Shown: in pieces, positions 1 through 38,501 of the stretch | Position numbering within the stretch: the first letter of the stretch is position 1 | Layout: every line of letters begins with the position of its first letter | Assembly: GCA_021372815.1 (NCBI GenBank) | Contig: JAJFTS010000225.1 | Span: 1 to 38,501, forward strand | Direction: 5' to 3' | DNA from: Deltaproteobacteria bacterium | GTDB lineage: Bacteria; Desulfobacterota; Syntrophia; Syntrophales; Smithellaceae | DNA: 38,501 nucleotides | Translations under genes and position numbers: made by a program | The notes under the pieces: model-generated | The model's input: the letters and a program-made list of their open reading frames with translations, nothing else | What the model was told of the DNA's origin: nothing | Databases searched by the model: none

Positions 1-1
1 T

Positions 2-964
2 TCCCAGTTGTATCATGACTACCGGCGCGGCATTAAGTCCGGCTACGCCAAATTTGAAACTTTCCCCATCTGGAGCATTCCTCTGAAACACCCGGTCAAT
101 GTCGCCTACGAGGCGGCAACCGCCGATATCCGTGATTTTAATATGATCGATCCTTTTCATCTCGATGCCTACGGGGAAAAATCCGTTAATTACAACCGCG
201 ACGTGGAAGTTTTCCCGGTTCTCAGGAGAATTCTGGAAAAGATTACCGGTGAAAAATCGTTTTATCAATCTCCCACGGACATGGGGGTGAACCGCGCCGG
301 TTTCGCCATCATCAACGATGAGGTGACTAAACAGGCATCGAAGATGGAAATCATCCGCCGTTACTTCCGTTACCGGTGCGAATACGCCATGGGCTTTGCC
401 GACCGGGAAACCGTACAGCGCGCCGAATTGCTGATGAGAGACTTTAACCTGATGCCGGAAGATCGTCCGGTCGTCATCCCGGCGAGAGAAACAGCCGGGG
501 TGGCCCCGGCAGAGGCGAGGGATTACGCAAGAGGCAATGAAGGCATTTTTTGCGGCGCCGCTCTGGAATTGAAAAACGGAACCATCGTGACGGGGAGCAA
601 TTCATCCCTGATGCACGCCGCAACCAGCATGGTTCTGCATGCCGTCAAGCATCTGGCGGAAATTCCGGATAAAATAAAACTGTTGCCGCCCCGGATCACC
701 GATTCGGTAAAAAATCTGAAAACGGAAATCCTTGATGAAAAATCGGTAAGTCTGGACCTGGAAGAAGCTTTGATAGCCATCAGCATCAGCGCGACGAACA
801 ATCCCGCCGCTCAACTGGCTCTGGAAAAACTCAGAGACTTAAGAGATTGTGAAGCCCACATGACCCATATTCCCACACCGGGCGATGAAGCGGGACTGAG
901 AAGACTGGGCATTAATCTAACCACAGATCCGAACTTCTCGACCAACGATTTGTTCATCACCTGA
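2..964 (+). CDS. DUF1846 family protein, C-terminal part (5' end outside window)
   Basis: The reading frame is open from the first bases of the window, so the gene starts upstream; the visible part is about 320 residues of a family usually near 500. The TTG at 8 is inside the gene and is not a convincing start. The sequence (SGYAKFETFPIWSIPL, then a conserved segment around IDPFHLDAYGEKSVNYNRDVE, and GSNSSLMHAAT near residue 200) resembles DUF1846 proteins, whose biochemical role is not established as far as I know. It ends with TGA, about 95 bases before the gap promoter, so it is probably transcribed separately from the glycolytic operon. Family call is from recognition of the sequence and is fairly secure; function is unknown. 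Confidence 0.75.
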   Translation, partial: SQLYHDYRRGIKSGYAKFETFPIWSIPLKHPVNVAYEAATADIRDFNMIDPFHLDAYGEKSVNYNRDVEVFPVLRRILEKITGEKSFYQSPTDMGVNRAGFAIINDEVTKQASKMEIIRRYFRYRCEYAMGFADRETVQRAELLMRDFNLMPEDRPVVIPARETAGVAPAEARDYARGNEGIFCGAALELKNGTIVTGSNSSLMHAATSMVLHAVKHLAEIPDKIKLLPPRITDSVKNLKTEILDEKSVSLDLEEALIAISISATNNPAAQLALEKLRDLRDCEAHMTHIPTPGDEAGLRRLGINLTTDPNFSTNDLFIT

Positions 965-1059
965 TAAGTAATAAGTAGGCGGAAAAAAAGATAAATCTGT
1001 CTTTTCCGGGGAAATGTTCCACTTCCTGAAAAATCCCGCCAAACATCCGGCGAAACTGG

Positions 1060-1088
1060 TTGACAAAAAATACCTTTTATTTGATAAT
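1060..1088 (+). promoter_or_regulatory. Sigma-70-type promoter of the gap-pgk-tpiA operon
   Basis: A perfect -35 TTGACA (1060-1065) is followed after 17 bases by GATAAT (1083-1088), five of six matches to the -10 consensus. Transcription would start near 1095, leaving a leader of only about 16 bases that consists mainly of the ribosome binding site GGAGGGG at 1101-1107. Confidence 0.75.
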
Positions 1089-1110
1089 TTTTCAAATGAA
1101 GGAGGGGAAT

Positions 1111-2109
1111 ATGTCGATAAAAATTGCCATTAACGGTTTTGGAAGGATTGGACGGCTTGTTTTTCGGGCCGGATATAAAAGCAAAGATGTGGAGTTTGTG
1201 GCGATCAATGATCTGGCCGATACTAAAACACTTGCTCACCTGCTCAAATACGATTCGACGCACGGCACACTGGATGCGGAAGTCAAAACCGGCAGCAATT
1301 CCATCATTGTTGACGGAAAAGAAATAAAAACATTTTCCGTCAGGGAACCGGAAACATTGCCGTGGAAAGATCTGGGGATCGATGTTGTTTTGGAGAGCAC
1401 CGGAAAATTTACGGATAAAACGGGTGCCGGAAAACATATCGAAGCGGGCGCCAAAAAAGTTGTGGTCTCCGCACCGGCGAAAAATCCCGATGTCACCTTT
1501 GTTCTCGGCGTCAATCAGGAAGTTTACGACAAAACCAAGCACAACATTATTTCCATGGGGTCGTGCACCACAAACTGTCTGTCTCCGATTGTTAAAATAC
1601 TGCATCAGGAATTCGGCATTGAATACGGCCTGATGACAACGATTCATTCCTTTACCAACGATCAGGTTGTTTTGGATGAACCACACAAGGATTTAAGAAG
1701 AGCGCGGGCAGCGTCTCTTTCCATGATACCAACAACGACCGGCGCGGCCAGGGCGATCGCGGAAGTTATTCCGGAAATGAAAGGAAAACTGGACGGACTG
1801 GCCATTCGCGTGCCGACGCCGAATGTTTCCCTGGTTGATTTTGTGGCAACGCTCTCAAGGGCAACCAATAAAAATGAAATCAACGATAAATTTCGTGAAT
1901 ACGCCAAAGGGGCGATGAAAGGAATTCTCGCGTGTTCGGAAGAAGAACTTGTTTCCCGGGATTTCAACGGCAACAAACATTCTTCCATCGTGGATATGCC
2001 CAACACAACAGTCATCGGCGGCAATATGGTCAAGATTCTCTCCTGGTATGACAATGAATGGGGCTTTTCCAACAGAATGCTGGAACTGCTTTCTTTTATA
2101 ATGAAATAG
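1111..2109 (+). CDS. gap: Glyceraldehyde-3-phosphate dehydrogenase, NAD-type
   Basis: Cytosolic enzyme of lower glycolysis and gluconeogenesis: oxidises glyceraldehyde 3-phosphate to 1,3-bisphosphoglycerate with NAD+ and phosphate. The 332-residue product has the normal length. Visible hallmarks are the Rossmann motif NGFGRIGR (residues 8-15), Asp34 at the end of beta-2 (typical of NAD+ preference), the active-site SCTTNCL with Cys152, the base His179 in THSFTNDQ, and WYDNEWGFSNRM near the end. ATG 1111 is chosen because GGAGGGG lies 4-10 bases upstream; a longer frame from 1060 would overlap the promoter. It is first in an operon with pgk and tpiA. A second, divergent GAPDH lies at 10185. 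Confidence 0.97.
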   Translation: MSIKIAINGFGRIGRLVFRAGYKSKDVEFVAINDLADTKTLAHLLKYDSTHGTLDAEVKTGSNSIIVDGKEIKTFSVREPETLPWKDLGIDVVLESTGKFTDKTGAGKHIEAGAKKVVVSAPAKNPDVTFVLGVNQEVYDKTKHNIISMGSCTTNCLSPIVKILHQEFGIEYGLMTTIHSFTNDQVVLDEPHKDLRRARAASLSMIPTTTGAARAIAEVIPEMKGKLDGLAIRVPTPNVSLVDFVATLSRATNKNEINDKFREYAKGAMKGILACSEEELVSRDFNGNKHSSIVDMPNTTVIGGNMVKILSWYDNEWGFSNRMLELLSFIMK

Positions 2110-2129
2110 ATAAAGATAAGGATTGGATT

Positions 2130-3308
2130 ATGAAGTACATTGATCAAATAGACATGAAAGGCAAAAGAGTTTTCCTGCGGGTCGATTTTAATGTCCCGAT
2201 GGATAAGGAAGGAAATGTTACCGGCGATAAGCGCGTGCGGGCCAGCATCCCGACGATTAATTACGCGCTGGATAAGGGGGCTAAATTAATCATCGCCTCC
2301 CATCTCGGCAGACCGAAAGGCAAGAGAGTTGCCGAGATGTCGCTCAAGCCGGTGGTCAAGGTTCTGTCGGGCCTTCTGCAAAAAGACGTCACGTTTTTGG
2401 ATGATTGTGTAGGACCGGCGGTGGAGCAGGCGGTCGGCAAAATGAAAGAAGGGGAGATCATCCTTCTGGAAAATCTCCGGTTTCAACCGGGCGAAGACAA
2501 AAACGACGCGGAGTTTGCCAAACAACTGGCTGCGCTTTGCGACATTTACATTGACGATGCGTTTGCCGTCTCGCACCGTGCCGCGGCTTCCAATTCGGCC
2601 ATTACTGAATTTGTGCCGGTGTGCGCAGCGGGATTCCTGCTGAAGAATGAAGTCGAATATTTCAAAAAAGCCATGGTCAATCCAGCCAAGCCTCTGGCGG
2701 CGATCATCGGCGGAGCGAAGGTTTCCGATAAAATCGGCCTTCTGGAGAATCTCATCGAAAAAGTGGATAAAATCATTATCGGCGGCGGGATGGCCTTCAC
2801 CTTTTTGCGGGCGGCAGGTTATGAAACCGGTAAATCGCTTTGCGAGGAAGACATGTTGGATACGGCACGCAGGATTGTGGATAAAGCCAAGCAGAAAAAC
2901 GTGCAGTTTTTATTGCCGGTAGACGCCGTGGTTGCTCAGGCCGCCACGGCAGAAGCCGAGGCCAAGGTCTGCGGCGTAAAAGAAATTCCCAAAGAATGGA
3001 TCGGTCTGGATATCGGACCGGCCACCATTGCTTTGTTCAGTGATGCTTTGAAAGGCGTCAAGACGGTTATCTGGAACGGCCCCATGGGGATGTTCGAACT
3101 AGCGTCTTTCAGCAAGGGAACGTTTGAACTGGCGGGGGCCGTAGCCAATTGCGGAGCGCTTTCCATTATCGGCGGCGGCGATACGGACACGGCCATTAAA
3201 AAAGCAGGCCTGAGTTCAAAGATGTCTTATATTTCCACCGGCGGCGGCGCTTTTCTGGAATGGCTGGAAGGAAAGACCCTGCCCGGCATTGCCGCGCTGG
3301 AAAAATAA
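2130..3308 (+). CDS. pgk: Phosphoglycerate kinase
   Basis: Transfers phosphate between 1,3-bisphosphoglycerate and ADP, the ATP-forming step that follows GAPDH. The 392-residue product has family length. The N-terminal substrate-binding segment KGKRVFLRVDFNVPMD, the HLGRPKG motif, the hinge region DDAFAVSHR and the C-terminal nucleotide-binding IIGGGDTDTA are all visible. ATG 2130 lies 20 bases after the gap stop, with AAGGA upstream; an upstream in-frame start would overlap gap. Cotranscribed with gap and tpiA. Confidence 0.97.
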   Translation: MKYIDQIDMKGKRVFLRVDFNVPMDKEGNVTGDKRVRASIPTINYALDKGAKLIIASHLGRPKGKRVAEMSLKPVVKVLSGLLQKDVTFLDDCVGPAVEQAVGKMKEGEIILLENLRFQPGEDKNDAEFAKQLAALCDIYIDDAFAVSHRAAASNSAITEFVPVCAAGFLLKNEVEYFKKAMVNPAKPLAAIIGGAKVSDKIGLLENLIEKVDKIIIGGGMAFTFLRAAGYETGKSLCEEDMLDTARRIVDKAKQKNVQFLLPVDAVVAQAATAEAEAKVCGVKEIPKEWIGLDIGPATIALFSDALKGVKTVIWNGPMGMFELASFSKGTFELAGAVANCGALSIIGGGDTDTAIKKAGLSSKMSYISTGGGAFLEWLEGKTLPGIAALEK

Positions 3309-3325
3309 TATTGAGGTATTAAACC

Positions 3326-4084
3326 ATGAGAAAATGGATTGTAGCCGGCAACTGGAAAATGCACAACACCATTGCCGAATCAATCGCTCTGGCCAAAGCC
3401 ATTAAAGAAGGATCAGCCGGTATTCAGAGCGGAGCCATTGTTTTAGCTCCGCCTTTCACCGCTCTTTTCAGCGTCGGCGAAACAATAAAAGGCTCGAACT
3501 TATCACTGGCCGCGCAGAATATGCATTATGAAGACAAGGGAGCCTTTACGGGTGAAATTGCCCCGTCCATGCTCAAAGATACCGGATGCGCTTACGTAAT
3601 TCTCGGCCATTCGGAGCGTCGGAAGTATTTTCATGAACGGGATAATGACGTTAATCTGAAAGTCAAAAAAGCTCTGACCTCGGGGTTGATTCCCATCATG
3701 TGCGTGGGAGAGACCGACGAGGAAAGAGAGAAAGGTGTAACGCAGGATGTTGTCGGCAGACAGGTGCAGCAGGGTTTAAACGGCGTCGAAAAGATTGAAA
3801 ATGTCGTTATCGCCTATGAACCGGTCTGGGCGATCGGTACCGGAAAAGTCGCCACATCCGCGCAGGCGCAGGAAGTGCACGCCTTTATTCGCGGCCTCCT
3901 GAAAAATACCTTCGGCGGCAAAAAGGCTGATGATATTTGTATTCTCTACGGTGGAAGCGTTACCAAAGATAATGTCGGCGATTTGATCGCCATGAATGAT
4001 ATTGACGGCGCACTGGTCGGTGGAGCGTCTTTAAAAGCCGATGGATTTCTGGGAATCATCAAAGAAATTTCCGGAAGAAAATAA
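3326..4084 (+). CDS. tpiA: Triosephosphate isomerase
   Basis: Interconverts dihydroxyacetone phosphate and glyceraldehyde 3-phosphate. The 252-residue barrel protein has the catalytic residues in place: Lys11 in GNWKMH, His95 in LGHSERR and Glu165 in AYEPVWAIGTG, plus the phosphate-binding GGS and GGASL loops. It begins 17 bases after pgk and closes the gap-pgk-tpiA operon; a hairpin follows at 4110. Confidence 0.97.
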   Translation: MRKWIVAGNWKMHNTIAESIALAKAIKEGSAGIQSGAIVLAPPFTALFSVGETIKGSNLSLAAQNMHYEDKGAFTGEIAPSMLKDTGCAYVILGHSERRKYFHERDNDVNLKVKKALTSGLIPIMCVGETDEEREKGVTQDVVGRQVQQGLNGVEKIENVVIAYEPVWAIGTGKVATSAQAQEVHAFIRGLLKNTFGGKKADDICILYGGSVTKDNVGDLIAMNDIDGALVGGASLKADGFLGIIKEISGRK

Positions 4085-4109
4085 TTTCATACGATTCTTT
4101 TAGTGCAGA

Positions 4110-4150
4110 AAAGGCTTGGGGGATACAAAAGGGGTATGCCCCAAGCCTTT
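4110..4150 (+). terminator. Hairpin after tpiA, probable operon terminator
   Basis: A perfect 12-base inverted repeat (AAAGGCTTGGGG at 4110-4121, CCCCAAGCCTTT at 4139-4150) encloses a 17-base loop. There is no clear U tract after it (AAATAAG), so it may act as a processing or attenuating structure rather than a classical intrinsic terminator. Confidence 0.5.
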
Positions 4151-4284
4151 AAATAAGCGCGTATAAAGTAATTATTCTCTCTAAACATCTCGTGGAGAAA
4201 ATAATTGGCAAAAGCACAACGATCATATCTCCTGCCGTCATGGCGGCAATGGTTTGTTAAAGGACATTCGGGAGCCGGGGGAAA

Positions 4285-5412
4285 ATGAATAATTCGCATA
4301 GTTCCTTCACAGGAAAAACTTTGCTGTTGTCGGGTCTTGTCTTTCTGACGATGATCATAATCGGTTGCGGATCATCCGACTCGCCTCAAAGTTCCAGCGA
4401 TGTATCTTATGAATTCAATGTTACCGATTCACCCGCTACAACTACCTCCGACGATGAGCCTTACATGGAAGAAGAGGCCGTTTTTGAGCAGATTCCGGGG
4501 ATGGTCGGACATCATGCCGCGACACTGACGATTTTTGCCGACGGCGAGATGCTGGCCGGCTGGTATTCTTACAGCGGAGATCATGAGTTGTCGGGATCGG
4601 CGATTTATCTGTCGCGAAAAAAACCCGGTCAGTCGTGGGAAGCTCCGCAACTTCACATCGACCGTTCGGCAGGCGACGGCAATCCGGTGCTTTACAGTGA
4701 AGACGATCATGTATGGCTTTTTCAGGCGGCAGTTCCCGGCGGCTGGGACACTTCCCATATTGAAGTTCAGGAATCCACCGACAGGGGCGTAAATTGGACC
4801 GATCCTGTCGTTCTGGGACCGACATTGGGGCCGAACGTTAAATATCCGCCGGTACGCCTGGATGACGGAACTCTGCTCTTGCCGGCGTATAATGAGATTT
4901 CGACGAAATCGATATTCTTTGAGTCGACCGATGGAATAAACTGGAGTCAACGGTCGTCGGTGAACAGCACGCCGGGAAATTCTCAACCGTCATTCGTTCA
5001 ATTAAGCACGGGCCGTTTAATCAGTGTGATGCGCAATGAAGGACAGGGATGTTTATGGGTATCGGCTTCGAATGACAAGGGGGATACATGGTCGGAACCG
5101 AAAGACAGCGGCTTTTTAAATCCCGCAAGCGCCGCTCAGATGATTCGTCTGGCGAATGGGCATTTGGTCCTGATTTATAATGACAGTGACACGGAGCGCA
5201 GGCCCCTTTCGATCGCGCTTTCGGCAGATGAGGGACGTACCTGGCCGTATCGAAAAGTCCTTAAAGACGGGACAGACACGTACAGTTATCCTTTTGCGGT
5301 TCAGGATGCTTCCACGGGAATCATTCATATTCTCTACAGCCTGAATCGTGACAAGATCATGCACATCGCTGTCAACGAAGCATGGATCATTTTATCGTCT
5401 TACATATTTTAG
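4285..5412 (+). CDS. Sialidase-like (BNR/Asp-box) lipoprotein
   Basis: A 375-residue secreted lipoprotein: hydrophobic residues 11-26 are followed by a lipobox IIGC with Cys28 as the predicted lipidated residue. The remainder reads as a six-bladed propeller of the sialidase superfamily, with Asp-box motifs STDRGVNW (about 164), SNDKGDTW (about 262) and SADEGRTW (313-320), and a degenerate one near 214. Such proteins may hydrolyse sialic-acid or related glycan links, but the substrate cannot be read from the sequence. It stands alone between two hairpins, with no transport or glycan genes beside it. ATG 4285 follows GGAG at 4271 and a G-rich run. Confidence 0.8.
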   Translation: MNNSHSSFTGKTLLLSGLVFLTMIIIGCGSSDSPQSSSDVSYEFNVTDSPATTTSDDEPYMEEEAVFEQIPGMVGHHAATLTIFADGEMLAGWYSYSGDHELSGSAIYLSRKKPGQSWEAPQLHIDRSAGDGNPVLYSEDDHVWLFQAAVPGGWDTSHIEVQESTDRGVNWTDPVVLGPTLGPNVKYPPVRLDDGTLLLPAYNEISTKSIFFESTDGINWSQRSSVNSTPGNSQPSFVQLSTGRLISVMRNEGQGCLWVSASNDKGDTWSEPKDSGFLNPASAAQMIRLANGHLVLIYNDSDTERRPLSIALSADEGRTWPYRKVLKDGTDTYSYPFAVQDASTGIIHILYSLNRDKIMHIAVNEAWIILSSYIF

Positions 5413-5420
5413 GAAGCGAG

Positions 5421-5456
5421 CCGGAGGATTGCGAACAGTGATTTTCTCCGGTTTTG
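5421..5456 (+). terminator. Candidate terminator after the sialidase-like gene
   Basis: CCGGAG (5421-5426) pairs with CTCCGG (5446-5451) across a 19-base loop, followed directly by GTTTTGG. The stem is short and the loop long, so support is modest. The rest of the 332-base gap up to 5744 holds the promoter at 5587 and a leader of about 120 bases. Confidence 0.4.
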
Positions 5457-5586
5457 GATTTTAGGAAGAAATAAGCGGCTCAATATCTGCGGCTTCGATT
5501 AAAAACAATCCTTGCTTTGTTCTCTTCTTTAATTGTTGAGTATCCGAAAAAAAAGAATTCTTTGGCGGTTTGCGGTCAAGATTTTA

Positions 5587-5615
5587 TTGACATACAAAAT
5601 CCTTCTTCTTATACT
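5587..5615 (+). promoter_or_regulatory. Sigma-70-type promoter upstream of the XRE-cupin/acyl-CoA dehydrogenase operon
   Basis: Perfect -35 TTGACA (5587-5592), 17-base spacer, -10 TATACT (5610-5615). The predicted start near 5622 gives a leader of about 120 bases before the regulator gene, enough room for operator sites for the encoded regulator. Confidence 0.75.
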
Positions 5616-5744
5616 TCCACAGCGCCATAATAATATTTGATCAGTTTGATGCCGAACAAAGATATATTTGCAGTTCATTGCAGATATAACGTTAATGGTT
5701 TGCTCCGGCTCATCCTGCTCTTAAAAAGATATGGAGGAATATGC

Positions 5745-6290
5745 ATGATAAAAAAGACCGAAGAATCATTTGGATCGAGAATCCGAAGACTCCGAGAAGC
5801 AAAGGGACTTACTATAGAAAGTCTTTCCCTCGATGCCGGTTATCCGGCGGACTTTCTGAAAAAGATTGAAGAAGGTAAGATGGCCCCGCCTGTCGCGGCC
5901 GTGCTTCAGCTGGGCCGCATCTTCAACGTGGACATGAATCAATTACAGGATACCCGCAGTAAAGAAGCAGCCAAGAGACGGACAACCAGTCACAAGAAGA
6001 GAGTTGCTTCGTATGCCTATGCGCCCCTGACCAAACCGGGAGAGGAAAAACACTTGAGAGCTTATCGTGTCTCTATTGATCCGAAAACAGAACATAAAGG
6101 CGTTGAGTATCACCATGAGGGCGAGGAATTCATCTATGTGCTTCAGGGGGGGCTGAAAATTCAGGTGGGTCAGAATATGTCAACCTTAAAGAAGGGCGGG
6201 TGCATCAATTTTGATTCTTCCCTTTCTCACAAATTAAGCAATCCAACCCGGGAAAAGACCCAACTCCTGGTTGTCATCTACGTGCCTTAA
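5745..6290 (+). CDS. XRE-family regulator with C-terminal cupin domain
   Basis: A 181-residue transcription factor: an N-terminal helix-turn-helix of the XRE type (about residues 8-65; SRIRRLREAKGLTIESLS) and a C-terminal cupin_2 barrel (about 105-181; GEEFIYVLQGG, LSHKLSNP) that in this family binds a small-molecule effector. ATG 5745 is chosen because GGAGG lies at 5733-5737; a frame extending to 5637 begins in the leader and is not homologous-looking. The gene ends 9 bases before an acyl-CoA dehydrogenase, so it is probably a local regulator sensing an acid or acyl-CoA handled by the two downstream enzymes; that role is inferred. Confidence 0.85.
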   Translation: MIKKTEESFGSRIRRLREAKGLTIESLSLDAGYPADFLKKIEEGKMAPPVAAVLQLGRIFNVDMNQLQDTRSKEAAKRRTTSHKKRVASYAYAPLTKPGEEKHLRAYRVSIDPKTEHKGVEYHHEGEEFIYVLQGGLKIQVGQNMSTLKKGGCINFDSSLSHKLSNPTREKTQLLVVIYVP

Positions 6291-6299
6291 GGAGGGGTT

Positions 6300-7451
6300 A
6301 TGTCTTTTCAACTGACTGCGGAACAGAAAATGGTCAGACTCATGGCCAGAGATTTTGCGAGAAAGGAATTGGAGCCTGTAGCAGCCCAAAGAGATAAGGA
6401 AGAAATATTCCCGATGGATGTGGTGAAGAAGATGGGGGAACTGGGACTGCTCGGCATGATGGTGCCGGTGGAGTACGGCGGCGCCGGAGCGGGTGCGGTC
6501 AGCTACTGTTTGGCTCTTCAGGAAATAGCCTATTCGTGTGCCTCAACAGCGGTGACCATGTCCGTGGCCAATCTCTCTACCGAACCGTTGTTGAAATTCG
6601 GCGATGAAAAGCAAAAGGCGAAATATCTTATCCGGCTTGCCCAGGGAGAACTGCTGGGATGCTTCGCCCTGACCGAGCCCGGTGCGGGATCGGACCCCGG
6701 CAGCCTTTCTATCAAGGCAGAGGACAAAGGAAATCATTATCTCATCAACGGAACAAAGGTATTTATTACTCACGGACAGTATGCCGATGTAGTGAATCTC
6801 ATTGCCCGGACCGGTCCGGAAAAAGGCAGCAAGGGACTTTCGGCTTTGATCGTGGAAAAGGGCACGCCTGGATTTTCCATAGGCACCAGGGAAAATAAGA
6901 TGGGATTGCGGGCTTCCAACACGGTGGAACTTCTCTTCAACGATTGCAAAGTTCCGAAAGAAAATCTGGTAAGCAAATTGGGCGCCGGATTTAAGATCGC
7001 CATGACGGCCCTGGACAGCGGCCGCATCGGCATCGCGTCGCAGGCTTTGGGCATTACCCGCGCCTGCCTTGACGAAGGGATCAAGTACGCCAAAGAACGT
7101 AAACAGTTCGGCAAGGCCATCAGCTCGTTCGAAGCCATTCAATGGATGATTGCCGACATGGCGACAGGGATAGAGGCGGCGAATTTACTTGTTCTGTCTG
7201 CTGCCTGGAAAAAAGACCAGGGTGTGCCTTTTACCAAAGAGGCTTCGATGGCCAAACTTTTTGCTTCGGAACTGGCGAACAAAAGCGCCTATCTCGCTCT
7301 GCAAATCCACGGCGGGTACGGCTATCTCAAGGATTTCAAAGTTGAAAGGCTCTATCGTGATGCAAGGGCGACTTCCATCTATGAAGGCACATCGGAAATA
7401 CAGAGGCTGGTCATAGCGAGGGAGCTTTTGAAAGACCAGAACTACGGATGA
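6300..7451 (+). CDS. Acyl-CoA dehydrogenase (first of a tandem pair)
   Basis: FAD enzyme that introduces an alpha-beta double bond into an acyl-CoA, passing electrons to ETF. The 383-residue product has the three-part ACAD fold: FALTEPGAGSD (about 121-131) for FAD/substrate contact, FGKAISSFEAIQ (about 263-280), and IYEGTSEIQRL with Glu362 as the probable catalytic base in the position used by short-chain and butyryl-CoA dehydrogenases. It starts right after GGAGGGG and 9 bases behind the regulator. Substrate cannot be fixed from sequence; in related syntrophs such tandem pairs can serve short-chain, glutaryl or alicyclic acyl-CoAs. Confidence 0.92.
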   Translation: MSFQLTAEQKMVRLMARDFARKELEPVAAQRDKEEIFPMDVVKKMGELGLLGMMVPVEYGGAGAGAVSYCLALQEIAYSCASTAVTMSVANLSTEPLLKFGDEKQKAKYLIRLAQGELLGCFALTEPGAGSDPGSLSIKAEDKGNHYLINGTKVFITHGQYADVVNLIARTGPEKGSKGLSALIVEKGTPGFSIGTRENKMGLRASNTVELLFNDCKVPKENLVSKLGAGFKIAMTALDSGRIGIASQALGITRACLDEGIKYAKERKQFGKAISSFEAIQWMIADMATGIEAANLLVLSAAWKKDQGVPFTKEASMAKLFASELANKSAYLALQIHGGYGYLKDFKVERLYRDARATSIYEGTSEIQRLVIARELLKDQNYG

Positions 7452-7513
7452 AATGAACATGCGCGGCAGGCATGTTGGAGAGGTTCTGAAAAAAATACAG
7501 GAAGGAGATAACG

Positions 7514-8656
7514 ATGGATTTTGAATTGTCAAACGAAATGAAGATGCTGGCTGATATGGCCTACAAATTTGCCGTTCAGGAAGTTGAACCTGCGGCAAAG
7601 ATGGCGGATGAGGAAGAAAAGTATACACCGGAGATCCGGAAGAAGGCCGGTGCCAACGGTCTGATCGGCTGCTGGATTCCCGAGGAATACGGCGGCAGCG
7701 GAGCCGGTTTCCTGGGCAATACCATCATTACAGAACAGATTTCCCGGGTATGCATGGGGATCGGTCTGAATGTCACCGCGGCCACCTTCGGATGTGAAAA
7801 CATTCACTTCTATGGAACAAAAGAGCAAAAGGAAAAATACCTCCCTCCGGTTTGCGCGGGAGAGGCTGTATTTGCCGGAGCCTATACCGAGCCCAACGCG
7901 GGGACGGATGTGGCGGGTTACAAGACAAGGGCCGTCCAGGACGGTAATGATTATGTCATCACCGGCAATAAAATGTTCATCACCAACGGCACGGTGTGCA
8001 ACTGGATGGTTGTCCAGGCCGTTACCGATCCGGAGCAGCGAGTTCACAAGAGCTTCAGCCAGTTTATCGTACCATCCGACGCGCCGGGGATAACCAGAAC
8101 GAAGATCAAAGGGAAACTGGGGATCAGAGCCAGTGATACGTCGGAAATAGCTTTGGAAGAGGTGAGAGTCCCCAAGGAAAACCTCGTCGGGATGAGAGGC
8201 AACGGTTTTCACCAACTGATGCATTTTTTTGACACAACACGCGTAATGGTGGCGGCTCAGGGATTGGGACTTTCCCAGGCCTGTCTGGACGAGTCGGTCA
8301 AATACTGTAAAGAAAGGACCGCTTTCGGGAAGCCGTTAGGGGCATTCCAGATTACACTGCAAAAGCTCTCCGAGATGTGGATCAGGATAGAAGCCCTGCG
8401 CAACATCACGTACAAGGCAGCCTGGCTGATCGATTCCGGCCATCCGGATTATCATCTTTCCGCAATGGCCAAGTATCTCGCCGGGCAGACAGCGGTTTTC
8501 TGTGCCAATCTGGCCGTGGAACTTCACGGAGGATACGGATACATCGAAGAGTACAAGGTGCAGAAATATTACCGTGACGCCAAGATTCTCGAACTTTACG
8601 AAGGAACCAAGGAAGCCGAGGTCATGACGCTCGGCAAAGTTCTTCTTTCACGTTAA
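7514..8656 (+). CDS. Acyl-CoA dehydrogenase (second of a tandem pair)
   Basis: A 380-residue acyl-CoA dehydrogenase related to but clearly different from its upstream neighbour. It has YTEPNAGTDVAG in the FAD/substrate loop, FGKPLGAFQITLQKL, HGGYGYIEEYKVQKYYRDAK, and Glu363 in LYEGTKEAE as the probable base. The GTDVAGYKT loop and YEGTKEAE ending differ from the classical GSDPGS and YEGTSEIQ of the first enzyme, so the two probably act on different substrates or on consecutive steps. ATG 7514 follows GAAGGAGATAACG. No ETF genes are in the window, so electron transfer partners lie elsewhere. Confidence 0.9.
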   Translation: MDFELSNEMKMLADMAYKFAVQEVEPAAKMADEEEKYTPEIRKKAGANGLIGCWIPEEYGGSGAGFLGNTIITEQISRVCMGIGLNVTAATFGCENIHFYGTKEQKEKYLPPVCAGEAVFAGAYTEPNAGTDVAGYKTRAVQDGNDYVITGNKMFITNGTVCNWMVVQAVTDPEQRVHKSFSQFIVPSDAPGITRTKIKGKLGIRASDTSEIALEEVRVPKENLVGMRGNGFHQLMHFFDTTRVMVAAQGLGLSQACLDESVKYCKERTAFGKPLGAFQITLQKLSEMWIRIEALRNITYKAAWLIDSGHPDYHLSAMAKYLAGQTAVFCANLAVELHGGYGYIEEYKVQKYYRDAKILELYEGTKEAEVMTLGKVLLSR

Positions 8657-8689
8657 TGATGTGATTTATTTTTTTTATCGGTATCAATC

Positions 8690-8737
8690 CGCAGACCGGT
8701 GCCTCCTGAAAAATGATGCCGGTCTGCGGAAATTTTA
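8690..8737 (+). terminator. Rho-independent terminator of the acyl-CoA dehydrogenase operon
   Basis: Perfect 11-base stem CCGCAGACCGG (8690-8700) and CCGGTCTGCGG (8720-8730) with a 19-base loop, followed by AAATTTT. It lies between the convergent acyl-CoA dehydrogenase and TraB/GumN genes and could serve both. Confidence 0.75.
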
Positions 8738-8743
8738 TGGCGC

Positions 8744-9622
8744 TTATTTATTTTGCAGTTTGACCACTTTATACCCTTGTTTGCGCAGTAAATTGACCAA
8801 GCCGTCAGCGCCGACAAGATGCGCCGTTCCCACGATGATCATGGTGTTCCCCGAACCGTTCAGATAAGCCTTGATATCCGTCAGCCATTTGTTGTTCCTG
8901 TCCACAATCATGGTCTTATATAATTTCGGATAATTCCTCAGCTCTTTAATGTAAAGCTCTTCCATCCGGGATTCATTGCCGTTCCTCCAGGCGGCCAGAT
9001 ATTCGTCCAGCGCCGATTCAATCCGATTGAGTTCCTCTATGGATTCGATGATTTGATCGCTTCCCAGACCGGCATCCATTGAAAGAAGAAGTTTGATCTG
9101 CTGATCAACTGTTTCCAGACTTCCGGTGGCTTTTCCATCCTGCCGGGCTTTTTCCTGGAAATAATAATCGATCCCTTTCTGGGGATCGGCGCCGATCCTG
9201 TTCATTTCCAGAACGGTCAGCATCGTGACAAACAAGGCCGGCTTAAAAAGCTGGTATTGTTCCAAAGAATAATTCCGCTCTTTGCAGAATTTTTCCGCTT
9301 TGGCGTAAGCCGCCGGAGAAACATGATCTTTCAGCGTGGAACCGTCAATGTAAATCGCGCCGCTCAGAAAATCTCCCATGAAGGCCGGGTCTTCTTCTGC
9401 GTCGGGCTGGACCTCAAAGACGATTTTACGGGAATCCTTATAAGCTGTAAAAAATTCGGCAGGCAGAGGATAGTCGGATGCCCTCAGGATGTGGAAAGAA
9501 CCGGCCAGATAGACATTTCCCCTGGAAGAGCTGACCATCCAGACGGAGCTTTCCGCCCGGACATTTGAAGATATAAGTAAAAGAAACAATAACAGCGTCG
9601 TTTTCAGCAAATGGGGTTTCAT
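8744..9622 (-). CDS. TraB/GumN family protein (Tiki-like, secreted)
   Basis: A 292-residue protein with an N-terminal signal peptide (hydrophobic residues 8-18, then NVRAES as a likely cleavage region). It carries the two GxxH motifs of the TraB/GumN/Tiki superfamily, AGSFH near residue 41 and GTAHLVGADGL near 263, spaced by a helical region. Tiki members are metal-dependent proteases; the activity of bacterial members is mostly untested. AAAGGAGA precedes ATG. It is a single gene, convergent with the acyl-CoA dehydrogenases. Confidence 0.88.
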   Translation of the reverse strand: MKPHLLKTTLLLFLLLISSNVRAESSVWMVSSSRGNVYLAGSFHILRASDYPLPAEFFTAYKDSRKIVFEVQPDAEEDPAFMGDFLSGAIYIDGSTLKDHVSPAAYAKAEKFCKERNYSLEQYQLFKPALFVTMLTVLEMNRIGADPQKGIDYYFQEKARQDGKATGSLETVDQQIKLLLSMDAGLGSDQIIESIEELNRIESALDEYLAAWRNGNESRMEELYIKELRNYPKLYKTMIVDRNNKWLTDIKAYLNGSGNTMIIVGTAHLVGADGLVNLLRKQGYKVVKLQNK

Positions 9623-10184
9623 GAGATTCTCCTTTCGTCAAACTAATTAATATTACTACAGATTACCGATACGAGCAAGAATTTCGATAAAGCGAGAGCC
9701 ATTTTTTATATTTCTTCACAAATTATTTTTTCTCTTCAAGTCAATTGTTTATTCTTAAAAACAAATGAGTTACACCGCCGCCGGAACTCGATTGGTGTAA
9801 TTTCCCGGTTTCCGCTATTGACTTTTCTCCGTATTCCCTGTAAGAAATCCGTGACCTTTTAAGGGAGATAGTAGATGGTCCCGGTCACCACCAAACCTTA
9901 TTTAAATAGTTTTGTCTTATTCAGACGGCAGGGGGAGTCCCTGCATCATTTTTTATTAATCAAAGATAAAATCAAAAAATATTTTACCGCCTGCTTAAAC
10001 GATAGGCAAGGGTGTGCAAGCATTTTATTCCCCATCCTTTGCCGGATCATTCGACCGGCGAGATTCGTTGCGCTCCGTTTCCGGAGATTTGAGCCGAGGA
10101 CAATTTACAGTGATGACGGTGCTGTTGACGTAACAGCTGATATTAAATTTTGTGTTTCACCAATTCAAGAAGGAGGATTTTAAC
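9623..10184 (+). other. 562-base non-coding stretch with a candidate promoter
   Basis: No convincing gene is present. A candidate promoter for the downstream GAPDH is TTGACT (9818-9823), 17-base spacer, TAAGAA (9841-9846), which would give a leader of about 330 bases. Within it, AAGGGAG at 9861 precedes an ATG at 9875 that opens a 102-codon frame running to the GAPDH start; the arginine-rich product resembles nothing I know and I do not call it. A long leader before a metabolic enzyme could carry regulation, but I recognise no riboswitch. Confidence 0.4.
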
Positions 10185-11453
10185 ATGGCACAAGCTCAGG
10201 TATTTGAGAATAAAAAGCCGGTGCTCGGCATCAATAGTCTGGGAAGAATAGGAAAATTAACATTGTGGCATCATATTAACCGGAAATATTTTAAAGAAAT
10301 TATCATCAATCAGGGACGGGAAATAGGCACGGGGCTTGATTCTGTCGTCCAGGCGATAGAAAAAGACTCCACCTACGGTCTGATGCATAAATTTTTATAT
10401 GGAGTAAAAGCGGAAAGATTCATTGAGATTGTCGATGAAAAACAGGGGAAACTGCTGATTGACGGCATTCCCGTGACGGTTCTGCGTGAAGCCAGAAATC
10501 CCGCCGATATTCCGTGGCGGCAGTACGGCGCGGACATCGTTGTGGACTGCACGGGAAAATTCAAGGATCCGACGGTGGCGTCGGACAACAAAAGCGGCTC
10601 CATTCGCGGACATTTAAATGGCGGAGCGAAAGTAGTGATCAACTCGTCTCCTTTCAAAATCAAAAACAAGGCCCTCTCTCTGCCGGAGGATGCTGCGACC
10701 ATGATTTACGGGATCAATCACACGTCGTTTAATCCCAAAAAACATCTGATTGTTTCCGCCGCATCCTGTACGACCACGGGACTGGCTCATATGGTCAAGC
10801 CTCTGCTGGAAAATGAAGAAACAAGCAATATTCTGACAGCGTCCATGTCCACCGTTCATGCGGTGACCAATACCCAGAGCGTGCTGGATAGTGTTCCCAA
10901 GGCCGGCGAAAAAGATTTGAGGAAAAACCGGAGCATTCTGGACAGCATCATTCTGACGTCCACCAATGCCGCTAAAGCGCTGGCGGAAGTCATTCCCCAG
11001 GTCCAGAACATCGGCTTCATGGCTGATTCCATCAGAATACCGGCCAGCACCATGTCCCTGATTGTCCTGAACGCAACTTTCCAGGCGCGTCGGGGTGCGG
11101 CGACGACCATTAACACAAAAATGCTCAACGAATTATACAGCAAAGCGGCTGCCAATAATCCCGATAAACTGATGAGATTCACGATGGAACAAAACGTGTC
11201 TGCCGATCTTTTCGGCATTGACGCAGCCGTAATCATTGAAGGTCAGTTTAATCACACGCGGACAGCATTCATTAATCTGGATTGCTCACATATTCCGAAT
11301 CTGCCCGCGGATATTGCCAAGGCGTTTCCCGAAAAGGTTTTGAAAGTGCCCGTTGTTCATGCCAAAATATTCGGCTGGTATGATAATGAATACGGCAGCT
11401 ACACCAACAGGATGGGGGATCTGACGGTTTACATCCACAAGAATATTTTATAA
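10185..11453 (+). CDS. Divergent long-form glyceraldehyde-3-phosphate dehydrogenase
   Basis: A 422-residue GAPDH-superfamily enzyme, about 90 residues longer than the gap product at 1111. Active-site Cys195 (ASCTTTGL) and His225 (STVHAVTN) are kept, as is GWYDNEYGSYTNRM at the end. Differences are NSLGRIGKLTLW for the usual NGFGRIGR, Gln/Gly in place of the Asp that selects NAD+ (INQGREIG), an insertion around residues 120-160, and TTTGL for TTNCL. It resembles the long second GAPDH known from some gammaproteobacteria, which has been linked to gluconeogenesis; direction and cofactor here are inferred. ATG 10185 follows AAGGAGGATTTTAAC. Confidence 0.85.
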   Translation: MAQAQVFENKKPVLGINSLGRIGKLTLWHHINRKYFKEIIINQGREIGTGLDSVVQAIEKDSTYGLMHKFLYGVKAERFIEIVDEKQGKLLIDGIPVTVLREARNPADIPWRQYGADIVVDCTGKFKDPTVASDNKSGSIRGHLNGGAKVVINSSPFKIKNKALSLPEDAATMIYGINHTSFNPKKHLIVSAASCTTTGLAHMVKPLLENEETSNILTASMSTVHAVTNTQSVLDSVPKAGEKDLRKNRSILDSIILTSTNAAKALAEVIPQVQNIGFMADSIRIPASTMSLIVLNATFQARRGAATTINTKMLNELYSKAAANNPDKLMRFTMEQNVSADLFGIDAAVIIEGQFNHTRTAFINLDCSHIPNLPADIAKAFPEKVLKVPVVHAKIFGWYDNEYGSYTNRMGDLTVYIHKNIL

Positions 11454-11475
11454 GAAAATATTTGCGGTTGCTTTT

Positions 11476-11514
11476 AAAGCTCATTGGCCGTGGATGGCGG
11501 TCAATGAGCTTTTT
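11476..11514 (+). terminator. Rho-independent terminator after the long GAPDH gene
   Basis: AAAGCTCATTG (11476-11486) pairs with CAATGAGCTTT (11502-11512), followed by TTC. The T-rich right arm makes a typical plus-strand terminator. It also abuts the stop of the convergent 1405-residue gene. Confidence 0.75.
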
Positions 11515-14500
11515 CTATTCGGATTCGCTTTCATGCTTCCCCATATAAACAGTGCCGCTCCAGCCGTCGATGCTGATAAAATCCCCCGATTTTATAATGT
11601 GTTCTTCGATGGTTGCGTACCCATCAGTCTCGTAAACCTTGAGCTTGCTGAAACCAACGACGCCGACCTTGTTGATCTGCGGAATAGTTACCGCGGCATG
11701 CGAAGTACTTCCGCCTTTGGCTGTAAGCAGTCCTTCAACCAGCAAAAGAACCCCGACGTCATCAGGAACGGTATCGGGGCGTACCAGAATGAGAGGCGTT
11801 TGGGGCTCCTCGCTGCGAAAACGCTTGATATCCGTTTCCGAATAAACCGCTCTGCCGCACAACGCGCCGCCGTTCACCCCAATGCCTGTTCCGAGAACGG
11901 ATGATTGTAATATTTTCGTATCCTTGAATCGTCTCCATTTTTGCGTCGTGATCTGGTTCATGTCGCGGGTCTGCAGAATATACAGCTTGTCCCTTGTCTG
12001 TCCTTCAAAGGTAAATTCGATTTCCTGATGATTGAAACCCTTTTCGTAAATCAGTATTTCGGAAATTCTCAACAACTCTTTGTAAATTTCAGGGAATTTC
12101 GCTTCCAGCGAAATCGTTGAATCCCTGTATTCCGTAATTCTTTGTTTTTCCGAAATAGGATATGTTTCCACCAGACCGGAGACGATGTCATCTCCCTGCA
12201 CGCCGAAAATAAAATCTCCGTAAAGGGTTACATCGGAAGAAGAGCTTTTCGGCTCCCGGGTGAAAATAACCCCTGACCCTGAATTTTCATCGAGATTTCC
12301 GAAGACCATCTTCTGGACAATGACGGCAGTTCCCCATTTATCGGAAAGATGCATTTGATGGCGGTAAATTTCCGCCTGTTCCGAATACCAGGAATCGAAG
12401 ACCTGCAAAATGGCATGCCGCAGCTGATCCAGCGGTTTATCTTTGAACTCAATGCCGTGGTCTATTAGTCCTTTCTTATAGGAAAGAGCGATTTGTTTCA
12501 TCTGCCCCGGTGGAAACTGAATCTTTCTTTCCACGCCGTATTTTTGCTTGAATTCATTGATGATCGCGTCGAAATAATTCCGGTCCATTCCCTGGAACAT
12601 GCCCCATGTCTGCAAGAACCGGCGATAAGAATCCCATGACGCCCATTTGAATTTTTCCTGCTCACTGAGATTTTCCGCGATTGCTTCATTGATGCCCACG
12701 TTCAAAAAGGATTTCATCATCCCCGGAAGAGAAACCGTGGCGCCGCTTCGAACCGACAGAAGCAATGGATTGCGCCGGTCGCCGAATTTACGGCCGGTTA
12801 TTTTTTCCAGCCGTCTGATTTCCTTGTTGACCCGGACAGCGAGATCATTAAAAATATATTTATAACCGTAAACCGCGTCATATCCTCTGAAAACTTCCGT
12901 GGTGATGATAAATCCCGGAGGCACGTTGAAGCCGAAGGAGATCAATTCTTTGAGGAAATATCCCTTGTTGCCGAGAAGGATCTGGTTATCCAGTTTTTTA
13001 TCTTTTTTGTAAAACGAGGAAACCGTCAATTCCGGGTTATAGGCCATCACAACTTTTAAAATCTGTTGATTGTCCTTGAATTTTTCCGATTCGGCATTGA
13101 GGGTTTTGATGACCGCGTTGACAAAATTATCCAGTACCTGAATACCGAAAGCCGAAGATATCAAACTTCGGATAAAATTTTCCGAGTGCTGATAAATTAA
13201 TTTTTCATTTTTTTTATGTCCTGATTTTGTATCGGTTTCAGCGTCCCGATGATATATCTGCCTGATGATGACGGAAAGATTGGCGCCGTGAACCTCTATG
13301 TAATTGTTGCGAATAATATCCTGAATATCCTTGGATATGAAACGGAAGATATCCACGTATTGTTCCAGGGAAAACTGCTTTATGGACAGGGCGTTCGTGA
13401 CGTACTTGATTTTCGACGCCAGTCCTTCCGTGGCAATTCCCTCCATTTCCAGAGCACTGACGTAAAGCCAGAGATATGTGTGTATTTTTTTAATTGTTTG
13501 CTTGGTAATGAATTTCAGATTGAATGACTGACCCATTTCTTCAAAAAGCATCGTAGCCAGGCTTTCCAGCCTCAGGGACAGACCAACCGCCTCGAACTTC
13601 TTTTCATAGTAGGTGCCATACATGGAAGGAATTCCTGCCGCAATATGCCTTTTATAATAAATGTTTTCATAAGACGGCGTTTTCTTCGGAGAAACAATTC
13701 GTTCCTTCAAGACGGATAAAAATTTCAGAATAATCGTAATGCTGCGGTAATAATTTTTGGTGTTCAAAGCACGTTTCAGCGATGTTATATCAGCTTTGGG
13801 AAAAGCATTGACCGTTTCCAGATCTTTCAGCAAATCGATAAACAGCGGATAATATTTTTTGTAAAGCAACTGGTACATACGGATCATGATTTTGATCCGT
13901 TCCTGATCTCTTTCATTAACGCCCCTGACGTGATTCAGTTCCCGGCAGACCTTTTCCTTATCCCAGTTGAGAAAGTTCAGAGGGGTATTATTGATTTTTG
14001 TGAAAAAATATCGAAAAGCTTTATGCATTCCGTCGAAATATTCTCCGGAATTCAGAACCTGCGCGTAAACTTCATCGGGAATATGCTCACGCAGAAAATT
14101 CTTATTGCCGGAGCTCCAGTATTGAAAAATATCCTCGATAAATTTGACCAGCAGACTGTTGCTCTCCACGTGTGATTGTTTTCGTAAAAAGTAAATCAGC
14201 TTGTCATCACGGAAGGAAAGCTCATCAACTTTGGTTGATATTTCCCTTAACTCGCCTTCCGCTCCTATTTCATTGAAATAGACGGGGAAAATCCTGAGAA
14301 GCTGTTTTATCAGATTGTACGCCGGGGCGATGTCGCTGTTAAGCAGGGTGGAAATATCTTTCTGGATAAGATCTGTGTCCCGGACAAAAACTCCACCCAT
14401 TTTTAAATTGATGATCAGCGCGGAAATCAATTTTTTTGTCCATCTCGGTTTCATTCCGATAATCTCCAGCCAGGAGCGGATATTGATGATATGAGCCGGA

Positions 14501-15732
14501 TTGACTTTAACCTGCCACTCTTCGGTTGATCCGCTAATTTCAGGATGCTGGAAACCGTAAGCGATCAACTCGTCAATAAACGTGTCCACAAGGGGATGAT
14601 TGTCCTGTGCAAAAACCTCTTTAGCCGTCGTTGTTATGCAATCAAAAATCGCCGTGCTGAATTCATACTGGGATTTGTTTTTTTTCAGGAAACCGAATAT
14701 TTTGCGTACAAAGTCGGGAAGACTTTCCTTCCTGGCTTCCTGGAAAACCATTTTCAAAGAATGATTGATTTCCCTGAGCGCGCTGGCGTGGATGTCGGCA
14801 AGACTGGGAATATCCATTACATTAAGCAGAAACCGAAGTTTTACGAGATGCTGTCGTCCCTGGTACGTTTCTGACTTTTCCAGTTGATCGGCGGTCAGCA
14901 AATACCCGTTTACGATCTGGAAATAATCGGGCAGATCAAGATAGAGTTTTATTCCGTCGTTGTTTTCTTTCTGTTTGTCCGGACAAAGATTTTCCAGCTT
15001 TTCAATGAGTACTTGCAGATATCCGTGGCTCAACGGCTGGATGAATTGCCTGTAGGTGTTAATGGATTCCTCGGTTTCTCCATCTCCCGTGATCAGCCAT
15101 TCGGACGGATCCGGCTGGGCAAGCCAGAACTGATAGGTGATTTTGAAAGTTTTATACGCTAAACTTTCAAACAGAGGAATCCGGATGTTCAGGTCTCTTT
15201 GGGTAATACTGTTAATGATTCTTTTCATGTAAAAAGAGCATTTCTTAAAGATAACCGGATATTGATCGACAAAATCGGTCAGCGACTGGGCGAACTCGGT
15301 AAAAAGATTCAGATTTCTCGGAAGAAATTCGTTACTCTGTGTGAGTATCGTATCCATATAGTCGAACAAATAATGTATCGCACTGTCTTTCACGTCATCG
15401 CTGGATGAAGATTCGATAACATCAAGATAAATGCGCAGCATAATGGAAAGAGCGGAGAGACCGTCCTGATGATTATTGTAGATGTAGAAGTCTCCGATGG
15501 AAACCGATTTCAATTCTTTCAGCACATATTCCCAGTTTACAAAGGGATGGTTTAATTCCGTCAGAAGTTCGCGGGTCTTTTTTTGCAGACCGTAGTGGTT
15601 CTGGGCAACTTTAAGCAATGGAGAATACTGATCCGGAATTTCTATGGCCACGGCCGTCCTCTCCAGATTTACTTTCAGAGCGGATGAGCCCAGTTCCTCG
15701 CTTTTTTTATTTGGATTATTTTTGTTTGCCAT
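11515..15732 (-). CDS. PPDK/PEP-synthase-like protein: long N-terminal region, ATP-grasp and phosphohistidine domain, no PEP barrel
   Basis: A 1405-residue protein. Residues 1 to about 910 are helix-rich with no motif I recognise. From about 915 it follows the nucleotide-binding half of pyruvate phosphate dikinase/PEP synthase: LLGNKGYFLKEL...VPPGF, SVRSGATVSLPGMM (about 987), GSGVIFTREP, and the IEFTFEG...LYILQTRDM end of the ATP-grasp. The swivelling phosphohistidine domain follows, with GLLTAKGGSTSHAAV and His1345. The protein stops 60 residues later, so the C-terminal PEP/pyruvate-binding barrel is absent. By analogy with glucan water dikinase and rifampin phosphotransferase it could autophosphorylate on His1345 and pass phosphate to another acceptor, perhaps bound by the N-terminal region. 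Acceptor unknown. Start codon ATG has AAAGGT upstream. Confidence 0.85.
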   Translation of the reverse strand: MANKNNPNKKSEELGSSALKVNLERTAVAIEIPDQYSPLLKVAQNHYGLQKKTRELLTELNHPFVNWEYVLKELKSVSIGDFYIYNNHQDGLSALSIMLRIYLDVIESSSSDDVKDSAIHYLFDYMDTILTQSNEFLPRNLNLFTEFAQSLTDFVDQYPVIFKKCSFYMKRIINSITQRDLNIRIPLFESLAYKTFKITYQFWLAQPDPSEWLITGDGETEESINTYRQFIQPLSHGYLQVLIEKLENLCPDKQKENNDGIKLYLDLPDYFQIVNGYLLTADQLEKSETYQGRQHLVKLRFLLNVMDIPSLADIHASALREINHSLKMVFQEARKESLPDFVRKIFGFLKKNKSQYEFSTAIFDCITTTAKEVFAQDNHPLVDTFIDELIAYGFQHPEISGSTEEWQVKVNPAHIINIRSWLEIIGMKPRWTKKLISALIINLKMGGVFVRDTDLIQKDISTLLNSDIAPAYNLIKQLLRIFPVYFNEIGAEGELREISTKVDELSFRDDKLIYFLRKQSHVESNSLLVKFIEDIFQYWSSGNKNFLREHIPDEVYAQVLNSGEYFDGMHKAFRYFFTKINNTPLNFLNWDKEKVCRELNHVRGVNERDQERIKIMIRMYQLLYKKYYPLFIDLLKDLETVNAFPKADITSLKRALNTKNYYRSITIILKFLSVLKERIVSPKKTPSYENIYYKRHIAAGIPSMYGTYYEKKFEAVGLSLRLESLATMLFEEMGQSFNLKFITKQTIKKIHTYLWLYVSALEMEGIATEGLASKIKYVTNALSIKQFSLEQYVDIFRFISKDIQDIIRNNYIEVHGANLSVIIRQIYHRDAETDTKSGHKKNEKLIYQHSENFIRSLISSAFGIQVLDNFVNAVIKTLNAESEKFKDNQQILKVVMAYNPELTVSSFYKKDKKLDNQILLGNKGYFLKELISFGFNVPPGFIITTEVFRGYDAVYGYKYIFNDLAVRVNKEIRRLEKITGRKFGDRRNPLLLSVRSGATVSLPGMMKSFLNVGINEAIAENLSEQEKFKWASWDSYRRFLQTWGMFQGMDRNYFDAIINEFKQKYGVERKIQFPPGQMKQIALSYKKGLIDHGIEFKDKPLDQLRHAILQVFDSWYSEQAEIYRHQMHLSDKWGTAVIVQKMVFGNLDENSGSGVIFTREPKSSSSDVTLYGDFIFGVQGDDIVSGLVETYPISEKQRITEYRDSTISLEAKFPEIYKELLRISEILIYEKGFNHQEIEFTFEGQTRDKLYILQTRDMNQITTQKWRRFKDTKILQSSVLGTGIGVNGGALCGRAVYSETDIKRFRSEEPQTPLILVRPDTVPDDVGVLLLVEGLLTAKGGSTSHAAVTIPQINKVGVVGFSKLKVYETDGYATIEEHIIKSGDFISIDGWSGTVYMGKHESESE

Positions 15733-15856
15733 ATTGGAAGACCTTTAGGAAAAAGATTAATCAGAATATGCTTATTTTTTCAAGCCCGGACCATATCATG
15801 CTGAAATAATGGATGTTCTTTGCAAAAGTTTGTTTTGATTACGGCAGAAAGGCTTT

Positions 15857-15909
15857 AAATAACAATAAGCTCCGATAATGCCCGGTTTTAAACGGGGCTT
15901 TATCGGAGC
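15857..15909 (-). terminator. Rho-independent terminator of the desulforedoxin-H1 gene
   Basis: GCTCCGATAA (15869-15878) pairs with TTATCGGAGC (15900-15909), with an inner GCCC/GGGC pairing. On the minus strand the stem is followed by the T-rich TTATTGTTATTT. It lies between the stop at 15935 and the start of the large gene downstream. Confidence 0.75.
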
Positions 15910-15934
15910 AAAAGATTATGTTTCAGAAAAGTAT

Positions 15935-16255
15935 TTATTTCTTTTTTGCCGTTTTTTTTGCGGTCTTTTTTGCGGGTTTTTTTGATTTCTTTTTGGCAAC
16001 GGTTTTTTTTACAGATTTCTTTTTCGCAACCGGTTTTTTCTTTGGTGTCGCTTTTTTTACGGTTTTTACTGTTGTAATTTTTTTCGGCACCGCCGCCACG
16101 GTGTGAGCTTTCTTTGTTTTTGCCGGGCCCAGATTGACCATCGGTTCTTCGCAGCAAATAAGATCAATTGTAGCACAACCGCATTCCTCGTCTACAATCA
16201 CTTTTAGTCCGCATACTTCACAACTCAGAACATCTCCAGCTTTTGCTCTCGACAT
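15935..16255 (-). CDS. Desulforedoxin-like domain fused to a histone-H1-like lysine/alanine tail
   Basis: A 106-residue protein in two parts. Residues 10-40 match the desulforedoxin / desulfoferrodoxin N-terminal Fe(Cys)4 site: CEVCG (Cys12, Cys15), then CC (Cys34, Cys35) followed by EEPM; extra cysteines lie at 25 and 27. From about residue 46 the chain is almost only Lys, Ala, Thr, Val and Pro in repeats such as KKTAKK, like the C-terminal tails of histone H1 and bacterial H1-like nucleoid proteins. It is strongly basic and likely binds DNA or RNA. A redox- or metal-responsive nucleoid protein is an inference. GAGGAGGA precedes ATG; a terminator follows. Confidence 0.8.
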   Translation of the reverse strand: MSRAKAGDVLSCEVCGLKVIVDEECGCATIDLICCEEPMVNLGPAKTKKAHTVAAVPKKITTVKTVKKATPKKKPVAKKKSVKKTVAKKKSKKPAKKTAKKTAKKK

Positions 16256-16372
16256 TTTTCTCCTCCTCGTTGTGAGGGGCTCAACATCCTCCCTCCGATT
16301 TTTTTCTCATTCTAATCGAAAATTATTTTTTTTCAAGCATAAATTGTTAATTTTTTTAAAAACATAGACAAC

Positions 16373-16400
16373 TTGACATTCACTTGTGATTTGATATTAT
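16373..16400 (+). promoter_or_regulatory. Sigma-70-type promoter of alr
   Basis: TTGACA (16373-16378), 16-base spacer, TATTAT (16395-16400). Predicted start near 16407 gives a leader of about 110 bases. The region upstream is very AT-rich. Confidence 0.7.
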
Positions 16401-16519
16401 CCTCCAAAAAATGATTTTTGCTTCGGGTTAAATTTTCATTTAAAAAATCTCCAAAAATAAGCACGAATTTGCCGGTCAAAAAGTGCCGCAAGTTGTATGC
16501 TGAAATAATCGGGTAATTT

Positions 16520-18478
16520 ATGCCGTTAAAGAAGGAACAAAAATATCGAAGCTGGGTGGAAGTTGATCTTGATCATTTCATCGGCAATCTGAAAGAAATA
16601 AAAAGGCTCATCGGCCCGAAAGTCGATTTTATGATGACGGTTAAAGCCGACGCTTACGGGCATGGCGCCATAGAAATATCGAATGTTGCGCTGAAAAACG
16701 GCGCGCGAATGCTGGGTGTGGCCAACGCCGACGAAGGCGTGCAGTTAAGAATCAGCGGCATCGAAGCGCCCATCGTTATTTTAGGTCCTTCAACCACCGC
16801 CGAAATCGAGCAGATTATCAAATACAACCTTACCCCTTCTGTTTCGGATCTTGTTTTTGCAAGGAAATTAAATACCGCGCTTGTAAAATCCGGCCGGAAG
16901 CTACCGGTGCATATCGAAGTGGATACGGGAATGGGACGCGGCGGAACCATGCATACCGAGGCTGTAAAACTTGTCCTCGATATGTCCGGATTATCCAGCC
17001 TTAAACTGGAGGGAATTTTCAGTCACTTTGCTTCCAGCGAAAAAATGATTTCTTATAACGACATGCAATGGAAATATTTTTCGGATTTACTGGCCGATAT
17101 CGAGTATCGTGGAATCCGTATCCCCGTCCATCATATAGACAACAGCGGCGCGATTTTAAATTATCCCGCCTATAAATTGAACATGGTCCGGCCGGGCATT
17201 ATGACCTACGGCATATATCCCTCGCCGGAAAACGAATCAAAGGCCCGGCTTGCGCCGGTGATGTCTTTTAAAACCAGCATTGTTTTGCTGAAAGATTTTC
17301 CGGCAGGATACGGTATCGGTTACAACAGCACCTTCGTAACCTCTCGGCCGACGCGTATTGCGACAATTCCGGTCGGTTACGGTGACGGTTACGCCTTTAT
17401 TCTCTCCAATAAGGGCGAAGCGTTGATCCGGGGCAGGCGTGCGCCCATTGTCGGACGGATTTCGATGGACATGTGCACGATTGACGTTACCCATATTCCC
17501 GATTGCAGAGTCGGCGATGAGGTCGTTTTGCTGGGCAGACAGGGAAAAGAATATATCAGCGCCAACGAAATTGCCGCCAAGGCCCAGACCATCAGCTATG
17601 AAGTTCTCTGCGCTCTGGGAAAAAGAGCGCCGCGGATTTTTCTGCAGAAAGGAAGAAAGGAAACATTCGAGCCCCGATTGCGGCGGATATTTATTCCGGA
17701 AGAGGAAAAATCCATTTCCCGTATCGACAGCATTATTCGTCACTGCATGCAGACGCGCGCGCGCAACGAAGAACTCGGCGACGCTATTTATTACGAAATG
17801 TTTGAAACTCTGTTCGGCAATGAAGACCGGCGACTCGAGCTGCGTTCCGGCTTCCGCTACAACATTCGCATCGGACGGGCGCCGAAAACGAAAGCTTTCG
17901 GAAATTCCGAAAATTATTTTCGTGTCAGCACGCATGTCGAATATAAGAAGATCATTCGCGATAATGTTTTTATGATCGGCTGCGCTTCCAGTAATGCGCA
18001 GCTGTCTGCGTTGTTTGAAGATCCGCGCTGCGAATACCGCTGGCTTTTAAGCGACGGCAAGACCTTGTCCCTCGAAAGAGATTTCACCGTCGAACAGGTG
18101 CGCATTGACAACGAAATCATTCCCATCATCGAAACAAAAAAGACAAAACGCGGATATGAAGTCTGGTGCGGCTCCGAAGAGCTGAAGAAAAAAATAAACA
18201 ATGAAGTTAAAATCGAAATAGAAATTGCCACATGGCAGTCAAAAGAAAAACGCATCTTTCCCGTTTATCTTGTTTATCCGGTAAGAGGTCTGAAAATAAA
18301 TTTCAACTACGAAAACGCAAATCTGAAGAATGTTTTTGAAGAGAGCTTTTTCGCGGGAAGACATCCCCATCCGATTGTCTTGAAAAAGAAAGACAAGTCC
18401 ATCAGCGTAAAGATATCCGACAAAGAATGGATTTTCCCCACCAGCGGCGTCATTTTTATCTGGGAAGGTCAAAGGTAA
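16520..18478 (+). CDS. alr: Alanine racemase with an extra C-terminal domain of about 280 residues
   Basis: PLP enzyme that interconverts L- and D-alanine for peptidoglycan. Residues 1 to about 372 are a complete racemase: PLP Lys42 in TVKADAYGHG, HIEVDTGMGRGG, FSHFASSE, MVRPGIMTYG, and Tyr264 in AGYGIGY as the second base. Normal enzymes end near 360-390 residues; here the chain continues to 652. The extension (RIFIPEEEKSISRID, LELRSGFRYNIRIGRAPKTK, a lysine-rich strand near 545, GRHPHPIVL near 610) is not one I recognise and shows no catalytic motif. The start has no good Shine-Dalgarno (weak GGGTAA). Converges on a diguanylate cyclase, whose stop is 3 bases away. Confidence 0.92.
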   Translation: MPLKKEQKYRSWVEVDLDHFIGNLKEIKRLIGPKVDFMMTVKADAYGHGAIEISNVALKNGARMLGVANADEGVQLRISGIEAPIVILGPSTTAEIEQIIKYNLTPSVSDLVFARKLNTALVKSGRKLPVHIEVDTGMGRGGTMHTEAVKLVLDMSGLSSLKLEGIFSHFASSEKMISYNDMQWKYFSDLLADIEYRGIRIPVHHIDNSGAILNYPAYKLNMVRPGIMTYGIYPSPENESKARLAPVMSFKTSIVLLKDFPAGYGIGYNSTFVTSRPTRIATIPVGYGDGYAFILSNKGEALIRGRRAPIVGRISMDMCTIDVTHIPDCRVGDEVVLLGRQGKEYISANEIAAKAQTISYEVLCALGKRAPRIFLQKGRKETFEPRLRRIFIPEEEKSISRIDSIIRHCMQTRARNEELGDAIYYEMFETLFGNEDRRLELRSGFRYNIRIGRAPKTKAFGNSENYFRVSTHVEYKKIIRDNVFMIGCASSNAQLSALFEDPRCEYRWLLSDGKTLSLERDFTVEQVRIDNEIIPIIETKKTKRGYEVWCGSEELKKKINNEVKIEIEIATWQSKEKRIFPVYLVYPVRGLKINFNYENANLKNVFEESFFAGRHPHPIVLKKKDKSISVKISDKEWIFPTSGVIFIWEGQR

Positions 18479-18481
18479 AAT

Positions 18482-19669
18482 CTAAATCATAAAGACTGCC
18501 GCCTGGTTGCGGCCTTTTCTTTTCGCGTCATACATAGCGTCATCAGCGCGTTTTAAGACATCGTCAATTCTATCATCGCCCGGCAGCAATTGCGAAACAC
18601 CTATGCTGACCGTAATGCGGAGGATTTTATCTTCGGCTTCAATATCGCTTTGGGCAATGACCGAGCACAAACGTTCCGCCAGTCTTTTGCCTTCATCCAG
18701 GTCCGTATGAGGAAGAAGAACCGCAAATTCCTCTCCGCCCAGACGGCCGAAAAAATCGAAATCCCGTAAGTTATTTCTGCAAATATCAACAAAAGCCACC
18801 AGCACCTTATCGCCAATGGCGTGTCCGTAATTATCATTAAAATTTTTAAAATAATCGAGGTCGATCATCAGGATGGAAAAAGAACTTTTATATCGGCGCG
18901 CACGCTGGATCTCACTGTCGCCCCGTTCCAGAAAAAGCCTGTTATTGGCAATGCCGGTTAAAAAATCGGTCGTGGCCATTCTCTGAAGCCTGCTCTGTGC
19001 TTGTTTAAGTTCACTTTCCATTTTCTCACTGTTCAACATGATAAATCCTGCTGTCCAGCCGACGCCCAGAAAGGTGCACAAAATGAATGTTAATGACGGG
19101 AATATGCCGGGGAAAAGCATACTTTGCGAAGGCGGAAACAGACACGCTATAATCCCGTGAATAAACATAAAAACGCTTAATGCGGCGAAAAGACTCCCGG
19201 TAAGCCGATGAGAGAAAGGAAAATCCGACTGCACATCCAGCAGTAGTTCCAAGGCTGTTAAGCCGAATAATACAGCCACGAGAAATGACAGGATGATGAT
19301 ACGCAGATCAGGTTTATCCGCTACCAGAGTGAAAAATGATTGAAATATTGCATAGACAACAAGAACTGAAGCCACAAAAAGAACCCGGACTTCTTTGCCG
19401 AGAAAACGCCTCGTTCCTTCTAAAAAAAGGAGTGCGGTGAATACTTCCAGAATATTGGACAAAACTATCGAAAAGATATCGGAAATAATATTACGCAGGG
19501 GGAGAAAAAGAAAAGCAATCGTCGCCACTGTGGTCCCCGCCGTCCACAAGCTAAAACCGGGATACGTTTTACGTTTCAGCCGGATCATATTCATGGTGAT
19601 GCTTAAAATGAGAGAAACTCCCATCAGCACGACAATGGATGTTCGCGGATCAAGGAAAAACGCCGGCAT
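18482..19669 (-). CDS. Membrane diguanylate cyclase (GGDEF)
   Basis: A 395-residue protein with about seven hydrophobic segments in residues 8-210 (an integral membrane sensor) and a GGDEF domain in about 230-395. The domain has DLDYFKNFNDNYGHAIGD and the active-site GGEEF, and the inhibitory RxxD site is present as RDFD exactly five residues before GGEEF. It should therefore make c-di-GMP from GTP with product feedback. AAGGAG lies 8 bases before ATG. The 3' end meets the alr stop. Confidence 0.92.
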   Translation of the reverse strand: MPAFFLDPRTSIVVLMGVSLILSITMNMIRLKRKTYPGFSLWTAGTTVATIAFLFLPLRNIISDIFSIVLSNILEVFTALLFLEGTRRFLGKEVRVLFVASVLVVYAIFQSFFTLVADKPDLRIIILSFLVAVLFGLTALELLLDVQSDFPFSHRLTGSLFAALSVFMFIHGIIACLFPPSQSMLFPGIFPSLTFILCTFLGVGWTAGFIMLNSEKMESELKQAQSRLQRMATTDFLTGIANNRLFLERGDSEIQRARRYKSSFSILMIDLDYFKNFNDNYGHAIGDKVLVAFVDICRNNLRDFDFFGRLGGEEFAVLLPHTDLDEGKRLAERLCSVIAQSDIEAEDKILRITVSIGVSQLLPGDDRIDDVLKRADDAMYDAKRKGRNQAAVFMI

Positions 19670-19723
19670 AAGAACAACTCCTTAGCGCAGACACACTTTT
19701 GTCTGCCATCCGGATTTCCGGTT

Positions 19724-19912
19724 CTACCGGTTTCTTTCTTTAAGAAGCCAAATACCGAGAGCTGTCAGAAGGACAGCAGCAATTGCGCTGGGCCAGACGG
19801 GAATTTCCATTCCCGCCGCAATGACATTGATTTTCAACAAGAAGCGGCCGATCTGGGCACAGGCCATCAAAAGAAGTAAAATACCGACTACTAAAGATGC
19901 TGGTCGTTTCAT
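19724..19912 (-). CDS. Small membrane protein, two predicted helices
   Basis: A 62-residue hydrophobic protein with two likely transmembrane helices (about 6-22 and 40-57) and a basic end (KERNR). A strong ribosome site GGGAGGT sits 7 bases before ATG, which supports a real gene. I do not recognise the family. Its first codons and ribosome site are duplicated at 20808-20843. Confidence 0.6.
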   Translation of the reverse strand: MKRPASLVVGILLLLMACAQIGRFLLKINVIAAGMEIPVWPSAIAAVLLTALGIWLLKERNR

Positions 19913-19932
19913 AATTCTACCTCCCTGAAAAA
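19896..19932. repeat. Direct repeat copy A: start region of the small membrane gene
   Basis: The 37-base segment covering the first codons and ribosome site of the 62-residue gene recurs at 20808-20843 in the same orientation with one substitution and one missing base. The two copies bracket the vapBC module. Confidence 0.75.
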
Positions 19933-19933
19933 T

Positions 19934-20335
19934 TTATTTTACCCAATTTTCAATTTTCAAACCATGAATGCGGTTAAATTCCTTTTCATTATTCGTCACA
20001 AGAATTAAATTCAAAGATTTTGCCTGAGCGGCGATTAACATATCCATCGCCCCGATTATTTTTCCTCTTTTTTCCAAATTCGCTCTTATTATACCATACT
20101 CACGGGCGGCGCCGGCATCGTAATTGTATATTTCCAGAAGAGATGCAAATTCTATTAAAGCCACCCTGTTTCTATCGGGATTGGAGCTCTTTGCCGCCCC
20201 GTATTCCAGTTCGCAAAGCGTGATCGAAGAAATACCGGCGTCGTTAATTTTGATTTTAGAAAGACGATGCAGAACCGATATGGGTTTTTTCTTGATCAGA
20301 TAGATGCAGATATCGGTGTCCAATATGTATTTCAT
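19934..20335 (-). CDS. vapC: VapC-type toxin, PIN-domain ribonuclease
   Basis: A 133-residue PIN-domain protein, normal length for VapC. The acidic, metal-binding residues are in place: Asp6 and Asp8 in LDTDICIYL, Glu42/Glu44 in CELEYG, Asp98 in GAMDMLIAAQA, followed by VTNNEKEF. VapC toxins cleave specific RNAs, often tRNA, and are neutralised by VapB. It is the second gene of the pair, but lies 129 bases after vapB rather than overlapping it. Confidence 0.92.
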   Translation of the reverse strand: MKYILDTDICIYLIKKKPISVLHRLSKIKINDAGISSITLCELEYGAAKSSNPDRNRVALIEFASLLEIYNYDAGAAREYGIIRANLEKRGKIIGAMDMLIAAQAKSLNLILVTNNEKEFNRIHGLKIENWVK

Positions 20336-20464
20336 TGTGAAACTCCAATTCCGAAGCGAATAACCTCAAGGTCACTATAGGTGTAGCGGAATTGGCAAGT
20401 TGAACAATCCCGCACAGCGGAGGGTGTGATACCCCGCAGTTTGCTTTGTGGTTCAGACCCGTGA
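20336..20464 (-). other. Structured spacer between vapB and vapC
   Basis: The 129-base gap contains a perfect inverted repeat CCAATTCCG (20345-20353) / CGGAATTGG (20387-20395). The same CGGAATTG arm can alternatively pair with CAATCCCG just downstream, and a GC-rich hairpin near 20415-20437 follows. VapB and VapC genes usually touch, so this looks like an inserted palindromic element or a local regulatory structure. A 62-codon open frame crossing it resembles nothing. Confidence 0.5.
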
Positions 20465-20692
20465 TTAGAAATTCTCGCACGTCTGCACAGCCGGTTGATT
20501 TCGTTCATCCATAAAATCATCTGTGAACTTGTTGATAATGGTCATTAAAGAGGCCATTTTTTTGTTTTTAGGCATAATCACAACAATATCGTCTATTTTA
20601 TTAATATAGACTTCATCATCCTCGAAACGATATTCTTTGGGCAGCCTGATTGCCTGGCTTCTGCCGTTAGTAAAAATTTTTGCTGTATTCAT
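20465..20692 (-). CDS. vapB: VapB-type antitoxin, AbrB/MazE fold
   Basis: A 75-residue antitoxin. The N-terminal AbrB-like swapped-hairpin DNA-binding domain ([23 protein letters not shown], then [15 protein letters not shown]) and the C-terminal toxin-binding part ([12 protein letters not shown]) match the VapB type whose partner is a VapC like the one downstream. AAAGGAGA precedes ATG. VapB with VapC normally represses its own promoter. Confidence 0.92.
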
Positions 20693-20719
20693 AACAAATC
20701 TCCTTTTGGTCTATATCTT

Positions 20720-20748
20720 AGTATATACCCTTCGGAGTGAAATGTCAA
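20720..20748 (-). promoter_or_regulatory. vapBC promoter with overlapping palindrome
   Basis: On the minus strand TTGACA (20748-20743), a 17-base spacer and TATACT (20725-20720) make a near-consensus promoter. The palindrome GTATATAC (20721-20728) overlaps the -10 box and is a plausible VapB operator. Confidence 0.75.
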
Positions 20749-20807
20749 ACCGGGATTTATGATGATACAGGGGAGGACTTTGTTGATGAAAAAGAGGAAT
20801 TGCCAAC

Positions 20808-20843
20808 GATGCTGGTCGTTTCATAATTTTACCTCCTGAAAAA
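20808..20843. repeat. Direct repeat copy B: orphan start region of the small membrane gene
   Basis: Near-identical to 19896-19932. Read on the minus strand it has the ribosome site and the codons MKRPASL, but the frame then diverges into an unrelated 37-codon tail, so it is a gene fragment and not a working copy. Confidence 0.7.
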
Positions 20844-20889
20844 ATCAGCTGTAGCGTAGCGAGCGGCTGGATTGATCTTTTTAGAGAAT

Positions 20890-22215
20890 TTATAAACCCA
20901 TTGCACCTGTATTTATATCAGGCCATAGAACTACTTCTTTGCACACTCTTTTTATGGCTTTTACGCCTCCATCTTGAGAGACGACAAAGATGACAGCTTC
21001 TTCAAAACTTGAACAAAATCTAAATGCAGACCTATGACGTGTACCAAATGATTCTATAGGAATCCTTTGAATAGTTTTAGATCTAACTTCTATTTTAACT
21101 TCTTTTAGAGAGGGTGAGATTGCTAAAACTTCTGCTCCAAAACCCAATACTTTCAATTTATCAGTTAGAACAACCGCCCCATCTACAGAAGTCATAGAAG
21201 CTATTGCCCGTGCAGCATCACCTATAGCTTCATCAAGATCATCTCTTTTACTTGATAGCATATGATATTCTTGGAAATTATTTTGGGTAATTTCTAATTT
21301 TGCGTCCCATAAAGGGAAATGAAGATCGAAATATTTACGTTCATTAACCAAACAACTCGTCATCATTTCCCAAGCATAATCATAAGAACAAGGGTATTTA
21401 AGATTTAAGCGGTCTGTCAATCGTGTATCATCTTTGCTTACGTAATCAGGCACAATTATTAAAGTGCCACCATGGGATTTTTCCCTTACATAAAATAAAA
21501 TTCTTTCTATGAAAAAATTGTAAAACCTATACGGGTAGTCATCATCTTGACCTTCTTCATCCCAAGATTTTGTACCTAATGCTGTGATAACAGATTGGTA
21601 TAATTTATTTCGTGCAGTTTGAAGAAAGTCACATATAGATCCATCCCATATGGCTGTGTCCTTAGGATAAACCAATTTACCGCCTTTAAGAGTTGTTAAT
21701 ACATCTCCTGCTGCTGAAATAGACAATTCCCCTGCATTCATACTGGTTATGGCGAAATAATTTGGAGGCGACATGCCGCTATGTGTTTCATTGTGGACAA
21801 ATTTCCACCAATTTTCACCTACATCCAGTAAACCCCAAATTTCAAGAGATGATTTTCTATTATTTTGTGAAGAATTTGATACGCAAATCATTAAATGAGT
21901 TAATTCTGCAGCGGGTGCGAGCCTATTTAATTCTGATACACTATACGGACGAGGAGTATCAAAATTAATAATTCGCCATCGATTATCGGAATGCTTATCT
22001 ATTTCTTTTATCATAGTCTCAAAAGACACATATAAAATTCGAAATCCCGTTCTACGACCTTCTTCGGTTAAGAAACTTGCATGAAATGCAGTATCCAATA
22101 GAACGTGAAGTTCTTCATCGGGTGGTAGGGTTGGAGGCTTCCCATACTTTCTTTTTTCTAATTTCGTGCAAACATTTTTTAAGGCTGGAATTATATCTTT
22201 GGGGTAAGCGTTCAT
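20890..22215 (-). CDS. Diadenylate-cyclase-like protein (DisA_N/DAC domain) with long N-terminal sensor-like region
   Basis: A 441-residue protein. The C-terminal part has the two signatures of DAC domains that make c-di-AMP from ATP: DGA (SVDGAVVL, Asp345) and RHR (FGTRHRSAF, His394), followed by AVIFVVSQDGG. The N-terminal 310 residues resemble the DACNV-type sensor regions found with such domains; I am less sure of that. ATG 22215 is chosen (AGGA five bases upstream) over a GTG at 22227 that touches the insertion element. The gene is visibly AT-richer than its neighbours, suggesting transfer. Its probable promoter now lies beyond the IS at 23507. No CBASS-type effector is next to it. Confidence 0.72.
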   Translation of the reverse strand: MNAYPKDIIPALKNVCTKLEKRKYGKPPTLPPDEELHVLLDTAFHASFLTEEGRRTGFRILYVSFETMIKEIDKHSDNRWRIINFDTPRPYSVSELNRLAPAAELTHLMICVSNSSQNNRKSSLEIWGLLDVGENWWKFVHNETHSGMSPPNYFAITSMNAGELSISAAGDVLTTLKGGKLVYPKDTAIWDGSICDFLQTARNKLYQSVITALGTKSWDEEGQDDDYPYRFYNFFIERILFYVREKSHGGTLIIVPDYVSKDDTRLTDRLNLKYPCSYDYAWEMMTSCLVNERKYFDLHFPLWDAKLEITQNNFQEYHMLSSKRDDLDEAIGDAARAIASMTSVDGAVVLTDKLKVLGFGAEVLAISPSLKEVKIEVRSKTIQRIPIESFGTRHRSAFRFCSSFEEAVIFVVSQDGGVKAIKRVCKEVVLWPDINTGAMGL

Positions 22216-22257
22216 ATTATTCCTCACTGATCTTCCCCCGAAAAAGTGGACACCCCA

Positions 22258-23082
22258 CTAAGATACACTCGCATTCCTTTCATGTTCGGCGGGAGAGCAA
22301 TAATTTAACGCCGAATGTCTTCTAACACGATTATAAAATAATTCAATATACTCAAATATGCTCCCTCGTGCTTCCCGCCTGGTCTGATACTTCTCAAAAT
22401 AAATAAGCTCTGTCTTTAACGTATGGAAAAATGATTCCATCATGGCGTTGTCGTAACAATTCCCTGAAGAACTCATGCTCTGAACAAAACCATATCGCTC
22501 CATAAGATCACGAAAAGCATAACTGGTATACTGGGTGCCACGATCTGAATGGAACATAACTCCAGTTTCCGGTCTCCTCTGGCGTATAGCCTTGCTTAAT
22601 GCATCAGCAAGGAGTTCATGGCTCAGCTTGCTATCTATAGACCATCCAACGATCTGACGGTTAAAAACATCCAAAATCGCTGCCAGATATAGCCAACCCT
22701 CTCGCGTCCGTATAAAGGTAATATCAGAAACCCATACCTTGTTGGCCTTCTCTGCCGAAAATCTCTGATTCAGAAGATTCTCGGCTACCAAACAATCATG
22801 TTTGTATTTTGTCGTCGCCTTGAACCTGCGCTTGGTCTTTGCTTTAATGCCATTTTGCTTCATCAAACGGGCAACGCGATTCTTTCCGCATAGTATCCCT
22901 TTAGACTTCAGTTCCGCCGTCACTCGGGGACTCCCGTATGTACCTCGACCCCTTACGTAAGCCTCCCGAATATGCAACAACAGTCTTTCATTTTCCTCCC
23001 GGAGAGTACTCCCAATATCTGCTCTTGACCATTTATAATAACCGCTCCTGGATATTTCCAGAACCCGGCACATCTTCTTCAC
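22258..23082 (-). CDS. IS3-family transposase OrfB (DDE integrase core)
   Basis: A 274-residue product with an HTH_21-type region near the start and an rve integrase core. The DDE triad is visible: Asp in VWVSDITF, Asp in MFHSDRGTQY and Glu in MMESFFHTLK. The open frame continues upstream of ATG 23082 (EKYQFIADHRSEYSVKK), as expected if the active protein is the OrfAB fusion made by frameshifting at 23154-23160. Confidence 0.95.
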   Translation of the reverse strand: MKKMCRVLEISRSGYYKWSRADIGSTLREENERLLLHIREAYVRGRGTYGSPRVTAELKSKGILCGKNRVARLMKQNGIKAKTKRRFKATTKYKHDCLVAENLLNQRFSAEKANKVWVSDITFIRTREGWLYLAAILDVFNRQIVGWSIDSKLSHELLADALSKAIRQRRPETGVMFHSDRGTQYTSYAFRDLMERYGFVQSMSSSGNCYDNAMMESFFHTLKTELIYFEKYQTRREARGSIFEYIELFYNRVRRHSALNYCSPAEHERNASVS

Positions 23083-23105
23083 CGAATATTCGGAACGGTG
23101 ATCTG

Positions 23106-23423
23106 CTATGAACTGATATTTTTCTTCGGGCTTTTGGTGAAGATGGCCAAAGCTTTTTTTAGGATCTCTTTCTCCTCCCTTAAGTCTTCATTCTCTCGCT
23201 GAAGCCGCCGAAGCTCCTCCTCCGGTGACTTCAAATGACCTTTACCGGGGAATGCCTGTTCCATATCCGCCCGATACTTACGACGCCACTGATGAAGCTG
23301 GTTCGGGTGGATATCCAAATCCCTTGCTATATCGTCCACTGATCGCTTACCTTCATTCATCAATCGTACTGCTTCTAACTTAAACTCCTTGTTAAAATAC
23401 CTATGCTCTTCTCCCTTAGCCAT
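23106..23423 (-). CDS. IS3-family transposase OrfA (helix-turn-helix)
   Basis: A 105-residue product: an HTH_Tnp_1 domain (FNKEFKLEAVRLMNEGKRSVDDIARDL region) followed by a leucine-zipper-like coiled coil (LRRLQRENEDLREEKEILKKAL). It binds the element ends and provides the N-terminus of the OrfAB transposase. Confidence 0.95.
   Translation of the reverse strand: MAKGEEHRYFNKEFKLEAVRLMNEGKRSVDDIARDLDIHPNQLHQWRRKYRADMEQAFPGKGHLKSPEEELRRLQRENEDLREEKEILKKALAIFTKSPKKNISS
23154..23160 (-). promoter_or_regulatory. Programmed -1 frameshift site (A7) in the IS
   Basis: The minus strand reads CTA AAA AAA GCT in the orfA frame. A -1 shift on this run of seven A residues leads into SFGHLHQKPEEKYQF and on into OrfB without a stop, which is how IS3 elements make OrfAB. 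Confidence 0.8.
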
Positions 23424-23506
23424 TACACACCTCCATCTTCTTTTTTTAATAACTGAAACTATTCGGTGTGTCCACTAAATCGGGGGAAGTGCACACTCTA
23501 ATCATT

Positions 23507-23534
23507 AATATACGAACTTCGTAAAACTTGTAAA
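23507..23534 (-). promoter_or_regulatory. Probable native promoter of the diadenylate-cyclase-like gene, displaced by the IS
   Basis: Minus strand TTTACA (23534-23529), 16-base spacer, TATATT (23512-23507). If the IS and one CAC copy are removed, this promoter would lie about 40 bases upstream of the cyclase ATG, with GAGTGAGGAATAAT as the joined ribosome site region. Confidence 0.6.
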
Positions 23535-23536
23535 TT

Positions 23537-23660
23537 GGGGCTGTTCAAAAGTGCCGAGATGCTAGGCGCGCAAGAATCATGTCGCGAGGCGTATATAATT
23601 ATACGTTGAGCGATGGGATTCGCGGCGCAACAACGCAGGTCAGTACTTTTCAACAGTCCC
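23537..23660. repeat. MITE-like palindromic repeat
   Basis: Terminal repeats GGGGCTGTTCAAAAGT (23537-23552) and ACTTTTCAACAGTCCC (23645-23660) match with two differences. The centre CGTATA-TAAT-TATACG (23590-23605) is perfect, and the arms between are partly complementary, so the whole 124 bases can fold into one long hairpin. It resembles short palindromic repeats I associate with deltaproteobacterial genomes. No ORF. It ends 4 bases before the ddl stop. Confidence 0.75.
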
Positions 23661-23664
23661 GTGC

Positions 23665-24810
23665 TTAAATGCCTTCTGTTTTTATTTCCAACTTCTTCTC
23701 ATGCCTATCCAAGGCAAGTTCAATCAATTTATCTAAAAGATCACCGTATTTGAGTCCGGTGGCTTCCCACAGTTTTGGATACATGCTGATGCTGGTGAAT
23801 CCGGGCAGGGTGTTTATTTCGTTAAGATAGAATTTACCGGTTTTCTTATCCAGGAAGAAATCGACCCGTGCCATGGAAGTACAGCCGAGCGCCATATAGC
23901 CTTCCACGGCGATCTTTCTGATCTTATCGGAAAGGGATTTGTTGATTTGGGCGGGAATTTTCAGCGCCGCGCCGTTGGGATCAATATACTTGGCTTCATA
24001 GGAATAAAATTCATGCTGGGGAATTATTTCGCCCAGAACCGATCCGGCGGGTTTTTCATTGCCCAGAACGGCGCATTCGATTTCGCGGCAGTCAATCGCC
24101 TTTTCAATCATTACACGATTGTCAAACTGAAAAGCGAAATTCATCGCCGCTGCGAGCGATTCTTTTTTCTTCACTTTCTTTACGCCCACGGAGGAGCCGG
24201 TGCAGACCGGTTTGACAAAAAGCGGCAACCCCAGTTTGGCCAGAGCGTCCTTCATAATATTTTTGGCGTTAGCGTTCTCCCGCCAGTGCTGTTTATTTAC
24301 AGTTACGGAAGGCACAACCGGAATACCTTTCTCTTTGAGCAATCTTTTGGCAATATCTTTATCCATGCCCACAGCCGAGCCGATGACATCCGCGCCCACA
24401 TAAGGCACCATCGCCAGTTCCAGCAGTCCCTGCAGAGCGCCGTCCTCACCAAACGTTCCGTGCAGTACGGGAATCACAACATCCACAATCACTTCTTTAT
24501 TTTTGTTTTTGATATCATAGAGATGGAGTTTGTTTTTCTGCTCAAAATGATTAACAAGCCATGTGCCCTTTTTTTTCAGGGCCATTTTTCTGCCAAAATC
24601 CTTATCGGAAATAATTTCGGGATTTTCCTGAACGTACCAGCGGCCGTCTCTATCGAGACCGATGGCTGTTACTGTATATTTATTGCGGTCAAGAGCAGAG
24701 AAAACCGAAGCCGCGGAACAAAGCGAAACATCGTGCTCGCCCGACCTGCCGCCGTATAAAACGCCTATTCTTATTTTGGGAGCTTTTTTCAAACCTGTTT
24801 TCATCGTCAT
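23665..24810 (-). CDS. ddl: D-alanine--D-alanine ligase
   Basis: ATP-grasp ligase joining two D-Ala for peptidoglycan, the step after alanine racemase. About 381 residues. Visible are YGGRSGEHDVSL at the N-terminus, HGTFGEDGALQGLLE, the PYVGADVIGSAVGMDK loop, GSSVGVKKV in the ATP-grasp, and the metal/substrate segment LNEINTLPGFTSISMYP. The length and the FGRKMALKK insertion suit the longer DdlA type. ATG 24810 has AAGGA five bases upstream; ATG 24825 or 24816 are alternatives. The MITE-like repeat may form its 3' structure. Confidence 0.95.
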   Translation of the reverse strand: MTMKTGLKKAPKIRIGVLYGGRSGEHDVSLCSAASVFSALDRNKYTVTAIGLDRDGRWYVQENPEIISDKDFGRKMALKKKGTWLVNHFEQKNKLHLYDIKNKNKEVIVDVVIPVLHGTFGEDGALQGLLELAMVPYVGADVIGSAVGMDKDIAKRLLKEKGIPVVPSVTVNKQHWRENANAKNIMKDALAKLGLPLFVKPVCTGSSVGVKKVKKKESLAAAMNFAFQFDNRVMIEKAIDCREIECAVLGNEKPAGSVLGEIIPQHEFYSYEAKYIDPNGAALKIPAQINKSLSDKIRKIAVEGYMALGCTSMARVDFFLDKKTGKFYLNEINTLPGFTSISMYPKLWEATGLKYGDLLDKLIELALDRHEKKLEIKTEGI

Positions 24811-24942
24811 ATTCATCCTTGCCATCGGGAGATTTATTTGTCTTATGATTACCGGTTAGATATACGCTTTGAACGCCGAAGTTGTCAATTTAATTTTGGT
24901 ATTTATCCGTTTGCAATGAGATACGGCATTGAAACCGGAGCC

Positions 24943-24971
24943 TTGACAACGATAATTTCTGTAAATATATT
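24943..24971 (+). promoter_or_regulatory. Sigma-70-type promoter of the HExxH/FmdB pair
   Basis: Perfect TTGACA (24943-24948), 17-base spacer, TATATT (24966-24971), with a start expected near 24978 and a short leader of under 30 bases. Confidence 0.75.
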
Positions 24972-25005
24972 AGCGCCGAAGTAAAGAAATATTTGCGGTG
25001 ATTTT

Positions 25006-25542
25006 ATGCCCCTTTATTTTAGTGCGGCGCAAGTGCCCGTAACAAAAAAAGCTTTCAACGATGCCGAAAATCTGGTATCGCGTCAATTCAGATTGAGCGA
25101 GCCTGAATTTAAAAAGAATAAATATGATGTAAAAACACTCGCTTACCTGGATAAGGAAGAAATAAGGGACGGCGCTTTTGCTCATCTCTGCAAATATTCT
25201 TATGAAAAACCCGGCGGATTAGCGGAAAATGGCGAAAGCAACTTTGATTTTTACCGGATCTGCCTGCAGGACAATATCATTCTGGACGCGGTGGAAAGGG
25301 CTAATTCATTTATCAAATTAAGTCCTTTAATGCTCTATATAGCCGTCCATGAATTGATTCACGTCCTGCGTTTTACCAGCGGTGAGATTGATTTTGAAGC
25401 CGGCGCGGAAGAAAAGGAAAAAGAAGAGGTTATCGTGAACAATTTAACCCGCGCAGCTTTATTGCCGGTTAAAGGTTATGATTTAGAAATAGTTTTGGAC
25501 TGCTTTAGCAGTAATTTTAAAAGTTTTGATTCATTTAATTAA
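25006..25542 (+). CDS. Uncharacterised protein with an HExxH zinc-protease-like motif
   Basis: A 178-residue soluble protein that I do not recognise. It contains AVHELIHVLRF with His115, Glu116 and His119, the metal-binding and catalytic pattern of zincin peptidases, inside a helix, followed by an acidic segment (EEKEKEEV, about 145-152) that could supply a third ligand. The fold outside this motif is unknown, and a short HExxH can arise by chance. It has its own consensus promoter and is followed after 18 bases by an FmdB zinc-ribbon gene, so the two are probably cotranscribed. The ribosome site (GGTGA) is weak. Confidence 0.6.
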   Translation: MPLYFSAAQVPVTKKAFNDAENLVSRQFRLSEPEFKKNKYDVKTLAYLDKEEIRDGAFAHLCKYSYEKPGGLAENGESNFDFYRICLQDNIILDAVERANSFIKLSPLMLYIAVHELIHVLRFTSGEIDFEAGAEEKEKEEVIVNNLTRAALLPVKGYDLEIVLDCFSSNFKSFDSFN

Positions 25543-25560
25543 GGGAGGTAAGTTTTTCAC

Positions 25561-25842
25561 ATGCCTATTTATGAATATAAATGCCAGAAATGCGGTAAAC
25601 AATTTGAAGCGTTTCAGGGGATTACCGATCCGGAATTGAAAAGCTGCAAATTCTGCAAGGGTAAGGTACAAAAACTGGTTTCGTTATCCTCTTTCAGCCT
25701 GAAGGGTTCAGGATGGTACGTAACGGATTATAAGGGCAAGAAACCGGGGACGACTCCCAGAAAGGAAAAAGTTGAAACCGGCGAAAGTTCTGCAGTTAAA
25801 GAAACAACAACTGGAACTGCCAAGACCGGCAAAGAAGACTAG
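25561..25842 (+). CDS. FmdB-family zinc-ribbon protein
   Basis: A 93-residue protein whose first 45 residues are the FmdB/CxxC_CxxC regulatory zinc ribbon: MPIYEYKCQKCGKQFE, then CKFCKGKVQKLVS. The tail (about 62-93) is Thr/Lys/Glu-rich and probably disordered. GGGAGGT lies upstream of ATG. Family members are of uncertain function; some were proposed as regulators. Confidence 0.9.
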   Translation: MPIYEYKCQKCGKQFEAFQGITDPELKSCKFCKGKVQKLVSLSSFSLKGSGWYVTDYKGKKPGTTPRKEKVETGESSAVKETTTGTAKTGKED

Positions 25843-25931
25843 TGACACTCGCGAGCTTGACGGACAAATTATGCCGGGCGCATAGCGCTGCGGTGTAACA
25901 ACCGAAGTGAAGCTTGAACGTAAATACAATG

Positions 25932-25967
25932 AATCCCGATAAGCAATGCTTATCGGGATTAAATTTT
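25932..25967 (+). terminator. Strong Rho-independent terminator after FmdB gene
   Basis: A 14-base perfect stem AATCCCGATAAGCA (25932-25945) / TGCTTATCGGGATT (25947-25960) with almost no loop, followed by AAATTTT. Confidence 0.85.
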
Positions 25968-26020
25968 AGTTCATTGGAATACAAAAAACTAACGCTGATG
26001 GCGGCTTTTATTGTGAGACT

Positions 26021-26092
26021 CAAATTTCAAAAACGACTACCCTAAATACCCTGAAGGGCACCATGGGGGCACTACAGGTGCATTGAAATTTG
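26021..26092. repeat. Structured inverted repeat between the FmdB terminator and the second GGDEF gene
   Basis: CAAATTTCAA (26021-26030) and TTGAAATTTG (26083-26092) are perfectly complementary. Inside, GCACC (26058-26062) pairs with GGTGC (26077-26081). The 72-base unit has no ORF. The 302-base gap 25843-26144 otherwise holds only the FmdB terminator. Confidence 0.5.
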
Positions 26093-26144
26093 TAAGTTTC
26101 CAAAGCTTTCTTTGGGGGTCCATACCCTTGATTTCCTGCTGAAT

Positions 26145-27230
26145 TTAAGCAGGCGTCAAAGGCTCATATTCCACTCGATCCCGGCCGTTCGCCTTGGCTC
26201 TGTATAGCGCCGTATCCGCCCTGTTTATCGCTTCTTCAATGACTTCATTGGATTGATATTCCGTTACGCCGACGGATATGGTAATCCTGAAATCAGAAGG
26301 CATTTTTTCAAATACAAGATCTTTAATCTTTTTCCGGATTCGTTCCGCGCAAATCGCCGCCTGATTTTTATCCGAATTGGTTAGAATAAGAATAAATTCT
26401 TCTCCGCCGTACCGGGCGATATGATCGATATTTCGCAGATTCGCCTGAGTTTCCTGGGCCACTGTCTTAAGAACAATGTCTCCGGCGGTATGACCGAAAG
26501 TATCGTTGACCCTTTTAAAATGATCCAAATCGAATATGCAGATGGAAAAAGGATGGATTCCACGATCCACGAGGGCTTTCTGATGTTCCAGAATTTTGTA
26601 CATCTGGCGCCGGTTGAAGACCTGCGTCAGGTCGTCTATAATCGCCAGTTTTTCGATGGTGGAAAGGGCGTGCGATATTTGCGCTCTTAATCTGGTAATA
26701 TATCCGCCGACCAGCGAGAACCACGGAAGAACCATTGCCAGAATCACGATGTTCAGGATATCTACTTTGCTGACCAGTTCCGGATTGATTTTGTAAAGCA
26801 GAAGGATCACCAGCGAGTAATTGACGACGGCAAACGCCGAAAGAAAGAGAAACTGCCAGACATTCAATCGGAAAAGCCCGAAAATAAAAACAACCAGATA
26901 GGTAAGCAGGACCAGACTTCTCATGGAGTCGGCGTAATAAGCGATGACCATCACCCAGAAGGTGGCGATAACCATTTGAAGCAGGGTCAGGCTGGGATCT
27001 TTAAGTTTTTTATTATATCCGCTTCTGATGAGTGCATAGATCAAAACATTGCAGAAGAGTATTCCCAAAGAACTGGCAAAAAGTGTTTTAATTCCCGCCC
27101 TGGTCATTAATCCCTGCGAGTAGAACAAGACGCAGATAGTAAACCACATCAGGTAAGAACCCAGAGCCATGAAAAACCGTTTCAGCCTTAGCGTCTGATT
27201 ATGATCGTCATCAGGAAATATTCTGAACAT
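26145..27230 (-). CDS. Membrane diguanylate cyclase (GGDEF)
   Basis: A 361-residue protein: about six hydrophobic segments in residues 20-185, then a GGDEF domain (about 195-361) with DLDHFKRVNDTFGHTAGD, active-site GGEEF and the inhibitory RNID five residues before it. Predicted c-di-GMP synthase with feedback inhibition. The membrane part is not similar to that of the GGDEF protein at 18482. A G-rich ribosome site precedes ATG. Confidence 0.92.
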   Translation of the reverse strand: MFRIFPDDDHNQTLRLKRFFMALGSYLMWFTICVLFYSQGLMTRAGIKTLFASSLGILFCNVLIYALIRSGYNKKLKDPSLTLLQMVIATFWVMVIAYYADSMRSLVLLTYLVVFIFGLFRLNVWQFLFLSAFAVVNYSLVILLLYKINPELVSKVDILNIVILAMVLPWFSLVGGYITRLRAQISHALSTIEKLAIIDDLTQVFNRRQMYKILEHQKALVDRGIHPFSICIFDLDHFKRVNDTFGHTAGDIVLKTVAQETQANLRNIDHIARYGGEEFILILTNSDKNQAAICAERIRKKIKDLVFEKMPSDFRITISVGVTEYQSNEVIEEAINRADTALYRAKANGRDRVEYEPLTPA

Positions 27231-27281
27231 TTGAACCCCCCTTCATGATTCTTATATTCAAAACAACTGACTTTTTTATAT

Positions 27282-27311
27282 TATATAATCTGCAAAACTT
27301 TCTGCTGTCAA
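27282..27311 (-). promoter_or_regulatory. Candidate promoter of the second GGDEF gene
   Basis: Minus strand TTGACA (27311-27306) with TATATA (27287-27282) after 18 bases; a perfect TATAAT lies two bases further on (27285-27280) at a less favourable 20-base spacing. Confidence 0.5.
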
Positions 27312-27353
27312 GAGAGGAATAAAATCCACAAAAAATTTTTATGAACTTTCCAT

Positions 27354-28397
27354 TTATGCGACAGTATTAAAATAGGGCTGGAGCTCCCGGCACAATTCTT
27401 CCGGAACAGTCGGACAAATAATTTCATTGTGCAGCTTTTCAAAATAGTTCAAATCGCTGGTTCCCAGCGGATAAATCACAAAGCGGGGAACGATTTTCCC
27501 CTGAACAAAAAAATAATTATTGTTGGTCATGGTGGCGTAGAACGACATGTTAAAACTGATAAAATTATTCACATAAAGATAGTTGAATACTTTGGACAGC
27601 CCCGTCAGGAATTCATTGAAATTTGATTCCGTTAAATCAAACAGAGATGTCTTCTCCCGGAAAATAAAGTCTATTTCGCCGGCCATGCCCTTCGGCGCAA
27701 AACTGGTCAGCCAGCAGACAACGCCTGTATTGGCGATAAACCTTTTATCCGCTTTCTTCTCCAAAGCGATTAAATTATTCCACAGGTTGTCTCCGTTGGA
27801 GGCTGCGGCGTAATTATGGGCGCTGGTCAGGAGCTTTTGCATAAAGCTGGTGGGTTTATATCCGGCAATTGTCTGCAAGTGCGGATGAATCATGCCGCCG
27901 CCGGCGGGCGGCATATAGTTCCAGTTGATCGAGCAATACTTGTAACCGAGATTCATTTCGACAACACGGTGGAAATAATCGCGGCATACGGCAAAACCGT
28001 CATGCATAAATTCCGGAGTCAATTCATTCAAAGGGACAAAATGACGCGATGAAAAAATCGCCACATTGTTGTTCTGATCATAAGGAAAGGCATTGGGGAA
28101 AAGACAGGCCTCTCCCCGCTTGAAATTACCTTCTTCAACGATATCGGGTGTAAACCGGGGGGTCGTTTTTTCAAAGAGATCCGGACAGAAAGGACACAGG
28201 GACTCCGGCGATTTTTCCAGATAAAAATCCATATCCGGCTTCTGGGTAATACGCATGCGATAAGGCAAAATACGGCACGCCACACCGGTGATTTCATCAT
28301 AACGCGATTCGATAGTGATTTTCTTTTCCTGATAGCCGCTGAAAGGATCAAGATAATATCCGGTTGAGATTTCTTTTTTAAATCCGAGGTCCCTCAT
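27354..28397 (-). CDS. GalT-like nucleotidyltransferase (HIT superfamily)
   Basis: A 347-residue member of the galactose-1-phosphate uridylyltransferase/ADP-glucose phosphorylase type. It has a CPFC zinc-knuckle near residue 68, a SINWNYMPPAGGGMIHPHLQ segment with His171-Pro-His173-Leu-Gln175 as the nucleotidyl-accepting HxHxQ site, and a matching C-terminal half. Which sugar phosphate and nucleotide it uses cannot be told. It ends a minus-strand operon, 26 bases after the DHH phosphoesterase, with AAGGAAGGA before ATG. Confidence 0.78.
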   Translation of the reverse strand: MRDLGFKKEISTGYYLDPFSGYQEKKITIESRYDEITGVACRILPYRMRITQKPDMDFYLEKSPESLCPFCPDLFEKTTPRFTPDIVEEGNFKRGEACLFPNAFPYDQNNNVAIFSSRHFVPLNELTPEFMHDGFAVCRDYFHRVVEMNLGYKYCSINWNYMPPAGGGMIHPHLQTIAGYKPTSFMQKLLTSAHNYAAASNGDNLWNNLIALEKKADKRFIANTGVVCWLTSFAPKGMAGEIDFIFREKTSLFDLTESNFNEFLTGLSKVFNYLYVNNFISFNMSFYATMTNNNYFFVQGKIVPRFVIYPLGTSDLNYFEKLHNEIICPTVPEELCRELQPYFNTVA

Positions 28398-28423
28398 AAT
28401 ATTCCTTCCTTTATAACGGCGTG

Positions 28424-29467
28424 TTAAACCTCGCCGGGAGTATGTCTAGGCTCTCTTCTCAAGCTTTTAAAAAGAAATTTTTCGATGTTTCTTTGAGATA
28501 ATTCACCCTCTACATTTTCCTTTAATAAATCCAGAGGAATTTCCATCCGTGCGGCGCTGCGGTGCCCTCCGCCCTTGCCGATCAAACCGAAAGCTCTTTG
28601 GGCGATATCACCGCAGTTTTGCCGGTAACCGTCGCCGCGGAAAATAATGACCAGCTTGTCGCCGATCCTTCCGGCCACGACGACATAGTAAGTGCCGATT
28701 AAACGCAAGTAAAAATCAGCGATCTGAACGCAGACGTCCGCACTTTCGACGTCTCCCAGGAAACAAACCCGCCGGCCGCGGAAATTATTCATGTGGTGAT
28801 AGGCGTAATTATAATATTTTAAAAAACGGTCGGGTGTCTGATTCAGTTCAATACGGCGGATGAACTGCATATTGGCGTATTTTGTATGATAATTATAAGC
28901 GTTGACATCCTCGATGATGATGGAACGGTTGAAATTGTCCGTGTCCGTTTTGATTCCGTAAAGCAATGCCGTATGGAGATTGCGGGGAATCTTTACGCGG
29001 GAAAAAAGCAAGTATTCGGTTAAAATACTGGACAAGGCGCCGTAATTGGGCCGGATATCTTCCAGAGGCGCGCTCCATAAGCCTTCGCGGGGATGATGAT
29101 CGAAAACAAAATGCGGTTTTAAAGAAGTTAATTCTTTATAGAAAAAAGAAGGCTGAGCGTCCAAAATAGCTACCAACCGGAAAGAATCGATATCTACCTG
29201 ATTGAGTAACTGAATGTAAAGATGCAGGGAAGAAACGAATTCGATATTCTGCTGTCTGATTAACGGTTCCGTGGAAACAAAAGCGCTTCTGGCAAGACCC
29301 TTGGTCCGCTGGATGATTTCACGCAATGCCATCGCCGACGCGATGGCATCGGGATCCGGGCTGCCGTGCATCAGAAACAATAAAGAATCATCAGGTTGGA
29401 CGATTTCCATAAGCTTTTTGAAGTTTAGCTCAGTTTCTTTCTTGATCGGTACGGAATCTTCTCTCAT
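28424..29467 (-). CDS. DHH/DHHA1 phosphoesterase (NrnA/RecJ-like)
   Basis: A 347-residue DHH-superfamily phosphoesterase. Metal-binding motifs are visible in order: HGSPDPDA (34-41), AILDAQ (about 96-101), FDHHPRE (Asp123-His124-His125) and GIKTDTDNF (about 170), followed by the DHHA1 substrate domain ending in GKGGGHRSAARM (about 293-304). Relatives degrade nanoRNA, pAp or cyclic di-AMP and its linear product. Which applies here is open, but a diadenylate-cyclase-like gene lies at 20890. It sits 36 bases after selD in the same operon; its own ribosome site is weak, suggesting coupling. Confidence 0.85.
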   Translation of the reverse strand: MREDSVPIKKETELNFKKLMEIVQPDDSLLFLMHGSPDPDAIASAMALREIIQRTKGLARSAFVSTEPLIRQQNIEFVSSLHLYIQLLNQVDIDSFRLVAILDAQPSFFYKELTSLKPHFVFDHHPREGLWSAPLEDIRPNYGALSSILTEYLLFSRVKIPRNLHTALLYGIKTDTDNFNRSIIIEDVNAYNYHTKYANMQFIRRIELNQTPDRFLKYYNYAYHHMNNFRGRRVCFLGDVESADVCVQIADFYLRLIGTYYVVVAGRIGDKLVIIFRGDGYRQNCGDIAQRAFGLIGKGGGHRSAARMEIPLDLLKENVEGELSQRNIEKFLFKSLRREPRHTPGEV

Positions 29468-29503
29468 GGTTTCGGCGTTGATGAATCAGCCTGTGATCCC
29501 TCC

Positions 29504-30556
29504 TTAGTAAACAAAAATTTTACCGGCATTTTCTTTGACAACTTCTCCGACAACCGCGGCATCGGCAATGCCCGCAGCGCGCATTGCCTCTACAAGTTTT
29601 TGCGCCTTGCCGGCGGGTAAACTGAAAAATAATCCTCCCGCCGTCTGCGGATCAAAAAGCACATCAAAAAGCCAATCCGGGCACGTCGGCTTTTTTTCGA
29701 CCTGATTCAGGCGAAAATTTTTATTGCGATAAAGACCGCCGGGAACAAAGCCTGTTTCCATCAAGTCACGCACGCCTTCAAAAACAGGCACTGCCGCGGA
29801 ATCGATGCGCAGGCCGACATCGCCTCCTTCGATCATTTCGCAGGCGTGTCCTAAAAAACCGAAGCCGGTGATATCGGTGCAGGCATGAACATCTTCTTCG
29901 GCAATCATCATTTCCGACGCTTTTTTGTTCAGAGCGCTCATGGAGTTGATGACGTTCTCCATCTGTTTTTCCGATGCTTCTCCGGCCTTGATCGCGGTGC
30001 TGATAATGCCTGTCCCCAGAGCTTTTGTCAAAACTAATTTGTCGCCGGCCCGGGCGCCGCGATTAAATAAAACTTTGTCCGGATGAACGATGCCGGTCAC
30101 GGAAAGGCCGTACTTGATTTCATTGTCTTCAACGCTGTGTCCGCCGACCAGCAAAACGCCGGCCTCGCGCATTTTATCCAATCCGCCATGCAGAACTTTC
30201 CGCAGCACGGAAATATCCATTGTTTTGATCGGGAAACAAACAATGTTCATGGCGGTTAAAGGTTTTGCCCCCATCGCGTAAATATCGTTGAGCGCATTGG
30301 CGGCGGCAATCTGGCCGAACACAAACGGATCATCAACCGTAGGAGTGAAAAAATCAACCGTCTGGACAATGGCGAGATCGGCGGAAATTTTATACACTCC
30401 CGCGTCTTCCGCATGCTCGAATCCGGTCAGCAAATTCGGATCCTGAACAAGCGGCAAATCGCGCATGATTTCGGACAGGTCGCCCGGACCTATCTTGCAG
30501 GCTCAACCCGCGCTTTGTACGGTTTGTGTTAAACGAACAGTTTTTTTCTCGTCCAT
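29504..30556 (-). CDS. selD: Selenide, water dikinase, a selenoprotein with Sec18 at an in-frame UGA
   Basis: Makes selenophosphate from selenide and ATP, the selenium donor for Sec-tRNA. A naive frame starts at ATG 30466, but that omits the essential N-terminus. Reading upstream from ATG 30556 (AGAGGG ribosome site) gives MDEKKTVRLTQTVQSAG, then TGA at 30505-30503, then ACKIGPGDLSEI and straight into the rest. This is the SelD active-site signature with Sec at position 18 and the catalytic Lys21. With it the protein is 350 residues, normal length. DFFTPTVDDP, GGHSVEDNEIKYG and TDITGFGFLGH are also visible. First of a selD-DHH-GalT group. Confidence 0.95.
30477..30505 (-). promoter_or_regulatory. 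Candidate bacterial SECIS element of selD
   Basis: The Sec codon TGA (30505-30503) is followed after 11 bases by a hairpin AGGTC (30491-30487) / GACCT (30481-30477) with the loop CGGGC. Position and G-rich loop suit a bacterial SECIS recognised by SelB. Confidence 0.65.
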
Positions 30557-30709
30557 TTTCCCTCTTTAAATTTTTCGCAAATGCTTTTTTTGAAACGAAA
30601 AACCAGTTAATCGATTATAAGGACAACCTTTTTGTCTGTCAATGTAATGTTTGGTGTAAAGGAGCGGGAAGAAGATGTTTCCGTTTCTTCTTTCACTCTT
30701 CGCCATCCA

Positions 30710-31924
30710 CTATTCGTATCTTTTAAGCTCAAAAAGCTTTTTGTCCTGTGTGGAAACAATGTGATAAAAACGATCTTGGGGAACATAAATATAAGGAACA
30801 TCGTCTTCCCGCCGGTATAAAAAATGAGAAAGAATCATCCTGTTGACCGCCTGATGACCGACGATCATAATATTTTTGGCGCGTCGGTTTAAAAAAAATG
30901 CTTTCTTGATTCCCTGTGTTATGCGCGGTTTCATGGTTTCATAACTTTCGCCTTCAGGGTAAACATAGTGATATTTGTCCGCTCCTCTTTTTTTAAAAAC
31001 ATGCGGCAGTTTTCTTTCGATGTCTTCATAAGTCATTTTTTCGCAAATTCCCGCGTTGATCTCATTAAATTCCTTAAGGGATATTATCCGGCAGTCGTCC
31101 TGCATGTCGCAAATAGCACGCGCCGTGTCCATGGTTCTGCTTTTTTCGCTGGTAAAAATGTAGGAAATCTTTTTCTTTTTAAAGAACAGACCCAGGGCGA
31201 CAGCCTGCGCACGGCCTTTGGGGGTTAATTTTGAGTTGCCGCCGATCCGGTTAGCGACGTTATATTCCGTTTCGGTGTGCCGGATGAGAAAAAGGTTTTT
31301 TACTTCATCCGTGACAATATAATCGCGCAATCTTTCGTAAAAAGGAATCACGTCGCTGTGTTTTTCCTCGATGATCATGTTTTGCAGTGAATCAATGCGC
31401 AGATAATTCCGTTCCGGCTTTAAAGGTTCATAAATCATTTTGTAGTAATCAATACGTTTTAGAAATTCCTTTGCCGCCCTGTCTTTTAAATGAGCAAACT
31501 CCGGCAGATTAATTTTTTCCTGAATGCTCAGGTGCAGAATATCTTCATCATCGTTGATGCATTCGATAAAAAGAAGAGGATGATCGTTAAGATGTTTTTC
31601 GATTGCCGCGCGCCGCGCCCTGCGGGCATTGGTCGCGTCCAGAATCGCGACCCGGCCGTTGCTGCGCAAATAGGTCTTGGCTCTTTCCATATTCAGGCGG
31701 GCGAATCCCTCGCGCAAAGCAACGGCGGCGTTGTTTTCCGGCGAATAAAAATCGGAATTTGCCGTTTCATCCAGGGGGCGGTAAAGTCTGCGCAAATTTC
31801 CATTATTAAATATCCGGGAGGCAATGCCGCTTTTCTGAAAGGCGTCACGCAGACGTACAGCGAGGGTTGATTTGCCCCGGGCGGGTAGTCCCATCAAAAC
31901 AATATATAATTTTTCATCGCTCAT
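30710..31924 (-). CDS. Bifunctional 6-phosphofructo-2-kinase/fructose-2,6-bisphosphatase-like protein
   Basis: A 404-residue two-domain protein laid out like the eukaryotic PFKFB enzymes. Residues 1 to about 210 are a kinase domain with P-loop GLPARGKST (12-20) and LDATNARRARR. Residues 212-404 are a histidine-phosphatase domain: LIRHTETEYN with His216 (Thr replaces the usual Gly of RHG), EINAGICEKMTYEDIE with the acid residue, YPEGESYETM, and GHQAVNR with the second His. PFKFB enzymes make and destroy fructose 2,6-bisphosphate, the hexose-flux signal. Such regulation is unusual in bacteria, so the substrate is inferred. It follows the acyl-ACP-reductase-like gene by 46 bases. Confidence 0.82.
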   Translation of the reverse strand: MSDEKLYIVLMGLPARGKSTLAVRLRDAFQKSGIASRIFNNGNLRRLYRPLDETANSDFYSPENNAAVALREGFARLNMERAKTYLRSNGRVAILDATNARRARRAAIEKHLNDHPLLFIECINDDEDILHLSIQEKINLPEFAHLKDRAAKEFLKRIDYYKMIYEPLKPERNYLRIDSLQNMIIEEKHSDVIPFYERLRDYIVTDEVKNLFLIRHTETEYNVANRIGGNSKLTPKGRAQAVALGLFFKKKKISYIFTSEKSRTMDTARAICDMQDDCRIISLKEFNEINAGICEKMTYEDIERKLPHVFKKRGADKYHYVYPEGESYETMKPRITQGIKKAFFLNRRAKNIMIVGHQAVNRMILSHFLYRREDDVPYIYVPQDRFYHIVSTQDKKLFELKRYE

Positions 31925-31970
31925 CTATTATGACTCCATGGATCATTTATCTTGCGCAAGCAATATTTGC

Positions 31971-33014
31971 TTAACCTGAGACAGGCACGCCGAAACTTGT
32001 AAATTTGATTTCAAAACCGTGCTTGGCGGCCAGAGATTTGATTTCGGCCACCTTATTCAGATCCGGTTTAAAGCCGGTTGAAAAATCATCCTGAGTTCTG
32101 TCTTCAAATGCCAGGATCATGGTTTCCGCCATACAGGCAAAAATAAAATCTTCCTTCAACGGCAGTTTTAATCCGATTTTCGCTGTTCGGGGCGGTTCGA
32201 TGACGGCTCCGTCAATCACAAGAATATCTTTGCGGCTGGCGCATATTTCTTCCGGAATATTGCGCGGAGAAGGAATGTCGCAGATAACCGCGCCTTCTTT
32301 GAGATTATGGGCTGTTGCCGCGGACGGCACTTCAATGGCGGAAGTTGTGAAAATTATAATATCGGCATCTTTGATGACGCTCTCCAGCGCCAGTCCTTTT
32401 GCCACAACATTTGTTTTTGATTTTTGAGCTATGAGAAATTCTTTAAGCTCGGTGAGTCTCTCAGCATTCTTCGCAAGTAGAAAAACAGTATCCGCCCTGT
32501 TCAAAAATCCCAGAGCGCAGTTCTGTCCGATGGCGTTTGTCGCTCCCACAATGGCGACTTTTGATTTGGAGAGGTCGATTCGACGCAACGCCGTCGCCCG
32601 GTCCAATGTTTCCAGAATGGCGGCGGCAGCCAAACTCGAACCGGTGGTAATAGCAGCGTTTGTTTTCCCGGCAATCCATTGTCCCCCTTTTCCGGCAATT
32701 CCCATCAAAGCACCGAGTCCGATCACCTTGGCTCCGCTTTTTTCTCCCAACTGCACGGCTTGTAAAATTTTGTTCAGAACCGACTCTTCTTTCATCGTCA
32801 GCACTTGTTTGGAAAGCAACGGACACACAATAAAGCAGCCGTCGATTTCAGCGCCTTGAGCGGAACGCAGGTTCTTCACATGATGAATTTTTAGCGGCGC
32901 CAAAATCCGCAAAATAATTTTGATGAGAAATTCAGGAGCGAGTTTGGATACAAAGCAATAATCATGAATGTTTCGGATATTGAAAGGATTAAGTACAAAC
33001 GCGAATTTACTCAT
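31971..33014 (-). CDS. Acyl-ACP reductase-like protein (cyanobacterial AAR type)
   Basis: A 347-residue Rossmann protein. The layout follows long-chain acyl-ACP reductase: a segment with GLGALMGIAGKGG, TTGSSLAAAAILETLDRA, the nucleotide motif VAIVGATNAIGQNC (about 153-166), ICDIPSPRNIPEE, DGAVIEPP, and FACMAETMILAFE near the end, which matches the CFAEAMLLEFE-like ending of the cyanobacterial enzymes. Those reduce acyl-ACP or acyl-CoA to fatty aldehydes with NADPH; the activity here is inferred. Shikimate- or glutamate-dehydrogenase-like annotations would be less fitting. First gene of the minus-strand cluster, with its own consensus promoter. Confidence 0.7.
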   Translation of the reverse strand: MSKFAFVLNPFNIRNIHDYCFVSKLAPEFLIKIILRILAPLKIHHVKNLRSAQGAEIDGCFIVCPLLSKQVLTMKEESVLNKILQAVQLGEKSGAKVIGLGALMGIAGKGGQWIAGKTNAAITTGSSLAAAAILETLDRATALRRIDLSKSKVAIVGATNAIGQNCALGFLNRADTVFLLAKNAERLTELKEFLIAQKSKTNVVAKGLALESVIKDADIIIFTTSAIEVPSAATAHNLKEGAVICDIPSPRNIPEEICASRKDILVIDGAVIEPPRTAKIGLKLPLKEDFIFACMAETMILAFEDRTQDDFSTGFKPDLNKVAEIKSLAAKHGFEIKFTSFGVPVSG

Positions 33015-33055
33015 GCAGGACTACTCCGTCAGGATTATCTTGTTCGATTGCATAG

Positions 33056-33084
33056 TTTATAAGGGGAACGGCCCTGTAAGTCAA
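33056..33084 (-). promoter_or_regulatory. Sigma-70-type promoter of the AAR-like/PFK-2-like/selD cluster
   Basis: Minus strand TTGACT (33084-33079), 17-base spacer, TATAAA (33061-33056), about 40 bases upstream of the first ATG. The region lies between this cluster and the divergent thrC. Confidence 0.75.
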
Positions 33085-33196
33085 TCATGAATATGATGTC
33101 CTTTTGCTTTGTTAGGCTCCGTGACCGATAATCTTTTTTAATTTGATTTTTTGAGATAAATAAGTTTAAAGAAGCAATGCCATTTAAAAGGTTACC

Positions 33197-34585
33197 ATGA
33201 TGCCTATTTTGTATTACAGCACGAATCGCAATTTGAAAAATGTTGCGGGAATTACTCCTTTTACCGGCAAGGTCTCTTTTAAAGATGCCCTGCTCAAAGG
33301 TCAGGCTGCGGATGAAGGGTTGTTCATGCCGGATACGATTCCCCAACTTTTCTTGAAAGATATTCAGAATTTGAAGGGACGGCCTTACAGCGAAACAGCG
33401 CTGCTTGTCGCCCGGGCATTTCTCGCCGATGAATTTCCACTGGAAACTATCCGGCAGGTGGTCATAGACGCCTACAATTATCCGGTTCCTCTCGAAGAGG
33501 TAAAACCAAAAACCTATGTGATGCGCCTGGATCAGGGACCGACCGCATCCTTCAAGGATTTTGCCGCGCGCATGATGGCGCGGCTGATGAGCAACTGCCG
33601 TCCGAAAGGCGAGCGTTTAAATATTCTTGTTGCCACATCCGGTGATACGGGCAGCGCCGTGGGCGAAGCCTTCAAGGGCGTAGCGGGAATCGACGTGACA
33701 ATTCTTTATCCGGAGATGGAAGTCAGCAACCGGCAGAAAAAACAGCTCGATACAATTGGCGGCAATGTGCAGGCGCTGAGCGTTGCCGGCAAGTTTGACG
33801 ATTGTCAGAATCTGGTCAAGCAGGCGTTTTCCGATCCGGATCTGGTCAAATTCAATCTGACCTCGGCCAATTCGATTAACTTCGGACGGATTTTGCCGCA
33901 GATCATCTATTATGTTTATGCCTACGCCCAGCTTGCCGGAAAAGACGAGCCGGCTGTCTTTTCCGTTCCCTCGGGAAATTTCGGCGACGCTTTAGGCTGC
34001 GAATACGCCCGGCGCATGGGTTTGCCGGTGGTTAAACTGGTTATGCCGACCAATGAAAATGATGAATTTCCCGTTTATCTGACAACCGGAATTTACAAAA
34101 AAGTTTCACCTTCGAGAGCGTGCATTTCCAATGCGATGAACGTCGGGCATCCCAGCAATCTGGCGCGCTTCTTTGATTTGTACGGCGGCATTGTCGACCG
34201 CGTGGGACAGGTTCATAAATACCCTGACCTGGAAGAAATGCGACGTCATATTTTTTCGGTCAGTGTCACCGATGAGCAAACCAGAGCAACCATCAAGAGT
34301 GTCTACGAACACTATCAGGTCGTTCTGGAACAGCACGGGGCTGTGGGCTGGTCAGGGCTTGTAGAATACTTTAAAACAGCGCCGGAACAAAAACTGGCCA
34401 TTTGCCTCGAAACAGCACATCCGGCAAAATTCCCCGAAGAGATTCAAAAACTTTTGGGATTAACCATACCCTTGCCGGAGAGCATGAAAAATATTGATCA
34501 AAGAAAAGGCTCTGCCGTGTCCATCACCGGTGATTACGGTGATTTTAAAAATTATTTGCAGAAGAATTTGAAGATCAAGGAATAG
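33197..34585 (+). CDS. thrC: Threonine synthase
   Basis: PLP enzyme converting O-phosphohomoserine to threonine. The 462-residue product has the long (type I) layout: MPILYYSTNRN and ADEGLFMP at the N-terminus, PLP Lys120 in TASFKDFAARMM, ATSGDTGSAVGEAFKG as the phosphate loop, and SANSINFGRILPQIIYY. ATG 33197 and 33200 are equally possible (AAAAGG upstream). No other threonine genes are adjacent. Confidence 0.96.
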   Translation: MMPILYYSTNRNLKNVAGITPFTGKVSFKDALLKGQAADEGLFMPDTIPQLFLKDIQNLKGRPYSETALLVARAFLADEFPLETIRQVVIDAYNYPVPLEEVKPKTYVMRLDQGPTASFKDFAARMMARLMSNCRPKGERLNILVATSGDTGSAVGEAFKGVAGIDVTILYPEMEVSNRQKKQLDTIGGNVQALSVAGKFDDCQNLVKQAFSDPDLVKFNLTSANSINFGRILPQIIYYVYAYAQLAGKDEPAVFSVPSGNFGDALGCEYARRMGLPVVKLVMPTNENDEFPVYLTTGIYKKVSPSRACISNAMNVGHPSNLARFFDLYGGIVDRVGQVHKYPDLEEMRRHIFSVSVTDEQTRATIKSVYEHYQVVLEQHGAVGWSGLVEYFKTAPEQKLAICLETAHPAKFPEEIQKLLGLTIPLPESMKNIDQRKGSAVSITGDYGDFKNYLQKNLKIKE

Positions 34586-34651
34586 TTTTTTCTTTTTAAA
34601 GACATACATTATGCCAGCGAGCGTCGTCGGCTGATCCTTCCTGACGTTGAG

Positions 34652-35809
34652 ATGAACATGTCATTTGACTTTGACACCCCTATAAACCGTAAAGGCACCG
34701 AAAGCCTTAAATGGGACATCTATCAAGGCCGTGATGTACTGCCCCTGTGGGTGGCGGATATGGATTTCACCTCGCCGCCGCAGGTACTCGCGGCCCTGCA
34801 TGAGCGCGTGAACCACGGCATTTTCGGTTATAACCTTACGCCGCGGGCTCTCAAGGAAACGATCATCGAAAGACTTCGCCTCCGTCATGACTGGGAGGTG
34901 CAGCCCGATTGGATCGTCTGGCTGCCGGGCCTGGTCACGGGCCTCAACATTGCCTGCCGCGCTGTCGCTTCTCCGGGCGAGGCCATTTTAACCACCATTC
35001 CGGTCTACCCGCCTTTCCTTTCAGCTCCCGGATTGGCCGGGTGCGAACTGATCACCGTGGAGCATCCCCATCGAAACCATGTCTATCAGATCGACTTTGA
35101 AGCAATCAAAGCCGCCGTCAAGGAGCGCACGAGGCTCTTTCTCCTCTGCAACCCGCAAAACCCCACGGGACGCGTTTTTACCCGGGACGAACTTGTTACC
35201 CTGGCCGAAATTTGTCTGAGTCGCGACCTTATCATTTGTGCGGACGAGATCCACTGCGACCTGATCCTGGATGCAGAAAAACACCATACTTCAATCGCCG
35301 CACTCGATCAGATCATTGCTGCGCATACGATCACTTTGCTGGCACCGAGCAAAACCTTCAACATCCCCGGTCTGGGCTGTTCCCTTGCCGTCATCCCGGA
35401 TGAAGGGCTGCGCCAGCGTTTTACAAAAGTCATGCAGGGCATCGTGCCGCATGTAAATATTCTGGGGTATACCGCCGCCCTGGCCGCCTACCGTGACAGT
35501 GAAGACTGGCGCCTGGAGTTAATCGACTATCTGCGGCGCAATCGTGACCTGGTCGAAGCCTTTATTGATCTAACGCCGAGACTGTCCATGAATCATGTCG
35601 AAGCCACCTACCTGGCCTGGATCGATGCCCGCGCCCTGGGTGTCCCCAATACCTATGCCTTCTTCGAGCAGGCCGGCGTCGGACTTTCGGACGGCGCCGA
35701 TTTCGGCGCTCCGGGTTTCGTGCGCCTCAACTTCGGCTGCCCCCGCGCCACCCTTGAGCTCGCCCTTGATCGCATGGCTGCGGCCATCAATAAACTTAAA
35801 CAAGGCTAG
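34652..35809 (+). CDS. PatB/MalY-type aminotransferase-fold C-S lyase (cystathionine beta-lyase)
   Basis: A 385-residue fold-type I PLP enzyme of the MalY/PatB group: SLKWDIY near the start, LPLWVADMDFTSPP, FGYN, LCNPQNPTGRVF, CADEIHCDLIL and PLP Lys234 in APSKTFNIPGLG. These enzymes cleave cystathionine or cysteine S-conjugates to a thiol, pyruvate and ammonia. It begins 66 bases after thrC and may be cotranscribed. It is visibly GC-richer than its neighbours, suggesting separate origin. ATG 34658 is an alternative start; neither has a strong ribosome site. Confidence 0.88.
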   Translation: MNMSFDFDTPINRKGTESLKWDIYQGRDVLPLWVADMDFTSPPQVLAALHERVNHGIFGYNLTPRALKETIIERLRLRHDWEVQPDWIVWLPGLVTGLNIACRAVASPGEAILTTIPVYPPFLSAPGLAGCELITVEHPHRNHVYQIDFEAIKAAVKERTRLFLLCNPQNPTGRVFTRDELVTLAEICLSRDLIICADEIHCDLILDAEKHHTSIAALDQIIAAHTITLLAPSKTFNIPGLGCSLAVIPDEGLRQRFTKVMQGIVPHVNILGYTAALAAYRDSEDWRLELIDYLRRNRDLVEAFIDLTPRLSMNHVEATYLAWIDARALGVPNTYAFFEQAGVGLSDGADFGAPGFVRLNFGCPRATLELALDRMAAAINKLKQG

Positions 35810-36018
35810 CGCTTATTTTTCTCCCTGGTGAGAGAAATCCAAATACTTTCAGCCAGCTGTCATTCCTGATTTATCAACATATGATCTCCGACATTTATTG
35901 GCAATATTTCCAAGAAACGTTACGCCAACGGAAATGATTTTTACAAATGTGAAACATATCGAATTTGCATGCATAGACAACATGGAATAATATAGCCAAA
36001 TATATTCCTTTTAGTTAT

Positions 36019-36045
36019 TTGACATATTCTTTTTAATCATATATA
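36019..36045 (+). promoter_or_regulatory. Candidate promoter of mvhD
   Basis: TTGACA (36019-36024) followed by TATATA (36040-36045) at a 15-base spacing, or TATAGG at 17. The 279-base gap 35810-36088 is AT-rich and otherwise empty. Confidence 0.5.
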
Positions 36046-36088
36046 GGCGCCCAAGCAGGATGATTATTATCCAATGGAAGGAGAATAT

Positions 36089-36526
36089 ATGGCTGAAAAT
36101 TTAGCAAACAAAGAATGGGAACCGAAAATCGCTGCCATCGTCTGCAACTGGTGTACTTACGCGGGAGCCGATCTGGCTGGTATCAGCAGAATTCAGTATC
36201 CGCCGAATGTGCGTATCATCCGCGTTCCGTGCACGGGAAGAATAAATCCTTTTTATATAGTCAAGGCCCTTCAGGAAGGGGCCGACGGCGTTCTGGTTTC
36301 CGGTTGTCATCCGGGTGAATGCCACTATATATCCGGAAATTTAGTGGCGCGTCGCAAGTTTGCGGCGTTAAAAAGTTTCCTCAATTACATCGGTGTGGAA
36401 GGCGACAGAACCATGTTTACCTGGGTTTCCGCCTCCGAAGGCGACAGATTCGCCCAGGTCATCAAAGGCGTGACGGCCAAGGTCAAGGCGCTGGGGCCTG
36501 CGAGCAAGCTGGTCAAGAAACTGTAG
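36089..36526 (+). CDS. mvhD: MvhD/FlpD-type iron-sulfur electron-transfer protein
   Basis: A 145-residue protein of the MvhD family, which in methanogens links hydrogenase or formate dehydrogenase to heterodisulfide reductase HdrA and carries a [2Fe-2S] cluster. Cysteines are at 19 and 22 (VCNWCTYAGAD), 48 (PCTGRI), 73 and 78 (GCHPGECHY). ATG 36089 is chosen because AAGGAG lies 5 bases upstream; ATG 36074 overlaps that site. No hdrA, hdrBC or hydrogenase gene lies within the window, so partners must be elsewhere or downstream. Confidence 0.92.
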   Translation: MAENLANKEWEPKIAAIVCNWCTYAGADLAGISRIQYPPNVRIIRVPCTGRINPFYIVKALQEGADGVLVSGCHPGECHYISGNLVARRKFAALKSFLNYIGVEGDRTMFTWVSASEGDRFAQVIKGVTAKVKALGPASKLVKKL

Positions 36527-36542
36527 GTCGCAAATATCAATT

Positions 36543-36575
36543 GCTTTCCAGGGATTGGAAAGCTGCTTCATTTTG
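36543..36575 (+). terminator. Candidate terminator after mvhD
   Basis: GCTTTCCA (36543-36550) and TGGAAAGC (36556-36563) form an 8-base stem with a 5-base loop, followed by TGCTTCATTTT. Moderate support. Confidence 0.55.
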
Positions 36576-36955
36576 CCCTTGATAGCTCACCAAAAGTAAT
36601 TAATGCTTTTTGTCTTGCAGCTGATGGATATTCTTTGACGCTAAGGTGTCTATGCTCCTTTAATCGCCCGTGTATTCAAAAGCTGCCTGCAACAAAATGA
36701 AAAATATTCCACTGTACCTTTCAGCCGGTAATCTACAATTTTCTTTAATCTATGACAGTGCGGACTTGCAGGGAAAAGAAATAATCAAAGTTACTCTCTA
36801 TTGCCCCCAGTTTCTCATTTCCCGGCTTTATGACAGGCTGCAATTCGTAATCATCAAAAAAGCTGAACTCTGACTTAATATGTGGTAGAGATCGTGCTGG
36901 ACGGCCATGACTTTGCACTTTAAATCATGCGTATCTTTCGGGAGGTATTTTCATA
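36576..36955 (+). other. Non-coding stretch before the acyl-CoA synthetase gene
   Basis: About 380 bases without a convincing gene. A 67-codon frame at 36670-36873 has no ribosome site or recognisable similarity. The last 15 bases hold GGAGG (36941-36945), the ribosome site of the following TTG-started gene. No consensus promoter stands out. Confidence 0.4.
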
Positions 36956-38501
36956 TTGAACCGCAGCATCACAACGCTCAACGAGTTTGAAGGAACAGCC
37001 CTGCTCAACCAGGGAGGAATACCCGTCATTGACGGTGTGTTGGCCAATGATCATCAGGAGGTTAAAGCGGCAGCCGGTCGGTTGGGTTTCCCTGTCGCAC
37101 TGAAGATTTGTTCGGAAAACATACCCCACAAGACCGAGCGGGGCGGAGTCGCGCTGAATATTCCAGATGCATCTTCTCTGGAAAAGGCTTATCGGGAGAT
37201 GAGCAACAGATTTTCCGATGTTCCTCATGCGTTCCTTGTGCAGAAAATGGCTTCATCCGGCACGGAACTGATTCTGGGAGCCCGGCGCGATCCCGTGTTC
37301 GGGCCAGTGGTTCTCGTGGGTATCGGCGGCATCTTCACCGAAATTTTCCGCGACACAGCCCTTGATCTTGCTCCGGTGGACAGTATGATCGCCCGCGCGA
37401 TGCTCCGGCGTCTGAAAGGCATGGCACTTCTCGAGGGCTACCGCTCTCAAAGTCCGCTGGATATTGTCGCCATCGCCAGGGCCATTTCGGCGCTTTCCCG
37501 TCTGATATCTGAACGTCAGGATATTCTCGAAATCGATGTGAATCCCTTCATCGTTTATGTGGACGGGGCTGTGGCCGTAGACGCTCTGGTGCGGCTGGAC
37601 GACGGCCATTCCAGGTCTGCCCGGAAACATCCGGCCCCCGGGACGGCAGCTCCGTTTTTCCATCCGGCATCCATAGCCGTTATCGGTGCGTCACGAAGTC
37701 CGGGTAAAGGCGGCAATATCATCTTACGCAACTTGCAGAAGGCCGGTTTCAGGGGCGCCATTCATCCCATCAATCCCACGGTTAAAGAAATCCTCGGCAT
37801 GCGTTCTTACGCACGAGTCTGCGATGTGCCGATGCCGGTGGATCTGGCCATGATTGTGATTCCTAAAACGGCGGTGCCGGAAGCTTTGCAGGACTGCGAG
37901 GCCAAAGGAGTTACCAACATCATTCTGAGCACGGGCGGTTATTCGGACGCAGGCAAAGCAGGAGCCGAAGAACAAAAAGTAATCATCGAACAGGCCCGGA
38001 AAGCAGGCATCAGAGTCATGGGACCTAACAGCATCGGCACGCTCAATCCGTCCGCCGGCATGGCCACCTCCATCGTAGGTCTTGAACCGATCAAGGCAGG
38101 CGGCGTTTCGATCATCGGTCAGTCGGGAGTTTTTTCATCGGGCTGGGCGCGTTGGATAGCAGATACCAAGCCTTTCGGGGTAGCCAAGGTGGCCTGCATC
38201 GGCAACAAAGGAGACATCAATGAAAGCGATCTTCTGGAATACCTGACCGATGATTCCGCGACTCTGACCGTCGGCATGTACCTGGAAGGCATCGTCGACG
38301 GGCGGCGTTTCATCAGGGCTGCCGACAATATCTGTACAAGAAAACCGGTGGTGGTCATGAAAGCAGGCCGCAGCGAGGCCGGAGCGGCCGCCGTAGCTTC
38401 GCATACAGGCTCACTTGCCGGATCGGACGCGGTATTCGATGCCGTCTGCCGCAGAACAGGCCTTGTGCGCACACACAATCCCGAAGCATTCTTTGATACC
38501 T
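36956..38501 (+). CDS. Acyl-CoA synthetase, ADP-forming type (ATP-grasp domain first), 3' end outside window
   Basis: The frame opens at TTG 36956, 10 bases after GGAGG, and is still open at the window end (515 codons). Residues 1 to about 210 are an ATP-grasp (beta-subunit-like) domain: FPVALKICSENIPHKTERGGV, FGPVVLVGIGGIFTEIFRD, EIDVNPFIVY. From about 235 comes a CoA-binding Rossmann domain (IAVIGASRSPGKGGNIILRNL, MGPNSIGTLNP), then a ligase domain with GQSGVFSSG and ASHTGSLAGSD, whose His is the likely phosphorylated residue. Such enzymes interconvert acyl-CoA + ADP + Pi and acid + CoA + ATP; the acyl group is unknown. The beta-before-alpha order is a recognised variant. An additional C-terminal domain cannot be excluded. 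Confidence 0.9.
   Translation, partial: MNRSITTLNEFEGTALLNQGGIPVIDGVLANDHQEVKAAAGRLGFPVALKICSENIPHKTERGGVALNIPDASSLEKAYREMSNRFSDVPHAFLVQKMASSGTELILGARRDPVFGPVVLVGIGGIFTEIFRDTALDLAPVDSMIARAMLRRLKGMALLEGYRSQSPLDIVAIARAISALSRLISERQDILEIDVNPFIVYVDGAVAVDALVRLDDGHSRSARKHPAPGTAAPFFHPASIAVIGASRSPGKGGNIILRNLQKAGFRGAIHPINPTVKEILGMRSYARVCDVPMPVDLAMIVIPKTAVPEALQDCEAKGVTNIILSTGGYSDAGKAGAEEQKVIIEQARKAGIRVMGPNSIGTLNPSAGMATSIVGLEPIKAGGVSIIGQSGVFSSGWARWIADTKPFGVAKVACIGNKGDINESDLLEYLTDDSATLTVGMYLEGIVDGRRFIRAADNICTRKPVVVMKAGRSEAGAAAVASHTGSLAGSDAVFDAVCRRTGLVRTHNPEAFFDT

Follow-up and report, generated by a model that had tools for sequence, protein, structure and literature searches.

Results

Gene organization of the locus

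The window, that is, the whole 38,501-nucleotide stretch of DNA that was analysed, carries on its plus strand genes for canonical GAPDH (gap, 1060..2109; Pfam Gp_dh_N/C), phosphoglycerate kinase (PGK; pgk, 2058..3308; Pfam PGK, E 8e-162; the called start overlaps gap) and triosephosphate isomerase (tpiA, 3326..4084; Pfam TIM). Further along the same strand lies a GAPDH-like gene, gapL (10152..11453; Gp_dh_N/C), called from a GTG codon as 433 aa; its start is more likely an ATG about 11 codons inside that call. After 61 bp, and convergent with gapL, a single open reading frame of 1405 aa with an ATG start occupies 11515..15732 of the minus strand. It encodes a PPDK-like dikinase lacking the PEP/pyruvate barrel, and orthologues were found.

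Four regions can be distinguished in the dikinase, all encoded on the minus strand. Residues 1-380 (14593..15732) form a variable, all-helical, solenoid-like region in the AF2 model, and residues 381-900 (13033..14592) a conserved, mostly helical middle domain (47-row alignment; AF2 model pLDDT 85.5). A PPDK-type ATP-grasp follows at residues 911-1259 (11956..13002; Pfam, alignments and structural match to PDB 1kbl), and a phosphohistidine swivel domain with the motif GGSTSHAAV at residues 1277-1403 (11524..11904; Pfam, 1kbl alignment and structural match). The codon at 11698..11700 specifies His1345, the predicted phosphorylated residue equivalent to PPDK H455, which aligns with the 1kbl histidine.

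The dikinase retains the PPDK catalytic engine and lacks its barrel

Pfam searches identified PPDK_N (E 4e-32, best stretch 965-1266) and the PEP-utilizers mobile domain (E 2e-11, residues 1313-1393), and found no PEP-utilizers_C barrel (PF02896) in the reading frame. Solved PPDK (1kbl) aligns to residues 917-1258 and 1269-1403, where K923, R995, E1239, Q1254 and R1256 correspond to PPDK K22, R92, E323, Q335 and R337. The predicted structure of residues 901-1405 superimposes on 1kbl over 475 residues (Z 41.4, rmsd 2.4 A), and the His domain also resembles that of PTS Enzyme I. In sequence the protein is nearest to PPDK and not to PEP synthase (65-76 bits); its 367 bits against the PPDK equivalog TIGR01828 fall below the cut-off of 843. 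His1345, within GGSTSHAA, is invariant across the 47-row alignment, and from the conserved residues and the fold we consider its phosphorylation from ATP highly probable. The initial annotation had described, without stating the strand, a 1405-residue frame with an ATP-grasp and a His1345 loop, and these searches bear it out.

The chain ends 60 residues past His1345, as had been noted. Every complete relative examined shows the same barrel-less plan of about 1400 residues, and all those that reach the His motif and are complete at the 3' end stop 55-69 residues beyond it. Because this end point is fixed, a frame error hiding the barrel at the 3' end is ruled out, in agreement with the earlier argument against one. 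A stand-alone barrel gene elsewhere was likewise rejected: in the source genome, which is 91% complete, a profile search located PF02896 only in a complete PPDK (contig C265) and in PtsI, which is divided between contigs C93 and C172 and adjoins HPr.

The N-terminal 900 residues contain a conserved middle domain

The N-terminal region was also correctly singled out as novel: the first ~905 residues gave no Pfam match and, in a profile search against the PDB, nothing credible. Predicted structures of residues 1-900 are mostly helical. A fold search of the first 905 residues against the PDB used a model with mean pLDDT 69 and returned only generic helical-repeat rows, with no PDB match at E < 0.001. 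With a 1025-residue model, the C-terminal half matched PPDK and rifampin phosphotransferase (RPH), and Foldseek gave nothing significant for the middle domain, searched within that larger model. No Pfam family matches this domain in most family members; it may still have a known fold.

Alignment to distant relatives begins at about residue 370-413, and the region before it differs in distant subfamilies. Within the middle domain, H414, R496, R517, K518, H521, R612, K626, K694, R695, H696 and R855 are invariant in the 47-row alignment. This is likely the acceptor or partner domain, and the earlier suggestion that the N-terminal part binds an acceptor or docks a partner is probably right.

A divergent GAPDH is the near-obligate genomic partner

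The GAPDH-like protein is a divergent GAPDH paralogue of about 425 residues. Like type I GAPDH it has Gp_dh_N/C, the catalytic Cys and His (Cys206 and His236, kept in 49/49) and the phosphate-site residues, covering both the substrate and the Pi sites; the WYDNE motif is also retained. It differs from the ~335-residue type I enzyme by several inserts, and its 283.9 bits against TIGR01534 (type I GAPDH) lie below the 367.2 cut-off. In place of the Asp usual at the NAD-ribose position it has an invariant NxGR motif, which suggests NADP as cofactor. Domain searches detected no receiver, HPr-like or other phospho-acceptor domain on this protein.

A GAPDH-like gene lies directly downstream of the dikinase in 45 of the 60 relatives with enough flanking sequence; 17 of these pairs are convergent and 28 co-directional. 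The convergent GAPDH that the initial annotation had invoked solely to argue against a frame error is indeed convergent, and it proves to be a conserved, near-obligate genomic partner. In 31 of 63 genomes canonical gap directly precedes the dikinase gene; five more have it just past the GAPDH-like gene, and two Thermodesulfobacteriales loci (L069 and L076) have gap, dikinase, gapL, pgk and tpi in a one-direction run. In a distant dikinase subfamily (L126-L128), a sigma-54 activator sits alongside in place of the GAPDH.

The two genes also co-occur at the genome level. Among 394 Desulfobacterota genomes, 128 carry both, none the GAPDH-like gene alone, three a distant dikinase alone and 263 neither, absences here depending on the threshold of the search itself; because these rows share ancestry, a Fisher p-value overstates the evidence. 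In Nitrospirota the two occur together in 21/21 genomes, and the module is carried by about one third of the sampled Desulfobacterota and one seventh of the sampled Nitrospirota genomes. The dikinase family is also present in genomes labelled Nitrospira. A GAPDH-like gene was found somewhere in the genome in 14 of 15 cases tested, most of them picked for a missing neighbour, and three genomes (G070, G222 and G413) keep both genes unlinked, 1-2.4 Mb apart on one contig. The dikinase is thus not a one-off: the family is widespread, occurring in hundreds of anaerobic bacteria and nearly always with a GAPDH-like copy.

Two simple roles for the module were rejected. Of 60 relatives, 58 have PGK, and the two that lack it are 71-75% complete; a check of seven further genomes found it in each. 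Since PGK is present in every adequately complete genome tested, the module does not substitute for a missing PGK, and making 1,3-bisphosphoglycerate does not by itself require it. A stand-in for an absent canonical GAPDH would fit only 4 of 80 genomes, those in which the GAPDH-like gene is the sole GAPDH-family gene above the cut-off; PGK is present in all four.

Discussion

The frequent location in the triose-phosphate operon and the pairing with GAPDH suggest that the dikinase probably fills an as yet undescribed role in central sugar metabolism. From the genome data we are confident that the dikinase pairs functionally with the GAPDH node. As the best overall explanation, we tentatively propose a three-part phosphotransferase at the GAPDH/phosphoglycerate node that performs an AMP-forming phosphoglycerate step. 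The ATP-grasp part would load His1345 from ATP, yielding AMP and probably PPi in the manner of PPDK, and the swivelling His domain would deliver the phosphoryl group to an acceptor bound by the middle domain (~381-900), which may replace the missing barrel. The dikinase would act at this node with the adjoining divergent GAPDH, the two forming an arm parallel to PGK and canonical GAPDH. The AMP-forming reaction would drive this arm towards sugar synthesis, and the dikinase would stand to PGK as PPDK stands to pyruvate kinase. The leading candidate acceptor is 3-phosphoglycerate/1,3-bisphosphoglycerate, with the balance still somewhat against it. The fully specified reaction, in which phospho-His would phosphorylate 3-phosphoglycerate and 1,3-bisphosphoglycerate would pass to a dedicated NADP-type GAPDH, is by itself rather unlikely. 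Evidence against the phosphoglycerate reading is that all adequately complete genomes tested possess PGK as well, that the middle domain resembles nothing known and that the acceptor is not readable from the sequence.

The main rival is a regulatory phosphotransferase that senses energy charge (ATP/AMP/PPi) and phosphorylates the GAPDH-like and/or canonical GAPDH, or binds them through its solenoid, thereby setting which way the pathway runs or which cofactor it uses. In favour of this reading, the pairing is with an entire GAPDH, canonical or divergent, and not with a missing domain; the large helical region suits docking, and the His domain is similar to that of PTS Enzyme I. The sigma-54 activator beside the distant relatives also hints at regulation and counts against the phosphoglycerate step. 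However, some eleven invariant Arg, Lys and His residues in the middle domain are more typical of a phosphometabolite site, and the GAPDH-like protein lacks any detected phospho-acceptor domain; we regard this possibility as doubtful. A further alternative is a small-molecule dikinase that acts on a different triose or sugar acid (glyceraldehyde, dihydroxyacetone, glycerate or an erythrose-4-phosphate derivative) and feeds the GAPDH-like enzyme, whose substrate and Pi phosphate-site residues are retained. The ATP-grasp/His engine is known to accept varied small acceptors in RPH and HpeHI (PMC4844700, PMC12167813). This alternative seems improbable, given that four genomes have the GAPDH-like protein as their only GAPDH, a sign of the usual glyceraldehyde-3-phosphate reaction, and that pgk and tpi are neighbouring genes in some lineages.

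The enzyme could also run in reverse, making ATP from AMP and PPi at the expense of 1,3-bisphosphoglycerate; such a step would save energy for syntrophs and sulfate reducers, in which activation reactions give off AMP and PPi. The closest sequence is indeed PPDK, which is reversible and Pi/PPi-coupled, rather than PEP synthase; yet the energy-saving logic is weaker for the genomes labelled Nitrospira, and the hosts would presumably operate the pathway chiefly in the sugar-forming direction, which makes this alternative quite improbable. The polysaccharide acceptor raised by the initial annotation fared worst. Glucan water dikinase has the same combination of ATP-grasp and His, but the mostly helical ~900 residues, all-helical at the N-terminus, match no Pfam carbohydrate-binding family, the domain order is unlike that of glucan water dikinase and the neighbours are GAPDH and triose-phosphate genes. 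A glucan or other polysaccharide dikinase with N-terminal carbohydrate-binding modules has, in our judgement, a negligible chance of being correct.

Conversion of glyceraldehyde-3-phosphate to 3-phosphoglycerate is usually seen as the work of GAPDH and PGK, or of non-phosphorylating bypasses. We describe at this node a two-gene module of a 1400-residue predicted ATP-dependent phosphotransferase and a dedicated GAPDH paralogue, and in the literature searched no description turned up of a PPDK that lacks its barrel and pairs with GAPDH in these taxa. Either a novel phosphoryl-transfer reaction or a novel control of GAPDH, if true, would add something substantial to central metabolism; the phosphoglycerate-dikinase reading, if true, would place a new central-metabolic reaction in hundreds of bacteria, both anaerobic and chemolithotrophic. 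The labels 'PEP synthase', 'PPDK' and 'GAPDH' can lead metabolic reconstructions of these organisms astray, and the gene pair allows direct tests of the module in sulfate reducers that can be cultured.

Comparison with known systems

The dikinase shares with PPDK (TIGR01828, 1kbl) the ATP-grasp, the phosphohistidine domain, their order, the ATP-site residues and the fold over those 475 residues, and differs in having no C-terminal PEP/pyruvate barrel and ~900 extra helical N-terminal residues; the source genome carries a separate, normal PPDK as well. Glucan water dikinase also combines ATP-grasp and phosphohistidine in AMP-forming chemistry, with the His before the ATP-grasp, starch-binding modules and a starch context, whereas here the His follows the ATP-grasp and Pfam finds no CBM. 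In RPH (PDB 5hv1-5hv3), an ATP-grasp and a C-terminal His swivel are likewise combined with another acceptor domain in place of the barrel. The RPH acceptor domain lies between ATP-grasp and His, whereas the candidate acceptor domain of the dikinase precedes both and residues 911-1259 run directly into 1277-1403 with no acceptor domain between. RPH rows align only with residues 897-1399, in a search that barely covered the middle domain, and the RPH equivalog NF041857 gives 35.7 bits, below its cut-off of 999. The acceptor domains show no sequence match, and the dikinase loci have no antibiotic context. Barrel-less dikinase chemistry with a non-pyruvate acceptor is also found in HpeHI and phenylphosphate synthase, which are aromatic dikinases of two or three components. 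In these systems the ATP-grasp and the His/acceptor parts reside in separate subunits, unlike the dikinase described here, which is one chain with a GAPDH partner.

Results

The minus-strand open reading frame at 11515-15732 encodes a 1405-residue dikinase in which Pfam recognizes a PPDK_N domain and a PEP-utilising mobile domain, and a search of the whole protein found no PEP-utilizers_C barrel. PPDK is its top NCBIfam model (367 bits versus a cut-off of 843). Residues 917-1258 and 1269-1403 align with the solved PPDK structure 1kbl, and K923, R995, E1239, Q1254, R1256 and H1345, which are invariant in an alignment of 16 orthologues, are the equivalents of PPDK K22, R92, E323, Q335, R337 and H455, residues with known functional roles in PPDK. 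These results bear out the ATP-grasp region, the phosphohistidine loop with His1345 and the missing PEP/pyruvate barrel proposed in the initial annotation, as well as the chain end 60 residues past His1345; those final residues complete the His domain.

The barrel-less plan is genuine rather than accidental. Most genomes of the same genus encode a full-length orthologue, and further full-length orthologues come from other genera of the family and from two more families of the order. A scan of genome contigs with the N-terminal 905 residues returned at least 479 relatives, and the 80 kept are mostly from Syntrophaceae/Smithella and other Desulfobacterota, together with Nitrospirota, Nitrospinota, Acidobacteriota and Riflebacteria. 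Complete relatives span about 1384-1451 aa, and every 3'-complete relative that reaches the His motif ends 55-69 residues after it. This uniform tail rules out a 3' frame error hiding a barrel, one of two objections foreseen at the outset. The other, a separate gene for the barrel, found no support either: in the 91% complete assembly of the window's genome, a PF02896 search detected no stand-alone barrel gene, and the domain was confined to a complete PPDK (contig C265) and PtsI, whose gene follows HPr and whose halves lie on contigs C93 and C172 with an identical shared overlap.

Residues 1-905 are predicted to be all-helical (mean pLDDT 69, from 15 close sequences), and a model of residues 381-1405 built from 47 sequences, which share 42-86% with the window's protein, reached a pLDDT of 85.5 and a pTM of 0.71. 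Modelled residues 901-1405 match PPDK residues 2-515 (Z 41.4, 2.4 Å over 475 residues), so that the predicted similarity spans the entire ATP-grasp and His part of PPDK and none of its barrel; the model is closer to 1kbl and 1dik than to 2r82, which represents another conformational state. N-terminal conservation is strongest in the middle domain (about 381-900), where H414, R496, R517, K518, H521, R612, K626, K694, R695, H696 and R855 are invariant in the 47 sequences and motifs include EIGAEGELR, RKQSHVES and KRHIAAGIPSMYGTY. So many invariant basic residues suggest that this domain may bind a ligand that is phosphorylated or acidic. Residues 1-380 diverge in distant relatives, whose similarity begins at about 370-413.

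Gene clustering around the 80 relatives identified a GAPDH-like protein as by far the commonest neighbour. Its gene, gapL, lies in the window at 10152-11453 on the plus strand, convergent with the dikinase gene, and its product is long and divergent. Where the flank spans 1.5 kb or more (60 loci), gapL is directly downstream of the dikinase in 45 (17 convergent, 28 co-directional; median gap 85 bp), and 14 of 15 genomes checked, most of them picked for a missing gapL neighbour, carry it somewhere, the exception being one Riflebacteria assembly (L064/G440). In 31 of 63 genomes the gene for canonical GAPDH lies directly upstream of the dikinase gene, and in another 5 it comes just past gapL; loci L069 and L076 have the co-directional order gap-dikinase-gapL-pgk-tpi, and the window contig also carries gap, pgk and tpi at 1060-4084. 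One genome (G405; contigs C64 and C14) has two dikinases, one adjoining gapL and the other canonical GAPDH; G423 (C3, C4) also has two.

The pairing extends to whole genomes. Of 394 Desulfobacterota genomes of at least 90% completeness, 131 encode the dikinase N-terminus and 128 the GAPDH-like protein (E 1e-55 or better), and the two lists are identical save for three genomes with a remote dikinase only. In the phylum of locus L112, taken as Nitrospirota, 21 of 148 genomes encode the GAPDH-like protein, and this set coincides exactly with the genomes that have a strong dikinase match; a further six have a remote dikinase only. The two genes lie within 6 kb in 96 of 128 pairs, and both are retained 1-2.4 Mb apart on one contig in G070, G222 and G413; the separation seen in G325 is probably an artefact of where the contig of a circular chromosome ends. 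The Fisher p of 1e-101 takes no account of common descent and is not to be taken at face value; what carries weight is that the strong class, which covers 75 genera, shows no exception.

The type I GAPDH model gives the GAPDH-like protein 284 bits versus a cut-off of 367. Across 49 such proteins, catalytic Cys206 and His236 are retained with Thr207, Thr239 and Thr271, as are Arg295 and a WYDNE motif in every protein long enough to reach them. The NAD-ribose-contacting Asp is lost, and an invariant NxGR motif in the same region suggests, without proving, NADP use. Canonical GAPDH is missing from four genomes, all of one genus (G084, G119, G250, G434), which do have PGK and whose sole Gp_dh_C protein above cut-off is the GAPDH-like protein. 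Because of this, and of the pathway context, the enzyme very probably acts on the glyceraldehyde-3-phosphate/1,3-bisphosphoglycerate pair.

Several other genes were observed nearby. A QueE-like radical SAM gene lies upstream of and divergent from the dikinase in several Nitrospirota loci (L107:9283-9903 and similar), and a GNAT acetyltransferase gene lies upstream in Syntrophobacter-type loci (L079:9448-10104). In the window, a small ORF (15935-16255, minus strand) that matches the desulfoferrodoxin N-terminal domain below threshold sits just upstream on the dikinase strand. A 652-aa ORF follows at 16520-18478 (plus strand), whose alanine racemase domains extend to residue 373, leaving a C-terminal part of ~280 residues with no Pfam match. 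The ORF at 20890-22227 (minus strand) combines a DACNV sensor domain with a weakly matching, DisA-like DAC domain; an IS3-type transposase (22258-23082) and a D-Ala-D-Ala ligase (23665-24825) are encoded close by.

Discussion

Beyond the observed domains, residues, architecture, gapL pairing and gene context, a mechanism can be proposed. It is strongly implied that ATP would drive phosphorylation of His1345, and we infer that the phosphoryl group would pass from there to an acceptor that the middle domain holds. The pairing would be explained most simply if this acceptor were the carboxylate of 3-phosphoglycerate, with the product feeding the GAPDH-like enzyme towards sugar formation. PGK is present in every adequately complete genome tested, and a regulatory role of the dikinase on GAPDH is therefore nearly as likely.

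Remote relatives also bear on this choice. Those at L126:6349-10830, L127:5734-10365 and L128:6873-11330 (1485-1543 aa) have an altered His loop, GGRGAHAAD, and no GAPDH neighbour; each is directly followed by a 592-aa protein, which in L127, the one scanned, is a GAF/sigma-54 activator. This neighbour keeps the regulatory reading alive, and the subfamily is possibly a signalling version of the dikinase engine. A second remote subfamily (L122-L125, L130; 1451-1510 aa) is barrel-less and keeps the TSH motif, with a different N-terminus (LDYLVGTLATAYKG); neither gapL nor a common neighbour was seen at these loci.

Our literature search, with most subscription journals outside its coverage, found no published description of the dikinase or its pairing with gapL. 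There is a real chance that the protein carries out a new central-metabolic reaction. The ATP half probably works as in PPDK, whereas the absent barrel and the score below cut-off place the protein outside that family. In RPH (PMC4844700) and HpeHI (PMC12167813) the barrel is likewise replaced by another acceptor part, but their domain order and context differ from those of the dikinase.

Follow-up and report, generated by a model that had tools for sequence, protein, structure and literature searches.

A predicted fructose-2,6-bisphosphate synthase/phosphatase of the PFKFB family in a Smithellaceae genome and its bacterial relatives

PFK-2/FBPase-2 (PFKFB) of animals and plants is a two-headed enzyme, which both forms and breaks down the fructose 2,6-bisphosphate signal. 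According to an excerpt of a 2026 preprint (PMC12873801) that cites Michels and Rigden 2006, regulation of phosphofructokinase (PFK) by fructose 2,6-bisphosphate "appears to be a eukaryote-specific mechanism", and an excerpt of a 2022 paper (PMC9721465), citing the Rider et al. 2004 review, names Desulfovibrio desulfuricans as the bacterial exception, in which PFK-2/FBPase-2 or its product, fructose 2,6-bisphosphate, is reported to occur. No characterised bacterial PFKFB was found in the literature searched, whose coverage leaves out most subscription journals. The novelty of the enzyme described here is limited, since an exception in Desulfovibrio has been published before; its added interest lies in its breadth in the phylum (which D. 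desulfuricans presumably shares with the organism studied here) and in the questions of target and origin.

Domain order and homology of the PFKFB-like protein

The window (the whole stretch of 38,501 nucleotides that was analysed) carries on its minus strand a gene of 404 codons for amino acids (30710..31924, ATG at 31924), exactly where the sequence-only reading had placed it, with a Shine-Dalgarno-like GGAG (31934..31937, minus) 9 nt 5' of the ATG. The motifs picked out in that reading (GLPARGKST, RHT, EINAGICEKMTYEDIE, YPEGESYETM, and GHQAVNR) are all present in the translation. The gene is intact, and the organism is an anaerobe of the Smithella group, the nearest named records being from Smithella sp. 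and Syntrophaceae MAGs, with 80-85% identity. The domains follow each other in one chain in the order found in PFKFB: a 6PF2K kinase domain (residues 2-173; 31406..31921, minus; Pfam PF01591, E 1.9e-35), then a histidine phosphatase (FBPase-2) domain (residues 211-395; 30740..31294, minus; PF00300, His_Phos_1, E 7.4e-36). The kinase half includes the P-loop GLPARGKS (residues 12-19; 31868..31891, minus), and the phosphatase half the RHT motif (residues 215-217; 31274..31282, minus) with the catalytic His216. In the latter half, Glu288 (31061..31063, minus) is presumably the expected general acid and His357 (30854..30856, minus) is what we take to be the second catalytic histidine.

The resemblance far exceeds what chance would give: human PFKFB2 (5htk) is colinear with the window protein over residues 4-388 (E 8.3e-60), and all the 12 PDB sequences with E <1e-50 are mammalian PFKFB enzymes, aligned almost end to end. 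Mammalian PFKFB1-4 (5htk, 1k6m, 1bif, 2axn) have in common with the window protein the domain order, the end-to-end alignment and the kinase pocket and phosphatase residues; however, identity is 33-36% (33% to PFKFB2 in the family alignment), the N- or C-terminal regulatory extension of the mammalian enzymes is missing, and Asn stands for Cys154 and Thr for the Gly after the catalytic His. A structure predicted from an 11-row alignment was of modest quality (pLDDT 62.8, pTM 0.47, weak linker). Its 26 best fold matches in the PDB all belong to PFKFB (E 4e-23 to 6e-21). The rmsd over the whole chain is about 16, owing to the poorly modelled linker; against the bisphosphatase domain alone (1tip) the rmsd is 3.1 and the TM-score 0.83 by target length.

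We are fairly confident that the window protein is a genuine bacterial PFKFB member acting on fructose 6-phosphate and fructose 2,6-bisphosphate, very probably a fructose-2,6-bisphosphate synthase/phosphatase. Both activities are deduced from homology and residues. The N-terminal kinase would phosphorylate fructose 6-phosphate at C2, using the gamma-phosphate of ATP, the C-terminal phosphatase would remove the C2 phosphate through a phospho-His216 intermediate, and the two halves would jointly set the fructose 2,6-bisphosphate level.

Active-site residues and control proteins

The functional positions, numbered as in PFKFB3, were followed in an alignment of three mammalian PFKFB cores and 63 distinct bacterial proteins, the window protein included, drawn from 91 full-length ORFs after the removal of duplicates and of two partial sequences. 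The whole phosphatase list (catalytic residues and fructose 2,6-bisphosphate/6-phosphate contacts) consists of residues that we take to be functional, as we do Lys47, Asn127, Cys154, and Lys168 of the kinase. The kinase pocket list comes from an excerpt of PMC3177832, in which Arg74, Arg75, Arg98, Asp124, Thr126, Arg132, Arg189, and Tyr193 belong to the fructose-6-phosphate pocket of PFKFB3. Of the 27 functional positions, 20 do not vary among the 63 bacterial proteins. The window protein has the PFKFB2 residue at 24 of the 27; it departs by Ser for Thr48, Asn for Cys154, and Thr for Gly253, the last being the sole exception among the 14 phosphatase positions. A kinase domain devoid of fructose-6-phosphate contacts, which the sequence-only reading had named as the outcome that would speak against it, was not found: all eight PFKFB3 pocket residues listed above are kept, among them Asp96 (31637..31639, minus), the equivalent of PFKFB3 Asp124 named in the PMC3177832 excerpt and invariant in 63/63.

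Variation among the 63 proteins is confined to a few positions: 48 (61 Ser, two Thr), 126 (54 Thr, five Ser, three Asn, one Ala), 127 (62 Asn, one His), 154 (61 Asn, one Thr, one Cys), 253, the third residue of the RH motif (37 Gly, 24 Thr, two Ala), 332 (60 Tyr, three Pro), and 387 (36 Arg, 27 Gln). The replacement of Gly by Thr in RHG, correctly noted from the sequence alone, is a lineage trait, found in 24/63 proteins that retain the catalytic residues. One half of the enzyme might nevertheless be inactive or strongly damped, and Thr217 of RHT might slow the phosphatase; in yeast isoforms one of the two activities has been lost (excerpt of PMC9721465), and RHT in 24/63 and RHA in 2/63 proteins would fit such damping. 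We consider this unlikely, as the catalytic residues of both halves (Lys18 of the P-loop, Arg and His of the RH motif, Glu288, and His357 included) are invariant in 63/63 and both halves are full-length across families. Still less likely is a protein of the same fold and chemistry with another ketose phosphate as substrate, hence a different sugar-bisphosphate signal. An identity of 33% leaves room for it, Thr126 varies in 9/63 proteins and Gln387 is Arg in 36/63, but the window protein has every fructose-6-phosphate pocket residue given in the PMC3177832 excerpt except for Ser in place of Thr48.

The specificity of these residues was gauged with two sets of controls: ten histidine phosphatases from the phylum that have this single domain, and five P-loop kinases, each about 200 aa long, with weak 6PF2K matches. 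Single-domain histidine phosphatases (CobC, PspA, GpmB, PhoE) share the fold and the catalytic Arg/His/Arg/Glu/His with the C-terminal half of the window protein but, unlike it, have no kinase domain. Arg251, His252, Arg301, Glu321, and His386, the catalytic set, occur in 10/10 of the controls, whereas Gly264, Lys350, Tyr361, and Gln387 occur in none of the ten, Arg346 in one, Tyr332 in two, and Arg391 in three, so that the complete sugar-bisphosphate residue set was found in 0/10. No NCBIfam equivalog cut-off was reached by the window protein; the best match, alpha-ribazole phosphatase, scored 94 bits against a cut-off of 162.9, and a histidine phosphatase of the CobC/PspA/GpmB type was rejected.

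Lys47, Arg74, Arg98, Asp124, and Thr126 are found in 5/5 control P-loop kinases. In these, Arg132 is replaced by Leu and Lys168 by Arg, and the alignment shows no counterpart of Arg189 or Tyr193. One part of the kinase pocket is therefore a common property of P-loop kinases, the discriminating part being specific. A polynucleotide-end kinase/phosphatase, or a fusion of a phosphatase with some other general P-loop kinase, could draw on the match to AAA_33, a general P-loop family (5.7e-07), and on Arg74, Arg98, Asp124, and Thr126 being common to the five controls. This reading is barely credible given the far stronger 6PF2K match (1.9e-35) and the presence in the window protein of Arg132, Lys168, Arg189, and Tyr193, which the five control kinases do not keep; a general, polynucleotide-kinase-like P-loop kinase was accordingly rejected. 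Full-length homology, complete residue sets and the controls together support the proposal of a bacterial fructose-2,6-bisphosphate enzyme as first read from the sequence, and all the sequence features examined agree with a place in the PFKFB family.

Spread, selection and origin

A 6PF2K match with E <1e-29 identified 58 carriers of the PFKFB gene among 395 genomes drawn from the phylum; the larger totals of 63 (over the cut-off) and 111 (E up to 0.001) also take in other P-loop proteins with weak matches, which were left out of the 58. The system had been called rare in bacteria; within this phylum, to which the search was directed, it is common. All listed genomes of families f35 (6), f52 (12), f53 (5), f69 (9), and f84 (2) are carriers, as are 13/16 in f60 and 7/8 in the window's own family f1, these denominators being possibly low as 25 genomes without PFK were left out. 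Among 60 relatives that were drawn separately, a full-length copy was present in 24/36 genomes of the window's family and in 1/24 of the other families of the order.

The gene is under strongly purifying selection, as judged by a dN/dS of 0.03-0.07 in the seven pairs, out of nine, that gave a value; the ratios are rough because dS is saturated (1.7-3.5). In the tree the 14 family f1 proteins form one clade (support 99.2/100), which joins 10 of the 12 f52 proteins (100/100). As f52 is not part of the window's order, whose remaining families are mostly without the gene, it is likely that the gene has passed from one bacterial family to another. Eukaryotes were represented by mammals only, the root was placed on mammals and L022, and the deep supports are weak (69/78). 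L022 (family f78), 38% identical to PFKFB2 and with Cys154 kept, stands apart from the other 62 bacterial proteins in this tree. Together with L101 it makes up a second bacterial PFKFB branch (genome G408), 38-39% identical to the mammalian enzymes and with Cys154 retained, which occurs in 1/7 listed genomes of its family.

Recent transfer from a eukaryote, or contamination, was rejected: full-length copies are present in 13/17 genomes of the genus and 6/6 of a neighbouring genus, and the G+C content is 0.441 compared to 0.462 for the window. A mobile or phage origin was rejected likewise, as no plasmid or phage sequence could be aligned along 80% of the query, matches being confined to the phosphatase half, and viral contigs gave no match to the PFKFB query.

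Gene neighbourhood and candidate targets of the predicted signal

In Smithella the same genes recur downstream of the PFKFB gene, namely selD and those of a DHH protein and a GalT-like protein. In the window, a 347-aa protein (27354-28397, minus) that matched nothing in Pfam or NCBIfam at E 0.01 has CPFCP and HPHLQ stretches, which to us recall GalT-type nucleotidyltransferases. The selD gene (29504-30556, minus) extends beyond its ATG-to-stop ORF. It contains an in-frame TGA (30503-30505) in QSAG(U)ACK, at the position that is normally catalytic in SelD, which fits selenocysteine; SelD is therefore probably itself a selenoprotein. Between the PFKFB gene and selD lies a perfect TTGACA-17-TATAAT (30614-30642, minus; 12/12, sigma-70-like), which speaks against strict co-transcription with selD, although the scan found in total no more such sites than in shuffled sequences.

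Farther away, the genes of GAPDH, PGK and triosephosphate isomerase stand in a row (1060-4084, plus), about 27 kb from the PFKFB gene. A 1405-aa protein (11515-15732, minus) has PPDK_N and PEP-utilizer domains in its last third only, its first 960 residues having no Pfam match, and a 445-aa protein (20890-22227, minus), which has a DACNV sensor domain and matches a DisA-type DAC weakly, short of the cut-off, is possibly a cyclase of the cyclic di-AMP type. As the neighbours of the PFKFB gene change across families, the context points to no function except for the fructose-1,6-bisphosphatase (FBPase) linkage in two families. In these (f53 and f69), only a few genes separate an FBPase gene from that of PFKFB, as seen in 7/46 stretches; by coordinates the linkage extends to eight genomes with G381 added, and it probably reflects a single arrangement inherited by both of these related families.

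Class I FBPase is our main candidate for the target, a tentative choice to which we would give somewhat less than an even chance. Fructose 2,6-bisphosphate acting on it would put a brake on gluconeogenesis, PFK being the second candidate. Class I FBPase (PF00316) was found in 40/40 carriers versus 26/40 non-carriers, the latter hand-chosen and mostly at least 94% complete; the association by genome (Fisher 3.1e-5) is inflated by relatedness, and by family it amounts to 10/10 versus 15/27 (Fisher 0.015). The GlpX-type FBPase was rejected as a partner, occurring in 5/40 carriers and 5/40 non-carriers. Within class I, the FBPase of Smithella is divergent: the RY, YP, and GKLRLL stretches are present, but the NEG stretch of E. 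coli Fbp is missing.

With the enzyme unchanged, its signal could instead act mainly on PFK, of the ATP or the PPi type, as happens in animals and plants, an alternative that we find possible though doubtful. A PF00365 PFK is present in 56/57 carriers, and the genome of the window encodes a 379-aa PFK with GGEDT/PKTIDGDL and a 439-aa PFK with GGDGT/PKTIDNDL, which, by a residue rule that we assume to hold, are PPi-like and ATP-like, respectively; plant PPi-PFK is activated by fructose 2,6-bisphosphate (excerpt of PMC12965863). Against this, the PFK type varies from carrier to carrier, the 95% complete carrier G017 is without any PFK match, and PFK occurs in most genomes of the phylum anyway (350/395). 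Given the association and linkage of FBPase, as opposed to the variable PFK type and a carrier without PFK, we rank FBPase first and PFK second, neither of them firmly.

A more far-reaching proposal, which we rate as rather improbable as a whole, is that of an old, self-standing fructose 2,6-bisphosphate circuit in a large part of the phylum, with class I FBPase (as a gluconeogenesis brake) and not PFK as the main target, and with a bacterial family of at least two branches that may stand near the source of eukaryotic PFKFB and not have been borrowed from it. The presence of the family, with complete active sites, throughout the listed genomes of several bacterial families makes the claim of a eukaryote-specific mechanism directly testable in bacteria, and bears on the source of the eukaryotic enzyme. 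If such control is real, it would provide syntrophs and related bacteria, which have to be sparing with gluconeogenesis on poor substrates, with a dedicated switch that textbook bacteria supposedly lack.
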